Shown: positions 1-59,816 of the stretch, piece after piece | How the letters are laid out: each line of letters starts with the position of its first letter | Position numbering within the stretch: the stretch's first letter is position 1 | Source: Singulisphaera sp. GP187 | Lineage (GTDB): Bacteria > Planctomycetota > Phycisphaerae > Phycisphaerales > SM1A02 | DNA: 59,816 nt | Direction: 5' to 3' | Assembly (NCBI GenBank): GCA_945871445.1 | Contig: CAMBWI010000006.1 | Coordinates: forward strand, 1-59,816 | Notes under the pieces: generated by a model | Database searches by the model: none | Told to the model about the DNA's origin: nothing | What the model saw: the letters and a program-made list of their open reading frames with translations, nothing else | Position numbers and translations under genes: made by a program

Positions 1-173
1 AATGCGAAATCCTTTTCAATGTTGTCTTGGCCGGTCAGAGCAGCGCTCGCGACCAATCGAGATGAACTTTGATTGGTAAAAGTAACCCACTGTGCTGAGG
101 CAACCGAAAGTGGGAGAGCGGTGAGTGAGAGGATGAATACGTAGGAAGGGATTCTCATTGTTTTTGTTCTCAT
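1..173 (-). CDS. 5' end of a secreted protein, truncated by window edge (possible FG-GAP/VCBS protein)
   Basis: Reading on the minus strand from ATG at 173, the frame stays open to the window edge and gives about 57 residues. They start with a basic MRTKTMR stretch, a hydrophobic core and an SVASA-Q signal peptidase I site, so the product is exported. The mature part begins QWVTFTNQSSSRLVA. In planctomycete FG-GAP/VCBS proteins a similar lead-in often precedes the first DxDxDG repeat, but no repeat is inside the window, so that assignment is inference. It starts 31 nt downstream of the di-heme oxidoreductase stop in the same direction, which suggests co-transcription. A second ATG at 158 is possible. 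Confidence 0.55.
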   Translation of the reverse strand, partial: MRTKTMRIPSYVFILSLTALPLSVASAQWVTFTNQSSSRLVASAALTGQDNIEKDFA

Positions 174-204
174 AATGTTTCTTCAATATCGTATCAATAT
201 AAAA

Positions 205-1866
205 TTATTGGCACGCGCCCCAACCAGCTAACACGATTGCAAGATCAATTCCATCGGTGACGCCACTGTTGTCCAGATCGCTTGTGCCAGGAAGTCCCCA
301 ACCAGCAAGGATGATAGCAAGATCGACTCCATCGACAAAGTTGTCGCCGTTGATATCCGCCTGGCAGGAGCTGCACTCATCAGGAATACCGTCGTTGTTC
401 GCATCTTGGCTGACGCCCAGAGCGATGTCTCGAAGATCGGCAAAACCATTTTTATTGCAATCTAAGATTTCGCCGTTGAAAGCTTGAACGAAGAAATCAA
501 CGTCGATCGAGTTGACGAGACCGTTCTGATCAATGTCCGCAATGGCGCAATCATCATTTGGATTTGTAGTGCCTTGGGCGATACAGGTTCGCAGTGCAAA
601 GAAATCCAAGATGTCGACGATGTTGTCACCGTCAAAATCGAATTCAGCGCGTCCGAGCGAATCGAGGAACTTGATGAGTTTGGTTTGCTCAACAGCAGAG
701 AGATTTGCAAATGCAGCCGCACTACTCGCACCTTCGCCGAATGGACCATGAGCTGCAATTGCACTCGTCACGCGTGCAGTAAAAGATCCGCCAGCGGCTG
801 CTCCGTTATGCAACAACGGATCTCTACGCCTGACACCCCAAAGTGTTGGCGTTCGCATTTCTGCTTCGGTGGCATTTCCGTCGCTAATTCCGTCGGCGAG
901 CAGACCCATGTCGTGCAATAGAAAGTCGCAGTATGGTCGAATGGTCTTTCCGCGAATCGAATCTTCAAGCGAAGCATCAGTCGATGTCGTGAAATTGGCA
1001 ACATGGCACTGTGCGCAACCAACTTGATTAAAAAGAGCCTCACCATCCATGCCAGACTTTGGTGTCTGCGGAGGTGGAGCAAGGAAGCGTTGAAAGTCAG
1101 TGACTCGGTCGATGAAGTGGAAGCCCTCGGTATCAGCCATATCCTCAGGATCTGCGACCGTGTCACACTCCGCCAGACGCACGAAGTCACCGTTGGGCGG
1201 GTTTTCGGAAGGCACCAAACGGTTCGTGAGCCCCATCTCATTTCGCGACGCGTCGGCGGAGAAGGTGAGCACAGTCGCAACTTGTGCTTTCCAACCAAAT
1301 CGACCTGCACGAAGTGGGCTGTCTGGTGCCGCCTCAAGTGGGCGCACATAATGCACGCGACCGCTGACGCCGTCGCTATTCATATCAAACTCATCAGCAT
1401 TTGCAGCGATTTGACCATCTGGAATTGCTTCAACCAACCCGAAAGCCATTGAACTATTTGTCAATCGTGTTCGAACAATCGTCGCATCTGCTGGTACGGT
1501 CTCTGTGCAGAAACTGCTGTTGGCTAAAGATTGAGCAAGCGACTGAGTTTCGCCTGGATAAAGTTCAAACGCACCTTTGTTTTCTATGCCAAAGCGAGTG
1601 ACGGAAATCGCGCCCCAGCCACCGAGTGGATTGGTATGACAAGAAGCACAATTACTTTTGTTCATAATTGGACCGAGTCCCTCTTCGATTGGAATAGGAC
1701 GGCTATAGAGCAATTTTCCAATTTCAAATCGGTCAATCTGAGAAGCGGTCAATCCATTCAATTTTGCACCCATTCGTGGTTGCAATTCCACTTGGGCAAG
1801 AACAGTTTCACATAGTGCGAAAGCCGACATTGCCATAGCCAATGAATAAAAAATCGGTTGTTTCAT
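205..1866 (-). CDS. Secreted di-heme oxidoreductase (DHOR/DUF1111-like c-type cytochrome) with dockerin-like tail
   Basis: 553 aa with an N-terminal signal peptide ending near ETVLAQ. Two heme-binding CxxCH motifs are visible: CASCH (residues 73-77) and CAQCH (284-288). This spacing and the following RTPTLWG and HNGAA segments fit the di-heme cytochrome c peroxidase-like DHOR family, which carries out periplasmic electron transfer; the substrate is unknown. From about residue 410 the protein changes to Asp-rich, EF-hand-like repeats (DFDGDNIVDILD, DINGDNFVDGVDLA, DNSGVTDGIDLA), ending in AGWGACQ. This is the dockerin-like tail shared with two other secreted proteins in the window. It is probably transcribed with the exported protein at 1-173. 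Confidence 0.85.
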   Translation of the reverse strand: MKQPIFYSLAMAMSAFALCETVLAQVELQPRMGAKLNGLTASQIDRFEIGKLLYSRPIPIEEGLGPIMNKSNCASCHTNPLGGWGAISVTRFGIENKGAFELYPGETQSLAQSLANSSFCTETVPADATIVRTRLTNSSMAFGLVEAIPDGQIAANADEFDMNSDGVSGRVHYVRPLEAAPDSPLRAGRFGWKAQVATVLTFSADASRNEMGLTNRLVPSENPPNGDFVRLAECDTVADPEDMADTEGFHFIDRVTDFQRFLAPPPQTPKSGMDGEALFNQVGCAQCHVANFTTSTDASLEDSIRGKTIRPYCDFLLHDMGLLADGISDGNATEAEMRTPTLWGVRRRDPLLHNGAAAGGSFTARVTSAIAAHGPFGEGASSAAAFANLSAVEQTKLIKFLDSLGRAEFDFDGDNIVDILDFFALRTCIAQGTTNPNDDCAIADIDQNGLVNSIDVDFFVQAFNGEILDCNKNGFADLRDIALGVSQDANNDGIPDECSSCQADINGDNFVDGVDLAIILAGWGLPGTSDLDNSGVTDGIDLAIVLAGWGACQ

Positions 1867-2059
1867 ATTTAACAGCTTTCACTAATGGAATAGAGTTTTT
1901 CTTGCAAAACACAGATACTCAGACTCAATTATAGGACACCATACTGATTGTGGAATTTGAAATCTTATAGTAAAGATGACAGTAATTCCACTATCCACAA
2001 ACAATCTAACCCCAAATTTGGGTCATGCCACTTTCTATTCGCCGAATAGTATAAAACCG

Positions 2060-2950
2060 ATGCAATCGATAGGAAAAACCTGGAAGGTTGGCCTCGGGCT
2101 AAGCTTCGTGGCGATCACTTGGATTGTCCTAGGTTGCGCCGATAATTCGTTAAAAATCGATCAAGTCGAATTGATTTCAAAGGAATCGACACCCACACCG
2201 CTTCAGAGAATGGCCGATCCTGTATCCGTAGAGCCAGCGACACTACCCCCCGATGCTCCGCTTGGTCCGGCGGTTTTGCATCAAAATCTATCGATTGGGG
2301 CTCAACTTTTAGGTTCGGGCCAGTTTCTTGACGCAGAAATCGTGCTTCGGGCGGTTTTGAAGGAGCAACCCAATTGTGCGCGTGCGGAATTCCTCCTTGG
2401 GGTGGCTTTGATGAAGCAGAAGCAATACGCCAAGGCTCGTCCGCTTCTTGAAGAAAGTTTGGCGCGCAAGCAGGATTTTTCCGGGCGCAAACAAGTCGAT
2501 CATTTTCTTGGGTGGGCATGCTTTTATCTTGGCGATCTCGAATCTTCCAAGCGGTATTTTCAAAGTCACGTTGGCTCAATGCCAACGGCCGATGATTCTT
2601 ATTACGGACTCGCGGTGATTGCAATCGAAGAAGATCGAATTTCCGATGCGCAAGTTGCACTCGAGCGAGCAATGGAATTGATCGGCACTGCTCCCGCTCG
2701 TAACAAGGATCGTGCGAAGATGCTTGCACGACTTGGCGATATCGAACTTCGCAGAGAGAAAACCGTCGAAGCACTCGCGCTTTATGAAGAAGCCGTCACG
2801 CTTTGGCCAGATCACTATGAAGTTTGGGGTAAGTTGGCTCGAGTGTATGACACACTCAATCGCACAACTGATGCGGATCAATCTCGTGCGAAGCAACAAG
2901 AGGCAATGAAACGGACAGGACGAGAATTTGTTGGAGATTCCGCACCGTGA
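2060..2950 (+). CDS. TPR-repeat lipoprotein
   Basis: About 296 aa from ATG 2060. The frame is open further upstream, but 2060 puts a short basic stretch and hydrophobic core directly before a lipobox (IVLGC), giving a lipoprotein signal. TATAAA at 2050-2055 lies only 4 nt ahead, so it is close for a -10 box. The mature part is alpha-helical with tetratricopeptide motifs (GQFLDAEIVLRAVLKEQP, AEFLLGVALMKQKQYAKA, ALALYEEAVTLWPDHYEVW). Its stop overlaps the start of the following CRTAC1 gene (TGATG), so the two are translationally coupled. TPR plus CRTAC1 pairs are common in planctomycetes. The molecular role is unknown; a scaffold at the membrane is inference. Confidence 0.8.
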   Translation: MQSIGKTWKVGLGLSFVAITWIVLGCADNSLKIDQVELISKESTPTPLQRMADPVSVEPATLPPDAPLGPAVLHQNLSIGAQLLGSGQFLDAEIVLRAVLKEQPNCARAEFLLGVALMKQKQYAKARPLLEESLARKQDFSGRKQVDHFLGWACFYLGDLESSKRYFQSHVGSMPTADDSYYGLAVIAIEEDRISDAQVALERAMELIGTAPARNKDRAKMLARLGDIELRREKTVEALALYEEAVTLWPDHYEVWGKLARVYDTLNRTTDADQSRAKQQEAMKRTGREFVGDSAP

Positions 2951-4635
2951 TGTTGATCGTTTTTCTTTCGCTTGCGCTTTCGCAGACATCCACTGCGCCA
3001 GTGACGAATCATCCCGCGGATCGTCCATCAATTCAGATGGAAGATGTCACCGCCGAATCTGGCATCGACTTTGTCACAACATCTGGTGCAATGCCAAGCA
3101 CACAAATCATCGAAGTCAAAGGGGGTGGCATCGCCATCATTGATATGGATAATGACGGTGATTTTGACCTGTTCTTCCCCAACGGATCGAAGCTCGATCA
3201 GCCAACAAATGGCCCAGGTGCGCGGCTATACGAGAACCTTGGTGGAATGCGCTTTCGTGATGTGACCGCATCAAGCGGGATTGATCATCATGCGTGGAGT
3301 TTTGGATGTGCAGTAGGGGATATCGACGCAGATGGTCTCGATGACATCTATGTTGCATGCCATGGTCCCGATCGACTCTTTCGCAATCTTGGCGGGGGAC
3401 GCTTTGCCGATGTGACCAAGGCGGCTGGTTTGGGAGGTGAGAAGTTCTGGGGAACTTCTGCTGCATTGGCAGATCTTGATGGGGACGGTGACTTGGATAT
3501 TTATGTCACGAACTATGTCGAGTGCGATCCGGCAACGCCAATTTCACCTGCACATTTTCGTGGATTCGAAGTCATCAATGGGCCTCGCGGATTGCGCGCA
3601 CAGCCAGACTTGCTTTATGAAAATCTTGGAAACGGAACATTCGTCGATCGCAGCGAAGCCTCTGGTATTCGCGCCGTCAAGGACAGTTATGGTTTGAATG
3701 TTGCCATACTGGATCTGACACAGGATGGACTGCCAGATATTTATGTTGGCAATGATTCGAAGAGCAACTTTCTTTTCAAGAATCTGGGAAAACTTCGGTT
3801 TGAAGATATTGGCGTGCGAACTGGAATGGCAACCAACATCGAAGGAGCCGAACAAGCAACGATGGGAATGGCCATCGGTGATGTCAATGCAGACATGCTT
3901 CCAGACATCCTGACAACCAATTTTAGTGACGACACAAACACCCTATATTTAAGCAGAAAAGACGGTTTTTTTGATGACCGAACTGCGCAGTATGGAATCG
4001 GTATGCCATCTCGAACTCTCTGCGGATGGGCTGCTGCATTTGTCGATCTTGATCACGATTGTGACGAAGACATCTTTATCGTCAACGGCCATGTCTATCC
4101 CCAAGCGACGCGTGCAACTATGAACAGTGACTATGCGCAAGTGCCTCTGATAATGTGTCGTCATGGCGATCGATTTGTTGCGATTAAAGATTCGTCGCAA
4201 GGATGGTTGAACAATGCACGGCGCGATCGTTCAGCTGTTTTCGCGGACCTTGATAGTGATGGCGATCAAGATGCCATCATCAGCGGATTAAATGAGCCTG
4301 TGCAGGTTCTGAAAAACAAGCATGATGGCAAGGATGACTGGGTGATCATTGCTCTTGATGATCCATCACACAAAGGAAATCGCCACGGAGTCGGTGCGCG
4401 CATCGAACTTTCGATTGGGAATCGAAAGCAAACGCGTTGGATCATTGGCGGTGGGCCATTTCAATCAAATACTGCGCCACAAGCACACTTTGGAATCGGC
4501 TCGTTGCCTACGGATGCAACTGCTGCTGAACCAGTCGTGATTACGGTTCTCTGGCCCGATGGCGAAAGGTCGACATCGACGGTTGCTCGTGGGATGAGAA
4601 CCGTTCTTTCCAAACCTGCGGCAGTTTCCAAATAA
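2950..4635 (+). CDS. CRTAC1-family secreted protein (FG-GAP/VCBS repeats plus ASPIC/UnbV domain)
   Basis: 561 aa from ATG 2950; a GTG at 2947 is in frame and one codon earlier. A short hydrophobic N-terminus (MLIVFLSLALSQTSTA) is a signal peptide. The body contains repeated Asp-rich calcium-binding loops of beta-propeller type (DMDNDGDFDLFF, DIDADGLDDIYV, DLDGDGDLDIYV, DLDSDGDQDAII), each followed by LYENLG-like strands. The last ~110 residues (NRHGVGARIEL, FGIGSLPTDA, VLWPDGERST) match the ASPIC/UnbV domain. Family members are extracellular and likely bind ligands through the propeller; no enzyme activity is implied. The start is coupled to the TPR lipoprotein gene. Convergent with cls, 25 nt apart. 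Confidence 0.87.
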   Translation: MLIVFLSLALSQTSTAPVTNHPADRPSIQMEDVTAESGIDFVTTSGAMPSTQIIEVKGGGIAIIDMDNDGDFDLFFPNGSKLDQPTNGPGARLYENLGGMRFRDVTASSGIDHHAWSFGCAVGDIDADGLDDIYVACHGPDRLFRNLGGGRFADVTKAAGLGGEKFWGTSAALADLDGDGDLDIYVTNYVECDPATPISPAHFRGFEVINGPRGLRAQPDLLYENLGNGTFVDRSEASGIRAVKDSYGLNVAILDLTQDGLPDIYVGNDSKSNFLFKNLGKLRFEDIGVRTGMATNIEGAEQATMGMAIGDVNADMLPDILTTNFSDDTNTLYLSRKDGFFDDRTAQYGIGMPSRTLCGWAAAFVDLDHDCDEDIFIVNGHVYPQATRATMNSDYAQVPLIMCRHGDRFVAIKDSSQGWLNNARRDRSAVFADLDSDGDQDAIISGLNEPVQVLKNKHDGKDDWVIIALDDPSHKGNRHGVGARIELSIGNRKQTRWIIGGGPFQSNTAPQAHFGIGSLPTDATAAEPVVITVLWPDGERSTSTVARGMRTVLSKPAAVSK

Positions 4636-4660
4636 GTTTTAGAAAGTAGTGGAATGAGGC

Positions 4661-6178
4661 TTAAATCAGCGGTGAAACAAGCCCTGCAAAATTCTGTGCA
4701 AGTCGCTGTCGAATCGATGGCTCTCCCCAAGAAGCGGTTGTTACATCCACGCTGTGATTCATATAAGTCTGTTGGAGAGCGCGGACCTCTTTCGCAAATG
4801 AATCTGCAAACATTATTGCGCTTACCTCGAAATTGATTTCAAAGCTTCGCCGATCAAGATTGCTCGATGTGATGACTGAAAAGAGAGTGTCGACAGTGAC
4901 AGTCTTGGAATGCAACAGTCCTTTGGTGTATTCGTGAATCTGAATTCCAGATGCGAGCATGGCCGAATACCGCCCGCGGCTGGCAAGCGCCACAAGCCAA
5001 CTGTTGTTGCGGCGCGGAACCACCAAGTGGACAGACACTCCACGCTCTGCTGCCACACAGAGCGCACTGAACATATCGGAGTCAGGAACAAAATATGGAG
5101 TGGTGAGAACAATTTCTTTTCGTGCAACCTGAATTGATGCGATCAACAGTGAGCGCACAGCATCGTTGTTGAAGTTTGGTCCCGAAGCCATAATTTGCAC
5201 TGGCAGACCATCTGTATGAAACGCTGGCATACATTCCAAGAGTTTTGCCAGCGATTCATTTGTGTCGAGGTACCAATCTTCTGCAAAGATCAGTTGCAAT
5301 TCACGCACGACGGGACCTTCAAGTCGAACCATGCAGTCAACCCAAGGCGCAAATCGAGGTTGGACTGCGAATTCTGGGGCGGCAATATTCATACTGCCCA
5401 TCCACCCAATTTCGCAGTCAATCACGAGTATTTTGCGATGGTTGCGAATATCAATTCGGTGGAAGAGCGCTCGTAGAAAATGCGTCGGCAGAGCGGCGAC
5501 AACTTGCACGCCACGTTCTCGCATTCTGCGGCAGAGGGTGCTCTTGAGAAACGCTCGGGAACCTTGACCATCCACAAGGATTCGACAGGTCACACCGCGA
5601 TCGCTCGCCAACATCAATGCGTTTCCAATCGCTTCCCCAACACGATCATCAAGCCAAATATATGTTGTGCAGTGAATGTTCTGAGTTGCTCTGTTGATAT
5701 CAAGCAACAACTGCTCGATGCAATTCTGCGACTCCCCAAAGAGCCTTGTGATATTTCCAGCAGTTACTGGCGATTGACTTGCACGCTGGGCTATAAACGC
5801 AATTTGCGTGTCGGTCGGATCGAGTTCTATCTTGAGCGCACGAGGGTCGTCATGTTTGTGAAATAGAGATTTTTGAAAAAGATCCAAGATCAGCTTGTGC
5901 GATTTGCGCCTGCGTGATCCCAGCCGTGATTCTCCAACCATTAGATATGCAATGATTCCAATCAATGGAAATGCAATCACGATAAGTACCCAAGCTGTCG
6001 CAACCGAAGGTCTCGAGCCTTTGCGCAAGACAACAACCGTTGCGAGTAAAAGTCGAAATAGAAGCTCTACAGTCAGCCCAAGCAGTGCCCATTTCGTACC
6101 TTCAAAAAGCAAGTTTGGGAGCAAGAATTGTAGGGTTGTTGGTTGCAAGTGAAGCAGTAGTTCGTGCGGCATAAGCAC
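4661..6178 (-). CDS. cls: Cardiolipin synthase (phospholipase D superfamily)
   Basis: 505 aa. Two N-terminal membrane helices (about residues 30-50 and 62-82) carry the GESRLGSRR segment typical of bacterial cardiolipin synthases. Two HKD motifs follow: HRKILVID (H247, K249, D254) followed by GSMN, and HSKTVTVD (H423, K425, D430) followed by SSNLDRRS. These form the two halves of the phosphatidyltransferase active site that condenses phosphatidylglycerol to cardiolipin at the inner membrane. Length fits the family. It is last in a minus-strand run, 7 nt after greA. Translation could start at Met1 or Met3; both precede the first helix. Confidence 0.93.
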   Translation of the reverse strand: MLMPHELLLHLQPTTLQFLLPNLLFEGTKWALLGLTVELLFRLLLATVVVLRKGSRPSVATAWVLIVIAFPLIGIIAYLMVGESRLGSRRRKSHKLILDLFQKSLFHKHDDPRALKIELDPTDTQIAFIAQRASQSPVTAGNITRLFGESQNCIEQLLLDINRATQNIHCTTYIWLDDRVGEAIGNALMLASDRGVTCRILVDGQGSRAFLKSTLCRRMRERGVQVVAALPTHFLRALFHRIDIRNHRKILVIDCEIGWMGSMNIAAPEFAVQPRFAPWVDCMVRLEGPVVRELQLIFAEDWYLDTNESLAKLLECMPAFHTDGLPVQIMASGPNFNNDAVRSLLIASIQVARKEIVLTTPYFVPDSDMFSALCVAAERGVSVHLVVPRRNNSWLVALASRGRYSAMLASGIQIHEYTKGLLHSKTVTVDTLFSVITSSNLDRRSFEINFEVSAIMFADSFAKEVRALQQTYMNHSVDVTTASWGEPSIRQRLAQNFAGLVSPLI

Positions 6179-6185
6179 GTCGAGT

Positions 6186-6653
6186 TCAACTCAGTATTTC
6201 AACCACGGTGAGCCTTCGCTCGCCTCGAGGAAGATTCACCCGAACCGTTTCACCGACACGCACCTTCATCAGAGCTTCACCGATGGGGCTGGTGGTGGTG
6301 ACTTCGCGATGTTCACCATCGCCGCTTTCACTCTTGCTACTGACGATCTTGTACGTTTCAATTCCACCAGATTGTTCATCGCGAATACGAACGATCGCAC
6401 CCAAGAAAACCATGTCGCTTGGCATTTCTCCTTCAACAATCACTTGGACAGATTCAAGGCGCAGAGTCAGTTCGCGAATCCGCAAATTGTTCATGGACTT
6501 GTCTTCGCGAGCGGCGTGATAATCGGAATTTTCCCGAAGGTCTCCATGTCCGCGCGCTTCTGCAATTCGCACGATCAACTCCTTGTCGAGAGCGTGGTAA
6601 TCGCTCAGCAACTTTTCGAGTTTCTCTTTGTCGATTTTTGTTACGAATTCCAT
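6186..6653 (-). CDS. greA: Transcript cleavage factor GreA
   Basis: 155 aa from ATG 6653; the frame is open upstream, but this start gives the standard GreA N-terminus. The N-terminal coiled coil has the conserved basic and acidic segment ARGHGDLRENSDYHAAR, including the D and E residues at the tip that promote RNA cleavage by RNA polymerase. The C-terminal FKBP-like domain ends with SPIGEALMKVRVGETV. GreA rescues backtracked elongation complexes. It lies 16 nt after the stop of a membrane protein gene and 7 nt before cls, inside the envelope gene run. Confidence 0.95.
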   Translation of the reverse strand: MEFVTKIDKEKLEKLLSDYHALDKELIVRIAEARGHGDLRENSDYHAAREDKSMNNLRIRELTLRLESVQVIVEGEMPSDMVFLGAIVRIRDEQSGGIETYKIVSSKSESGDGEHREVTTTSPIGEALMKVRVGETVRVNLPRGERRLTVVEILS

Positions 6654-6669
6654 TGAAGTACTCACTAGG

Positions 6670-7383
6670 CTATATCGCTCGTCGTCCACTCGCAACTTGA
6701 TTCGCTTGTGACACGGACTGTGTGGCTGTGATTGCACCGAGAGTCGCACCCACACAGAACAGAGAGACATTGCAAATCGCACATGCGACGAGGCTCTCCC
6801 ATTCTCTCGATTCTGGCAGGGAAGTCGGGGAATTCATTATGGAGAGAAGCATCGGAACGCTTCCTTGAAAAATGTTCTCAAGAAATACATTTGTGAATCC
6901 CAAGTTTGTAAAACCAAAAAGCGCCAAAGGGATTTGCAGTCCAACTGTAAGCAGAATGCAAACGATCATCGCACATCCGCGGGCGAGCGAGCTTTGCATA
7001 GACGAAACGGCGGCGAGCATTCCTGCGCATCCAACAAGGTATGCAACGACGAAGAGATCAAGAAGCAAAGTTCGCTCGATCGGCCACGGCGTTGCAAGTC
7101 GTAATGGCCAGACAATCATCTGCCACATAAACGCAAGCGTCAGCATGTCAAAGGTCGTCCGCAAGATCATTCTGTCGCGGGGAATTTGGCACAAACGAAC
7201 GAGTGGCCAAGCAATCATCATGCCCACTACGCAGGTCAGTAAGAGCATTCGTATGGCTGGTGTCAGGCTGGAAGGTGAGAGATGCAGTGGGAATTGAAAT
7301 CCAAGTGATGCAAAGCTGGAGAAAATGATCCACCCACCCGCGGCGATCACCAACCCACGCGGCGGTTCAATGGCTTCCGACAT
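6670..7383 (-). CDS. Unknown polytopic membrane protein in the mur/ddl gene run
   Basis: About 237 aa from ATG 7383, with six to seven hydrophobic segments, including LVIAAGGWIIFSSFASLGF near the N-terminus, MLLLTCVVGMMIAWPLV, and a C-terminal one ending GATLGAITAT. I do not recognise a family. The start overlaps the 3' end of the FtsQ-like gene by 17 nt, so translation is probably coupled. Its place between an FtsQ-like gene and greA in a peptidoglycan gene run suggests an envelope role, but that rests on context only. An integral membrane product with no visible catalytic motif is all the sequence supports. Confidence 0.7.
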   Translation of the reverse strand: MSEAIEPPRGLVIAAGGWIIFSSFASLGFQFPLHLSPSSLTPAIRMLLLTCVVGMMIAWPLVRLCQIPRDRMILRTTFDMLTLAFMWQMIVWPLRLATPWPIERTLLLDLFVVAYLVGCAGMLAAVSSMQSSLARGCAMIVCILLTVGLQIPLALFGFTNLGFTNVFLENIFQGSVPMLLSIMNSPTSLPESREWESLVACAICNVSLFCVGATLGAITATQSVSQANQVASGRRAI

Positions 7384-8170
7384 AATCCACGGAGAGATCG
7401 ACGGATTGTGGTCCAGCACCATCGATGCGTCCATACTGATTGGTGAGCAGATCGAGATAGCGCAACTTCTGCGCTGCGGGAACTTCTGCAGATGCTTCTC
7501 GCCCAGGTGCACGACCCCAAATCAGTCTGCACTGCTTGGTTGTCAGCAACGAGAGAGTTTGGTTGGTGCGAAAATCACTGACATCGACCGCAGAAACTTG
7601 AGCACGCCATCGCTGTGTCCCGATCAACTTCGCCATCTCAATTCCTGCAAGGAGATCTGCACCACCCCAAACTTGGCCAGGTTGTTTGGGGCGAGCAAGA
7701 GATACACCTAGAATTCTCGTCAGATTTGGCGCAGTTCCAGTCGCATATGTTCGAGGAAGAAGGCGAGCGCGGCTATCCAACAAATGCTCGCCATCTGCAT
7801 CGACGACGAGTGCGACTGGGTCGACAAAGATTGCGTCGACTTCCAAAGAAGCAGATCCAATTCGGCGAACTTGTCGCACTTCATCAAACCAACCGCTTGC
7901 CAAGAGTGCAACTTGTGCGCGTTCAAGTCCTTCTCTGTTGTATGCAGATGCTCCTGCTTCGCGTTCAACAAGATCCTGAATCGGCGCAAGATCCGTTGGG
8001 GTCATCCAAGATGGTGCATCAAGAAACGCAACTTCAATTCTTTCGCCAGCAACTGCTTGGGCATTTTTTCGCAGGCTTGGTATGGACCAGCCAAATGTGA
8101 CTGTTGCCAAAATTGCAAGTGTCACTCCAGCTCCAACCCAAATCGCCGTATTTTTTGCGCTCTCGTCCAT
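7367..8170 (-). CDS. FtsQ/DivIB-like membrane protein with POTRA-type domain
   Basis: 267 aa with one N-terminal membrane helix (WVGAGVTLAILATVTFGW) and the rest predicted outside the membrane. The middle part (YNREGLERAQVALLASGWFDEVRQVRR) resembles a POTRA domain: a region of acidic and helical turns followed by GWFxxV and strands. The end (QSVDLSVDY) resembles the IDLRYP-like final strand of FtsQ. Position supports the call: it follows murC-murB-ddl, the same slot as ftsQ in the dcw cluster. FtsQ organises the divisome in the periplasm. Sequence similarity is weak, so the family is inferred from architecture and context. ddl ends 4 nt upstream. Confidence 0.65.
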   Translation of the reverse strand: MDESAKNTAIWVGAGVTLAILATVTFGWSIPSLRKNAQAVAGERIEVAFLDAPSWMTPTDLAPIQDLVEREAGASAYNREGLERAQVALLASGWFDEVRQVRRIGSASLEVDAIFVDPVALVVDADGEHLLDSRARLLPRTYATGTAPNLTRILGVSLARPKQPGQVWGGADLLAGIEMAKLIGTQRWRAQVSAVDVSDFRTNQTLSLLTTKQCRLIWGRAPGREASAEVPAAQKLRYLDLLTNQYGRIDGAGPQSVDLSVDYVGSH

Positions 8171-8174
8171 TCGC

Positions 8175-9224
8175 CTAATCCTGAGCCCCCGACTCTTCTT
8201 GTGTCTGTGTCATTGTCGCAGTCGTTCCCTCTGAAGTGTCTTGGGATGGCGCGCTGGAATCTGATGTCGGTTCCGCTACGACAGCGCTGGTTGCCGCTGC
8301 TGCGTTTCTTGCCATTCGGTGGTTCCCCTTCATTCTTGCAATCGATTTCTCGACTAAGCGCGCGCACATTTTCGGGAAGGAGATCCCAGCATGAGCCGCG
8401 GCCTTTGGAACGAGTGAATGATCGGTCATTCCAGGCATCGAATTGATTTCTAAGAACCAAGCGCCAGCTTCGTCGACCATGAAATCGACGCGTGCCACAT
8501 CGCGACATCCGATTCGTTCATAAATTGTTCTTGACGCGTGCGTAATTTCCGCTTGAATTTCAGGTGAAAGGACAGGATCCAAGATGTACTGAGTATCCGA
8601 TCGTTCGTACTTCGCACTGAAGTCATAGAACTCTTGACTGGTCACAACTTCAATCATCGGCAAGAGATCTCTTTCGAGAATTCCCACTGTGATCTCGCGG
8701 CCGACGATGAGTTTCTCAGCCATCAACTTTGAATGTTTGGTTTCAAGTTCCGCCCGTGCCGCAGCAAATTGTGCAGCATCGAAGCATCGTCGAACACCAA
8801 CGCTCGACCCATCATCGACTGGCTTGACAATCACTGGAAATTCCAAATCGCAAGGCTCGCCTGCGATCAAGATGCGAGCAGGGGGAGTGCGAATTCCTGC
8901 GGTGCGAGCAAAGAGTTTCGAACTGACCTTGTCCATCGCAATACGCGAAGCACGGGGACGACTGCCGACATAGGGACGGCCATCAGCTTCCATAATTTCT
9001 TGCAGCGGTCCACCTTCACCGAATGGTCCATGAAGAACTGGAAAAATAACATCTCCAGGGAGCGCACGAAGTTCAGTGCTTGTTGGCTTATCGATGATCT
9101 GCTCATGCACGATGAAGCCGCCAGCCTCACGCAGCGCTGCGGCGATCATTGCGCCAGATTTCAGACTGATTTCGCGTTCCGCATCCGGACCACCCATCAG
9201 AACAAGCACACTGACATCACTCAT
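8175..9224 (-). CDS. ddl: D-alanine--D-alanine ligase
   Basis: 349 aa from ATG 9224 (ATGA overlap with the murB stop). ATP-grasp ligase making the D-Ala-D-Ala dipeptide for peptidoglycan. Visible family motifs are LMGGPDAEREISLKSG at the N-terminus, HGPFGEGGPLQ, FPVIVKPVDDGSSVGV in the ATP-grasp fold, DVARVDFMVDE and FLEINSMPGMT (Mg2+ and product site). Residues after about 310 form a low-complexity Ala/Ser/Thr/Glu-rich tail (AAATSAVVAEPTSDSSAP onward) not needed for the fold, which makes the protein longer than usual. It is the third gene of the murC-murB-ddl run. Confidence 0.95.
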   Translation of the reverse strand: MSDVSVLVLMGGPDAEREISLKSGAMIAAALREAGGFIVHEQIIDKPTSTELRALPGDVIFPVLHGPFGEGGPLQEIMEADGRPYVGSRPRASRIAMDKVSSKLFARTAGIRTPPARILIAGEPCDLEFPVIVKPVDDGSSVGVRRCFDAAQFAAARAELETKHSKLMAEKLIVGREITVGILERDLLPMIEVVTSQEFYDFSAKYERSDTQYILDPVLSPEIQAEITHASRTIYERIGCRDVARVDFMVDEAGAWFLEINSMPGMTDHSLVPKAAAHAGISFPKMCARLVEKSIARMKGNHRMARNAAAATSAVVAEPTSDSSAPSQDTSEGTTATMTQTQEESGAQD

Positions 9225-10174
9225 TGAAAAGCACCTCGTTGGGACCAAATGACAACCTCGCGTTCAAGCTGAATGCCTGAATGTTCGAAGACCTGCTGTT
9301 GTACATCAATTGCCAATGCGAGCACATCGTTGGCGCATCCGCTCGCATGGAGACCGATGAAATTGCCGTGTTTATCGCTGACAAATGCTCCGCCGCTGGT
9401 CTTGCCCTTCAGTCCTGCCAAATCAATCAATTTTCCAGCACTTTCGCGCTTTCCTGTGGAGGGATCGATTGGATTCTTGAACATGCAACCTGCTGATCGG
9501 TCGCTCATTGGTTGGGTGCGCTTTTTATATTCAAAAACTTCCTTGACATGTGCACGAAGCGCGATGGGATCTGAAGCGCACAGGTTGCAGTGTGCGGCGA
9601 TGATGATTCCAGCTGGGATCGCACATTGTCGATATCCAAAGTTCAGTTCAGTCGCTGCAATCGTGCGAAATTCTCCGCTCATTGTCAGGATTTCAATCGA
9701 GTGGATGCTCTGCGCAGTATCGCCATAGGTCCCGCCGGCATTCATGCGGATTGCACCGCCGATTGAAGCAGGGATTCCAGCAAGTTGCGAAAGTCCTGAA
9801 AATCCACGGCGTGCGGATTCAGTCACAAGTCCCATCAGATCTGCTCCCGCTCCGATGCGAGTGGGTGTGTCACTCTGCGAATCGTTCCAGCGTGTTTCTT
9901 GAAATGCGGGTTGGTTTAAGCGAATGACGACTCCATCAATCCCATCATCTGCGACGAGAAGATTTGCACCAGACCCCAGCACGCGAACTGGGATTTCGCT
10001 TTCATAGCAGCGCTTGCAAAGTAATTGAAGTGCGTTGGAACTTTTGGGAGAAATGAGAACTTCGGCGCTGCCGCCAGTTTCATACCATGTCATCCGACCA
10101 ATCGGTGCATCAAGTGTTGCTTCAACATCAAGATCGCTCCAAAGTTTCTCCTTGATAGTGATGAGAGTGCTCAT
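9221..10174 (-). CDS. murB: UDP-N-acetylenolpyruvoylglucosamine reductase MurB
   Basis: 317 aa from ATG 10174, 7 nt after the murC stop; an in-frame upstream extension into murC is not needed. FAD-dependent reduction of UDP-GlcNAc-enolpyruvate to UDP-MurNAc in the cytoplasm. Motifs: TWYETGGSAEVL, VLGSGANLLVADDG (FAD binding), GLSQLAGIPASIGGAIRMNA, FGYRQC, RSAGCMFKNP and the C-terminal LEREVVIW with the catalytic-site Glu. The layout is MurB type I-like. The gene is embedded between murC and ddl with start/stop overlap to ddl. Confidence 0.95.
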   Translation of the reverse strand: MSTLITIKEKLWSDLDVEATLDAPIGRMTWYETGGSAEVLISPKSSNALQLLCKRCYESEIPVRVLGSGANLLVADDGIDGVVIRLNQPAFQETRWNDSQSDTPTRIGAGADLMGLVTESARRGFSGLSQLAGIPASIGGAIRMNAGGTYGDTAQSIHSIEILTMSGEFRTIAATELNFGYRQCAIPAGIIIAAHCNLCASDPIALRAHVKEVFEYKKRTQPMSDRSAGCMFKNPIDPSTGKRESAGKLIDLAGLKGKTSGGAFVSDKHGNFIGLHASGCANDVLALAIDVQQQVFEHSGIQLEREVVIWSQRGAFQ

Positions 10175-10181
10175 GTGTCGA

Positions 10182-11687
10182 TTACTCGCCAGGGCTTGCT
10201 GCAGCACGCGGTGGCATCGATGCCGCACGATTTGTTTGCTGAGTCAGAGTCTTCACAAAGTCGTGACCGATTTTCCACACTGGACCAGCTCCCATCACGA
10301 CGATCAAATCCCCATCTTGAGTGTGACGATGTAAAAATTCGCCGATCTCTGAGAAATCATCAATTGCTCGGGCATTTGTTCCCTTGGCGTTCAGTCGCGC
10401 AACAAGATCTGCTGACGAAATAAGTGTTCGCTCGATTTCGCTGTCTCGTACGAAATAAATCGGAGGGACAATCACCAAGTCTGCGTGCGAAAAACTCTGC
10501 GCAAATTGTTCCAGCAAGAAGCGCGTTCGGCTGTGTTGATGCGGTTGAAAAACACAGATGATTCTCCGTGGATTTTCAGCATTTCGTAGCGCAGTCAAAG
10601 TTCGTTCGCACTCGGTTGGGTGATGGCCATAATCGTCGAAGACTCGGACATTCGCACCAGTGTCTGTCACGCACGATCCCAAATATTGCATTCGTCGTTC
10701 GACACCAGCGAAACTTTCAAGTGCATTCTTGATGGCATCGGGTTTTGCTCCAAGCCAAGTCGCCAAGATCGCAGCAGCCGCAGAATTGAGCGCGTTGTGC
10801 TCTCCAGAAAGTCGTCCACGCCACGAAAGCATTTCACCGTTTCGATGGCAAATGCTTGTCGCGTTTGTCGATGGTTCATATTCCACTTTATAATCCGCAG
10901 TTGGCGACCAACCAAATGTGCTCACAGCGCATTGCAGTCCGCTTGCAACAGCTCGTCGATGCGCGCCTTCGTGGCCGATCAGCAATCTTCCGCCAACTTC
11001 TGCAGCAGGCAAATTTCCAGCGAAGACACGAAAGGATTTCACGATCTCATCGAGAGATTTATAGACATCGAGATGATCCTCTTCGACATTATTGATCAGC
11101 GCCATCGTTGGCTGATGCGAATGAAACGAGCGGTTGAATTCGCACGCTTCGGCTACGAAAATCCCAGGCGTTCCTGCAAGCGGACCGCTTGGGATCGTTT
11201 CACTTCCAGTTCTCGTTCCGACTCCATTCAATTGAGGACAATTTGCACCGACGATCACAGATGGATCCAGTCCTGCTTCGATCAACAGATGCGCGAGTAA
11301 GGCAGCCGTTGTGCTCTTGCCGTGCGTCCCCGCGATGGAGACTCCTGTTCGACTAGATTGCGCCCATCCAAGGGCCTGCGCATATGTCATCGTTTCGATT
11401 CCCATGGACTTTGCTTGAACAAGTTCTGGGTGATCTGCTGCGATGGCGGCGGAATAAACAACCAAGTCAATTTTGGATTTCCAGTTGGTGTGGCAATTGC
11501 CGATCGACACTGCAATCCCAGCAGCTTGAAGGGAATGTGTTGTCTCGCTTGCCGACTGGTCGCTTCCGCTGATAGTGGCTCCTCGAGACTGCATCATGAG
11601 GGCAAGTCCGCTGGTTCCGCATCCTCCGATTCCAATAAAATGGACGTGGCGACCATCAAAAATTGCCGCATCCTTGCGCGCGTTCAT
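10182..11687 (-). CDS. murC: UDP-N-acetylmuramate--L-alanine ligase MurC
   Basis: 501 aa from ATG 11687, first gene of the minus-strand run. Three Mur ligase domains are visible: an N-terminal Rossmann UDP-binding domain (HFIGIGGCGTSGLALMM), a central ATPase (AGTHGKSTTAALLAHLL P-loop, ACEFNRSFHSHQP, NNVEEDHLDVY) and a C-terminal domain (VRVFDDYGHHPTE, CVFQPHQHSRTR). It adds L-alanine to UDP-MurNAc. The family motif is usually AGTHGKTTT, so Ser replaces the first Thr after Lys, a conservative change. The C-terminal extension after KTLTQQ is short and Ala/Pro-rich. The divergent 120-nt gap to the response regulator must hold its promoter. Confidence 0.95.
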   Translation of the reverse strand: MNARKDAAIFDGRHVHFIGIGGCGTSGLALMMQSRGATISGSDQSASETTHSLQAAGIAVSIGNCHTNWKSKIDLVVYSAAIAADHPELVQAKSMGIETMTYAQALGWAQSSRTGVSIAGTHGKSTTAALLAHLLIEAGLDPSVIVGANCPQLNGVGTRTGSETIPSGPLAGTPGIFVAEACEFNRSFHSHQPTMALINNVEEDHLDVYKSLDEIVKSFRVFAGNLPAAEVGGRLLIGHEGAHRRAVASGLQCAVSTFGWSPTADYKVEYEPSTNATSICHRNGEMLSWRGRLSGEHNALNSAAAAILATWLGAKPDAIKNALESFAGVERRMQYLGSCVTDTGANVRVFDDYGHHPTECERTLTALRNAENPRRIICVFQPHQHSRTRFLLEQFAQSFSHADLVIVPPIYFVRDSEIERTLISSADLVARLNAKGTNARAIDDFSEIGEFLHRHTQDGDLIVVMGAGPVWKIGHDFVKTLTQQTNRAASMPPRAAASPGE

Positions 11688-11807
11688 AGGTATTGGAGAG
11701 TATCGGCAGAAAGACTCCTGCGCCTTGGAAAACCAAGCACGCTTTGCATGAATTCCGCAATGACACTCCTGCATCATTGTGGTTCATCCGTACACTCGTC
11801 CCTCATC

Positions 11808-13199
11808 ATGGCAGATGCTCAAGATCTCGTCCGCGCGCAGGTACTGATCGTCGATGACGAGAAAGATCACGCCGAAACTATGGCCGAAGCGCTTCACAAG
11901 CCCGGTCATATTTGCACCATTGTCAACAGCAAAAAGGCTGCAGAAGACGAACTTCGCCATGGAAATTTCGATGTTGTTGTCACGGACCTTGTGATGGAAA
12001 CCCCGCGCTCTGGGATGGAAGTTCTGGAACTTGTTCGGCAGGTTCAGCCCGATGCGGCAACGATCATGGTCACTGCTCACGGTGATATTCCCACGGCAAA
12101 AGAGGCCCTTCGGGGTGGGGCGTATGACTTTATCGTCAAACCGCTCGATCTCGTGGTTTTCCGCAATTTGGTTCAGAGAGCTGCAGAATCCGTGTTGCTT
12201 CGCCATCAGAACGAAAAACTGCGTGGGCAGGTCGATGCCGCCTATGGATTTGAAGGGATCATCGGAGAATCAGCAGCAATCCGGCAGGTCATCACTTCAA
12301 TTCGCCAGGTTGGTCCGACCAATATTCCAGTGCTCATCTCTGGTGAAAGCGGCACTGGCAAGGAATTGGTGGCGCATGCGATTCATCAATATTCCAAGCG
12401 AAAAGAGCGAAGATTCGTTCCTTTTAATGCGGCAGGACAAGCGGAAAGTCTGCTCGAGGATCAACTCTTTGGACATGTCCGTGGCGCATACACCGGTGCG
12501 GACAAGGACCGAGAAGGTGTCTTTGAATATGGCGATCGGGGCAGTGTGTTTCTGGATGAAATTGGTGATACGCCACTCTCGATGCAACCGAAATTGCTGC
12601 GCGTTCTTGAAAAGGGCGAGATCGTCCGATTGGGTTCCAATGACGCTCGCAAGGTTGATGTTCGATTCATCAGTGCGACCAATCGCGATCTGCGATCGAT
12701 GATCAAGCAAGGTCAATTTCGCGAGGATTTGTTTTATCGCCTGCGCGGAGTGGAGATCAACATCCCGCCGCTCCGCGAGCGCCGCGAAGACATTCCGCTG
12801 TTGGTGCGACATGCTTTGGGTCGATTTGCTCGTGAGTTGGATCGAACCATTCCAACCATCAGCGAACCTGCGATGATGCGCTTAGTGGCTTTTCACTGGC
12901 CGGGGAATGTGCGCGAGTTGATCAACATTGTTCACCGAATGATGGTGGGAAGTTCCGCGAATGTGCTTGATGTCCAAGATGTTCCGGCAGAAATTCATGT
13001 CGCGGATGGTGATGATTCTGAGATGGGTTTTTCCTCTGGAATGGGTGGACTTGCGGGATGTGGCTTGGAAAGACTGGAAAAGGAGGCGATTCGGCAGACT
13101 CTCGCAATGGCTGAAGGCAATCGCGAAAAGGCGGCGCAAATGCTTGGCATCGGCGAGCGAACGCTGTATCGAAAACTAAAGGAGTACGGTCTGCGCTAA
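11808..13199 (+). CDS. Sigma54-dependent response regulator, NtrC family
   Basis: 463 aa from ATG 11808; longer in-frame starts run into the divergent murC and are unlikely. Domain order: receiver with acidic pocket DD16-17, phospho-acceptor D60 in VVVTDLVM and K111 in VKPLD; AAA+ ATPase with Walker A GESGTGKE (179-186), GAYTGA loop (226-231, Tyr for the commoner Phe) for sigma54 contact, Walker B SVFLDEIGD (246-254), arginine-rich FYRLRGVEI and WPGNVREL; C-terminal Fis-type helix-turn-helix (NREKAAQMLGIGERTLYRKL). No histidine kinase gene is nearby. It is 19 nt upstream of the LptF-like gene and may be co-transcribed with the LPS-export permeases. Confidence 0.93.
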   Translation: MADAQDLVRAQVLIVDDEKDHAETMAEALHKPGHICTIVNSKKAAEDELRHGNFDVVVTDLVMETPRSGMEVLELVRQVQPDAATIMVTAHGDIPTAKEALRGGAYDFIVKPLDLVVFRNLVQRAAESVLLRHQNEKLRGQVDAAYGFEGIIGESAAIRQVITSIRQVGPTNIPVLISGESGTGKELVAHAIHQYSKRKERRFVPFNAAGQAESLLEDQLFGHVRGAYTGADKDREGVFEYGDRGSVFLDEIGDTPLSMQPKLLRVLEKGEIVRLGSNDARKVDVRFISATNRDLRSMIKQGQFREDLFYRLRGVEINIPPLRERREDIPLLVRHALGRFARELDRTIPTISEPAMMRLVAFHWPGNVRELINIVHRMMVGSSANVLDVQDVPAEIHVADGDDSEMGFSSGMGGLAGCGLERLEKEAIRQTLAMAEGNREKAAQMLGIGERTLYRKLKEYGLR

Positions 13200-13218
13200 A
13201 AGGCGGAACCTTTCCGAT

Positions 13219-14865
13219 ATGCCTTGGATTCTCTTTCGACATTTTCTTGCGGAGTTGACCAAGGTCTTGCTCCTGACCACAGTGATCATCGTCGTTGTCG
13301 TTGCCTTCGGAGCGGTCATCAAGCCATTGACAGGAAATTTGCTTGGGCCAGGCGGAATTCTCAAATACATTTTTCTTGCGATGGTGCCGATGTTGCAATA
13401 CGCACTTCCGTTTTCTGCCGGCTTCGCTGCGACGATCGTCACGCATCGATTTGCCAGCGACAATGAAGTTCAAGCAATGTCGGTCAGCGGCATTTCATAT
13501 TTTGTCATTCTTTTGCCACAAGCGTTCTTGGGGATTGTGCTGACGATCTTTATGTTCTTTCTGGTGCAGACTGCAATACCAAGGTTTTTAGGATTGATGA
13601 GCGATGTGATTACAAACGATGCGGCGCAGGTTTTCGTCAGCACAATTCGTTCAGGAGAATCCTTCCGCGCAGGGAATTTCATGATCTTTGCCGACCGAAT
13701 TGCGATGGACGACTCCGTCACCGATCCATCAATGCAACGCATACGAATGGAAGGAGTTGCTGCAATCGAGATCGACGCAGCGGGGAAACTTGGCACCGAA
13801 TTCGTCGCTCGAAGCGGATCTGCAGATTTGTACACCGAGCAAAGCGATCTGATCGTGAAAGTCGCATTCCGCGATGCAACCATACTCCGCCCAGGAGAAT
13901 CGACAGTTGCATTTATGTCGTTGGTCGAGCCAATGCCAACACTGATTGATGTGGGTTGGGAGCGCAGCCCTAAGTATTTGCCATGGTCAGAGTTGCTTGG
14001 AGTAGTGGGCGATCCGTCGAAAGGCTCAATGGTCGTGATTGAACGAATGCGACTTGAAAAAGCAATCGCTCCTGCACTTGCGATTGAACAGCTCGGCGCT
14101 GAACTTGCCAAGTCAGGCAGCGCTTTGCTTATTGGAAGCGAATCAAATCGCGTTTATGAAATTCACGATGCAATACTTGGAGGAAATGGCTTGATTCCAC
14201 TGCCACCCGCAAAGAGATTTACAGTCATTGAATTTGATGGGCAGAACGCGCTTCGTGAAGCATCGACAGTTTCTGCTGGATTGACTGGAACCGCAAATTC
14301 CGATGGTGCGACCGCAACGAGCCTTCTTGATTTGGTCCTCACTGAACCGCGAACTCGCGCACTTCATGGGGAAGCGGATCGAGTTGTTCGATGGCCACCG
14401 AGAATCGTTGGTCTCTCACCTGATATCAAACTTGAAAAAAACTCAAGCACCCTTTCGGTAAAAGAGCTTATGGAAGCTGCTCGTCGGATCGCCGCTCAAA
14501 CGACTCCGCCATTGAATGCGTATGCCTCGGTGGCGAAGGAATTGATTGCGAGTATTGAGAATAAGAAGAGTGAAACTTTCTATGAGGCTCTTTCTCACGT
14601 ATGGATGAGATTCGCACAGCCGATGAGTGTTCTTTTCATGCTTGTTCTTGGCGGCATTCTTGCGATCTGGCGTCGGCACAGTTTGCCGCTGACTATTTTC
14701 CTTCTTGCTTTCGTGCCGGCGATTGCAAATGTGCTGTTGATCGCATCGGGTCAGTCAATCCTGCGCTCGTCGAAAGTTGGATTTGGTTTAACCGTGATGT
14801 GGTTGGGAAATGCAGTACTTCTTGCGCTCATCCTGAGCATTGGACGGAGAATGGCTCGGCGTTGA
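13219..14865 (+). CDS. LptF/LptG-family permease with enlarged periplasmic domain
   Basis: 548 aa. Three N-terminal membrane helices (about residues 10-35, 50-80 and 90-120) and three C-terminal ones (about 465-548) frame a long soluble part, the YjgP/YjgQ arrangement. LptF and LptG form the inner-membrane channel of the lipopolysaccharide extractor with LptB. The soluble part (about 130-450) is roughly twice the size seen in ordinary family members and in the neighbouring paralogue, which is 379 aa. It is followed after 19 nt by that paralogue. Whether it is functionally LptF or LptG cannot be told from sequence alone. Confidence 0.85.
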   Translation: MPWILFRHFLAELTKVLLLTTVIIVVVVAFGAVIKPLTGNLLGPGGILKYIFLAMVPMLQYALPFSAGFAATIVTHRFASDNEVQAMSVSGISYFVILLPQAFLGIVLTIFMFFLVQTAIPRFLGLMSDVITNDAAQVFVSTIRSGESFRAGNFMIFADRIAMDDSVTDPSMQRIRMEGVAAIEIDAAGKLGTEFVARSGSADLYTEQSDLIVKVAFRDATILRPGESTVAFMSLVEPMPTLIDVGWERSPKYLPWSELLGVVGDPSKGSMVVIERMRLEKAIAPALAIEQLGAELAKSGSALLIGSESNRVYEIHDAILGGNGLIPLPPAKRFTVIEFDGQNALREASTVSAGLTGTANSDGATATSLLDLVLTEPRTRALHGEADRVVRWPPRIVGLSPDIKLEKNSSTLSVKELMEAARRIAAQTTPPLNAYASVAKELIASIENKKSETFYEALSHVWMRFAQPMSVLFMLVLGGILAIWRRHSLPLTIFLLAFVPAIANVLLIASGQSILRSSKVGFGLTVMWLGNAVLLALILSIGRRMARR

Positions 14866-14884
14866 CGCCTGAACGAATGAACCA

Positions 14885-16024
14885 ATGCGAATACTGACTC
14901 GATTCATCCTCCTTCGATTCCTCGGCAATTTTTTCTTGCTATTTTCGCTGTTGTTTATCTTTGCAATTTCGATTGACATTCTGATTCAATGGGAAACATT
15001 CGTCAGTTCTGCTGAGAAGATTGAAAGTGCAAAGAGTGGCGTCGAGCAAAGCGCATCCATCTTGGCTGTTGCTAAATTGATCTTGAGTTTTCACGGTCCA
15101 CGAGTCTTCCAGTTTTATCAATACATGATGCCACTTGTTGCGCTTGGTGCAATGGGATTCACAGCATCGGCGATGTTGCGCGCACGAGAATTCGTGGCGA
15201 TTATGGCAGTCGGAATTTCGTTGCGGCGCGCAGTCTTCCCGATGATCATGGGCATGGGAATTCTGTGTTTGCTACAAGTCGCAAATCAAGAATTGATCTT
15301 GCCACGTTTGGCTGCAAGATTATTGCTCGAGCACGGCGATATGGTTCGAGGCACAGTGCGAACATGGGGAATCGGACTCGCCGCGGATTCGCAAGGTTGC
15401 CTGATTCATGCGGAGAGTTTTGATCCCGCAACCGAGACACTGAATGGGCTCTATGCAGTTGAGCGAACAAAAGAAGGTGCGGTTGTGCGACGGATCGAGG
15501 CGCCGCGCGCCAAATGGTCTTCCCAGAAAAGAGCGTGGATGTTGGAAAACGGAAGGGCAGGCGTTCCAACAGGACCAGCCGATGTCCCAACTGGTGAACG
15601 CTCGCCAGTTTTTTTGGATCAACCAATCGAGTCATTCCAAACAGATCTTGATCCAGACACGCTTCGACTCCGGCAGAATCTGCTCTATGCGCACATGTTG
15701 TCGCTTGCAGAGATTGCCGATTTGGCGCGCAACTCCGCCTTCGATCCGACGGCTCTGCGCAGATTTACAACGGGAAGATTCGCATCACTCTTGGTTGGGC
15801 TTCTTGTGCTTGCAATTTCGATTCCATTTTTCGCTCTTCGCGAACCATCGCCAATCTTGAAGCAAGCTGTCAGTTGCGCGGCGCTGAGTCTGCCAATTCT
15901 TTTGACGGCGATGATTGTTATTGCGCTGCCTTTGCCATCTTTGCCACCAACGGTTGGAGTGATTCTTCCGGTCGTTGTACTTCTTCCGATTGCCGTTTGG
16001 AGAATCGTCACGATGAAGACCTGA
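14885..16024 (+). CDS. LptF/LptG-family permease
   Basis: 379 aa, normal length for the family. Starts with the typical RILTRFILLRFLGNFFLLF helix, has two more N-terminal helices, a jelly-roll-like periplasmic region (about 130-270) and three C-terminal helices ending at IVTMKT. AMLRAREFVAIMAVGISLRR is the cytoplasmic coupling segment expected to touch the ATPase LptB, whose likely gene is at 33265-33999. It is the last gene of the response regulator-permease-permease run. The stop codon is followed at once by the 12-bp repeat array. Membrane topology and the paired gene support the call. Confidence 0.87.
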   Translation: MRILTRFILLRFLGNFFLLFSLLFIFAISIDILIQWETFVSSAEKIESAKSGVEQSASILAVAKLILSFHGPRVFQFYQYMMPLVALGAMGFTASAMLRAREFVAIMAVGISLRRAVFPMIMGMGILCLLQVANQELILPRLAARLLLEHGDMVRGTVRTWGIGLAADSQGCLIHAESFDPATETLNGLYAVERTKEGAVVRRIEAPRAKWSSQKRAWMLENGRAGVPTGPADVPTGERSPVFLDQPIESFQTDLDPDTLRLRQNLLYAHMLSLAEIADLARNSAFDPTALRRFTTGRFASLLVGLLVLAISIPFFALREPSPILKQAVSCAALSLPILLTAMIVIALPLPSLPPTVGVILPVVVLLPIAVWRIVTMKT

Positions 16025-16043
16025 CGGGTTTGTGCGGGCGGAA

Positions 16044-16235
16044 ACAGCCACGGATACAGCCGCGGAAACAGCCGCAGAAACAGCCGCGGATGCAGCCGCG
16101 GATACAGCCGCGGAAACAGCCGCGGAAACAGCCACGGATACAGCCGCGGATACAGCCGCGGAAACAGCCGCGGAAACAGCCGCGGAAACAGCCACGGAAA
16201 CAGCCGCGGATACAGCCGCGGATACAGCCGCGGAA
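16044..16235. repeat. 12-bp tandem array, 16 units of ACAGCCGCGGAW
   Basis: Sixteen uninterrupted 12-bp units run from 16044 to 16235; each contains the palindrome CCGCGG, with occasional CCACGG or CCGCAG variants. Three further units, the last degenerate, lie at 16402-16437 beyond the palindromic element. The array sits between the stop of the LptF/LptG gene (+) and the stop of the PPIase gene (-). Because 12 is a multiple of three, all frames stay open and produce artificial TAAE-, VSAA- or RGCF-type repeat peptides. No spacers separate the units, so it is not a CRISPR. Confidence 0.95.
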
Positions 16236-16248
16236 TCGCATCAGTGAG

Positions 16249-16375
16249 CAGCCGTGGAAAGTCCTCTCGGGGCTCAAACAGTCCTCGGCGACCGACACGA
16301 TCCGATTTACGAAGTTTGATTGCAAGTGACGTCGGCCGCCTGCGGAACTCGCCCGAGAGAACTTTCCAACGGCTG
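16249..16375 (+). repeat. Imperfect palindromic element, copy 1 (23/24-nt inverted arms)
   Basis: Left arm 16249-16271 and right arm 16352-16375 are inverted repeats; the core arms GGAAAGTCCTCTCGGG and CCCGAGAGAACTTTCC match at 15 of 16 positions, extended outward by CAGCCG/CGGCTG with a one-base bulge. Within the 80-nt interior, GGCGACCGAC can pair with GTCGGCCGCC at 9 of 10 positions, so the element can form one long hairpin. A second copy in the opposite orientation is at 49681-49808. Both copies are between convergent gene ends. No coding potential is apparent. Confidence 0.9.
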
Positions 16376-16441
16376 GGAACGCAAGTTGAAGTGTGACTGA
16401 AACAGCCGCGGATACAGCCGCGGATGCAGCCACTGAGTCAG

Positions 16442-17458
16442 TTAGTTTTCTGTGCGAGGTCTGCGATTCCACGAATCGGAAAGTGAATCGTCGAAAATTG
16501 TTGGTCGAGCTTTGCGCAGAAGAGTTCGCGCGAGTCGATCCATTTCAACTCGCTCTTGCGCTCGGCGCGCGGATCGTTCATCTTCAGCACGCGTTGTGGC
16601 AGGATTTGCACCATCGCCAGGAATTTCCTCGCGCAGTTGGACGATGGCATAACCATTCTCCAAGAGGATCGCGGCGGAATTTTCGCCGGGCTTGATCGTG
16701 AACAAAACCTCTCGAAAAGCAGGGGGAAATGAAGGATCTAGCCGAGTGATCGGCGCCAATAGCCCGCCGCGTTCGGCACTGGAATCAATCGACAATTGGG
16801 CTGCAACTTCCGAAAATGGTTCGCCAGCATTCAGTCGTGTCCGCACCTTCTCTGCCGCTGCGATATCCGACACAACGATCAGTCGTCCAATGCGTCTTGG
16901 CCCGTGAGCCGTGTCATACGCTTGGCGAATCTCGTCATCGGTGATGGTGATCTCTCGTTTGGCTAACGCACGCAGCGCGGCATTTCTCCACAAGAGAGCT
17001 GCCCATCGCGCAGGTCCGAGTGATTGCGCGTTTCGCAGCGCTGTCAGTAATTGCGCCGCACGAACAGGATCTTTCGCAAGCGCTTCAAGTGCAGTCTTTT
17101 CTTCAAGTGCAATCGCTGCTTCATCGACGGTGATATTCGCAAGTCGCAATTCTTGACGGAGTAATCGCTCAAGCACAATTTCTTCAATCACTTGACCGCC
17201 CGAGACTTCATAGAGTCTCGGTTGCATTTCGTCCCATCCGATGACATCTCCATTGAAGATCGCAGGTGGACGATCATTTGTGGAAATTGGTTTTGCACTT
17301 GGGCGTGTTTCTAAGTTTTCCCTTGGAGAAATCTTGGAATCAGCGGGAAGGACATCGAGTCCCCTTGGTTCTGTCGAGCATCCACAAAGCACCACAGCAT
17401 AAAGGCAGAGTGTGCTGACATTAAGCGCAATAATTTGTAACCGTCGATTCGATTTCAT
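16442..17458 (-). CDS. Parvulin-type peptidyl-prolyl isomerase lipoprotein
   Basis: 338 aa. N-terminal lipoprotein signal with lipobox VLCGC at about residues 23-27. An alpha-helical SurA-like chaperone part follows (NGDVIGWDEMQPRL, LLRQELRLANITVDEAAI), then a parvulin domain (RIGRLIVVSDIAAAEKVRTRL, FSEVAAQLSIDSSAERGGLL, PPAFREVLFTIKPGE, GYAIVQLREEIPG). It should assist folding of exported proteins at the outer face of the inner membrane. Lipid anchoring resembles PrsA more than SurA. It is 7 nt after the glycosyltransferase gene, last of a minus-strand run that ends at the repeat island. Confidence 0.87.
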   Translation of the reverse strand: MKSNRRLQIIALNVSTLCLYAVVLCGCSTEPRGLDVLPADSKISPRENLETRPSAKPISTNDRPPAIFNGDVIGWDEMQPRLYEVSGGQVIEEIVLERLLRQELRLANITVDEAAIALEEKTALEALAKDPVRAAQLLTALRNAQSLGPARWAALLWRNAALRALAKREITITDDEIRQAYDTAHGPRRIGRLIVVSDIAAAEKVRTRLNAGEPFSEVAAQLSIDSSAERGGLLAPITRLDPSFPPAFREVLFTIKPGENSAAILLENGYAIVQLREEIPGDGANPATTRAEDERSARRAQERVEMDRLARTLLRKARPTIFDDSLSDSWNRRPRTEN

Positions 17459-17465
17459 TGTTTTG

Positions 17466-19706
17466 TCAGCGTACTTCGCCTTCTTGTGAACGATCCAATG
17501 AATAGAGCGAACCGCCTCCTGTTTCGCAAAGCGGCTTCAATCGTGCGAGAAATGCAGCGACTGCACTTTGAGTGATGGACGAGTCAAGCCAATCAGATTT
17601 TCTCCAGATTCGAAGCATATTTTCGTCAATCACCACATGCGTCCATCCAGCGCGGCGCAACTCTGCAATCGCGATTTCCGGATCGCCGCCGCTCAAAGCA
17701 AGCGCTCGACCGACAGGATTTTCATTCCACACTGTCGAATATCCAGGGATCATCGGCCACCAGAAAACCGCGGAGCCTCCCAGTGAAACGATGCGCGCAC
17801 TTGTTGGCAGTCGATACAGCGCGGCAGGCAATCCATCGCCGCCACTTTCACCTGTAAAAATTGGCTCAAATCCAATTCCAGTTGCAGGAGTGAAACGGTT
17901 TTCGATCAATGGCCCGTCAGTTGCATACGCAAGGAGCGGTTGCATACACCATGCGGCAAGAATGCTGCAAAGCGCGGTGCGACCAAGCCACCGAGCGCGT
18001 TCCAAATTCGCAACGACGAGTGCCACAAGAACAACCAACGGAATTGCAGTTGGAATCAAAAAGCGTCCCTTTGCATGAGTCAAGAAAAGCCAGAGGATCA
18101 ATTGAACGCACGCAACAAAAATCAATTGCGCGCAGATGAAGCGCGATTCGCGTTTGCAGAGCAAGACGATTCCTGCGCTCGCACCCATCCATGGAAGGAT
18201 CGACCAGAATGGACGCCAAGGTTCTGCATTTGGTGCAGTCGCAGTCAATCCTGCAAATAGAAATTGATCGTGAAGCGCACTCCACCACTCACTCGATGCG
18301 ATTGGGCCATGTGCGCGGTGGAATATTTCAGCCTGAATTGCGGTCAATCCGCCATTTCCAAGAATTGGGAAAAATGGCGATCCGTTTGCGATTGCTCCCC
18401 TCAACCACCACGGCGAAAGCACGATGATTCCAGCGATGACAGCGATCGTGCAGACTCGTATTGCAAGTGGCACCGTCGCACGGCCGTCTCGAATCAAACG
18501 CGCTAGCCACGCAATCGCCAAAAGTGCAACAGGGGCGGTGACAAAAAGCGCCGCCGTCAATTTCGATCCCATTGCTGCCGCACAAAGAATCGCCAGTGCG
18601 GTGAATATTCCGCGCTGCGAAGAATCCAATGTGCGCGAAAAGATCAGCCAAAGTGCTGCAGTCAACATCAGCACCATCGGCATTTCGTTATATGCAAGCG
18701 AGCCAGTCACAATGATCCACGGCAATCCAAGAAAGAGTGCCGCTGCCGACCAACCGACGATTGTTTGTGTGCGCTTCGCAAGTGCAGGATCGTCTGGTTT
18801 GTCGCAACATTTTTCATGGCAAGTCATCGCAAGTTGGGCAATCATCGCGGCAGTTACAACTGCGAATAATCCATGCAAGATTTGCGCGTCGAGCGCTCCA
18901 GCAGAAGCGGAACCGCGCATCGCCATCACATGCAAGTATGCGCATTCGACGAACGAAGGAAATGAAGAATAAATATTGTGTGAAAGTGTTTGCACACGGC
19001 CTAAAGCAAGCCATTCTCGCGGAAGTTGCAGGTGATACGAGAGTGCGTCATACCCTCCGAATTCGCTCGACCAAAGCCATCCCGGCGTCGAGACTGCTGC
19101 GAGAAGTAATGTCGCAAGGGCAGGGGCAATTGTCCACGCGATCCACGCACCATTCGTGGATTTTTCGCCTTCAAAATTACCTTCATCACCAATTCGCAAC
19201 GAGACAGACCAGTTTGGATTGAAGTTTTTCCAAAGGGAAAAGATGCCAGGAAGTAAAAGGAGTGCAGCAGGAATCTGTCCGCTTGCGACACCAAAAAATC
19301 GAATGCCAAAAAAACCAAGCGCGCCTGCGGCAGCGTCAATGAACAGCATCGCAGCACATCCCAGCGCAAGTGAAAAAACCCATCCCACACGCTCGAGCGC
19401 GAAGATTTTTACGGCAGCAACTCCAAGCCCAAGCGCAGAAAGCATCCACGCAAGTGGTCCCGGCAGATGAATCAGAAATCTCAATATCGCTGCGACACCA
19501 CGATGCGCACCATCAATCGTCAGCCCACCGCCAATTGAAATCCACAGAACAAAAAGTCCCAATGCAATCGCTCCAGCGATTCGATTTTTCCCAAGAAACA
19601 TCCCGCGAAATAAAAAACCCCGCACACTCGCACGAGGCGAATTGCGGGGTGGAATTCGAGATGAAGCGAGGTCTTCAGACCGACCCTGCTTTTTTTGACG
19701 AGTCAT
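17466..19706 (-). CDS. GT-C type membrane glycosyltransferase (family 39/ArnT-like)
   Basis: 746 aa with about 12 membrane helices. After the first helices an external loop contains SSEFGGYDALSYHLQLPREW, whose Asp-Tyr-His arrangement matches the first-loop catalytic region of polyprenol-phosphate-dependent GT-C enzymes. FLGLPWIIVTGSLAYNEMP and the conserved Arg/Lys-rich loops follow. A soluble C-terminal part of about 130 residues ends at EGEVR. Such enzymes move sugars from lipid-linked donors to proteins or lipids on the outer face of the membrane; donor and acceptor here are unknown. Its start overlaps the rplT stop by 4 nt (ATGA), an unusual partner for a ribosomal protein gene. Confidence 0.72.
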   Translation of the reverse strand: MTRQKKQGRSEDLASSRIPPRNSPRASVRGFLFRGMFLGKNRIAGAIALGLFVLWISIGGGLTIDGAHRGVAAILRFLIHLPGPLAWMLSALGLGVAAVKIFALERVGWVFSLALGCAAMLFIDAAAGALGFFGIRFFGVASGQIPAALLLLPGIFSLWKNFNPNWSVSLRIGDEGNFEGEKSTNGAWIAWTIAPALATLLLAAVSTPGWLWSSEFGGYDALSYHLQLPREWLALGRVQTLSHNIYSSFPSFVECAYLHVMAMRGSASAGALDAQILHGLFAVVTAAMIAQLAMTCHEKCCDKPDDPALAKRTQTIVGWSAAALFLGLPWIIVTGSLAYNEMPMVLMLTAALWLIFSRTLDSSQRGIFTALAILCAAAMGSKLTAALFVTAPVALLAIAWLARLIRDGRATVPLAIRVCTIAVIAGIIVLSPWWLRGAIANGSPFFPILGNGGLTAIQAEIFHRAHGPIASSEWWSALHDQFLFAGLTATAPNAEPWRPFWSILPWMGASAGIVLLCKRESRFICAQLIFVACVQLILWLFLTHAKGRFLIPTAIPLVVLVALVVANLERARWLGRTALCSILAAWCMQPLLAYATDGPLIENRFTPATGIGFEPIFTGESGGDGLPAALYRLPTSARIVSLGGSAVFWWPMIPGYSTVWNENPVGRALALSGGDPEIAIAELRRAGWTHVVIDENMLRIWRKSDWLDSSITQSAVAAFLARLKPLCETGGGSLYSLDRSQEGEVR

Positions 19707-20083
19707 TTCGCCAGAGCTTCAACGTGCGGCTTATGCGCTCCAGGCACATGCGCAGCAAGAGAGTCGAAGGTCATCGGATCGTGAATCGCAATTTCGCTGA
19801 GCATCTTGCGATTGAGCAAGATGTTTGCATTGCTGAGGGCAGCAATAAATTGGCTGTAACGAATTCCGCGCATTCTGCATGCGGCGGTGATTCGAGTGAT
19901 CCACAAACTGCGGAAATCTCGGCGACGAAGTCGTCGATGAATCCACGCATTACGTCCAGCGCGCATCAGCGCGACCTTGGCTTGTTGTTTCAGACGACTC
20001 TTGGTCCCGAAGTATCCACGCGCTTCGCGTAGTAGTTTTCGTCGGGCTTGGGTGCGTGCGGCACCTTTTCGTGCTCTTGGCAT
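19703..20083 (-). CDS. rplT: Ribosomal protein bL20
   Basis: 126 aa, a little longer than the usual ~117. Recognised by the basic N-terminus (RARKGAARTQARRKLLREAR), RNAWIHRRLRRRDFRSLWI, ITAACRMRGIRYSQFI and LNRKMLSEIAI. It binds 23S rRNA early in 50S assembly. The 102-nt gap after rpmI contains a short inverted repeat (GTCC at 20142-20145, GGAC at 20154-20157), which might take part in L20 autoregulation as seen in other bacteria, but the stem is too short to be sure. The stop overlaps the glycosyltransferase start. Confidence 0.97.
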   Translation of the reverse strand: MPRARKGAARTQARRKLLREARGYFGTKSRLKQQAKVALMRAGRNAWIHRRLRRRDFRSLWITRITAACRMRGIRYSQFIAALSNANILLNRKMLSEIAIHDPMTFDSLAAHVPGAHKPHVEALAK

Positions 20084-20185
20084 TCGATACTCCTGCGATG
20101 TCCAAAGTGTGCAGTCCTTTGGGTTTGCGCTCGACGGGGCCGTCCACTTGAACGGACTTTCGAACCCGGCGGGCAGTGCGAAAAA

Positions 20186-20449
20186 TCAACCGCCTTCGGT
20201 TGCGTTGCCTTCACGTGCGACTTTCGCCGCAGTGTGTTGTTGCTGCGAAAGCAGCGAACGATTGAGAAGCTTGCCGTACATCTTCGTATCACCATTGCGC
20301 GCGAAGCGAGCCTTGCGATATGTCTGCACAGTTGTGCCTCGTTTATTGCTTTTAAGATGGCGGCTATTTGGACCAAAGAACCGAACCTTGCCGGTCTTGG
20401 TGACTTTAATCCGCTTGGCTAAACCTTTGTGTGTCTTTTGCTTTGGCAT
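20186..20449 (-). CDS. rpmI: Ribosomal protein bL35
   Basis: 87 aa. PKQKTHKGLAKRIKVTKTGK at the N-terminus and RHLKSNKRGT in the centre are diagnostic of L35. The usual protein ends near residue 65; here a hydrophilic tail (QQQHTAAKVAREGNATEGG) is added. The gene normally follows infC, but the upstream gene here is an H-x9-DG membrane protein and no infC is in the window. rplT follows after 102 nt. Confidence 0.96.
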   Translation of the reverse strand: MPKQKTHKGLAKRIKVTKTGKVRFFGPNSRHLKSNKRGTTVQTYRKARFARNGDTKMYGKLLNRSLLSQQQHTAAKVAREGNATEGG

Positions 20450-20546
20450 ATAGAACCATTCGTTGGGTCGAGAAGGGTACAGGAGATCGACTCATTCCGC
20501 AAGAACACATTCACTTGGTCAATGTAATGAACGACTGAGGCAGACC

Positions 20547-21482
20547 TCAGTTGGCGAGAAGAGTCTCAAGCGCGTTTCTAGGGTTTGCCCTCAGATTGAT
20601 CGTTTCAACGCCATTTTTGTCGCGAATCACCCAGATATTGTCGAAGAGCCCTCTCGGTCCGTTGGTTAGATTCGGTGAGGTCATCCACACGACCGTTCCG
20701 TCGGAAAAAAGCACATTCTGCCCGCGCTGAGCATGATTGTGTGAACTCATCAAAAAATTGACTGGCGTGACTCCTCTACGAACCATCGCCTGCACAGGAT
20801 TCGCGTCAGCTGCGACAGGGCTGCGCTGCATCGACGATAGATACATTTGAGACTTGTGCATTGGAATGCGATAAGACAAATTCCGAGTTCCATTGCAACG
20901 CGTACATTTCGAATCGCAATATCCGTTTTTCGCAAGCATGTCTAAGTGTTGAGCGTTCTCAATAATTCCACTATCGGTCGCAGTTGAATCAGTGAAAAAA
21001 GATGCAAGTCCCGCGGTCATCGGCAAGATTCCCTTGTTGTCAGCTGCGTATGCGGAGAGTCCTGAACCCAAAGTCCGAAGGCCATTCGCGCACATGAATT
21101 GAGATTGGCTATGTCGAACTTGATTCGTCACTGGAACCGCAACTCCAGCTGCAACGATCAACATTGCTGCGACGGCAACAACATTGGGTATGCCCAGTCT
21201 CCGTCGCAGCGAAACTGGCGGAGAATTGGAAAAGCTCATTCGCTCTGATTGCCGCCGTTCTTCCTGCACAATTCTTGCAAGCGTCGCATCAATCAGGGCA
21301 TCACTTGGCGGAGTCACTGGATACGAATTGATATGTTGAAGTTCCGTGAGAATTCTTCGGGCATATGGGCGAAGAGGCTCAGGCATTCGCTGGACCGAAT
21401 TCGGATCAAACTCTGCTGCAATAAGAAAGTCGAGCGCTTCGGCTTCGACAGGATCGATGTTTGTTTCTTCTGTTCTATTCAT
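20547..21482 (-). CDS. Membrane-anchored H-x9-DG-type protein, possible partner of the adjacent ECF sigma factor
   Basis: About 311 aa from ATG 21482. A soluble N-terminal part of about 100 residues precedes a single membrane helix (NVVAVAAMLIVAAGVAVPV). Beyond it, SQFMCANGLRTLGSGLSAYAADNKGILP resembles the pilin-like DUF1559 fold, and NHAQRGQNVLFSDGTVVW is the H-x9-DG signature of planctomycete pseudopilin-like proteins. CDSKCTRCNG holds three cysteines. It begins 26 nt after the ECF sigma gene, so by position it may act as a transmembrane anti-sigma factor; the N-terminal domain shows no zinc-binding HxxxCxxC motif. The function is inferred from context. Confidence 0.7.
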   Translation of the reverse strand: MNRTEETNIDPVEAEALDFLIAAEFDPNSVQRMPEPLRPYARRILTELQHINSYPVTPPSDALIDATLARIVQEERRQSERMSFSNSPPVSLRRRLGIPNVVAVAAMLIVAAGVAVPVTNQVRHSQSQFMCANGLRTLGSGLSAYAADNKGILPMTAGLASFFTDSTATDSGIIENAQHLDMLAKNGYCDSKCTRCNGTRNLSYRIPMHKSQMYLSSMQRSPVAADANPVQAMVRRGVTPVNFLMSSHNHAQRGQNVLFSDGTVVWMTSPNLTNGPRGLFDNIWVIRDKNGVETINLRANPRNALETLLAN

Positions 21483-21508
21483 TCGTACTCGCCTGTGCCC
21501 ATTTGATT

Positions 21509-22102
21509 TTAACTTGCTTTGCGCCAATGTTTTGAAAAGAGCGCCACTGCTGCGTGCAGTCGGCTCTTGACAGTTCCCAGTGGAATCGCAAGCACATCTG
21601 CAACTTGTTGATAGCTCATTCGCTGAAAATATCCAAGCAGAATAACTTCTCGGTGATGATCTGGAAGCCCATCAAGAACGCGCTTGACTAACGCTTGTTG
21701 GTCAGCAGTTTCGCTTTGAGTATCAGGTTGCTCCTGATCTGATGCCAACATGTCAAGCAAAGTTGCGCTTTCTGGATTTTTTCCAATTGGAGCTTCGAGG
21801 CTCGCCATCATCCTGCGCTTGCGCTTGCGATGAAAGTCTCGAGCCTTATTCGCAGCGATCGTATAAAGCCACGGCTTAAACTTTCGAGTTTGGTCGAATG
21901 TTGCAGCAGACAAATGAACTTGCAGAAATGTCTCTTGGAAGACATCGTCGGCAGCAGTGGATGACCCAAGAAATTTGGTAAGAAATCCATGGAGTTCATT
22001 TTTGTACCGTCCAAGCAGTGTCGGGAACGCATCTGCTGCGCCCTCCAGATGCATCCGAAGAAGCGATTCATCACTGCGAACATCTCCGGCGCGAGACTCC
22101 AT
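21509..22102 (-). CDS. ECF-type RNA polymerase sigma factor
   Basis: 197 aa from ATG 22102; an open upstream extension lacks family features. Region 2 is visible as DAFPTLLGRYKNELHGFLTK, DDVFQETFLQVH and FKPWLYTIAANKARDFHRK. Region 4 is LPDHHREVILLGYFQRMSYQ followed by VADVLAIPLGTVKSRLHAAV, the -35-binding helix-turn-helix. No extra C-terminal domain. Directs RNA polymerase to a specific regulon, not identified here. Followed by its presumed membrane partner. Confidence 0.93.
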   Translation of the reverse strand: MESRAGDVRSDESLLRMHLEGAADAFPTLLGRYKNELHGFLTKFLGSSTAADDVFQETFLQVHLSAATFDQTRKFKPWLYTIAANKARDFHRKRKRRMMASLEAPIGKNPESATLLDMLASDQEQPDTQSETADQQALVKRVLDGLPDHHREVILLGYFQRMSYQQVADVLAIPLGTVKSRLHAAVALFSKHWRKAS

Positions 22103-22334
22103 CGTATTCGGGAAGGTACTCGACCAAACTGTAGATGTGATTTGGCGTCCAGCAAACTTGGATGAACGTCGTTTGGCACTTGTAGCTGGAGCGGGGGCGA
22201 AGGCAGAGAAAGAGATCTGTAAAATCGTCTCGCATAGACCAAGTCTCTGGTCGCTGCCAGTATGAGAAGAGAATCCACAAATCGTCATACCCGTGATACG
22301 ATCAATAACTCGAATCAGTTCGGAACTATTTCTT

Positions 22335-23507
22335 ATGCCAGTACCAATTAGTCAGATGTGGACGGTCGCAAGTTATGTCCTCGGGCAGAAGCTTCGTGGC
22401 CGCCGTAAATATCCTCTCGTTCTGATGCTTGAACCGCTTCTGCGCTGCAATTTGGCATGCGCCGGATGCGGAAAGATCCAATTCCCAGCCCACATCCTGA
22501 AGCGAGACCTCTCCGTTGCGGAGTGCATGAAGGCAGTGGACGAGTGCGGGGCTCCGATGGTTTCGATTCCAGGTGGTGAACCACTTCTGCATCCGCAGAT
22601 TTCCGAAATCGTCAAAGAGTTGGTCAAGCGCAAGAAATACATCTACCTCTGCACCAATGCGCTTCTCTTGAAGGAGAAACTCGAAGCGGGCTGGTTCGAG
22701 CCGAGCAAATATCTGACCTTTAGTGTGCATATGGATGGTGTCGAGGAACATCACGACTTCGCAGTGTGCCGCGAAGGGACTTTCCAAAAAGCGATCGAAG
22801 GAATTCGTTTGGCTGTCGATCGCGGATTCCGCGTGACGACGAATACAACACTCTTTGACGGTGCGGATCCCAATGCAGTCAGAGAATTTTTCGATCAGAT
22901 GATGGATCTCGGCGTTGAAGGAATGATGGTCAGTCCTGGGTATGCATACGACAAAGCTCCTGATCAAAAGAGTTTCTTGAAGCGTCAGAAGACTCACGAA
23001 CTTTTTCAAATGGTTCTCTCAAATCGTCGTGATGGTCGCAATCGTTGGCGATTCAATCAGTCCGCATTGTTTCTGGAATTTCTTATGGGCAAGCGTTCGT
23101 TCGAATGCACCCCATGGGGAAATCCGACATACAACTTGTTTGGTTGGCAGAAGCCTTGCTATCTCTTGAACGAGGGATATGTCGATACCTTCGCAGAATT
23201 GATGGAAGAAACGGAGTGGGAGCGTTATGGTCGCGCCTCTGGAAATTCCAAGTGCCAGAACTGTATGGTTCACTGTGGGCACGAACCTACGGCCGTTGAT
23301 TACACATTTTCTGGTCTTCCAGGCCTTTGGGCGACGGTCAAGGCAATGGCCTTCAGCACCTATGCCAATCCGCAAGCGAAGCGTGCACTAAAGGAAGAAT
23401 CAAAGAAGTTGCATGGACCTCGGGCACATCTCGTGCAACTTGGACTTGCAACCGATGTTTCTTCCAATGTTGCAGTTGGCGCAGGCAGTTCGTCCGGCGA
23501 ACGCTGA
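22335..23507 (+). CDS. hpnH: Adenosyl-hopene transferase HpnH (radical SAM)
   Basis: 390 aa from ATG 22335. PVPISQMWTVASYVLGQKLR and the radical SAM cluster motif CNLACAGC (C38, C42, C45) are characteristic of HpnH, which adds the 5'-deoxyadenosyl group of SAM to diploptene, the first step to C35 hopanoids. Further family segments are SIPGGEPLLHP, FSVHMDGVEEHHD, VSPGYAYDKAPDQ, ECTPWGNPTYN and the cysteine-rich CQNCMVHCGHEPTAV. The last ~20 residues are a Ser/Gly/Ala tail. It stands alone, divergent from the ECF sigma gene; no squalene-hopene cyclase or other hpn gene is in the window. Confidence 0.94.
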   Translation: MPVPISQMWTVASYVLGQKLRGRRKYPLVLMLEPLLRCNLACAGCGKIQFPAHILKRDLSVAECMKAVDECGAPMVSIPGGEPLLHPQISEIVKELVKRKKYIYLCTNALLLKEKLEAGWFEPSKYLTFSVHMDGVEEHHDFAVCREGTFQKAIEGIRLAVDRGFRVTTNTTLFDGADPNAVREFFDQMMDLGVEGMMVSPGYAYDKAPDQKSFLKRQKTHELFQMVLSNRRDGRNRWRFNQSALFLEFLMGKRSFECTPWGNPTYNLFGWQKPCYLLNEGYVDTFAELMEETEWERYGRASGNSKCQNCMVHCGHEPTAVDYTFSGLPGLWATVKAMAFSTYANPQAKRALKEESKKLHGPRAHLVQLGLATDVSSNVAVGAGSSSGER

Positions 23508-23524
23508 ATCATTTCGAAGAAGCT

Positions 23525-23560
23525 GAAATCAAACTAGAAATCAAACTAGAAATCAAACTG
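23525..23560. repeat. Three tandem copies of a 12-bp unit GAAATCAAACTR
   Basis: Units at 23525-23536, 23537-23548 and 23549-23560, identical except for the last base. The array lies in the convergent gap between hpnH (+) and a dehydrogenase gene (-), and the third unit contains the dehydrogenase stop codon (23553-23555). Probably a slippage product. Confidence 0.9.
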
Positions 23561-24500
23561 GAAAGCGGGGGCTTCGACCCATTGCCACTTCGATCACATC
23601 TCGCACGACCCAACTCATATTGGTCATCGCTGTCTCGGTGCGACTGGCCAAATGTGGCGCAAGAAATGCATTCGGCAATTTCACAAGTGGATTGTCTGCA
23701 GTGAATGGTTCCGGATCGTGGACATCCAAAATCGCACGCGCTTTCGGATTTGCCTGAAGAAAAAGCGTAAGCGCTTCACTCTGCAGAACCATCCCTCGAC
23801 TTGTATTGATCACAACCACATCCGATCGCATCAGTCCGATGAATGGTGCGCCGACGAAATCTCGATTGGATGGTCGGCCATCGATATGAATCGAGATGAT
23901 GTCCGATTCGCGAAAGAGCGTTGGGGCATCGACGCGTATCGCGCTGTTGGCCTTTGCTGGCGTGACATTCAGCAGATCATTAAAAACCACGCGAAATCCA
24001 ATCGACTGTGCAACTTCAGCAAGGCGGCTTCCCACACGACCGCATCCAAGAATTCCAAGAGTCAATTCGCTCATTTGGCGGCTGGCAACAATCTCGCTGC
24101 GTGCATGCTCCCATTGGTCAAGCGGCAACGCATGATCCAGAAAAACCCGAGGGCGCAGGGCATCTGCCAAAAGGCAGACGACATATTCAACAACCGCTTG
24201 TGTGTTCGCGTCTGGAGTGTGAACAACGACCACGCCGCGAGCTGCGCACGCATCAAGATCAATGTTGTCCACGCCAACGCCAGCTCGTCCTACGACCTTC
24301 AATTTGGGCAGGCGATCTAAAAGCGCACGATCAACTTTCGTATATGTTCGCACCACTAAACCCGTCGCATTTGGGGCGTTTGCGGCGAAGGCTTGCGATG
24401 CAGAATCGCCCTCCACGACCTGTGCAATGCCCTTCAACCACGCCATTGGAGCTTCTGCAAGGGGTTCGCTGACTAAAATAATTAGATTCTTGGAAGACAT
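23553..24500 (-). CDS. D-2-hydroxyacid dehydrogenase, short phosphoglycerate-dehydrogenase-like
   Basis: 315 aa from ATG 24500. NAD-binding fold with GILGCGRVGSRLAEVAQSIG, KLKVVGRAGVGVDNID at the substrate-domain hinge, INTSRGMVLQSEAL (catalytic Arg region), DVHDPEP (catalytic Glu region) and FLAPHLASRT (catalytic His). It stops where the core fold ends and has no ACT domain. The closest functional guess is 3-phosphoglycerate dehydrogenase, but other 2-hydroxyacid substrates are possible. A longer SerA-like paralogue is at 52131-53366. The divergent gap to the S8-like gene is 37 nt. Confidence 0.85.
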   Translation of the reverse strand: MSSKNLIILVSEPLAEAPMAWLKGIAQVVEGDSASQAFAANAPNATGLVVRTYTKVDRALLDRLPKLKVVGRAGVGVDNIDLDACAARGVVVVHTPDANTQAVVEYVVCLLADALRPRVFLDHALPLDQWEHARSEIVASRQMSELTLGILGCGRVGSRLAEVAQSIGFRVVFNDLLNVTPAKANSAIRVDAPTLFRESDIISIHIDGRPSNRDFVGAPFIGLMRSDVVVINTSRGMVLQSEALTLFLQANPKARAILDVHDPEPFTADNPLVKLPNAFLAPHLASRTETAMTNMSWVVRDVIEVAMGRSPRFPV

Positions 24501-24537
24501 TTTTGCCTTTTGAAATAGGGATGCTACGGTAAGAGTA

Positions 24538-26118
24538 ATGAGGCGTCTGCGTATCGGAAAATATCGACGCATTTCCCTTCGATTTTTCGCTTGGTGTGTT
24601 GTCCCTTTGACTTGCACAGTTGGCGCATTTGCAGATGAGCATGGATACGACGTTTTGGTTGCAAGATTGAGCGGGCAGGCTATTCCCAATGGTGCGGGAA
24701 TTCGCATCGCACAAGTGGAAGCAAGCGGGGATGGAACTGCACCAAACTATAGTCCAAATCAAACTGCCCCAGAATTTTCAGGCAAAACTTTTACAGCCCA
24801 AAGTGGAGTCCCAACAGTCAGCTGGCATGCGAATACTGTTGCGCAATATCTCTATTCCAATACTGGAAGCATCGCCTCGGGCGTGACAAACATTTATCTC
24901 TGGGAGTCAAATAGTTTTATCAATACGGCGTTGCGATATGGTCAGCCGACTGTTGCGCCAACGACTCCGCCATCGACTGCGCTGAAGATTTACAACAATA
25001 GTTGGATTGGTGGCGCATCTGGCTCGACTCCAACGGCTGTTGACAACGAAATTCTTCGTCGTGGCGATTTTGCTATGAACCGCGATGACACGCTCTATGT
25101 TGTTGGGGTAAACAATGGGGCTACTTCCCCAACCTATCCATTGATGACCATGGGCTATCACGGACTTTCAGTTGGAATGATGAATGGCAATCACTCGCAC
25201 GGTGATGTTCCAGTTGGAGCAGATGGTGTTGGTCGAATGAAGCCTGAAATTGTTGCTTCAGCTGATGCCTCGAGTTGGACAACGGCTGTGGTCAGTTCTG
25301 TTGCAGCGCTCCTTTACCAAACTGCTGCGACTCATCCAAGTGTTTCAATGAATACAAATGCTGACGAGACCACTGTGATCAAAGCAATCATGATGGCGGG
25401 TGCGCGTCATCGAAGTGGTTGGACGAATAACCCTGCAACAAGCGGTGCGAATCGTGGACTGACGTTGAAGCCACTGGATCGGATTTACGGCGTCGATGTT
25501 GTGAATGTTGACCGGAGTCATCGAATTTTGACTGGAGGAGAGCGAGATGGATCTTCAACTGCAGGTGCGGCTGTTGCACCACCAGCAGGATGGGATTTCG
25601 AGGTCATTCCATCTGCTGCAACACGCTTTTGGAGAATTCGATCGACGCAAACAATTCCAGAACTCTCGATTGTTGCAACTTGGCATCGAATTGGAACAAC
25701 TGCGATTGCTACTCCATCATTTGCGGATATCAATCTCACTTTGTACCGCCTTGACAGCACGGGTGGAATTTGGCCACTCGAAGGGGATGGTGGCAGTGCG
25801 TATTTTTCTAGCGGAAATATCGCAAGTAGATCGACCGTCGACAATGTCGAACATCTCTATGTCAAAGACCTCGCGCCCGGCGAATATTTGATCGAAGCGA
25901 AACGAATTGGGAGTGCAACGGCTGCGACTTCATTCGCCTTGGCATGGATTATGGCGCCGATGCAGGGCGATCTGAACCAAGATGGAAAGGTGGACGGAAT
26001 CGATCTTGCGACTCTGCTCAGTGGTTGGGGTGGGAATGGTGGCGATGTGAATGGTGATGGCATCACGGATGGATCAGACCTTGCTGCGTTGCTTTCCAAC
26101 TGGGGATCAGGTTTTTAG
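24538..26118 (+). CDS. Secreted S8 (subtilisin)-like protein with dockerin-like tail
   Basis: 526 aa with an N-terminal signal peptide (cleaved near AFA-DE). Fold clues to peptidase family S8: GIRIAQVEASG at the Asp-motif position, WHANTVAQYLY at the His motif, KIYNNSWIG at the oxyanion Asn position, and PEIVASADASSWTTAVVSSV where GTSxAxP normally holds the nucleophilic Ser. The Asp motif shows Glu, not Asp, and the Ser motif is divergent, so activity is uncertain. A beta-rich domain (about 350-465) is followed by the tag GDLNQDGKVDGIDLATLL and a second repeat ending LLSNWGSGF. TACGGT at 24525-24530, 7 nt before the ATG, could be a -10 box. Confidence 0.72.
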   Translation: MRRLRIGKYRRISLRFFAWCVVPLTCTVGAFADEHGYDVLVARLSGQAIPNGAGIRIAQVEASGDGTAPNYSPNQTAPEFSGKTFTAQSGVPTVSWHANTVAQYLYSNTGSIASGVTNIYLWESNSFINTALRYGQPTVAPTTPPSTALKIYNNSWIGGASGSTPTAVDNEILRRGDFAMNRDDTLYVVGVNNGATSPTYPLMTMGYHGLSVGMMNGNHSHGDVPVGADGVGRMKPEIVASADASSWTTAVVSSVAALLYQTAATHPSVSMNTNADETTVIKAIMMAGARHRSGWTNNPATSGANRGLTLKPLDRIYGVDVVNVDRSHRILTGGERDGSSTAGAAVAPPAGWDFEVIPSAATRFWRIRSTQTIPELSIVATWHRIGTTAIATPSFADINLTLYRLDSTGGIWPLEGDGGSAYFSSGNIASRSTVDNVEHLYVKDLAPGEYLIEAKRIGSATAATSFALAWIMAPMQGDLNQDGKVDGIDLATLLSGWGGNGGDVNGDGITDGSDLAALLSNWGSGF

Positions 26119-26194
26119 TTTTGGCTTTGCGGTTTCGCTTTTCGCTTTGGTCTTCCGGTTTGGAAGTTGATTTTGGGGTTACTCTTTCAGCATC

Positions 26195-27982
26195 GTGCAC
26201 ACTCGTCGAATTGACTACTTGATTCTTGCGGGTCTCTTGGCAATTCTTGGGATTTTTCTATTACTGCCCATTTGGTATTCCGTTCATGGAGCACTGCATG
26301 ATTCCAAAGGATGGACTCTCTATCACATTCTGGATGTCTTTCGAGATCCGCAACTTCGGCTTGGACTTTGGAATGCGCTCTCGATTGGCCTGTTGACAAC
26401 ACTTGTCGCTGCAGTCGTATCCATTCCGATGGCTGTGGTCTCCGCACGCTGCGCATTTGCTGGCAAAGGTTTTCTCAATGCACTGCTCTTGGCTCCACTC
26501 ATTTTGCCTCCATTTGTCGGAGCAATTGGCATCGAGGCGATCATCGGAAGAACGGGAAGTCTCAATACCATTCTGCTGAATGTGGGGGCAATCTCTGCGC
26601 CAATAGACTTTTTGCTCGATGGTGGATTTCTGTTCATCATCTTGTTGCAGGGGCTTCACCTGTATCCGATTCTCTATCTAAATCTCTTGGCGTCGCTCGC
26701 AAATATCGATCCAGGATTGGAAGAAGCTGCGCGAAATGTTGGTGCTGGACCTTGGCGTCGATTTACGCGCATCACTCTGCCGATGTTGCGTCCGGGTTTT
26801 TTCGCTGGAGCGACAATTGTATTTGTATGGGCTTTCACCGAACTTGGCACTCCGCTGATGTTTGGTTTCCGTACTGTGACAAGCGTTCAAATTTTTGATG
26901 GGTTGAAAGAAATCGAAACATCGCGACAGCCTTACGCATTGACTGTTGTGATGTTTGTGGTGGCAACAAGCATTTATCTCATTGGAAGATCTACCCTCGG
27001 GCGATCTCGCGGAACAGCATCCACAAAGGCATCTGTTGGCAGAGTGGAAACTCCACTGGGATGGAAAGGATCGATCGGAGCGTGGGCATTGCTCGGTGGC
27101 ATCGCATTCATCGCGTGTTTGCCTCACATCGGTGTTGTACTTTCTGCCTTCAGTTTGCCTGGAAGTTGGTATCAATCTGTTCTGCCGCAGTCGTGGACTT
27201 TGGCCAATTTCGCGCATGCTTTGCAACATCCGCTTGCGGCGGGAGCCATTCGCAATTCACTTTTTCTTGCGGGATTCGCAGTTGTGCTTGATCTGATTCT
27301 TGGCGTTGCAGCGGCGCGGATCTTGGTGCGAACAAAGCTTCCACTTCGATGGCTTCTCGATGTGTTGGTGATGTTGCCTATCGCAGTTCCTGGTCTTGTC
27401 TTGGCATTTGGCTATGTCTCGATGAGTTTGGAGTGGCCATTCGCTGCGACTGCTCCATCGTGGCTGAGTTGGATGCAGGTCATTCTGCCTGCATCATGGT
27501 GGACTTGGTTTTCGCAAGCGCCACTTGCATCGTGGGGAAACATTGTCGGCGCAGAGCCAAATCCATTTCCATTCTTGATCATTGCGTATGCCATTCGGCG
27601 TTTGCCATATGTCGTGCGCTCGACTGTTGCGGGGTTGGAACAGACACCGATTGACCTCGAAGAGGCTGCGGCAAGCGTCGGTGCAAAGCCAGGTCGCATC
27701 CTGCGCAAGATCGTCGTGCCACTTGTCGCCGCCAACATGATTGCGGGTGCGCTCTTGGCATTTAGTTTGTCCATGCTGGAGGTTTCCGATTCGCTATTGC
27801 TTGCGCAGCGGGAGGCGGATTTCCCCGTGACAAAGGCGATTTACACTCTCTACGATCGGCTCGGTGATGGACCTGCAATCGCAAGTGCAATGGGAACATG
27901 GGCGATGCTTTTATTGGCTGCGACGATGATGGCGGCAAGTTCCGTCTTGGGCAAACGATTGGGCGCCGTGTTCCGCGGCTAG
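26195..27982 (+). CDS. ABC transporter permease with two fused membrane domains (iron(III)/FbpB type)
   Basis: 595 aa starting at GTG 26195, 12 membrane helices in two halves. Each half has the EAA loop that contacts the ATPase: EEAARNVGAGPWRRFTRITL (about residue 180) and EEAAASVGAKPGRILRKIVV (about 490). This duplicated layout is typical of the FbpB/SfuB family of ferric iron permeases, though other substrates such as thiamine or phosphonates occur. No ATPase or binding-protein gene is adjacent, so the substrate is not established and the other subunits must be elsewhere. The next gene, nuoD, begins 19 nt downstream. Confidence 0.85.
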   Translation: MHTRRIDYLILAGLLAILGIFLLLPIWYSVHGALHDSKGWTLYHILDVFRDPQLRLGLWNALSIGLLTTLVAAVVSIPMAVVSARCAFAGKGFLNALLLAPLILPPFVGAIGIEAIIGRTGSLNTILLNVGAISAPIDFLLDGGFLFIILLQGLHLYPILYLNLLASLANIDPGLEEAARNVGAGPWRRFTRITLPMLRPGFFAGATIVFVWAFTELGTPLMFGFRTVTSVQIFDGLKEIETSRQPYALTVVMFVVATSIYLIGRSTLGRSRGTASTKASVGRVETPLGWKGSIGAWALLGGIAFIACLPHIGVVLSAFSLPGSWYQSVLPQSWTLANFAHALQHPLAAGAIRNSLFLAGFAVVLDLILGVAAARILVRTKLPLRWLLDVLVMLPIAVPGLVLAFGYVSMSLEWPFAATAPSWLSWMQVILPASWWTWFSQAPLASWGNIVGAEPNPFPFLIIAYAIRRLPYVVRSTVAGLEQTPIDLEEAAASVGAKPGRILRKIVVPLVAANMIAGALLAFSLSMLEVSDSLLLAQREADFPVTKAIYTLYDRLGDGPAIASAMGTWAMLLLAATMMAASSVLGKRLGAVFRG

Positions 27983-28001
27983 TTCCTATACTTATTGTTC
28001 T

Positions 28002-29291
28002 ATGCCGTTCACTTTGCAACCTGATGAGGGTTACGGGCTCGATATCGAGTCCACCGAATATCTGAAGGATCATTTCCAATCTCCTGACCGTTGGATTCTC
28101 AACTTCGGTCCTCAGCATCCTGCAACGCACACCACATTGCGATTGGTGCTCGAGTTGGATGGCGAGCGCATCGCTCGCGCGACGCCACACATTGGATATT
28201 TGCATTCTGGATTCGAGAAACTTGGCGAGCATCATGATTACAACCAATATGTTTGCACGATCAGTCGAATGGATTATGCATCTCCGATTTGCAACGATGT
28301 TGCATGGCACACTGCAGTCGAGACACTCTTTGATATCGACCTGACGCCACGCTGCAAAGTCATTCGCACGATCATGGCGGAACTCGGTCGCATTCAGAAT
28401 CATTTGTTGTGCGTTGGTGCTGCAGGCTTGGATTTGGGCGCGTTCACTGGATTCTTGTATGGATTCAACGAACGCGAATTCATCTATGACATTCTTGATT
28501 ACGTTTCTGGCCAGCGCTTCCATCCTGATTGGACTCGCGTCGGCGGTGCTTGGCGCGACCTTCCCGATGATGAAGTCTTCATTCGCATGGTGAAAGAATT
28601 CATCAATGTTCGTATGGCGAAGGCAATCGGAGATATCGAAACACTTCTCAATCGAAATCGGATTTTCGTAGATCGACTTGATGGAGTTGGCGCGATTTCA
28701 GCCGCGGACGCAATTGCTTGGGGAGCAACTGGTCCTATTGCGCGCGCCTCTGGCGTTCGCCGTGATATGCGCAAGGACGATCCATATTTATGCTTCGCAA
28801 ATAATTGGGATGGCGAAGGCGCGGATGCGGTCAAGTTCATTGTTCCCATTGCGACCACAGGCGATTGTTTGTCAAGATATTTGGTTCGATTGGAAGAATT
28901 GAAGCAATCTGTCGAGATTATTCGTCAGTTAATCGATCGCATTCCCAAGGGGTCGATTGATTCTTCAGCGAACAATAAAGCGCGTCTTCCAGACAAAGGC
29001 GATGTGTATGGTTCGATCGAAGGGACTATTCAGCAATTCGAATTGATGATGCACAATCGCGGATGGGACACGCCCATCGGCGAGGCATATGGTGGCATCG
29101 AAGGTCCCAACGGAGAATTGGGATATCTCATCGTCGCAGATGGAGGACGATGTCCGTGGCGCGTTCGTGTACGACCGCCGATCTTTTACAACTTTCAGTT
29201 GTTTCCAAAACTGATTGAAGGACACCAACTCGCCGATGCGGTGGCGGTCTTGGGTTCTTTGAACATTATCGCCGCGGAGCTCGATCGCTGA
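28002..29291 (+). CDS. nuoD: NADH-quinone oxidoreductase subunit D
   Basis: 429 aa, the usual length. Strong matches: NFGPQHPATHTTLRLVLELD, PHIGYLHSGFEKLGEHHDYN, MDYASPICNDVAWHTAVE, EREFIYDILDYVSGQRFHPD and the C-terminal ADGGRCPWRVRVRPPIFYNF. NuoD is the 49-kDa peripheral-arm subunit that lines the quinone site with NuoB on the cytoplasmic side. It opens a partial complex I run; nuoA, B and C are not upstream. nuoE follows after 24 nt. Confidence 0.97.
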   Translation: MPFTLQPDEGYGLDIESTEYLKDHFQSPDRWILNFGPQHPATHTTLRLVLELDGERIARATPHIGYLHSGFEKLGEHHDYNQYVCTISRMDYASPICNDVAWHTAVETLFDIDLTPRCKVIRTIMAELGRIQNHLLCVGAAGLDLGAFTGFLYGFNEREFIYDILDYVSGQRFHPDWTRVGGAWRDLPDDEVFIRMVKEFINVRMAKAIGDIETLLNRNRIFVDRLDGVGAISAADAIAWGATGPIARASGVRRDMRKDDPYLCFANNWDGEGADAVKFIVPIATTGDCLSRYLVRLEELKQSVEIIRQLIDRIPKGSIDSSANNKARLPDKGDVYGSIEGTIQQFELMMHNRGWDTPIGEAYGGIEGPNGELGYLIVADGGRCPWRVRVRPPIFYNFQLFPKLIEGHQLADAVAVLGSLNIIAAELDR

Positions 29292-29315
29292 CCGCGGTCG
29301 AACTGGAGAAAACGA

Positions 29316-29870
29316 ATGTCCTGGAAGACAAAACCATCGGGCACTATGAAGGTGCCAACTCGAACCGAGCCTTACTGCACAGCCGAAATGTTGGCGCGTT
29401 GGAAAAGTACGACATTGCCAAAGTATGCGACCACGCACGGTGCACTTATGCCAGTCCTTCATGATGTGCAACACACATACCGGCACGTTCCGTATCAAGC
29501 GATGATTGAGATCGCCAATTTTCTCAAGATTGCACCATCCGATGTACTCGATACGGTTTCGTTTTATGAGGAATACACCCTTGAACCAATGGGGAAATGC
29601 ATCATCGGAATCTGCCACACTTTCGCATGCGAAATCTGCGGACATCAAGCGATTCTTGATCGTGTTCGTCAGCGATTGGGCATCGAACCACACGAAACCA
29701 CCGAAGATGGTGCGTTCACATTGTTGACGATGGAATGTCTTGGGTCTTGTGATACTGCGCCTGTTGCGTTGTTCAACGATGTCTTACACGAGCAATTGAC
29801 TGTTGCGAAAGTGGATGAACTGATTGATGAAGCGCTCGCCCAGAAATCACATCCCGCACACCATTCATAA
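29316..29870 (+). CDS. nuoE: NADH-quinone oxidoreductase subunit E
   Basis: 184 aa. Thioredoxin-like 24-kDa subunit holding the N1a [2Fe-2S] cluster; ligands are visible as C100 and C105 (CHTFAC) and C141 and C145 (CLGSC). The N-terminal helical domain has YATTHGALMPVLHDVQH and VLDTVSFYEEYTLEPMG. It works with NuoF in NADH oxidation. The gap to the downstream small gene is 5 nt, or 14 nt if that gene begins at its second ATG. Confidence 0.96.
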   Translation: MSWKTKPSGTMKVPTRTEPYCTAEMLARWKSTTLPKYATTHGALMPVLHDVQHTYRHVPYQAMIEIANFLKIAPSDVLDTVSFYEEYTLEPMGKCIIGICHTFACEICGHQAILDRVRQRLGIEPHETTEDGAFTLLTMECLGSCDTAPVALFNDVLHEQLTVAKVDELIDEALAQKSHPAHHS

Positions 29871-29875
29871 TTTGC

Positions 29876-30157
29876 ATGGACCTTATGACCACTCCCAACA
29901 AAGCCGAGCCACACAGCCTTGCACGAAGTTGCGGTGAATGTATCGGCCACATTCTCAAGGCGATCAAGACGCCAGTGAAGCCAGAAAAAACTGTCGAGGT
30001 GGTGAAACCGCTAAACCAAAGCCCACAAGAAAATATTCAAACCGTGCGTGCTGCTGTTCGAGAAGAACAAGTTGGTTCGGTCTTGCATCGCCGTATTGTC
30101 ATTGACCAAGTCGTTCAAATTGATTCATCCGAAATTTCCAAAGACACAACTTTATGA
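29876..30157 (+). CDS. Small uncharacterised CxxC protein between nuoE and nuoF
   Basis: 93 aa from ATG 29876, or 90 from ATG 29885. Hydrophilic with no membrane segment or signal peptide. The only notable feature is the pair in LARSCGECIGHI, a CxxC that could bind metal or be redox-active. The C-terminal half (EEQVGSVLHRRIVIDQVVQI) suggests one or two beta strands. The stop overlaps the nuoF ATG by 4 nt, so it is translated as part of the nuo run. Tight linkage between the two NADH-module subunits suggests a link to complex I; no family is recognised. Confidence 0.75.
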   Translation: MDLMTTPNKAEPHSLARSCGECIGHILKAIKTPVKPEKTVEVVKPLNQSPQENIQTVRAAVREEQVGSVLHRRIVIDQVVQIDSSEISKDTTL

Positions 30158-31500
30158 AACTCTCAGAGCCAATCCTGACCAAACGTATTCCGTCTATTCC
30201 TCACGGAGATCCCAAGAATCGTCACATCGTTTCATACGACGAGTTTGTAAAGACCGATGGATACAAAGGGCTGGAAAAGGCGCTCGATATGGAATCTGCG
30301 CAAGTTGTAGCAATAGTGAAGGATGCAATTCTGCGCGGACGCGGAGGCGCTGGATTTCCTGCGGGATTGAAGTGGTCTTTCCTTGCGCCGGAAGATGGAA
30401 AGGGTCTGCGATATCTCTGCATCAACTGCGACGAAGCAGAGCCAGGAACTTTCAAAGATCGATTGCTTGTTGATTTCGATCCGCACCTTGTTCTTGAAGG
30501 AATCGCAATTGCGTGCTGGGCTTGCAAGTTGGATGTTGCCTACTTCTTCATTCGAGGCGAGTATCACCATCAAGCGCGTGTTATGGAGCGGGCAATTCAA
30601 GAGGCATACGCAGCGGGGATTTTCGGCAAGCAAGGACTGATGCGCGGAAAGTCAAAGCATCCTGTCGAGTGCTATATGCATCGCAGCGCTGGCGCATACA
30701 TTTGTGGCGAAGAGACTGGATTGCTCGAAGCAATCGAAGGCAAGCGAGGTTGGCCACGAGTCAAGCCTCCATTCCCTGCAGTCAAAGGCGTCTTCGGTCG
30801 CCCAACGATTGTGAATAATGTCGAAACCCTCGCCGCAGTTCCTGACATCTTGCTGCGTGGAGTTGCGTGGTGGAAGTCAATCGGCGTCGAGAGTTCATTT
30901 GGCGGAATGCCTTCCTATGGCACCAAGTTGATGGGTGTTTCTGGTCATGTCGCTCGACCTGGGTGCTTCGAAGCACCGCTTGGAATTCCACTCAGCACAC
31001 TGGTGAACGAATATTGCGGCGGTATGCGCGCAGGCAAGAAATTCAAAGGTGCAATCGCAGGCGGAGTCTCGATGGGCGTCCTGGGAACCGATCAGTTTGA
31101 TGCTGCGATGGATTTTGATATTGGTCGTCGATGCGATGTGCTTGGACTTGGAACCGCCTGTCCAACGATCTTCGACGAAGAGACAGATATGGTTGCCGTT
31201 GCCCGAAATTGCGCGCGGTTTTTTATGAACGAATCCTGTGGTCAATGCACTCCCTGTCGCGAAGGATCTGGTTGGATCTATAAGTTGCTCACACGCATCG
31301 AGCGCGGTGATGCCACGAGCGCAGATTTGGATTTACTCTTGGAACTCGGCGGATCGATGGGACTTTCTGAAGGGACCACGATCTGTGGTCTTGCAGATGG
31401 GAACAATTGGCTCGTCCGAACAATCGTGAACAAGTTCCGCAGCGAATTTGAGCGGCGCGTCAAGCCAAAATTTATTCCAGTGCACCTCGTCGCACGTTGA
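30154..31500 (+). CDS. nuoF: NADH-quinone oxidoreductase subunit F
   Basis: 448 aa. The 51-kDa subunit that binds NADH, FMN and cluster N3. FMN and NADH sites: RGRGGAGFPAG (61-71), INCDEAEPGTFKDR, AYICGEETGLLEAIEG. The [4Fe-4S] ligands are C362, C365 and C368 (SCGQCTPCREG) with C411. The start overlaps the small CxxC gene (ATGA), the stop overlaps ybeY. nuoG does not follow, so the rest of complex I is encoded elsewhere. Confidence 0.97.
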   Translation: MKLSEPILTKRIPSIPHGDPKNRHIVSYDEFVKTDGYKGLEKALDMESAQVVAIVKDAILRGRGGAGFPAGLKWSFLAPEDGKGLRYLCINCDEAEPGTFKDRLLVDFDPHLVLEGIAIACWACKLDVAYFFIRGEYHHQARVMERAIQEAYAAGIFGKQGLMRGKSKHPVECYMHRSAGAYICGEETGLLEAIEGKRGWPRVKPPFPAVKGVFGRPTIVNNVETLAAVPDILLRGVAWWKSIGVESSFGGMPSYGTKLMGVSGHVARPGCFEAPLGIPLSTLVNEYCGGMRAGKKFKGAIAGGVSMGVLGTDQFDAAMDFDIGRRCDVLGLGTACPTIFDEETDMVAVARNCARFFMNESCGQCTPCREGSGWIYKLLTRIERGDATSADLDLLLELGGSMGLSEGTTICGLADGNNWLVRTIVNKFRSEFERRVKPKFIPVHLVAR

Positions 31501-31976
31501 GCACTCCGCGCACATCAATCGAATTGGTCACCGCAGTGCCGCTCGCCGAGGCAAAGATGGTCGAGTTGGTTCGTAGCATGATCGGACTCTTGCCCGCGAC
31601 TGAAGGAAGTCGCAAAACTTTTTCCCAAATCTCGATTCGTATTATTCGTGATGAAGAGATGTCCCAACTTCATAAAAAATATTCCAATGTTGATGGAACA
31701 ACAGATGTTTTGACCTTTGTGCAAGGAAACTTGGATTCTGGAATCGAAGTCGATCTTGCTCTGTGCGCAGATGAAGCGGTGCGGCGGTCAGTAGAGTTTG
31801 GACATTCGGTCGAAAATGAACTTGCTTTATACGCCGTACATGGACTTCTGCACGCAATCGGATTCGATGATCACGATGAAGAACACGCGCGGCGAATGCA
31901 CGCCGAAGAAGATCGCATTCTGACTTCGCTTGGAATCGGCGCGGTCTACGCGCATCGAGGAGGAGGACGCTCATGA
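31497..31976 (+). CDS. ybeY: Endoribonuclease YbeY
   Basis: 159 aa from TTG 31497, which overlaps the nuoF stop (TTGA). The zinc motif is visible as HGLLHAIGFDDH, with three His ligands, and the family segment SNVDGTTDVLTF precedes it. YbeY matures 16S rRNA 3' ends and takes part in ribosome quality control. Position after nuoF and before a CorC-like gene is only half standard: ybeY next to corC is common, nuoF upstream is not. The stop overlaps the next start by 4 nt. Confidence 0.92.
   Translation: MSTPRTSIELVTAVPLAEAKMVELVRSMIGLLPATEGSRKTFSQISIRIIRDEEMSQLHKKYSNVDGTTDVLTFVQGNLDSGIEVDLALCADEAVRRSVEFGHSVENELALYAVHGLLHAIGFDDHDEEHARRMHAEEDRILTSLGIGAVYAHRGGGRS
31957..31966 (+). promoter_or_regulatory. 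Strong Shine-Dalgarno site for the CorC-like gene
   Basis: The purine-rich GAGGAGGAGG ends 6 nt before ATG 31973, inside the end of ybeY. It fixes the start of the overlapping downstream gene and shows that this organism does use SD-led initiation, in contrast with several genes here that lack it. Confidence 0.75.
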
Positions 31977-33268
31977 CAACTGGATGGATTCTGGTCCTCG
32001 TCGGGTTGCTTCTTGTCACAACCTTTCTTTCAGCACTGAACCTTGCACTCGGGACAGCCAGTGCCACAGCAATCGAGCGACGCTGTGCGTTGTATGGACG
32101 CGTTCAAGCAGGAGTTTGGATTCTGGCCCACGCAACTGCCCTCGAGCACGCAGTCGCATTTTTCCGCACATTCGGTCGACTTTCATGCTTGCTTGTGGTT
32201 CTGGAGATGTTTCGTCCGAGTGATCCGACGCTTACTTTGCAGTGGCCGTCGATCTTGATGGCATTAGCAACTGCAAGCATCGTGGTGTGGTTGACAACGA
32301 GTGTGATCGCAGTCGCAATCGCTCGGTATGGCGGAGTTGGATTAGTGATTGGCACGTATCCCATACTGCGAATCTTTTATTGGACTACCCATCCGATTTT
32401 ATGGGTTGGTGGATTCGCAGATGAAGCCGTGCGTCGTTTGCTTGGAGCGCTACCAAATCACGAGACCATCGAGCAGGATCTGATTCATTCAATCACCGAC
32501 AGCGCGCGAGCTGGCGGGATCGACGCACTCTCTGCGCGAATCATCCAAAATGCTGTGGAGTTTCATGGAACGGTTGCCTCAGAGGTCATGACTCCAAGAA
32601 CTCAAATCGAGGGAATCGCTTACACCGACGATATCGCCGTCATTCGTGCGTTCATCGAAACTGCTGGGCATTCCCGCGTGCCCGTCTTTCAAGACAACCT
32701 AGACCAAGTTGTTGGCATCTTGTACTTCAAAGATCTCGTTCGTTTTCTTGGACAAGCACCGACCGACTTTAAGTTGCGTCCAATTCTTCGTCAGCCCCCA
32801 CGCGTGCCAGAGACAAAGCCTGTCAGCGAACTCCTGAGCGAATTTCAGCGGACTGAAGTTCATCTCGCATTGGTTGTTGACGAATTTGGTGGAACTGTGG
32901 GACTCATTACGATCGAAGATGTGCTGGAAGAAATTGTTGGAGAGATTTATGACGAGCACGAACCTTCGACAGAAATTGAGCCGCAATTGACGGGATCTGC
33001 GGCATCTGGATGGGAATCTGATGGTCGAATTCCGCTGGTAGATATCTCCGTTGCGACGGATTTGGATTTACCGACCGAAGAAGATTTCGACACCATCGCT
33101 GGATTGATTCTCTTGAACTTTGGTCGAGTTCCCGTTGTCGGCGAAGCGTTTTCACGTTACGGCGCACGCTTCACAGTGCTCTCGGCGACGCCAGTGCGTG
33201 TTGTCAAGATTCGTATTGATTTACTTCCAGGTTCGCAGACAGAGCGATCCTTGCCGGTTGGGCATTAA
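31973..33268 (+). CDS. HlyC/CorC-family membrane protein (CNNM and CBS domains)
   Basis: 431 aa. An N-terminal CNNM/DUF21 membrane part with helices at about 5-25, 55-75 and 90-125, then a CBS pair (GTVASEVMTPRTQIEGI, SRVPVFQDNLDQVVGILYFK, HLALVVDEFGGTVGLITIED, EEIVGEIYDEHE) and a CorC_HlyC domain (DLDLPTEEDFDTIAGLIL, VPVVGEAFSRYGARFTVL). Relatives are proposed Mg2+/Co2+ exporters. It is coupled to ybeY by a 4-nt overlap and overlaps the convergent lptB gene by 4 nt at its 3' end. Confidence 0.92.
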   Translation: MTTGWILVLVGLLLVTTFLSALNLALGTASATAIERRCALYGRVQAGVWILAHATALEHAVAFFRTFGRLSCLLVVLEMFRPSDPTLTLQWPSILMALATASIVVWLTTSVIAVAIARYGGVGLVIGTYPILRIFYWTTHPILWVGGFADEAVRRLLGALPNHETIEQDLIHSITDSARAGGIDALSARIIQNAVEFHGTVASEVMTPRTQIEGIAYTDDIAVIRAFIETAGHSRVPVFQDNLDQVVGILYFKDLVRFLGQAPTDFKLRPILRQPPRVPETKPVSELLSEFQRTEVHLALVVDEFGGTVGLITIEDVLEEIVGEIYDEHEPSTEIEPQLTGSAASGWESDGRIPLVDISVATDLDLPTEEDFDTIAGLILLNFGRVPVVGEAFSRYGARFTVLSATPVRVVKIRIDLLPGSQTERSLPVGH

Positions 33269-33999
33269 CCGAATTCATCGCCTTTGAATGTCGATGCGAG
33301 ATATGCCTCTCGTACCATCGGATCGTTGATGATCGATTTGGGATCGCCATCGCGCAGATTCCTTCCCTCATGGATGATGTACGCCCTTGTGCAGATTCGC
33401 AGAGTCTGCTGAACATTGTGATCAGTCACAAGAATCGCGATTCCTTGTTCAGCCAAGCGACGAACTTCGGATTGTAATTCTTCGACTGTGTGGGGATCAA
33501 CTGCGGCAAATGGTTCATCAAGCAGAATCATTCGAGGACGGGTGATCAAAGAACGGGCGATTTCGAGCCGCCGTCTTTCGCCACCAGAACATGTTCGTGC
33601 TTGTTCTTTGCGCTTGTGCTCCAAACCAAATTGCGCAAGCAGACTTTGGCAGGTCGATCGTTGCTCGGCGCGAGTGATCGGCCGCGTTTGCAGGATCGCC
33701 ATCAAGTTGTCTTCGACGGAAAGTCGCTGAAAAACGCTTGGTTCCTGCGAGAGATATCCCATCCCTGCGCGAGCATGGATGTACATCGGGTCATTGGTCA
33801 TGTCCTTGCCTGCAAAGGTCACGCGACCTGCTTCGGGCGAGATCATTCCAATTGCCATGCGAAAACTTGTGGTCTTGCCTGCGCCATTTCTGCCGAGAAG
33901 TCCGACGATTTCTCCTGCATCTACAGTGAAAGAGACATTGTCAACAACTCTTCGGCCGTTGTAACTTTTCACCAGTCCATCTGTTTCAAGCAGTGCCAC
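33265..33999 (-). CDS. lptB: LPS export ABC transporter ATP-binding protein LptB
   Basis: 244 aa single ABC ATPase. Walker A GRNGAGKTT, Q-loop in YLSQEPSVF, signature CSGGERRRLEIA, Walker B MILLDEPFAAVDP and H-loop VTDHNVQQTL. YLSQEPSVFQRLSVEDNL and LLDEPFAAVDP are typical of LptB, which powers lipopolysaccharide extraction with LptF and LptG. The permease genes are 17 kb away at 13.2-16.0 kb. Divergent from a PEGA lipoprotein gene with 36 nt between starts. Confidence 0.93.
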   Translation of the reverse strand: MALLETDGLVKSYNGRRVVDNVSFTVDAGEIVGLLGRNGAGKTTSFRMAIGMISPEAGRVTFAGKDMTNDPMYIHARAGMGYLSQEPSVFQRLSVEDNLMAILQTRPITRAEQRSTCQSLLAQFGLEHKRKEQARTCSGGERRRLEIARSLITRPRMILLDEPFAAVDPHTVEELQSEVRRLAEQGIAILVTDHNVQQTLRICTRAYIIHEGRNLRDGDPKSIINDPMVREAYLASTFKGDEFG

Positions 34000-34035
34000 G
34001 AATGAGAGTGTAGAGGGACGATAGAATCATTGCCC

Positions 34036-34623
34036 ATGGTTGGATGCCGAATCTTTGTCTTGTCATTGACAGCGCTTGCGACCGTGCTTTGCGCCGGTTG
34101 TGTTCGCAGAACGATCGCTATTACATCAACTCCATCTGACGCATTGGTTTTCGTCAACGATCGTGAAATCGGTCGCACTCCTTGCGAAGTTGATTTTCTT
34201 TTCTATGGCGAATATGACGTGCGATTGAAGCACGAAGGCTACGAATCGATTGTTGGTTCTGGTACTGCATCTGCGCCATTCTGGGATTTTATTGGCGCTG
34301 ATTTGCTTGTCGAAGTTGCGCCAGTCAATTTGGAGAGTCGTGTTGAATGGCATTTCGATTTCATTCCTGCCAACGATAATCATGTTGATTTGCTCGCTCG
34401 AGCACGCCAAATGCAAGATTCTGCGCGTGGCGAACCGCTTGAAGTTGATGGAGTGCCATCCATTGAAAACCGAAGGGCAACTGTGCAGAAGGCAATCTTT
34501 GCACCTGTTCGAAACGAGCAGGGAGCGATACCGCCGAAGGGTTCATCTGCGGTCCCTGTGCCACCAACAGAATCGCCTGCGGATGTTCCTGGTGCTGTGG
34601 GAAAACCCGCACCGAATCCTTAA
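34036..34623 (+). CDS. PEGA-domain lipoprotein
   Basis: 195 aa from ATG 34036. Lipobox near residue 20 (LCAGC). Residues about 25-75 form a PEGA domain (IAITSTPSDALVFVNDREIG, RTPCEVDFLFYGEYDVRLKH), a surface-layer-associated beta domain. A Pro-rich, probably disordered tail (PPKGSSAVPVPPTESPADVP) ends the protein. Likely envelope-associated; partner unknown. TAGAAT at 34022-34027 may be a -10 box. Convergent with the Nudix gene. Confidence 0.82.
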   Translation: MVGCRIFVLSLTALATVLCAGCVRRTIAITSTPSDALVFVNDREIGRTPCEVDFLFYGEYDVRLKHEGYESIVGSGTASAPFWDFIGADLLVEVAPVNLESRVEWHFDFIPANDNHVDLLARARQMQDSARGEPLEVDGVPSIENRRATVQKAIFAPVRNEQGAIPPKGSSAVPVPPTESPADVPGAVGKPAPNP

Positions 34624-34654
34624 GCAAACAACGAACGCATATTTAGAAATTCTT

Positions 34655-35143
34655 TCACGAAGCCAAGTTGAGCGCTTCGGTTAGCGCCTTTACAACTGGA
34701 TCATTGGTCGCCGGCCAATCAATCTTGTGCAGCATTGCTAAATCAACCCACGCAATGCTCGAAGATTCTAATGCTCGAGGCACTGCTCCCGTTGGCAATT
34801 CGACCGAATAGATGTGAAAGCGCGGAGTAGGGCGTCCAAGCGGAGCGGGGGGCTCGATGACCCCGATGTGCAACCAATTGCAGGATGGATCGGTGCAGTC
34901 AACGCCAGTCTCTTCGAGCAATTCCCGAGCCGCGGCGATGGTTGGGGGTTCACCCTCTTCGATTTTGCCCCCAGGGATTTCCCACGCTCCCGGGAGAATT
35001 TTCGCCTGCTTAAGGCGCTTGGCGACGAGAATCTGGATGCTCCCGCCTTCATTTCGAACGCGGCGCAGGGCGACAAGCGCCACATGAAGAATCGACCCTG
35101 CAGGGAGGGGGATTTTCTTGGAAGGGTTGGTGGGGTGGCTCAT
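34655..35143 (-). CDS. Nudix hydrolase, MutT-like
   Basis: 162 aa. The Nudix box is complete: it starts GGKIEEGE and ends AARELLEETGVD, with the Glu residues that bind Mg2+. A preceding GAWEIPGG strand is typical of MutT-type 8-oxo-dGTP diphosphatases, but substrates in this family are hard to predict. Translated alone; no operon partner. Confidence 0.88.
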   Translation of the reverse strand: MSHPTNPSKKIPLPAGSILHVALVALRRVRNEGGSIQILVAKRLKQAKILPGAWEIPGGKIEEGEPPTIAAARELLEETGVDCTDPSCNWLHIGVIEPPAPLGRPTPRFHIYSVELPTGAVPRALESSSIAWVDLAMLHKIDWPATNDPVVKALTEALNLAS

Positions 35144-35197
35144 AAGTATTTTGAAGGTAATGGTTTAGGAATGCAGAAAAAAGGTTGCTTTATGCCA

Positions 35198-35227
35198 TTG
35201 ACCGCCACAGAGTGGAGACGATACTGT
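35198..35227 (+). promoter_or_regulatory. Candidate sigma70-like promoter upstream of the PagL-like gene
   Basis: TTGACC (35198-35203) and TACTGT (35222-35227) are separated by 18 nt. The -35 box fits well and the -10 poorly (three of six). A transcript from about 35234 would run 80 nt to the terminator at 35281-35317. Confidence 0.3.
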
Positions 35228-35280
35228 GCATCTCCCCCCTTAGCATTCTTTGCAGCTTCCCATGGAAGTTGTGATAAACG

Positions 35281-35317
35281 CCGTTCGGTCGTGTCGGAGC
35301 GACCGAGCGGTTTTTTT
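35281..35317 (+). terminator. Intrinsic terminator in the leader of the PagL-like gene
   Basis: An 11-bp stem (35281-35291 with 35300-35310, one G:T wobble), an 8-nt loop and seven T residues (35311-35317) on the plus strand. The nearest upstream gene is on the minus strand, so the hairpin must end a short plus-strand RNA or act as an attenuator 20 nt before the next ATG. Confidence 0.85.
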
Positions 35318-35337
35318 ATTGATCGTATTCTGCGTGA

Positions 35338-36006
35338 ATGTTGAGCCGAAAGCAAATCAAATTGACATCAATTCCAATCTGCGCCATCGCTTGCTTGAAT
35401 GCGAATGTCTTGGCAATTGATTTTGCATTTCGTCCTGACTTTGTCAACTCCGGAGTGCAATTAGCACCAGAGGCAGAAAATTCTACATCGACTGCCCAAC
35501 CAGAAACAACCGCGACACAAGCAAAGCCAGAGCCCAAACGCTTCGGCGAGGAAGGTTCTTGGCGTTGGCAGTTGCTCGATGCGGTTGCGACAGATTTCGA
35601 CGGTGTGGATCAAGGCGAATTCGGTCTCAGTCTCAGTTGGTTTTTCGTAGACGATCTCTCGATAGATTTTCAAATCGAAGGTGATTACATCGAGCAGCCT
35701 GTGCAGAACACGTGGGGAGGTGGAGCGACGATTCTCTTTCGTTGGCATTTCATCAGCATGGATACTTGGTCGATTTATGGCGATGCAGGTTCTGGATTGA
35801 TCGCTACGGTGTACGACACTCCATCAGGCGGAACATCACTCAATTTCACTCCGCAAGCAGGCGTTGGTGTTTCGTGGGAGATTTGTCCTGATCTTCGAAT
35901 GATGGTCGGCGCGCGTTGGTATCACATCTCCAATGCAAACACGGGCGATACGAATCCTGGGCGCAATAGCCTGATGGGCTATGTGATGCTCAGCATTCCT
36001 TTCTGA
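35338..36006 (+). CDS. PagL-like outer membrane lipid A deacylase (acyloxyacyl hydrolase family)
   Basis: 222 aa with a signal peptide (cleaved near NVLA). After a short linker rich in Thr, Pro and Glu, the rest is amphipathic beta strands ending in Phe (MLSIPF), as expected for an outer membrane barrel. RWYHISNANTGDTNPGRNSL matches the PagL active-site region, with the catalytic His-Ser pair followed by an Asn-rich turn. PagL removes the 3-O acyl chain of lipid A. TATTCT at 35326-35331 lies 6 nt before the ATG and could drive a leaderless transcript. Convergent with galE. Confidence 0.72.
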   Translation: MLSRKQIKLTSIPICAIACLNANVLAIDFAFRPDFVNSGVQLAPEAENSTSTAQPETTATQAKPEPKRFGEEGSWRWQLLDAVATDFDGVDQGEFGLSLSWFFVDDLSIDFQIEGDYIEQPVQNTWGGGATILFRWHFISMDTWSIYGDAGSGLIATVYDTPSGGTSLNFTPQAGVGVSWEICPDLRMMVGARWYHISNANTGDTNPGRNSLMGYVMLSIPF

Positions 36007-36007
36007 T

Positions 36008-37054
36008 TCAGTCGTATCCCTTGGGATTTGTGGACATCCATCGCCAAGCGTTTTCGATCGATTCGTCGAGCGTTTGAACCGCAGGGGACCAGCGTAAAAC
36101 ACGCTGAATTTGTGTGGCATTCGCAACGAGCATTGGAGGATCGCCAGCGCGTCTGGCGCCACGCACCGCAGGCACTGCGCATCGACACACTCTTTCGCAT
36201 GCTTGCAGAACTTCCAAGACCGAATGGCCTCGACCTGTTCCAACATTCAAGCGCAACGCCTCGCAAGCAGTCAGCGCTTGCAGTGCCGCAAGATGCGCTG
36301 CGCAAAGATCGCCGACATCGACATAATCTCGAATGCAAGTCCCATCACTCGTTGGATAATCATCGCCCATTATGCATAGTGGTTCGCGCCGACCAAGAAC
36401 AGCGAGCAAGCACGATGGAACAAGATGCGATTCTGGTCTGTGATCTTCGCCGATGCGTCCTTGAGGATCACATCCAATCACATTGAAGTATCGCAGCGCT
36501 GCATACGCAAAGTCTCCACCGCTGCGCAAGATTGCATTCTGATGATCGGAAATCGCATGTTCCGCAGCCAACTTCGCAGCACCATAAGGATTGATCGGAT
36601 GCTGAGGACAGGATTCGTCAATCGAGTTTGCCCCCCCAACAGGAATGCCATATGTCGCGCAAGTTGAACTGAAAATCAGTCGACGCACATTTGCAGATTC
36701 CATCGCTTTGAGCAGTGAAAGAGTTCCACCCAGATTGGTCCACCAATAATCGAGTGGACGCTCGACTGATTCGCCGACATACGCAAGTGCTGCGAAATGA
36801 ATGACCGCATCGATTTGACTTGCACGCATGATTTGTGCGAGGCGATCAGTTTCGTGAATCGAAATTTTCTCGAATGCGATCGTTGCATTGGGCGTGGCTT
36901 TGCGCAGTGCGTCAACCGCAGCAGAATGTCCTCGAAAACAATTGTCCACAATCGTCACAGAATGGCCAGCTTCTGCGAGGCGAAGTGCCATATGGGAACC
37001 GATATATCCCGCCCCTCCGGTGACCAAGATGCGATTTGGGCTCTGAAAGGGCAT
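36008..37054 (-). CDS. galE: UDP-glucose 4-epimerase
   Basis: 348 aa from ATG 37054. Extended short-chain dehydrogenase fold: NAD-binding GGAGYIGS, VDNCFRG, AALAYVGESVERPLDYW, catalytic SSTCATYG and Tyr-Lys in NPYGAAKLAAE, then RYFNVIGCDPQGRIGEDH and DGTCIRDYVDVGDLCAAH. Interconverts UDP-glucose and UDP-galactose for glycan building. Stops 1 nt from the stop of the PagL-like gene; divergent from an uncharacterised gene pair. Confidence 0.93.
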   Translation of the reverse strand: MPFQSPNRILVTGGAGYIGSHMALRLAEAGHSVTIVDNCFRGHSAAVDALRKATPNATIAFEKISIHETDRLAQIMRASQIDAVIHFAALAYVGESVERPLDYWWTNLGGTLSLLKAMESANVRRLIFSSTCATYGIPVGGANSIDESCPQHPINPYGAAKLAAEHAISDHQNAILRSGGDFAYAALRYFNVIGCDPQGRIGEDHRPESHLVPSCLLAVLGRREPLCIMGDDYPTSDGTCIRDYVDVGDLCAAHLAALQALTACEALRLNVGTGRGHSVLEVLQACERVCRCAVPAVRGARRAGDPPMLVANATQIQRVLRWSPAVQTLDESIENAWRWMSTNPKGYD

Positions 37055-37116
37055 CTTCAAAGGGTATCCGCACCTTGACCCTTGCATCACTTGCCGTAGT
37101 TTGGGAGAATGCCAAG

Positions 37117-37476
37117 ATGCACGAAGTGAGGGGTTCTTTCTCGACGGTTGCGGACCCTCAGGGCACCTCTTCCAAGCCTTCCAACCAAACGACTTCCAGT
37201 TCTGGCGGACATTCCACGCCCGTTACTTCTGTTAGCGGTGGTTCGCTCCTCGATTTATTGCAATCTGCCAAAGTCACAGAGGAGTCTCTTCGAAATGCAT
37301 CCAAAGATGTTGCCCAGCAAGCGGCGGCTCAAGGTCGGGTTGACGCATTTGAGTCTGTCACGGGCAGCAATAGCCTTGCTCGCGGCGCAGCCGAAGTCGC
37401 CACGATGATCCGTATGATCGAAGTGAAAATGGCATCAGAAATGAAATCGCAAGATCGCAAAGAAAAGGCGATATGA
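37117..37476 (+). CDS. Uncharacterised protein, first of a coupled pair
   Basis: 119 aa from ATG 37117. The first half is a Ser/Thr/Gly-rich, probably disordered stretch; the second half is predicted helical (LLDLLQSAKVTEESLRN, AAEVATMIRMIEVKMASEMK). No signal peptide, membrane segment or recognised motif. A possible promoter is TTGCAT (37082-37087) and GAGAAT (37105-37110) with 17-nt spacing, which would start transcription at or next to the ATG. Its stop overlaps the next ATG by 4 nt, so the two products are probably made together. Confidence 0.65.
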   Translation: MHEVRGSFSTVADPQGTSSKPSNQTTSSSGGHSTPVTSVSGGSLLDLLQSAKVTEESLRNASKDVAQQAAAQGRVDAFESVTGSNSLARGAAEVATMIRMIEVKMASEMKSQDRKEKAI

Positions 37477-37892
37477 GTCAAATCGAACAAAATGTACCAG
37501 GAACGGTTGCGCCCATTTCTGCCACCAATCCAACTTTCAACTTTGCCCAAGGAAGTCTCATTAACCACACGGATGTCGCAGCCCTTCAAGGAGCTCTCGA
37601 TGAAGCCTTTGGTTATCGCGGCGACGTGACAATCATCACCAAAGATGCACGCCGAATTGAAGGATATATTTTCGATCTTCGATCTGGCAAATCATTCGAA
37701 GAGTCATTCGTCAGAATCTTGACTGGAACGAGCGATGAGCGAGTCGTTGTTCGATACAACGAAATCCAATCATTGGAATTTTCGGGCCGAGATACCGCAG
37801 CTGGAAAGAGTTGGGAAAATTGGCTTCGCAAATATGCGCAGAAGAAAGTTGCCGGCGAAATCGCAAGCATCGAATCTGATCAGGGCGAGTGA
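37473..37892 (+). CDS. Uncharacterised protein with possible Sm/SH3-like beta domain
   Basis: 139 aa. A central region of strands (GDVTIITKDARRIEGYIFDL, RVVVRYNEIQSLEF) looks like a small beta barrel of Sm/SH3 type, followed by GRDTAAGKSWENWLRKYAQK and a charged tail. GRDTAAGKSWE looks like a conserved signature, but I cannot assign a function. Coupled with the upstream 119-aa gene. A nucleic-acid or protein adaptor role is speculation from the fold guess. Ends 26 nt before the convergent thiolase stop. Confidence 0.7.
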   Translation: MSQIEQNVPGTVAPISATNPTFNFAQGSLINHTDVAALQGALDEAFGYRGDVTIITKDARRIEGYIFDLRSGKSFEESFVRILTGTSDERVVVRYNEIQSLEFSGRDTAAGKSWENWLRKYAQKKVAGEIASIESDQGE

Positions 37893-37918
37893 ATTCTCTC
37901 AGTCAAGCGCAGCCTGCT

Positions 37919-39094
37919 TCAGACTCGCTCGACCAACATCGTCACTGCGTTTCCGCCACCCAAACACAGGCTGCAAATTCCTCTGCGTCCATTTGTACGC
38001 ATGAGGTGATGAACGAGAGTGACGAGAACGCGCGCGCCGCTTGCGCCAATGGGATGTCCCATCGCAATACCACCACCGCCAACATTAACCTTTTCTTCGC
38101 TGATTTTTAGGTGTTTTGTGTTGCAAAGAAGCTGCGCTGCGAATGCTTCGTTAATCTCAAAGAGATCGATGTCATTGACAGTAAGCGAATGATCCTTCAG
38201 GATTTTTTCGATGCCAAGAGCAGGGGCGAAGAAAAGTTCCTTCGGTTCGACACCAACTGTGTTGGAACCCAAGATGCGTACGAGTGCCTTTGCGTTGAGC
38301 GACTTCGCGGCCGTTTCTGATGCCACGATCAAGGCCGCAGCGCCATCTGAAATTTGACTGGCATTGGCAGCAGTAACACTTCCATCAGGCTTGAATGCTG
38401 GTTTCAATTTCGCCAGAGTTTCGGCGGTGCTCTCTGCGCGAAATCCTTCGTCCGCATCGAGACCGGTCTTCTGCTTGATTTGTTCCGCAGTGAGTGCGAC
38501 GATTTCTTTACGAAACCATCCTTGAGTTGTGGCATGTGCGGCGCGCTGGTGACTCTGCGCACTGAATCGATCCTGATCGGCACGAGTGATGCCATGAGAT
38601 GTTGCAATGTGTTCTGCTGCCATCCCCATTCCCCACCCTTCGAATGCACAGCGAAGACCGTCATATTCCATGTGGTCGAGCGCTTCGAACTTGCCATAAC
38701 GCACGCCAGATCGAACCGACGCCAAGTGCGGAGCGAGATCCATATTTTCCATTCCGCCAGCGACAACCACGTGGTTGTCTCCTGCGCGGATTGATTGAGC
38801 GGCCATCATCACAGCATGCAAGCCTGAGCCGCACACTTTATTGACGGTGACTGCGTTGAGCGAAGAAGGAAGTCCAGCTCGCAGTCCAGCTTGCCGAGCA
38901 GGGTTCTGTCCAACGCCAGCTTGCAGCACACAACCCATAATGCACTCGTCGATCTTTTCGGCAGAGCCTGGAACATCGGCGAGAGCTGCCGAGATGGCGA
39001 ATGCACCAAGTTGCGGTGCTGGAATTCGCGCAAGCGATCCCTGAAATTTGCCAATGGGTGTTCTTCGTGCTGCAAGAATGAGCGGTTGCGACAT
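37919..39094 (-). CDS. Acetyl-CoA C-acetyltransferase (thiolase)
   Basis: 391 aa from ATG 39094. Condenses or cleaves acyl-CoA with acetyl-CoA. Catalytic residues: nucleophilic Cys in NKVCGSGLHAVMMA, His in GHPIGASGARVLVTL and second Cys in CLGGGNAVT; NEAFAAQ is also present. The N-terminus QPLILAARRTPIGKFQGSLA is that of biosynthetic/degradative type II thiolases. The frame is open for a further 68 codons upstream, but that part has no thiolase character. No neighbouring fatty-acid or PHB genes. Confidence 0.92.
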   Translation of the reverse strand: MSQPLILAARRTPIGKFQGSLARIPAPQLGAFAISAALADVPGSAEKIDECIMGCVLQAGVGQNPARQAGLRAGLPSSLNAVTVNKVCGSGLHAVMMAAQSIRAGDNHVVVAGGMENMDLAPHLASVRSGVRYGKFEALDHMEYDGLRCAFEGWGMGMAAEHIATSHGITRADQDRFSAQSHQRAAHATTQGWFRKEIVALTAEQIKQKTGLDADEGFRAESTAETLAKLKPAFKPDGSVTAANASQISDGAAALIVASETAAKSLNAKALVRILGSNTVGVEPKELFFAPALGIEKILKDHSLTVNDIDLFEINEAFAAQLLCNTKHLKISEEKVNVGGGGIAMGHPIGASGARVLVTLVHHLMRTNGRRGICSLCLGGGNAVTMLVERV

Positions 39095-39469
39095 CTGAAT
39101 CTCCTTCGTCTGTGAAAGCGGTGGAATCTGTGAAAGTTCTGAGCGATGCAACGTGATCGAACGGGCTCGAAAGAGTACACCGATCGCCGTAATGTGCGTT
39201 TTTGTATTGGAAAAAGTGTGCCCAAACTTGAACTTCTCGGATTCCTTTGGCGTATCAATCTCAATGAGGTGGCGATGTGCAACCTCTCGAATCTCCAACT
39301 TGACCGTTCAGCCTTTTTGGTTGGGCGGTCTTTTACTATGAACTGTGCTGATTGCTCTGGGATTTCCTAGAGACTTCGATTGGCATGACTTGAAAGCAGA
39401 CCAGAATCATTCTGATGCGGTCAATTCGTTGGCCCGATTTATGGTTCAATGTCTTGCAGGAGATTTTGC
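39095..39469. other. Divergent intergenic region between thiolase and fbp
   Basis: 375 nt without a gene I can support. It should hold the promoters of both divergent genes. TTGACC and other boxes occur, but no pair with good spacing and -10 match stands out, and no inverted repeat or riboswitch-like segment was seen. Confidence 0.6.
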
Positions 39470-40462
39470 ATGGACCAATCCGGATCAAGTACCAGCAATC
39501 TGTTTTCGCTTCAGAGTCACATTCTTGCAGAAGAATCACTTCATCCTGGTGCAAGCGGAGATTTCTCGTGGATCATCAGCGCAATCTCGCTTGCAGGCAA
39601 GGCGATTGCTCACCGAGTTCGGCGTGCGCGTTTGGAAAATGCGCTTGGCGATGAAGGGTCCACCAATGTGCAGGGCGAATCGCAGCAGCGGATGGATTTG
39701 ATTGCAAATGACATTCTGATGCGATGCCTTGGCACACGAGCGTCGATTGCTGTATTGGCCAGCGAAGAAGACGAAGAACCAACAATTCTTCGGCGTGGCA
39801 ACGAGGGTGGAAAGTATTGCGTGCTCTTCGATCCACTCGATGGTTCGAGCACGCTCGATACGAACGGCGCAGTAGGAACGATTTTTACGATTTTGAGAAA
39901 TGATCATCTGATTGAATCGGCAGAGAGAACAGTCTGTCAGCCAGGACGAAAGCAAATCGCCGCGGGGTACATCTTGTATGGTCCATCGACGGCGTTTGTG
40001 ATCACGACTGGTTCTGGAGTCGACCTCTTCGAACTCGATCCATTCATTGGATCTTTCATATTGGTCAAACGGGGAATGCGTATTCCGCAGGCAAAGCGCA
40101 TCTATTCGGTGAATGAAGCGTATTCCGCTTCGTTTCCACAGGGATATCAAGAGTATTTGAAGTGGGCGCATGCCAACCAGTATTCATCGCGTTACATCGG
40201 AAGCTTGTGTGCTGATGTACATCGCATCTTGATTAATGGCGGTGTCTTTCTCTATCCGCCGACAACGTCACACCCAGACGGGAAGTTGCGATTGCTGTAT
40301 GAGGCAAATCCGATGGCGATGATTCTGGAGCAAGCTGGAGGAATGAGTCTTTCTGGATCAACTCCGACTCTGGATGTTCAGCCGAAGAAACTTCACGAGC
40401 GTGTTCCGCTCGTTCTGGGAAGCAGTGATGAAGTGAAAGCTGTGATGCGGCATTTGACCTAA
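39470..40462 (+). CDS. fbp: Fructose-1,6-bisphosphatase class 1
   Basis: 330 aa from ATG 39470, chosen because AGGAG (39458-39462) sits 7 nt ahead. Metal and substrate motifs: NVQGESQQRMDLIANDIL, ASEEDEEP, the diagnostic FDPLDGSSTLDTNGAVGTIF and YEANPMAMILEQAGG. Hydrolyses fructose-1,6-bisphosphate in gluconeogenesis. Length and layout are normal for class 1. Convergent with a small lipoprotein gene 7 nt away. Confidence 0.95.
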   Translation: MDQSGSSTSNLFSLQSHILAEESLHPGASGDFSWIISAISLAGKAIAHRVRRARLENALGDEGSTNVQGESQQRMDLIANDILMRCLGTRASIAVLASEEDEEPTILRRGNEGGKYCVLFDPLDGSSTLDTNGAVGTIFTILRNDHLIESAERTVCQPGRKQIAAGYILYGPSTAFVITTGSGVDLFELDPFIGSFILVKRGMRIPQAKRIYSVNEAYSASFPQGYQEYLKWAHANQYSSRYIGSLCADVHRILINGGVFLYPPTTSHPDGKLRLLYEANPMAMILEQAGGMSLSGSTPTLDVQPKKLHERVPLVLGSSDEVKAVMRHLT

Positions 40463-40469
40463 TCGAAAA

Positions 40470-40886
40470 TCAATTGCCGAAGTCGTAGATTCTCATTGAT
40501 TGAAACTTTTCTTTCCATGCGCTGACGAGTGCAAGATGATCTGGATGGACAAGGTAATTCTTGTACGCATTTGTCGATGGGAATCCGACATAAATCGCGA
40601 CATCGTAATCGCCGTCTACATTTTTTCGCCCGATGTCAATTGGGCGTGCGAGTGAAAATTCGACGACGCCTGGAATGGAAGAGAGCTTTGCATTGCAATC
40701 TTCTTCAAGAGCGGCGCGATCATTCTTGTCTTTCAACTTGATCAGCACGAGATGCTGGATCGACTGAGCAGAAGTCATTGATCGTGAAGTGCTTTGGTTT
40801 GGCGCAAGAGTTCCGCTTGGTGGCAGCGCAGGAGTTCCGCAAGAGAAAAGTGAGAGCGAGAAAATAATGGCGACCGAAGAGCGCAT
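40470..40886 (-). CDS. Dabb-domain (stress-responsive alpha/beta barrel) lipoprotein
   Basis: About 138 aa from ATG 40886; an upstream ATG at 40931 is possible but moves the signal inward. Lipobox at SLFSC. The mature part has the Dabb fold: HLVLIKLKDKNDRAALEED, an IPGVVEFSLARPI strand, DVAIYVGFPSTNAYKNYLVH and HPDHLALVSAWKEKF with the conserved His. Dabb proteins form small dimeric barrels; roles vary. The secreted, lipid-anchored form is typical of planctomycetes. Downstream of the DUF3754 gene by 54 nt. Confidence 0.82.
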   Translation of the reverse strand: MRSSVAIIFSLSLFSCGTPALPPSGTLAPNQSTSRSMTSAQSIQHLVLIKLKDKNDRAALEEDCNAKLSSIPGVVEFSLARPIDIGRKNVDGDYDVAIYVGFPSTNAYKNYLVHPDHLALVSAWKEKFQSMRIYDFGN

Positions 40887-40940
40887 AAAAGTGCTTGAAT
40901 TGCAGGTCAACTTGTTTGAAATGGGTCTCATAGTAAAAGT

Positions 40941-42164
40941 TTACTGGGCCAGAGCATTCCACTGAGCCAGTAAAGGAGCAATCAATTCAGTTGGTTTCTT
41001 GGCAGTCCAAACATCATTTGTGTACGTGGCAATCCCAAGGCGATTGAGTTTCGCAAGGGCATCATCGACCTCGAAGTCGATCTCCTCCTGAAACTGGGCA
41101 GAAAGCCAATTCTCAATCTTCGCATCAAGTCCTTCAGCAGTTGACGGGCCGTCAAGCAAAAATCGATAGGCAAGAATCGCCTCCTTCGCTTCTTCTTCGC
41201 TCGCTTCATCCAAGATGCGTGCAGCAGCTCCCATATCTCGATCAAGCAAACGATAGAGGATCATATCTGCAAGGGTTTTGAGATATTTCATACGCATTTT
41301 TTGGTATCGTCCGAATTGCGTATAACCCCAAATGAGAATTGCAAGCATTCCTCCGCCAATCGCAGCGAGTGCGCCGCCAGGAACGACGGGTTCCACAGAA
41401 TCGATTCCAAGTTGCCAGCGGGCTAATCCATACAAGGCCAACCAACTTGTTTGGATCACTGCCGAGATACCAATGACCGCGAAAATCGCTGGGCCAAACA
41501 TAATGCATCTGTCCAAATTGCGCATTTTGACGGCACAATTTGGGAAAAGCATTTCCATATCTGCGACTGGAATATTTTCAAAGAGTCGAACATAAAACAA
41601 AGGGCGTTCGAGCAGTGTGCCTGGCTTCTGTCGTGCACGTGGCGTTGGTTGGTACTCCACATAAAGAAAAAGCCGATCAAAGACTTCTACATCGATGGTT
41701 TTCTTACGCAGGCCAAACCAAGTCGTCATCGTTTGGGACGAAATGTGCTTGCCGCGACTGAAAATGACTGATCGATTCCAATGTTTGCGGTTGATTTGTA
41801 TGTTGAGGCGAAGTAATGATTGTGTTGTCAGTGCTTTTTCAATGTCCGCATCTCTGAGTTGCACATAATTCGCACGAATGAGAATTGAACGAATATCGTC
41901 CGTCAGTATTTTGCTTGACGCTTCTCTTTGCGCTATCGAAAGGCTTGTTTGGGAAGGATGCACAATCTTGTCGAGTCGTTGTCGAATATCGATCGATTGA
42001 TGATCGATTTCGGCACGCAGTAATAAACGGATCAACCGAAGCGAACGGACGAAGTCTGTACTCTCTGATAACCCTTCACTGAGAACGTTCAGAATTCGTT
42101 CCTGGGAAACAGTGATCACATGATTTTTTTTTGCCATTGATGTATTGGTGTCAAGAACTTTCAT
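40941..42164 (-). CDS. DUF3754 (TMEM143-like) membrane protein
   Basis: About 407 aa from ATG 42164 (ATG 42179 also possible). A soluble N-terminal part is followed by the DUF3754 core (VEVFDRLFLYVEYQP, VRLFENIPVADMEMLFPNCA), two membrane helices (about 240-262 and 280-302) and a helical C-terminal region (LADMILYRLLDRDMGAAARI). The family also occurs in cyanobacteria, plants and animal TMEM143; its biochemical function is not established. It follows the terminator at 42188-42224, so it needs its own promoter in the few bases between. Confidence 0.8.
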   Translation of the reverse strand: MKVLDTNTSMAKKNHVITVSQERILNVLSEGLSESTDFVRSLRLIRLLLRAEIDHQSIDIRQRLDKIVHPSQTSLSIAQREASSKILTDDIRSILIRANYVQLRDADIEKALTTQSLLRLNIQINRKHWNRSVIFSRGKHISSQTMTTWFGLRKKTIDVEVFDRLFLYVEYQPTPRARQKPGTLLERPLFYVRLFENIPVADMEMLFPNCAVKMRNLDRCIMFGPAIFAVIGISAVIQTSWLALYGLARWQLGIDSVEPVVPGGALAAIGGGMLAILIWGYTQFGRYQKMRMKYLKTLADMILYRLLDRDMGAAARILDEASEEEAKEAILAYRFLLDGPSTAEGLDAKIENWLSAQFQEEIDFEVDDALAKLNRLGIATYTNDVWTAKKPTELIAPLLAQWNALAQ

Positions 42165-42187
42165 ATCGAATGAGAGCATAGATCTAT

Positions 42188-42224
42188 AAAAAACCCGCCG
42201 TAGCGCACTTGCGCTACGGCGGGG
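42188..42224 (-). terminator. Strong intrinsic terminator
   Basis: Perfect 13-bp stem (42194-42206 with 42211-42223, four-base loop) followed on the minus strand by six U (A-run at 42188-42193). It ends transcription coming from nrdJ and the structured intergenic region. Confidence 0.92.
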
Positions 42225-42503
42225 TACCAACCTCGAGTTCCGTCCTGGACCTCGATCAAAATTCCGCAGTGGTCAAGCCTGAGAGTCGGTCACCCTGTAG
42301 AAGCCGGGTTCTCCCCGCCAGTAAGGGGGTTGGAATCCACCGTTTCCGTGCGTATCCAACCAGTGCAAGGAAAATCCATTCACTCGCCAACCGTTTCAAA
42401 AAACCCTGACCAGAACCACTGCGAAAATGGGAAGGATCAGGCATCGTCGGAGTAGAGCGATGCCCGATCCCATTTGAAGCATTGAAATTTTTTCGGTCAC
42501 AAA
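42225..42503 (-). ncRNA. Candidate structured RNA between nrdJ and the DUF3754 gene
   Basis: 279 nt without a credible gene, closed downstream by the terminator. On either strand it can form: a hairpin with three stacked helices right after the nrdJ stop (42425-42429/42471-42475, 42434-42438/42466-42470, 42440-42446/42458-42464); a long-range 9-bp helix CGCAGTGGT (42265-42273) with ACCACTGCG (42415-42423); within it GGTTGGA (42328-42334) with TCCAACC (42355-42361) and a C4/G4 stem. The minus strand is favoured because nrdJ and the terminator are there. It may be an nrdJ 3' UTR or a separate RNA; no known family fits. Confidence 0.5.
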
Positions 42504-45500
42504 TCAACTACACCCCATGCTGCTACCGCAATTCCAACAGCGGTAGCACGTTCCATTTCGAACGGTGATCGATCCACAAGAATCACACGCAGGCGCATCG
42601 CCCATCAACTGGGCGTTCGCCTGATCCGCTGCAGTTTGCGATGGCTGTCCGATCGTTCGCATTTCGCCATGCTCGACGATAATTGGAGTCATCGGCGTCA
42701 TCGCAGATCCGTCGTTGCTCCTCGCATCGTCCGCATGCAAGACAGTTGTCATTCTCGATGAAGAGGAGATGTCTGCGATCTTCTCCCCGTCGGAAGTGCG
42801 ACCAATGATGTGTGTTCCACTCTCGGACATTTTTGTCTGAGTATCGAGAGTTGTCGTGAATCGATTGCTCGACCATGTTGTTGTCTCCTGAGTTGTAGGT
42901 TGAGTTGTTGGCTGAGTTGTTGTTGGGATTACATTTGCAACTTGCGCCGATGCTGAAGAGGCAACTGGCGTTGTCATGGAATGATCCATATGTCCAGCAT
43001 CAATCGGCAAGAAACCATCATTCGAATGTCCGCCTGCTGAAATGCGCTTTGGTGCATTCGCATCGCGGTAACCGCGAATGAATTGCATGCCAAACCATCG
43101 GAAGATGTAATCGACCAAACTCTTCGCGAATGGAATGTCGGAATTTGTGGTGATTCCCATCGGTTCGAATCGCTGATGAGCGAATTTCGTGACAAGACTT
43201 TCGACTGGAACACCGTATTGCAACGCAACGCTGATCGCAGTTCCCAGCGAGTCCATCAGTCCACCGATCGTGGATCCTTCCTTCGCCATCGTGATGAACA
43301 ACTCTCCAGGTCGTCCATCTTCATAGAGGCCAACGATGAGATATCCCTCGTGACCGCCGACATTGAACTTATGAGTGATCGAGTGACGGGTGTCGAGCAA
43401 TCGCCGACGCATCGGTCTTTCGATAACGCGTTCGACAATTCGTTCGACGACACGCTCGACGATGCGTTCAACTTCGATGATTCGAGGTTCCAGAGCAACG
43501 ATTGCGACCTGAGTCTCTTCGGCGGTTTCGAGTCCTTCGAGATCCTCTTCCTCTGCATGATCGGAAGCTTCGGACTTTGTGGAAAGTGGTTGGCTCAACT
43601 TGCAGCCATCTCGATAGAGCGCGTTCGCTTTGATTCCCAGTTCCCACGAGAGTTGATAGCACGCTCCGATTTCTTCGACTGTCGCATCGTTTGGAAGATT
43701 GACAGTCTTTGAGATCGCTCCCGAGATGAATGGTTGCGCTGCAGCCATCATGTGAATGTGGCCACTTGGCTTGATGAATCGAGTTCCAAGTGCGCCGCAA
43801 CGATTTGCGCAATCAAAGACTGGCAAATGTTCTTGCAGCAGATGAGGCGCGCCTTCGATTGTCTGCGTTCCGCAGATTGTTCGGTTGAGCGCTTCGATCT
43901 GTCGGCTATTCAGTCCGAGTGCGCGCAGTCCATTGAATTTCTCGTCAGAACGAGCTTTTTCTGCGTTGATTCCAAGCCCAGTCAGGATGCGTTCTGGAAT
44001 CGACCACGCTGTGAAAGCGAAAGATAATTCAAAGACAGTTGGCAATCCATTTTCAACTTTGACGAGTTCTTCGCTGGTGAAACCTTTTTCGAGCAAAAAT
44101 TCTCGCAGGGATTGCCCAGAGAATTGACTTTGCGATTCGCTTGAAGTTTTTCCGTCCTTCGAAAGAATCTTCTCGTCTAGAGTCAGAGTTCCCATCACAT
44201 AATTGAGAATCTCATCTGTTTCCTTGCTGTCATATCCAAGTGCAGAAAGCGCAGGCCGCACAGATTGATTTGCAATTTTGAAATATCCGCCTCCAGCAAG
44301 CTTCTTAAATTTCGTGAGCGCAAAGTCTGGCTCGACGCCAGTCGTATCGCAATCCATCAACAATCCAATCGTTCCAGTAGGAGCGATGACCGTGACTTGC
44401 GCATTGCGATAACCAAATTGCTCGCCCAGCGCGAGTGCGTCATCCCATGAAGTTGTTGCGCTGAGGAGAAGTTCGTCAGCGTTTGCAAGGGCGATTCTGT
44501 TTTCTTGAAATAATTTGTGATTGATCGGAACTGGTCGAGCGCGCAACGATTCGTAATCATCGCTCTCGCGAGCAACGCCGTTTGCAGCGCGATGATGATT
44601 GCGCATCACTCGCAGCATGTGCTCGCGGTTTTCGTCAAAGCCTTCGAATGCGCCGTGTTCTGCGGCGAGCAGAGCGCTTGATGCATAGGAGCGGCCAGTC
44701 AGAATTGCACTGAGAGTTCCGCAAATCGCGCGACCTTCATCGCTGTCGTATGGAGTTCCAGCTTGCATCAGCATTGCGCCGAGATTGGCATATCCCAATC
44801 CAAGCGTTCGGTACTTCCAAGAGAGTTCTGCGATTTCCTTTGAAGGAAAACACGCCATTAACACCGAAATTTCCAGAACCATTGTCCAAAGATGGATCGC
44901 ATGTTCGTAGCCTGCGATGTCAAAGTTTCGCGTGCGCGAATCATAGAACTTCAACAGATTGATCGACGCCAAATTGCACGCGGTGTTGTCGAGGAACATG
45001 TATTCGCTGCACGGATTGCTTGCATTGATGCGACCGCCCTCTGGGCAAGTGTGCCATGCATTGATTGTGGAATCGAATTGGACTCCAGGGTCTGCGCAGT
45101 GCCATGCAGCTTCATTGATCTGTCCCCAAAGTTCGCGAGCACTAAGGGACTTTGCAACTTCTCCATCTGTTCGGCGGATGAGATTCCAATTTCCGTCGGT
45201 GTTCACCGCGTCCATAAATTCATCGCTGAGTCGAACGGAGTTGTTGGAATTTTGTCCGCTGACGGTGTAATACGATTCGCCGTTGAAGTCATAATCCAAC
45301 TTCAGGCCGAGTCGATCTGCGACTGCTTTCTGCGACTCGTTCAATTTCTTCATTCCTTCAACCAACGCCGCAACTTTGATTTCTTCGCGGACCTTCCAAT
45401 TCACAAAGGCTTCGATATCTGGATGATCCACATTCAGGCAACACATCTTTGCAGCGCGTCGCGTTGTTCCGCCAGACTTGATCGCTCCAGCGGCACGGTC

Positions 45501-46211
45501 GCCGATCTTGAGGAAACTCATCAACCCCGAACTCTTGCCGCCTCCCGAAAGGGATTCGCTGTCGCCGCGAAGAGTTGAAAAATTTGTTCCAGTGCCAGAT
45601 CCATATTTAAAGAGTCGCGCTTCGCGCACCCAGAGATCCATAATGCCGCCTTCATTCACCAAGTCGTCGTTGACAGACTGAATGAAGCACGCGTGCGGCT
45701 GCGGATGTGTGTATGAATCTGGAGCTCGTTCGAGTGCGCCAGTCCGATGATCGGTGATCCAATGTCCCTGAGCAGGGCCGTTGATTCCATACGCCCACGC
45801 CAGTCCTGTGTTGAACCATTGCGGGCTATTTGGCGCTGCCATTTGGTGCAGGAGCATGTATGCGATTTCATCGTAAAAAGCCTGTGCATCTTCAGATGTT
45901 TCGAAATATCCGTGGGTTTCTCCCCAGTGTTTCCAGCATCCAGCAAGTCGATGCACAACTTGTTTGACTGAACGCTCTGGCCCTGTTGTCGGCTTTCCGT
46001 CGGCACTGATTTGTGGGACGCCAGCCTTTCGGAAATATTTGCTCACGACGATATCGGTTGCGAGTTGACTCCATTCCTTTGGAATCTGCGCATCATCCAT
46101 TGCAAAGACCACGGACCCATCTGGGTTCTTGATTTTGCTTGAGCGTGTTGCCCATTCTGTTGAGGTGTAGACATCCGTGTCTTTGTTTGTGAATCGTCGA
46201 GAAATCTTCAT
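42504..46211 (-). CDS. nrdJ: Adenosylcobalamin-dependent ribonucleotide reductase (class II)
   Basis: 1235 aa from ATG 46211. N-terminal part typical of vitamin B12-dependent NrdJ (ALIGNMENT-type segments such as QVVHRLAGCWKHWGE, MAAPNSPQWFNTGLAWAYG, ATNFS-like GTGTNFSTLRGDSESL). Active-site NPCSEYMFLDNTACNLASIN, and VIAPTGTIGLLMDCDTTGVE. Makes deoxyribonucleotides without oxygen. A linker with the repeat VERIVERVVERIVERVIERP precedes a C-terminal domain (FNVGGHEGYLIVGLYEDG), a Thr/Gln-rich stretch and a zinc-ribbon-like tail CDSCGSITVRNGTCYRCWNC. dcd is just upstream. No cobalamin riboswitch is visible in the 52-nt leader behind the dcd terminator. Confidence 0.95.
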   Translation of the reverse strand: MKISRRFTNKDTDVYTSTEWATRSSKIKNPDGSVVFAMDDAQIPKEWSQLATDIVVSKYFRKAGVPQISADGKPTTGPERSVKQVVHRLAGCWKHWGETHGYFETSEDAQAFYDEIAYMLLHQMAAPNSPQWFNTGLAWAYGINGPAQGHWITDHRTGALERAPDSYTHPQPHACFIQSVNDDLVNEGGIMDLWVREARLFKYGSGTGTNFSTLRGDSESLSGGGKSSGLMSFLKIGDRAAGAIKSGGTTRRAAKMCCLNVDHPDIEAFVNWKVREEIKVAALVEGMKKLNESQKAVADRLGLKLDYDFNGESYYTVSGQNSNNSVRLSDEFMDAVNTDGNWNLIRRTDGEVAKSLSARELWGQINEAAWHCADPGVQFDSTINAWHTCPEGGRINASNPCSEYMFLDNTACNLASINLLKFYDSRTRNFDIAGYEHAIHLWTMVLEISVLMACFPSKEIAELSWKYRTLGLGYANLGAMLMQAGTPYDSDEGRAICGTLSAILTGRSYASSALLAAEHGAFEGFDENREHMLRVMRNHHRAANGVARESDDYESLRARPVPINHKLFQENRIALANADELLLSATTSWDDALALGEQFGYRNAQVTVIAPTGTIGLLMDCDTTGVEPDFALTKFKKLAGGGYFKIANQSVRPALSALGYDSKETDEILNYVMGTLTLDEKILSKDGKTSSESQSQFSGQSLREFLLEKGFTSEELVKVENGLPTVFELSFAFTAWSIPERILTGLGINAEKARSDEKFNGLRALGLNSRQIEALNRTICGTQTIEGAPHLLQEHLPVFDCANRCGALGTRFIKPSGHIHMMAAAQPFISGAISKTVNLPNDATVEEIGACYQLSWELGIKANALYRDGCKLSQPLSTKSEASDHAEEEDLEGLETAEETQVAIVALEPRIIEVERIVERVVERIVERVIERPMRRRLLDTRHSITHKFNVGGHEGYLIVGLYEDGRPGELFITMAKEGSTIGGLMDSLGTAISVALQYGVPVESLVTKFAHQRFEPMGITTNSDIPFAKSLVDYIFRWFGMQFIRGYRDANAPKRISAGGHSNDGFLPIDAGHMDHSMTTPVASSASAQVANVIPTTTQPTTQPTTQETTTWSSNRFTTTLDTQTKMSESGTHIIGRTSDGEKIADISSSSRMTTVLHADDARSNDGSAMTPMTPIIVEHGEMRTIGQPSQTAADQANAQLMGDAPACDSCGSITVRNGTCYRCWNCGSSMGCS

Positions 46212-46251
46212 GAGTGCGTCCTGCGAAAAAAAGTTAATGATGTTGAAACAG

Positions 46252-46287
46252 AAAAAAGGCATGGGATCGCCGAACGACGGCGATCCC
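46252..46287 (-). terminator. Intrinsic terminator behind dcd
   Basis: 10-bp perfect stem (46263-46272 with 46278-46287, five-base loop), then AUGCC and six U on the minus strand (A-run 46252-46257). It begins 17 nt after the dcd stop and ends 41 nt before the nrdJ ATG, so nrdJ transcription either reads through or starts in the gap. Confidence 0.78.
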
Positions 46288-46304
46288 TTTTGGGGGAGTG
46301 ATCT

Positions 46305-46904
46305 TTACCGATGTTCAGATTGATTTTGAGAGTGACCGTCGACTCGAGGGAGAGTCAATCCGTTTTGATTTTGATATTTGCCGCCCTTGTCTGCGTAACT
46401 CGTGGCGCAAACACGATCGGCCTTCAAGAACAACATTTGTGCAATTCCTTCGTTGGCATAAATCTTTGCTGGGAGGGGAGTGGTATTGGAAATTTCAATC
46501 GTCACCTTGCCTCGCCACTCGGGCTCGAGAGGCGTCACATTGACGATGATCCCGCAGCGGGCATATGTCGACTTGCCAACGCAGACTGCCAAGACATCGC
46601 GTGGAACGGAAAAGACCTCAATCGTCTCTGCGAGCGCAAATGAATTTGGTGGGATCACGACATGATCGCGCTTGGTCAATTCAGTGTCGATCGATATAAA
46701 CAGATCCGTCGAAAAATTCTTTGGATCAACGACTGCGACTCCGCCAGAAGTTGCGTTTGTAAAAATCTTGAACTTCGTTCCAACGCGAACGTCGTATCCA
46801 TAACTCGAAACGCCATACGAAATCACGCCTTCTCGCTTGCGACTTTCTTCAAAGGGCTCGATTCCAACCAATTCGCGTATTTGTGTATCGCAGAGAATGC
46901 CCAT
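46305..46904 (-). CDS. dcd: dCTP deaminase
   Basis: 199 aa. [15 protein letters not shown] and [20 protein letters not shown] lead to the catalytic region [21 protein letters not shown], with the Arg and Glu used in deamination, followed by [20 protein letters not shown] and [11 protein letters not shown]. Converts dCTP to dUTP for dTMP synthesis. It could also be the bifunctional dCTP deaminase/dUTPase; the sequence does not settle this. Adjacent to nrdJ, linking two steps of dNTP supply. Confidence 0.94.
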
Positions 46905-47183
46905 TGTTTAACTCCTTACAAAAAGAACGAAAAAAGTAAAATCAGCCAACGTATCCGCAATGCAAACTGCCGCCCACGAGGAGGGCAGAAACCAATTTAC
47001 CCCAACATCTTGTGGTGGCAATAGCAAATCGACCACAATATCTAGAATTTTATCGGACATCTGGACTTTGGTCTTAACTCGTTGTAAACACAAGGACTTC
47101 GGTGGTGGATTTGGCGCCGATGGAAGTGGCAACCATGTGGGCAGATTGTCGAGGTCTGTCGATTTCGCATTTAGACTCTGTGC

Positions 47184-49445
47184 GTGAACGTCGATTCTCA
47201 GGAGCCGTGGCTGATTGATTTGACCGACACTCAGCGGCAAGCTGTGACGCATTCTGGAGGTCCGCTGCTTGTGCTTGCTGGTCCTGGGTCAGGCAAAACA
47301 CGCGTGATTACAAGGCGAATTGCGTGCAGAATCGCTGCGGGTGTTCCTGCATGGAAGATTCTTGCGCTGACATTCACCAACAAAGCTGCGCGCGAAATGA
47401 AGGCTCGTGTTGATGCGTTGGTGCCAGCAGATGCCCCAGGTCGTCGAGGGTTGGTCGTCAGTACTTTTCACGCATTTTCCGCTGGAATACTGCGCAGATA
47501 TGGGGCAGAAAGTTTGGCTGCAAGCATTGGGACCAAACCGCTTGCGGCGGAGTTTTCGATTTTCGACATGGATGATGCGCATGCAGTTATCAAAGCGGCG
47601 ATCAGTCAAGCGAATCTCGAAAGTGCGCAGTGGCAAATTGGTTCTGTGGCGACGGAGATTTCTTCCGCGAAAAATCGTCTGCTTTCTGCTGCTGAATACG
47701 CACAAAATGCTCTTGATTTTCGACAGCGCACAATCGCTCGCATCTATGCGATCTATGAGAAAGAGTTGGTGCGTCAGAATGCGCTCGACTTCGATGACTT
47801 GTTGATGCGAACAGCTCGAATGCTTCGCGATGATCCAGTGGTTTTAGCGCAATTACAAGGCAGATTTGAAGAAGTTCTCGTCGATGAATATCAAGACACG
47901 AATCACGCACAGTTCACTGTTGCACATTCAATCGCACGCGAGCACCGCAACATTTGTGTTGTCGGAGATCCCGATCAATCAATTTATGCCTGGCGCGGGG
48001 CGGATATTTCAAACATCCTCGAATTCGAAGAGCATTATCCAGGTGCGACAATCGTGCCACTTGGCGAGAACTTTCGTTCGACATCGCACATTGTCGCGGT
48101 TGCAGATCAATTGATTCGCCGCAATTCGGCCCGTCGCCACAAGGATCTGTTTACTGGATTGGGAGAGGGGGTGCCTCCAAAAATTGCGATGTTGTCCGAT
48201 GAAATCTCCGAAGCAAATTATGTCGTCGAAGAATTACAACGCGCGAACCGCGCTGGAATTCAGTGGAGAGAGATGGCGGTCTTGTATCGGATGAATTCGC
48301 TCAGTCGAACGATCGAAGACGCGCTTCGACGGCAAAATATTCCATATGTGATTGCGCGTGGAACGGTTTTTTATGAGCGTCGAGAAGTTCGCGACACCCT
48401 GAGTTATCTGCGTGCGCTGGTGAATCCAATGGATGAACAAGCTCTGCGCAGAATTATCAATGTGCCTGCACGCGGAATCGGTGCGACATCGATCAGCAAA
48501 TGCGCGGCAGTTGCAACTGCTCGAGGATGCTCGCTTCTCGAGGGGATGATGATGGCGCGACAAGCGGGAATTGCAGAGCGAACTGCAAAGTCAATCGATG
48601 GACTTGTAATGGTTTTGGCTCGGTATCGAAGCGAATTGGAGATTAAGCCCGCAGAAAATCTCGGACCATTCGTCGCTCGATTGATCACCGAGGCGGGACT
48701 TGAACGAGCAGCTGCTGCAATCGCAGATGACGATCAAGATGCTGCGGAACGAAAGTCGAATGTTCAAGAAGTCGCCAATGCAGCCAGTTTGTTCGTGCTT
48801 CCCGAATCTCAGCCGGATGGACGTCCTGCGACGCTCGGCGATGCTCTGCGTGGATTTCTCGAATCCGTTGCGCTTGTCGCTGATTCGGATGTTGTTGATC
48901 CAGAGCGTGGTGTGGTCACCCTGATGTCGCTCCATGCTTCGAAAGGTCTTGAATTTCACACGGTTGCGATCATTGGAATTGAGGAGGGACTTTTGCCGCA
49001 TTCGCGTTCAATGGATTCTCCGCAGGCAGTTGAAGAAGAGCGCAGACTTTTCTTTGTCGGCATCACACGAAGCGAGCGAAGTCTGCTGATGACTTGCGCT
49101 GCAACTCGAGCAGTGCGTGGGCTTCGAATGCGCACGATTGAAAGCGGATTTCTGCGTGAAATCAGCGGCAAAAACATTCAGCGCCTTGATCTGACAGAGC
49201 GTGTGGAATTTGAAGAGGATCAAGATCGACCAGATGGTGATCGACGGCAAGGTGTCGGTGGATCGCGGCGTGGTGGCGACGGTGGATTTCCCGCTGGAAC
49301 AATCGTTCGACATGCGCAATTCGGCGTAGGAACTGTTGAAGAAGTTCTGCCACGCGGAAGTCTGACGAGCGTTCGAGTTCGATTTCGAAGCGCAGGTGTG
49401 CGGACGCTGGTGCTGGAATACGCCAAATTGGAAGTTATTGCTTGA
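47184..49445 (+). CDS. ATP-dependent DNA helicase, UvrD/PcrA type
   Basis: 753 aa from GTG 47184. Superfamily 1A motifs in order: Q-motif LTDTQRQAV, Walker A AGPGSGKTR, Ia LTFTNKAAREM, II VDEYQDTNHAQ, III VVGDPDQSIYAWRGAD, IV LGENFRSTSHIVAVADQLI, V VTLMSLHASKGLEF, VI EERRLFFVGITRSERSLLM. The C-terminal GTIVRHAQFGVGTVEEVLP is the Tudor-like fold of PcrA/UvrD that contacts RNA polymerase. 3'-5' unwinding in repair and replication. Alone on the plus strand; the repeat island lies just downstream. Confidence 0.93.
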   Translation: MNVDSQEPWLIDLTDTQRQAVTHSGGPLLVLAGPGSGKTRVITRRIACRIAAGVPAWKILALTFTNKAAREMKARVDALVPADAPGRRGLVVSTFHAFSAGILRRYGAESLAASIGTKPLAAEFSIFDMDDAHAVIKAAISQANLESAQWQIGSVATEISSAKNRLLSAAEYAQNALDFRQRTIARIYAIYEKELVRQNALDFDDLLMRTARMLRDDPVVLAQLQGRFEEVLVDEYQDTNHAQFTVAHSIAREHRNICVVGDPDQSIYAWRGADISNILEFEEHYPGATIVPLGENFRSTSHIVAVADQLIRRNSARRHKDLFTGLGEGVPPKIAMLSDEISEANYVVEELQRANRAGIQWREMAVLYRMNSLSRTIEDALRRQNIPYVIARGTVFYERREVRDTLSYLRALVNPMDEQALRRIINVPARGIGATSISKCAAVATARGCSLLEGMMMARQAGIAERTAKSIDGLVMVLARYRSELEIKPAENLGPFVARLITEAGLERAAAAIADDDQDAAERKSNVQEVANAASLFVLPESQPDGRPATLGDALRGFLESVALVADSDVVDPERGVVTLMSLHASKGLEFHTVAIIGIEEGLLPHSRSMDSPQAVEEERRLFFVGITRSERSLLMTCAATRAVRGLRMRTIESGFLREISGKNIQRLDLTERVEFEEDQDRPDGDRRQGVGGSRRGGDGGFPAGTIVRHAQFGVGTVEEVLPRGSLTSVRVRFRSAGVRTLVLEYAKLEVIA

Positions 49446-49469
49446 AGCTTTGGTCACAGACTGATTGAG

Positions 49470-49613
49470 CCCACTTATGGAATTCTGCGGCTGCGTCCGC
49501 AGCTGTTTCAGTCGCTCTTCAACTTGCGTTCCACGGCTGACTCAATTTGCTGTCCGATTCTGCGGCTGCCCACTTATGCAATTCTGCGGCTGTCTGCGTG
49601 GCTGCGTCCGCGG
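49470..49613. repeat. Tandem duplication unit 1, without the palindromic insert
   Basis: Two blocks fused directly: block A (49470-49532) and block C (49533-49613). A differs from its second copy (49618-49680) at four of 63 positions and C from its second copy (49802-49882) at one of 81. The A/C junction GCGTTCC|ACGGCTG is where unit 2 carries the palindrome. Confidence 0.9.
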
Positions 49614-49617
49614 AGGG

Positions 49618-49882
49618 CCCACTTGTGCAATTCTGCGGCTGCGTCCGCGTCTGTTTCAGTCGCTCTTCAACTTGCGTTCCCAGCCGCTGGAAAGTTCTCT
49701 CGGGCGAGTTCCGCAGGCGACTGACGGCACTTGCATTCGAGCGTCGATTGAATGGATCGTGTCGGTCGCCGAGGACTGTCTGAGCCCCGAGAGGACTTTC
49801 CACGGCTGACTCAATTTGCTGTCCGATTCAGCGGCTGCCCACTTATGCAATTCTGCGGCTGTCTGCGTGGCTGCGTCCGCGG
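49618..49882. repeat. Tandem duplication unit 2, with the palindromic insert
   Basis: Same blocks A (49618-49680) and C (49802-49882) as unit 1, here separated by 121 bp (49681-49801). The insert is flanked by TTCC on both sides (49677-49680 and 49798-49801). The units are four bases apart. The region lies between the helicase and prolyl oligopeptidase stops. Confidence 0.9.
49681..49808 (-). repeat. Imperfect palindromic element, copy 2
   Basis: Arms at 49681-49704 and 49786-49808 pair like those of copy 1 at 16249-16375, with the same one-base bulge. In minus orientation the sequence matches copy 1 closely: GGCGACCGACACGATCC and CTGCGGAACTCG are identical, while about 18 bases at the apex differ. 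The flank GGGAACGCAAGTTGAAG is also shared. No gene is encoded. Confidence 0.9.
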
Positions 49883-49936
49883 CTGTCTCAATCTGCTCTG
49901 GTTCTATAGTTTTCTTCTGCACTTTCGTTCAGCGCG

Positions 49937-52120
49937 CTATCGACACATTCCAGTCTGCCACATCATGAAGGACCATTGATCAGCTTTTTCTGCGATTCGA
50001 TTTGCAAGCGGTTTCCCTTGACCATGTCCAGCATTGCGATCAACCCAAAGGAGAATCGGATCGATGTCCTGATCATTCGCGCTGAGTGCCTGCATACGCG
50101 CGGTCATCTTGCGTGCGTGAAGCGGATGAACGCGCGAATCATTTTCGCCAGCGGTAAAAAGCACCGCTGGATATTTCGTTCCGTTGGTGACATGATGATA
50201 CGGGCTGTACTTTCGAATCCATCCGAATTGCTCTGCATCGTCGCTCGATCCATATTCTGGCACCCAGAATTTTGCCATCAAGAACTGTTGATATCGGATC
50301 ATGTCAAGAAGTGGCACTGCGCTGATCGCCGCACAAAAAAGTTCTGGTCGTTGCGTGACTGCAACGCCAGTCAAGAGTCCTCCATTGGATCCACCTTGGA
50401 TTGCAAGATGACTTGGATTCGTAAACTTCGATGAGATCAACCACTCTGCGCAAGCGTAAAAATCATCAAATACATTTTGCTTGTTCGCACGCATTCCAGA
50501 TTTGTGCCATTCCTCTCCATATTCACTGCCGCCGCGAAGATTGGCAATCGCATAGACGCCACCGCCTTCATACCACGGCCAATTCGTCGCATTGAACGCT
50601 GGATCGAGGCTGACATTGAATCCACCATATCCATAGAGAATGGTTGGCGAATCTCCGCTGAGCACCAAGCCCGCTTTGTGCACGATGAACATTGGAATCT
50701 TGGTGCCGTCCTTGCTTGGGACAAAGACTTGCGAAACAGTCACGCTTGATGGATCGATCGGCACGGTGGGTCGAGCCCAAAGCGTCATTGATCCACTCTT
50801 GAAATCAACGGAATAAATCGATCGCGGTTCGTTAAAACTTGTGTAGCTGACAAATCCATTCGTACGAGTCTCGTCTGTGGCAATAGACGCGCTGCCAAGT
50901 CCTGGCAATTTGATTTCGCCAAGACTCTGTCCGCTTGTTGTAAATCGCTCGATCCGACTGCAGACATCCTTGGAATAGGACGCAACCAACAGACCGCCGC
51001 AATATGCGACAGATTCCAGAACTTCATCGGCGCGCATTGCAATGACTGATTTCCAATTCGCACGCGCTGGCGAGTTCATATCAACAGCCCAGAGCGATCC
51101 CTTTGGAGTATCGAGCGATGAAAGCATATACATCGTGTCACCGATGATCGCTGATGGACGAAAATTTCCATCCAAATCAACTGCAACTGGCACAAGTGTG
51201 ATTGCGCCACTTGGCATTCCAGCACGTTGCCACTGTGCAAAGTCGCCAACAAAGAGATCATTTGATTGCCATCCACGAGACTGCGAAACGATGATCCACC
51301 GACCATCGCGCGAAAGCCCTGCGCCAGGAACGACACTTGGCTCTTTTTGCTTGTAAATCAAGGGATCTTGTTGGGTGTGCACTCCGATTTGATGCCAACG
51401 AATTTCGCGCGAATATGGATCCGCTGGATCTGCCAAGCGTGAATATAAAAAAGCATCTCCGTTGGGCGACCATCCACCGAAAGAAACTTTTCCAGATATT
51501 TCATCGCTCAACCACTGCCCACTGGCAACATCCAACAGATGCAGAACGCTCATCTCACTTCCGGATTTCGAAATTCCAAATGCGATTCTGCGTCCATCTT
51601 GCGAAGGCTCCCACCAATCCAAACTCGTCAAGCCTTTCGCATCGATGGTGTTCACATCGAGCAGGACTTTCTTGTCGGCGCGTGATGGTCCAACAAAAGA
51701 GTTTGTTGCGCTCCCAGAAATCGCAGGTGCAGCACAGTCGGGTGCGAAATAGAGAATTGGCTGATTCTGATTCCCTTCGCGCTCAGTCCAGAATGCGCTC
51801 GCTCCTTCTCGCTTTGGAAGTCCAACCGAACCAATCGACATAAGCGGTGCGAGTTGTTTTTCAAGTTGTGCATGGCAGGGGAGTGCGTTCAAAATGGATT
51901 GCGTGCGATCGTTCTGAATGGTCGTCCACGCCAGAACTTCGGGCGAATCTTTCTCGAGCATTTCGAGCCAGCGATATTCGTCGACGATTGTTTCGCCGTG
52001 TACGAGATCTGAAACTGGTTCAGAGCGAGTTGCAGGTGGAGGCACCAACGCATCTGCGGGAACGCAAATGCAGAGTTGGGAAAATGCGAGAATAGATAGA
52101 GTTCGTGCGAAAGCCGTCAT
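49937..52120 (-). CDS. Secreted prolyl oligopeptidase, S9A family
   Basis: 727 aa from ATG 52120, with a signal peptide (SILAFSQLCICVPADA). Beta-propeller domain at about 60-440 (VDEYRWLEMLEKDSPEVLAW is the family N-terminal motif). Alpha/beta hydrolase triad: Ser in IQGGSNGGLLTG, Asp in AGENDSRVHP, His in NAGHGQGKP. Oxyanion Tyr in LYGYGGFNVSLDP. Cleaves short peptides after proline; export is common in this lineage. Last of the hutI-map-serA-POP run, 10 nt after serA. Convergent with the helicase across the repeat island. Confidence 0.92.
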   Translation of the reverse strand: MTAFARTLSILAFSQLCICVPADALVPPPATRSEPVSDLVHGETIVDEYRWLEMLEKDSPEVLAWTTIQNDRTQSILNALPCHAQLEKQLAPLMSIGSVGLPKREGASAFWTEREGNQNQPILYFAPDCAAPAISGSATNSFVGPSRADKKVLLDVNTIDAKGLTSLDWWEPSQDGRRIAFGISKSGSEMSVLHLLDVASGQWLSDEISGKVSFGGWSPNGDAFLYSRLADPADPYSREIRWHQIGVHTQQDPLIYKQKEPSVVPGAGLSRDGRWIIVSQSRGWQSNDLFVGDFAQWQRAGMPSGAITLVPVAVDLDGNFRPSAIIGDTMYMLSSLDTPKGSLWAVDMNSPARANWKSVIAMRADEVLESVAYCGGLLVASYSKDVCSRIERFTTSGQSLGEIKLPGLGSASIATDETRTNGFVSYTSFNEPRSIYSVDFKSGSMTLWARPTVPIDPSSVTVSQVFVPSKDGTKIPMFIVHKAGLVLSGDSPTILYGYGGFNVSLDPAFNATNWPWYEGGGVYAIANLRGGSEYGEEWHKSGMRANKQNVFDDFYACAEWLISSKFTNPSHLAIQGGSNGGLLTGVAVTQRPELFCAAISAVPLLDMIRYQQFLMAKFWVPEYGSSDDAEQFGWIRKYSPYHHVTNGTKYPAVLFTAGENDSRVHPLHARKMTARMQALSANDQDIDPILLWVDRNAGHGQGKPLANRIAEKADQWSFMMWQTGMCR

Positions 52121-52130
52121 CTTGTCGATG

Positions 52131-53366
52131 TTACGACTGAAATGAAATCGACGGTCCCGATGTCGTTCGCATGCGAATCGTTTCTGGCATCGATCCAATT
52201 CCATCGAGCAACTTTCGGTCCTCAAACCCTTCAACATCCAAGATCACATAACTCGTGCGTGGATTGGACTGCAGATATTCGGCGTTGATGTTGATACCCG
52301 CCTTCGCCAAGAGTGTGTGCATCGAACCCAACACGCCCGGGACATTTCGGTGGACATGCAAGATGCGAAGTTGTCCTTCCCGTAATACTGGCAGGTCGAC
52401 TTGTGGAATATTGACCGATGTATCCGTCGATCCATAGTGCCAAAAACGGACAAGTTTTTCTGCAACTTCTGCCGCGATTGATTCTTGAGCCTCTTCGGTC
52501 GAGCCGCCGATGTGTGGAGTGAGAATCGCAGTTGGGCAAGATTGCATCGGTGATGTGAAAGTATCGCCTGTCGCAGCAGGCTCCGAAGGAAAGACATCGA
52601 TCGCAGCCCCGCCGAGGCGACCTTCACGAAGTGCTATTGCAAGAGCATCAAGATCAACAACCGAGCCGCGCGCATTGTTGATCAAGATTGCGCCAGGCTT
52701 CATCATTGCAATTTGACGCGCGCCGATAAAGCCCAAGGTCTGTTGCGTTTCTGGAACATGCAGAGTGACGCAATCTGCATCACGAAGCAGCGCTTCAAGG
52801 GTTGGTCGGGATTGCGCGTTTCCAAGAGGCAGCTTGCGAACAACATCGTAGAAAATCACTCGCATTCCAAGTGATTCTGCAAGCACGCTGACTTGCGATC
52901 CGATGTGACCATATCCGACGATCCCCAATGTTCTTCCGCGAACTTCGTGCGAGTGACTGGCAGATTTATCCCAGCGACCAGCGTGCAACTGCGCAGATTT
53001 TTCAAAGAGCCTGCGAAAGAGACAGATCGCTTCGGCGACGGTCATCTCCGCAACGCTTCGAGTATTGCTGAATGGCGAATTGAAAACCGCAGCTCCACAC
53101 GATTCCGCTGCAAGCAAATCAACTTGGTTCGTGCCGATGCAGAAGCAACCAACAGCAACAAGATTGGAGTGATTGGCAAATTGCGCTGCGCGCATTTCGG
53201 TCTTGGATCGAATACCTAAAACGCTTGCTCCAGAAAGTGCGCGCTCAAGTTCTGCTCCTACAAGTGCGCCTGGGATTCGCTGCACTTGAAATCCCGCTTC
53301 CATCAAGATTGAATCAGCAACTAGATGAATCGATTCAAGAAGGAGAGCCTTCGGTGCGGTCGTCAT
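52131..53366 (-). CDS. serA: D-3-phosphoglycerate dehydrogenase with ACT domain
   Basis: 411 aa, the E. coli SerA length class. NAD-binding GIVGYGHIGSQVSVLAESLG, NSPFSNTRSVAEMTVAEAIC, INNARGSVVDLDALA (Arg), DVFPSEPAATGD (Glu) and LTPHIGGSTEEAQESIA (His). The last ~75 residues (LRILHVHRNVPGVLGSMHTL) are an ACT domain, which usually gives serine feedback inhibition. First step of serine synthesis. In the minus-strand run after map, 45 nt gap. Confidence 0.93.
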   Translation of the reverse strand: MTTAPKALLLESIHLVADSILMEAGFQVQRIPGALVGAELERALSGASVLGIRSKTEMRAAQFANHSNLVAVGCFCIGTNQVDLLAAESCGAAVFNSPFSNTRSVAEMTVAEAICLFRRLFEKSAQLHAGRWDKSASHSHEVRGRTLGIVGYGHIGSQVSVLAESLGMRVIFYDVVRKLPLGNAQSRPTLEALLRDADCVTLHVPETQQTLGFIGARQIAMMKPGAILINNARGSVVDLDALAIALREGRLGGAAIDVFPSEPAATGDTFTSPMQSCPTAILTPHIGGSTEEAQESIAAEVAEKLVRFWHYGSTDTSVNIPQVDLPVLREGQLRILHVHRNVPGVLGSMHTLLAKAGININAEYLQSNPRTSYVILDVEGFEDRKLLDGIGSMPETIRMRTTSGPSISFQS

Positions 53367-53411
53367 GTTGGCAAGAGTATCTCTCTGGCGAATTGCCGTG
53401 GAAGCGCAGAA

Positions 53412-54218
53412 CTATCCCACAACATCTGGCAGCGCAAAGAGATCGGCAGTCAGATTGACTGGGCCATCTGCAGTGATGAGCACATCGGCTTCATAGTGAA
53501 CGCTCAGCGATCCATCGCCTGTCAAAATTGGCCATGCAGTTCCTTGCGAGATAATCTCCGTGGTGCTGACTGCGATCATCGGTTCGACTGCGATCAACAT
53601 TCCAGGTTTGAAAGTTGTCCACGCTTCGCTCCATTCGCCGGGATATGTCGGGACGACATTGGAAACAAATGGCGGAGCGTGCAGAGTTTTGCCATAACCA
53701 TGTCCTCCAAGTCCGCGCACAAGAAAAAATCCGCTTTCTTTTTCCACGCATGTTTGAACGGCGCGAGCCCAATCGATCAATGGTCGACCAGGCTGCATCG
53801 CTGCGACCCCGCGTCGCAAACTTTCTCTTCCGCTTCGCAGCAGAGCATGCGAAAGGTCATCGCCAGATTTGATCAGATATGTCCACGCAGCATCGCCGAT
53901 CCAACCTTGGTGGCGAACGCCGATGTCGATGGAAACCAAGTCGCCTTCCGCGATTCCTTTGCGTGTCATGTCATGCGTTCCATGCACGACGCATTCGTTG
54001 ACAGAAATACAAGCGTGACTTGGGAATGGAGGATGTCCTCGCACCTTGTATCCCAAGAAGCAAGACTTGCAATCAAGGCGATTTAATGTGCGCTCGATGA
54101 ACGAATCGATCTCTGCAAGCGTTTGTCCTTCCTTGAGAAATTCAGCGAGCGCTTCGTGTGTTCGACAAACACACGCCGCGGCAGCAGTTGCAGATGCAAT
54201 TTCGTGTGAGGAAAGCAT
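53412..54218 (-). CDS. map: Methionine aminopeptidase type I
   Basis: 268 aa. Metal ligands are all in place: Asp in VSIDIGV, Asp in IGDAAWTY, His in GGHGYGKTLH, Glu in AVEPMIAV and Glu in VHYEADVLIT; the substrate His is in ECVVHGTHD. Removes the initiator Met of nascent proteins. It has no N-terminal zinc domain. Directly after hutI (9 nt), an unusual neighbour; more often map follows secY or adk. Confidence 0.95.
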   Translation of the reverse strand: MLSSHEIASATAAAACVCRTHEALAEFLKEGQTLAEIDSFIERTLNRLDCKSCFLGYKVRGHPPFPSHACISVNECVVHGTHDMTRKGIAEGDLVSIDIGVRHQGWIGDAAWTYLIKSGDDLSHALLRSGRESLRRGVAAMQPGRPLIDWARAVQTCVEKESGFFLVRGLGGHGYGKTLHAPPFVSNVVPTYPGEWSEAWTTFKPGMLIAVEPMIAVSTTEIISQGTAWPILTGDGSLSVHYEADVLITADGPVNLTADLFALPDVVG

Positions 54219-54227
54219 GATGGCAGA

Positions 54228-55481
54228 TTAACGCACACCGATTGCGTTGGAGGCAATGACTTCACCACGAGCGAGAACCAATTCTGGAAGTGATCCCGAG
54301 AGCTCATATCCCAAGGCGCGTTCATCCTTGAAAGGCCACAGAACCATATCTGCAGATTTGCCCACTGCGATTGATCCGCATTGCTCTGTCAGCCCAAGCA
54401 CGCAAGCTGCATTCCAAGTCACACTCGTAATCGCTTCAGCAGGAGTCATTTTCATTTCGCGAACGGCAAATGCAAGAACAATCGGCATTGATCGAACGGG
54501 CGCACTGCCAGGATTTGCATTTGTAGCAAGCGCAAGCGCTCCACCTGCGTCGATAAATTTTCGAGCTTGCATACAGGGAGTCCCCAAGCAAAATGCTGTG
54601 GCAGGAAGTCCGACTGCGATTGTCTTGCTTCGCGCCACAAGATGCAAATCTGCATCAGTCGCTGCTTCGAGATGATCGACACTTTTCGCGCCAAGTTCGA
54701 GCGCAGCGGGAATCATTCCAAGCGAATGAAATTGATCGGTGTGCACACGAATGCCACACCCGAGCTTTTTCGCTGTTTGAAAATATTCAACGCAATCCGC
54801 AACGCTCCACGCGCCAGTTTCGCAGTACGCATCAGCGGTGATTCCAGGATATTTCTTCGCTACTGCGGGCAATGTCTCGTCGATCATCGACCGAACGCAA
54901 TCTTTGCGCTCTGGATCGATGGCGTGCGCTCCTAAAAAGGTTGCGTCAATTCGAAGCGGCGAATGTCGCGCAGCTTGGGCGATCGCTTCAATCATTCGCA
55001 GTTCGGTTTCGCTTTCAAGCCCATATCCGGATTTCACTTCTGCGGTCGTCGTTCCATACGCAGCCATTTCATGCAGTCTTTGCATAAGTTCATCGCAGAG
55101 ATCCTGCGTTGATGTCGCACGCACCGAACGAACTGTGGACATGATCCCACCACCTGCGGCCAAGATGTCGAGATACGAACGCCCAGCAAGTTTCATTTCC
55201 CATTCGTCCAATCGATCGCCAGCCCAGCACGCGTGCGTATGACAATCGACAAACCCTGGCATCAGCACTCGGCCACGAGCATCAATTACTTTTTCTTCAC
55301 TCTGAGACTTCGTTGGCGATCCCGCCGCGACTTCCGTGATCCGCCCATCTCGTATTCGAACAAATCCACTTGGGATCGTCGCCAAATTTCGCAGGTCTTC
55401 GCCTCGACGGGGAAGGTTCGAATTCCCTGTGCTTGATTGGAGAGTCACGATTCGGGCGTTTTGAAAGAGAATGCCGCTCAC
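54228..55481 (-). CDS. hutI: Imidazolonepropionase-like amidohydrolase
   Basis: 417 aa. Amidohydrolase barrel with the metal-binding HxH in GFVDCHTHACWAGDR, EMKLAGRSYLDILAAGGGI and TTTAEVKSGYGLE, which are HutI signatures, and a further His in RVHTDQFHSLG. Family enzymes open imidazolone propionate in histidine breakdown. At the usual metal-binding Asp (TDxNPG) the sequence reads ATNANPGSAP, so Asn replaces Asp; this may weaken or change metal binding. No hutH, hutU or hutG nearby. First gene of the minus-strand run. Confidence 0.85.
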   Translation of the reverse strand: MSGILFQNARIVTLQSSTGNSNLPRRGEDLRNLATIPSGFVRIRDGRITEVAAGSPTKSQSEEKVIDARGRVLMPGFVDCHTHACWAGDRLDEWEMKLAGRSYLDILAAGGGIMSTVRSVRATSTQDLCDELMQRLHEMAAYGTTTAEVKSGYGLESETELRMIEAIAQAARHSPLRIDATFLGAHAIDPERKDCVRSMIDETLPAVAKKYPGITADAYCETGAWSVADCVEYFQTAKKLGCGIRVHTDQFHSLGMIPAALELGAKSVDHLEAATDADLHLVARSKTIAVGLPATAFCLGTPCMQARKFIDAGGALALATNANPGSAPVRSMPIVLAFAVREMKMTPAEAITSVTWNAACVLGLTEQCGSIAVGKSADMVLWPFKDERALGYELSGSLPELVLARGEVIASNAIGVR

Positions 55482-55507
55482 AGTGCGGACGGTACCGTAC
55501 TGGCATA

Positions 55508-56038
55508 ATGTTGCTCTTTGTTATTCGACATGCAAAGGCTGCCGAGCGAGACTCGCATGAGTGGCCCGATGATTCGTTGCGCCCGCTGACCAAAGGTGGA
55601 ATTCGAAAATTCAAACGAGTTGCTGAGCGGATTCGCGAGATTCACCAACCGCCAGAAATCGTTTTGGCAAGTGGATACGCCAGAGCTTGGAGCACCGCGC
55701 GCATTCTCAACAAGGTCGCTCGATGGCCAGATCCAATTTTGTGTCACTCTCTCGAGTGTGATCACGATGATGGCGTTGAAGCGACACGCGCATTTCTTTC
55801 AATGCGTACCGAGGAATCGATCGCCATCGTGGGGCACGAACCGATGCTCAGCGATTTCGTTGGAGAACTTCTTGGATCAGCTGGACCTGCGATCGTGATG
55901 AATAAAGGGGCCGTGGCAGTTCTCGAAGTCACCGATGCGAAGCAATTGGCAACTGAGGAATCTTTTCCTAGAAGTGTGGCATCTCTCGTCGCACTCATCG
56001 ACCCAAGTTGGTTCGACTCAGGTCGTTCGAAACGCTAG
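55508..56038 (+). CDS. SixA-like histidine phosphatase
   Basis: 176 aa from ATG 55508, 26 nt from the divergent hutI start. FVIRHAKAAE holds the catalytic RH motif of the branch-2-like phosphohistidine phosphatases, RPLTKGGIRKFKRVAERI and SGYARAWSTARIL follow, and IVGHEPMLSDFVGELL holds the second catalytic His. SixA removes phosphate from HPt domains of hybrid kinases; substrate here unknown. A short tail after ALIDPSWF is unremarkable. The following STAS gene is 58 nt away. Confidence 0.88.
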   Translation: MLLFVIRHAKAAERDSHEWPDDSLRPLTKGGIRKFKRVAERIREIHQPPEIVLASGYARAWSTARILNKVARWPDPILCHSLECDHDDGVEATRAFLSMRTEESIAIVGHEPMLSDFVGELLGSAGPAIVMNKGAVAVLEVTDAKQLATEESFPRSVASLVALIDPSWFDSGRSKR

Positions 56039-56096
56039 ACTTCATTCTTTCAATTAATACTTTCACACTGTCCCCAAAACGCCCGCGAGAAAAACT

Positions 56097-56483
56097 ATGA
56101 GTACCCCCGAAGCACCAACGACGAAAAAAACATCGTATGTCGAAATGATTTGGGATGGTTCTATCCTGATCGTTCGACCAGAAGGTCCAAATATTGGTCA
56201 GCGTGAGGCACCGATCATGAGCGGGGATATCGATCCGCACATGAAATCGTTGGGCAAGGCAATCAAATTTATGGTTCTCGATCTTTCGAGTGTCCAGTTC
56301 ATGAGCAGTATGGGAATTGGAACGTGCATCAATTGTCGCAATGGTGCCGCCGCTCTTGGCGCAAAGCCGATTCTCTATGGAGCCAACAAAGATTTACGCG
56401 CGCTGCTGGCAATGATGAAGATCGAAAAGCTTTTTATGGTCGCAGATTCACGCGAGTCTCTAAACAAAATCGTCGGCCGCTGA
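56097..56483 (+). CDS. STAS-domain protein (anti-sigma factor antagonist type)
   Basis: 128 aa. Single STAS domain: IWDGSILIVRPEGPNIG, KFMVLDLSSVQFMSSMGIGT and AKPILYGANKDLRALLAMMK. The conserved Ser in FMSSMGIG is the position phosphorylated by anti-sigma kinases in SpoIIAA-like proteins. No kinase or phosphatase gene is adjacent apart from the SixA-like gene, so partner proteins are unknown. A purine stretch (GCGAGAAAAAC) precedes the ATG. Confidence 0.88.
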   Translation: MSTPEAPTTKKTSYVEMIWDGSILIVRPEGPNIGQREAPIMSGDIDPHMKSLGKAIKFMVLDLSSVQFMSSMGIGTCINCRNGAAALGAKPILYGANKDLRALLAMMKIEKLFMVADSRESLNKIVGR

Positions 56484-56492
56484 TTTGACCAG

Positions 56493-56518
56493 TCGACGAT
56501 TCGGTCGAGCAGTTTTTT
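56493..56518 (+). terminator. Weak intrinsic terminator after the STAS gene
   Basis: Five-base stem TCGAC (56493-56497) with GTCGA (56504-56508), then GCAG and six T (56513-56518). The stem is short and separated from the T-run, so termination efficiency is doubtful. It overlaps the convergent ChaN-like stop. Confidence 0.35.
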
Positions 56519-57548
56519 ATTGTTGCTTGGGTGGAAAGTGACTTTTCGTGTGAATCACGATGTCCGCTCCCTTGATTTCTTTTTCCTCAATCTCTGGTGT
56601 CGCATTTGGCTGTAGTGAGATCACCAAGATTTTTGCGTCGGGGCAGAGGCGTGAAAATTGCGCAACAGTTCCAAGTCGCTGTTCAAGGTGAAACCCGCCA
56701 GCAATATGAATGACTGCAGTTTGCTGTGCAAAGATTTTTGCCGCGCTCATGCCCATCGTTCGATCCCAGACTCGCTGCGCGCGGTGTGTGCGGTCAACAT
56801 CTTCGTCGTTGGGCTCTAGCGGGCCTTTTTCGCCTTTGCCAGCACGATCTTTGTGCATTTCCACCATCAATTCTTTCAGCCGATTCCAATCTCCATCTCG
56901 CGTGATGCTTTCGTCGATCTCGAAGAAGAGTTGTTCATCCGCTGGCAGAGTGCGCAGCGATTCATATCCATCTCGAAGTGCAATCGACACATATTTTCTT
57001 GGCGCATTCGCTGCGATGACCTGTGCGTTGCGAACGCACGCCGAATCGATCATTGGCTGATACCAAGGTATCCAAGTGTTCTCTCCAGCCCAATCACGAG
57101 ATTTTGTGTTTGTAATAAATACATCAAGTGTGTTCGTATGACTCAGATAGAGGTCGACATCACCTTGTTCATTTCGCTCGAGCATTTCAAGACTGACTGC
57201 CGCCTTTGTATGTGCGGCAAGAAACGCATTCACAAGAGCGTGTTCGACTCGATGAGCTGATGCATCGTCGTGGGTCTCGCCAACGAAGACTGCGTTTGCG
57301 TTTGCGACTCGTTGAAGAACTTCGTCCCAGGTGATTCGAGTGTGTGTTTTGCCATCAAACGCTGCAAGCGATTCTGGATTTGGCGACTGCGCAATCTCGA
57401 TCGCAGGATCGATTCGTTTGGTATTCGCACATCCGCAAATGGAAAATGCAAAGCCCAGAGTTGCGAAAGAGAAAAAAAGTACTCGAAATGTTAGAAAGTA
57501 AAAAGTTTTATTTGGACTTTTCAATTTCGGGCATAGACTATGACACAT
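56517..57548 (-). CDS. ChaN-like heme-regulated lipoprotein
   Basis: 343 aa from ATG 57548; ATG 57590 is in frame, and a TTG at 57524 would give a more typical signal peptide. Lipobox SICGC. ChaN-family motifs: VFVGETHDDASAHRVEHAL near the N-terminus and AVIHIAGGFHLEQRLGTVA near the C-terminus; the conserved His and Glu residues bind heme or iron in characterised members. An acidic insertion (GKGEKGPLEPNDEDVDRTH) is in the middle. Its start overlaps the start of the divergent M14 gene. Confidence 0.82.
   Translation of the reverse strand: MCHSLCPKLKSPNKTFYFLTFRVLFFSFATLGFAFSICGCANTKRIDPAIEIAQSPNPESLAAFDGKTHTRITWDEVLQRVANANAVFVGETHDDASAHRVEHALVNAFLAAHTKAAVSLEMLERNEQGDVDLYLSHTNTLDVFITNTKSRDWAGENTWIPWYQPMIDSACVRNAQVIAANAPRKYVSIALRDGYESLRTLPADEQLFFEIDESITRDGDWNRLKELMVEMHKDRAGKGEKGPLEPNDEDVDRTHRAQRVWDRTMGMSAAKIFAQQTAVIHIAGGFHLEQRLGTVAQFSRLCPDAKILVISLQPNATPEIEEKEIKGADIVIHTKSHFPPKQQ
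57512..57539 (+). promoter_or_regulatory. Candidate promoter of the M14 carboxypeptidase gene
   Basis: TTGGAC (57512-57517) and TAGACT (57534-57539), 16-nt spacing, end 7 nt before ATG 57547. The transcript would be leaderless or nearly so, and the promoter lies inside the start of the divergent ChaN-like gene. Confidence 0.35.
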
Positions 57549-59808
57549 GATGCATTTTCTGTTGCCTATTCTGATTGCCTTTACAACCAATGCATCAGAT
57601 GGCGGACCTTCCGGATCAGCTCTCGAAGGCTCCGACAGCGTTGTTCGAGTGCGCCTGAACTCGATTCGTGATGTGCGAACAATGGAGTCACTCTCTGGAG
57701 ATATGTGGTCTCACGGCATTTATGACGGCCAGGCGGATTATCAAGTCTCTCCAATGCAACTCGATTTACTCTCTCGAACCAAACTTGAATATTGCGTGAT
57801 GATTGAAAATCTGGACTCTGTGGTGCAGGCGGAGGCGAAGCGTCTTGCAGAACCGCCAGCAGAAGGAGGCGTTGCGGACGATACGTGGTTCAGCGACTTC
57901 AAAGATCTTGCCGCGATCAATGCTCGACTCGATGCGCTTGCGGCTCTGCGACCTGATATCGCATCGGTTGTTGTTGTCGGACTTTCTCTCGAAGGTCGAC
58001 AAATTCGTGGTCTACGAATCAGCTCAGCTCCTACAGGAACTTCTGTACCCGGAATCGTTTTCAATGCGACTCAACATGCACGCGAATGGGGAGCCACAAT
58101 GACGGGTATGTTTGTTGCAGATCGATTGGTTGAGAGTGCGGATAACGATCCTCGTGTTCAAGCACTTCTCAGCCGTACTGAAATTTTCGTCATACCTGTT
58201 GTCAATCCTGATGGATATTTTTTCACTTGGGCCAACAGTGCAAATCGACTTTGGCGCAAGAATCGTCGCGACAATGGCGATGGGACATTTGGCGTAGACA
58301 ACAACAGAAACTGGGGATATGAGTGGGGAGGCGCAGGATCAAGCACGCAAACATCCAGCGAGACCTATAGAGGGACTGGTCCATTTTCCGAACCAGAAAC
58401 AATCGCAATGCGCGATTTTTTTAATGCACGACCAAACATCGTTGCCAACATTGACTTCCACGCTTATAGCCAATTGATTCTTTCGCCTTGGGCATACACA
58501 GTTTCTCCTACAGTCGATGCGGCGCTCTTCCAGTCCATTGGAGATTCAATGAAGAACGAAATCGCAGCGGAAACAGGGGCTCCGTATGTGGTTGGGCCAG
58601 TTGGATCGACGCTGTATCTCGCGAGTGGCGGTTCAGTTGATTGGGTGTACGGAGCTCGCAACGCTCTCGCCTGGACGATCGAAGTACGCGACAGAGGAGC
58701 ATATGGTTTTGTGATGCCGCCAGAAGAAATTCTCCCATGTGCTCGCGAGTGCTTTGTTGCCGCGTTATCGATGGCAGAAATTACTTCGCAGGCAGTCACC
58801 ACTGCGATCCCAAATGGAGCGCCAACGCAACTCGTTCCAAATCAAGCAACATCACTTACGGTGAGCATCCGACCAAACAATATTGCTGTTGTTGTTGATC
58901 GCAAATTGTTCTCGCGAATCAACGGTGGTTCTTGGCAGTCGAGTCCGTTGGTTCTTCTCTCGGGCAATCTCTATAACGCATTGATTCCGCCAGCATCGTG
59001 CGGAGCAGTTGTTGATTTTTATATCGAGGTCTCTCTTTCGAGTGGTGCGCCTGTGCGATACCCAGCGACTGCACCCAATACATTTCTGACTGCGACGGTC
59101 TTGGGCGAAACAAATTTGGCAGAGTATGACTTCGAGATCGCAAACTCACTCTGGCTGTATGGCATTGTTGGCGATACTGCGACGGCAGGGCAATGGCTTC
59201 GTGGCGATCCGATTGGAACAAACGCCCAGTCAGAGGATGATCACACTCCTGGAACTGCGACACAGTGCGCATTCACCGGCCAGGGAATGATCGGCGGAGG
59301 TGCAGGAGCCGCAGATGTCGACGGCGGAATCACCACGCTGCAGTCGCCCATTCTTTGCACGATGGTTGCAGGAGCGCGTTTGCGCTATTGGTATTGGTAC
59401 ACAAATAGTTTGGGAGGATCTCCAAATCTCGACGAGTTCGTTGTGCAAGTTTCGAGTGATGGCATCTTGTGGACGCCCGCGACGACCGTTCTGACAAGCG
59501 CAACACTTTGGCGCGAGGCAGATATTGCTCTGGATGGTCTCATTTCAGTTGGATCACCAGTTCGCGTCCGATTTATTGCTCAGGATCTTGGTGCTGGTTC
59601 ACTTGTGGAGGCAGCGATTGATGATCTCAAGATCATCACCGTTGGTTGCGAGGGAGTGAGTGGTGACATCAACGGTGACGGAATCGTCAACGGAGTCGAC
59701 CTCGCAGCCCTTCTTTCTCAGTGGGGCGGTCCAGGGAGCGCTGATTTCAACGGCGACCAAATCGTCAGCGGCCCTGACTTGGCAATTCTGCTCTCCAATT
59801 GGGGATGA
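57547..59808 (+). CDS. Secreted M14 zinc carboxypeptidase with dockerin-like tail
   Basis: 753 aa from ATG 57547 or 57550. Short hydrophobic signal (FLLPILIAFTTNA), propeptide-like region to about 120, then the M14 domain: zinc ligands H and E in TQHAREWGAT, substrate Arg in NNNRNWGYEWGG, third zinc His in IDFHAYSQL, catalytic Glu in AWTIEVRDRG. A beta-rich region follows (SLTVSIRPNNIAVV and onward, with a concanavalin-like AGARLRYWYWYTNS part). The tail GDINGDGIVNGVDLAALLSQ plus a second repeat ends in LLSNWG. The stop is 8 nt before the window end. Confidence 0.92.
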   Translation: MMHFLLPILIAFTTNASDGGPSGSALEGSDSVVRVRLNSIRDVRTMESLSGDMWSHGIYDGQADYQVSPMQLDLLSRTKLEYCVMIENLDSVVQAEAKRLAEPPAEGGVADDTWFSDFKDLAAINARLDALAALRPDIASVVVVGLSLEGRQIRGLRISSAPTGTSVPGIVFNATQHAREWGATMTGMFVADRLVESADNDPRVQALLSRTEIFVIPVVNPDGYFFTWANSANRLWRKNRRDNGDGTFGVDNNRNWGYEWGGAGSSTQTSSETYRGTGPFSEPETIAMRDFFNARPNIVANIDFHAYSQLILSPWAYTVSPTVDAALFQSIGDSMKNEIAAETGAPYVVGPVGSTLYLASGGSVDWVYGARNALAWTIEVRDRGAYGFVMPPEEILPCARECFVAALSMAEITSQAVTTAIPNGAPTQLVPNQATSLTVSIRPNNIAVVVDRKLFSRINGGSWQSSPLVLLSGNLYNALIPPASCGAVVDFYIEVSLSSGAPVRYPATAPNTFLTATVLGETNLAEYDFEIANSLWLYGIVGDTATAGQWLRGDPIGTNAQSEDDHTPGTATQCAFTGQGMIGGGAGAADVDGGITTLQSPILCTMVAGARLRYWYWYTNSLGGSPNLDEFVVQVSSDGILWTPATTVLTSATLWREADIALDGLISVGSPVRVRFIAQDLGAGSLVEAAIDDLKIITVGCEGVSGDINGDGIVNGVDLAALLSQWGGPGSADFNGDQIVSGPDLAILLSNWG

Positions 59809-59816
59809 TTTCGTCC

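Follow-up and report, generated by a model that had tools for sequence, protein, structure and literature searches.

A hairpin-forming palindrome between convergent genes

What kind of element is a long palindrome that occurs twice in one stretch of DNA, each time between the ends of two convergent genes, and what keeps it there? The question is raised by the window analysed here, a stretch of 59,816 nucleotides from a planctomycete draft genome of 2.26 Mb (G000). Both copies were recovered at the predicted positions (Table 1) and could be aligned with each other across about 180 nt, both flanks included. In each copy the two arms pair with each other; on the plus strand the pairing is interrupted by a bulged A and a C-A mismatch, the latter corresponding to a G-U wobble on the minus strand. 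As the original prediction had it, the apical bases (18–20 nt) are unlike in the two copies with the stem retained, and both copies are enclosed by the stops of convergent genes (16024 and 16442 for copy 1, 49445 and 49937 for copy 2). Repeats had been claimed around both copies: at copy 1 they form a regular 12-bp array, while those around copy 2 are looser. All but two of the strict CAGCC[AG]C[GA]GA matches in the window flank one of the copies.

Table 1 Features of the two hairpin copies and their surroundings (positions within the window).
Feature	Position	Strand	Remarks
Copy 1, hairpin element, subfamily alpha	16249..16375	+	127 nt
Copy 2, hairpin element, subfamily alpha	49681..49808	-	128 nt
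Copy 1, invariant internal-loop strand GCTCAAACAG	16272..16281	+	minus strand CTGTTTGAGC
Copy 1, opposite invariant strand AACTCGC	16346..16352	+	minus strand GCGAGTT
Copy 2, invariant internal-loop strand GCTCAGACAG	49776..49785	-	
Copy 2, opposite invariant strand AACTCGC	49704..49710	-	
Copy 1, 5' outer arm GAAAGTCCTCTCGGGG	16257..16272	+	covaries with 16352-16367 across lineages
Copy 1, 3' outer arm CCCGAGAGAACTTTCC	16352..16367	+	
12-bp tandem array CAGCCGCGGAAA/T (CAGCCGCGG), before copy 1	16038..16235	+	16.5 units
Further short stretch of the 12-bp array, after copy 1	16402..16431	+	
Isolated fragment	49508..49532	-	matches the 3' flank of the element only (query 137-161)
LptF/LptG permease family gene, ends before copy 1	14885..16024	+	PF03739, 5.9e-22
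PpiC-type peptidyl-prolyl isomerase domain gene, convergent, after copy 1	16442..17458	-	profile-tested
Gene ending before copy 2	47244..49445	+	UvrD/PcrA-like helicase, by-eye reading
Convergent gene after copy 2	49937..52120	-	prolyl-oligopeptidase-like protein, by-eye reading

The element belongs to a multi-copy family

The copy number of two holds within the window only. A search of the whole genome gave 52 matches (84–100% identity over most of the query), corresponding to about 50 copies, and the E-values of non-self copies, down to 1e-67, place them far beyond chance. Many of these matches are direct pairs about 190–290 bp apart. Copy counting and a covariance-model search of relatives had been suggested as checks, and both revealed further copies. 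Relatives carry up to about 60 copies per genome, the counts being based on searches and on 797 kb of contiguous sequence sampled from the genome G011. With one mismatch allowed, the 15-mer CTCARACAGTCCTCG occurs 58 times in G000, 62 in G011, 51 in G012, 41 in G016, 24 in G007 and 23 in G009, compared with at most two control matches per genome. The covariance model detected the family in 25 of 400 genomes of the order, in the genera g1, g18 and g2 plus one marginal match. A search with the constant core described below added further genera, notably g40, most genomes of which hold several copies, and g26; the family is present in four genera besides the window's own.

The named records containing the element belong to uncultured Planctomycetota or unassigned uncultured bacteria, and it was absent from the plasmids, phages and viral contigs searched. 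No Rfam family matched the hairpin when the window and divergent copies were scanned, in line with the original statement that it matches no known family, and nothing relevant on such a family in Planctomycetes was found in the open-access literature searched. The hairpin family of these uncultured Planctomycetota is previously unannotated. Several contigs of the window's own genome (C7, C19, C46, C56 and C69) have an end inside the element or very close to it, so that the repeat probably led to breaks in the assembly and to an undercount of copies.

A constant internal loop and exchangeable stems

In G000 alone, the entire 127-nt hairpin appears conserved (alignment of 50 copies). Judged by sequence comparison between lineages, the defining feature of the family is the asymmetric internal loop, not the arms. 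In G014, G015, G007 and the genus g18, the loop strands CTCARACAGTCCTCG and CTGCGGAACTCG are kept, the outer arms and the inner stem are of other sequence, and pairing is retained; the arms in g40 likewise come in several compensated versions. The loop core is best read on the minus strand, 5'-GCGAGUU...UGUYUGAGC-3'. A 3-bp helix within the loop also covaries, with UCC/GGA, CUC/GAG, CCC/GGG and CCG/CGG variants, and the core left constant by all variants is GCUCARACAG plus AACUCGC. Units measure about 85–130 nt and are longer in g18 (about 400 bp), where a conserved tail of about 220 nt comes after the hairpin (L277-L282).

The pairing of the arms proved to be lineage-specific. Arms of the same lineage had a mean energy of -22.2 kcal/mol, compared with -11.5 kcal/mol for arms swapped between lineages, and none of 5000 permutations was as good (one of 5000 for the inner stems). 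The covariation score was 0.228 as against 0.109 in shuffles, the pair counts exceeded those of shuffled and slid controls, and the loop core with complementary flanks matched 30 times in the 797 kb of G011 and not once after shuffling. Together, these results show stems replaced between lineages with their complementarity retained, around a loop that stayed constant.

In 14 of 15 sequence groups the minus strand folds more stably than the plus strand, in part owing to G-U pairs that take the place of plus-strand A-C mismatches; this difference between the strands argues more for single-stranded RNA or ssDNA than for a cruciform. In the minus-strand loop, GA faces GA beside a G-C closed stem, and tandem G-A pairs of the kink-turn type could form in the core. 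With this RNA motif it shares the opposed GA dinucleotides, the G-C closed stem and a larger bulge on one strand; the bulge, however, has 4–5 nt compared with 3 in the kink-turn, and the likeness is one of sequence only. Relative to the genes, this better-folding strand runs antisense to the upstream gene at most tandem sites of G000 and G035. G007 and G014 do not follow this pattern, and a strict sense-strand rule for tandem contexts was dropped.

A second subfamily, beta (GCGAGTTTGCAAGCC...GCAGCATGTTTGAGC), adjoins alpha at 9 of the 12 alpha sites in G011, invariably inverted and on the 3' side of alpha (10/10), so that G011 displays the mosaic of inverted units known from REP/BIME repeats. 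Strict beta was found at one site in G000. A short repeat module, approximately CGGAAACACCGTTGAGCGAGAATTTGATTCGC, follows the last alpha copy at L061, L064, L066, L068, L079 and L083; in G011 the same module leads into beta.

Genomic placement of the copies

Genes were called with our own simple codon-score caller and ARAGORN, and most of the calls flanking G000 copies were Pfam-supported. The enrichment between convergent genes that the original prediction had proposed to examine was evident in G000, where 23 of 32 classifiable sites are convergent compared with 20 of 139 other gaps (p 4e-10); one tandem site turned out to be convergent to a tRNA. In the contiguous G011 sample, the element occupied 7 of 64 convergent gaps, 3 of the 262 tandem gaps and a single one of the 95 divergent gaps (7/64 vs 4/357 for all other gaps, p 3e-4). 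The bias in g40 is weak (7/20 vs 10/68, p 0.057), with some copies between divergent genes, which indicates that it belongs to the window's genus more than to the family. True divergent sites include an amidohydrolase-like/oxidoreductase-like gene pair and a pair of an adk-like gene and recJ. For g18, the 5' side of the element faced the 3' end of a gene or tRNA in nine of ten copies (G035). The placement, intergenic and mostly at convergent or unidirectional gene ends, is that of REP/BIME repeats, more weakly so in g40. The flanking genes tested are ordinary ones with no common function (RuvB, RecJ, PdxA and aconitase among them), and none of the 50 that were profile-tested is a transposase. 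In G015, one copy and the 3' end of a tmRNA gene on the opposite strand are about 94 bp apart (L037 427-537).

Sites are shared between species

Twelve G000 loci map into the G011 sample, and every one of them is occupied there with its orientation unchanged; they represent at most 11 distinct sites, as two are probably one site split by the assembly. Across G011, G012, G016, G009 and G007, orientation is the same at 62 of 65 sites, most of the relatives' loci having been chosen for carrying the element; the G011 sample was not selected locus by locus, but its contigs are the largest. Coding flanks are about 83% identical between species (78% for G007). Orthologous copies, in contrast, do not stay most alike: the identities of orthologous and non-orthologous copies are 0.876 and 0.870 for G011, 0.853 and 0.853 for G012, and 0.889 and 0.879 for G016, and copies inside one genome are not identical either (mean identity 0.907). 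Fixed addresses combined with sequence turnover amount to concerted evolution. These identities show homogenisation within genomes at intergenic addresses common to species, part of which could be an assembly artefact, all genomes being drafts that are often broken at the repeat. No clear pair of an empty and a filled site was found, and mobility was thus not directly seen. The original prediction had missed the loop invariance, the covariation of the stems, the inverted second subfamily and the concerted evolution at fixed sites.

Comparison with known repeats and candidate machinery

REP-type repeats are generally considered to depend on a RAYT and a terminal tag. Reported REPs are 20–40 bp long, carry GTAG or CGTC as a tag on one side of the stem, favour convergent or unidirectional gene ends, and have been reported in Planctomycetes (PMC3733652). 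The present family shares with the REP/BIME repeats of enterobacteria and pseudomonads the interspersed intergenic hairpins in tens of copies or more, their position at gene ends and the mosaics of inverted units. Unlike them, it is built of units well above 20–40 bp in which an internal loop stays constant and the two stems on either side of it are exchangeable, it has no RAYT in these genera, and neither tag was seen by eye at the ends in the alignment of 50 copies. As it departs from REP/REPIN in two tested features, length and RAYT, we regard it as a variant, yet one that is REP/BIME-like in its working. Inverted hairpin pairing (here alpha with beta), species-specific stems and long persistence in a lineage are shared with REPINs (PMC3116915, PMC8049555). 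The element differs from them in pairing two different subfamilies, in lacking a RAYT and in having sites conserved across species at about 83% coding identity. ERIC/RU-1-type repeats are palindromic, intergenic and conserved in overall sequence. RU-1 is 127 bp long (PMC2759123). Length, palindromic form and intergenic position are similar; in those repeats, however, the whole sequence is conserved, and here only the loop, the stems turning over with compensation.

The search for a partner protein removed several candidates. The profile PF01797 (Y1, the RAYT/IS200 transposase) was absent from 23 of 25 genomes, including all those tested of g1, g18 and g40, and present in only two, both of g26; mobility driven by a RAYT, a possibility raised by the original prediction, is thus not supported in the window's genus. 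A reverse transcriptase was present in only 5 of 10 genomes and an L7Ae-family protein in none of 12, and all three were rejected as general partners. An intrinsic terminator was likewise rejected: the GC-rich hairpin has no T-run after either end of copies 1 and 2, which leaves ordinary bidirectional termination as a role unsupported, and terminator-like matches were at chance level.

Weighing the explanations

We consider it probable that the pair are members of a multi-copy interspersed hairpin family, REP/BIME-like, whose core is a loop between exchangeable stems, and that its copies are copied or homogenised by a putative trans-acting factor or by homologous recombination and retained at convergent ends. 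Several findings count against this reading: no copying enzyme emerged from the profile searches, empty and filled sites could not be clearly paired, the orientation of the better-folding strand at tandem genes is awkward, the convergent bias is weak in g40, and the draft assemblies leave room for artefact in the homogenisation. The strongest competitor, which we nevertheless regard as unlikely, is a functional cis-acting RNA element, such as a 3'-UTR stabiliser or protein-bound terminator, selected at each site without copying. Fixed addresses and orientation, convergent enrichment and the gene or tRNA 3' ends beside the G035 copies would suit it, and covarying stems around a constant loop are typical of structured RNA. 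If the sites were independent, however, one would not expect all of them to have adopted one and the same new stem within a lineage, as they did, and orthologous copies should stay most alike, which they do not; the missing T-tract, the lack of a common function among flanking genes and the sites between divergent promoters also argue against it. A DNA-level topological site, bound by gyrase or a nucleoid protein or extruded as a cruciform, that relieves positive supercoiling between convergent genes appears still less probable. It would explain the convergent placement, and BIMEs are known to bind several proteins (PMC2817692), but a site in duplex DNA should not favour the fold of one strand, and the contexts in g40 are mixed.

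The likeness to BIME/REPIN or MITE elements proposed originally holds for a dispersed palindrome that is BIME/REPIN-like in logic, but not for a MITE with conserved termini. A classic MITE, which derives by deletion from a DNA transposon and is recognised through its terminal inverted repeats, would account for short palindromes with long inverted arms and no coding capacity; this reading is already contradicted and highly improbable, as the arms are the part least conserved between lineages, differing yet pairing, no transposase occurs among the profile-tested flanking genes, and the sites are stable between species. Nor do we give much credence to canonical REP/REPIN elements moved by a RAYT (Y1 HUH transposase). 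Copy number, intergenic and convergent placement, species-specific stems, inverted pairing and the occurrence of REPs in Planctomycetes all agree with it, but the distribution of PF01797, the greater unit length and the constant internal loop in place of an end tag do not, and on the draft genomes of these genera it stands refuted.

For the favoured multi-copy hairpin family, a mechanism may be proposed in which a trans-acting factor would recognise the single-stranded hairpin, as RNA or ssDNA, and either the same factor or homologous recombination would copy elements to other sites or convert them there. For REPs, evolution through gene conversion has been suggested (Higgins 1988, as cited in PMC3116915). 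Convergent gene ends would retain copies because a stable hairpin there would be harmless to promoters, and the hairpin probably shields or delimits both converging mRNAs; hairpins would thus be tolerated, and perhaps useful, at transcript ends. More tentatively, the family may represent a class of element recognised in ssRNA or ssDNA through a folded, possibly kink-turn-like internal loop and not through its termini; an enzyme of a type hitherto not linked to repeats would copy it between fixed chromosomal addresses.

The family combines REP-like placement and inverted pairing with another recognition core and no RAYT in these genera, and displays clear concerted evolution at addresses conserved across species. 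Two open questions thereby become accessible to comparative tests: what keeps dispersed bacterial repeats alike, and whether their position at convergent gene ends is due to selection or to targeting.

Some single sites differ between genomes. At the L069 site the element has the opposite orientation in G015 and G007 (L226, L237), and at the L071 site it is flipped in two relatives. In G011 (C5:57982-61640, L127), a foreign stretch of about 3 kb, containing an ORF without a Pfam match and, by eye, IS3-type transposase-like fragments, lies between two copies of the same orientation, with one partial copy cut at its edge; at L066 in G000, the same flanking genes have a single copy between them.
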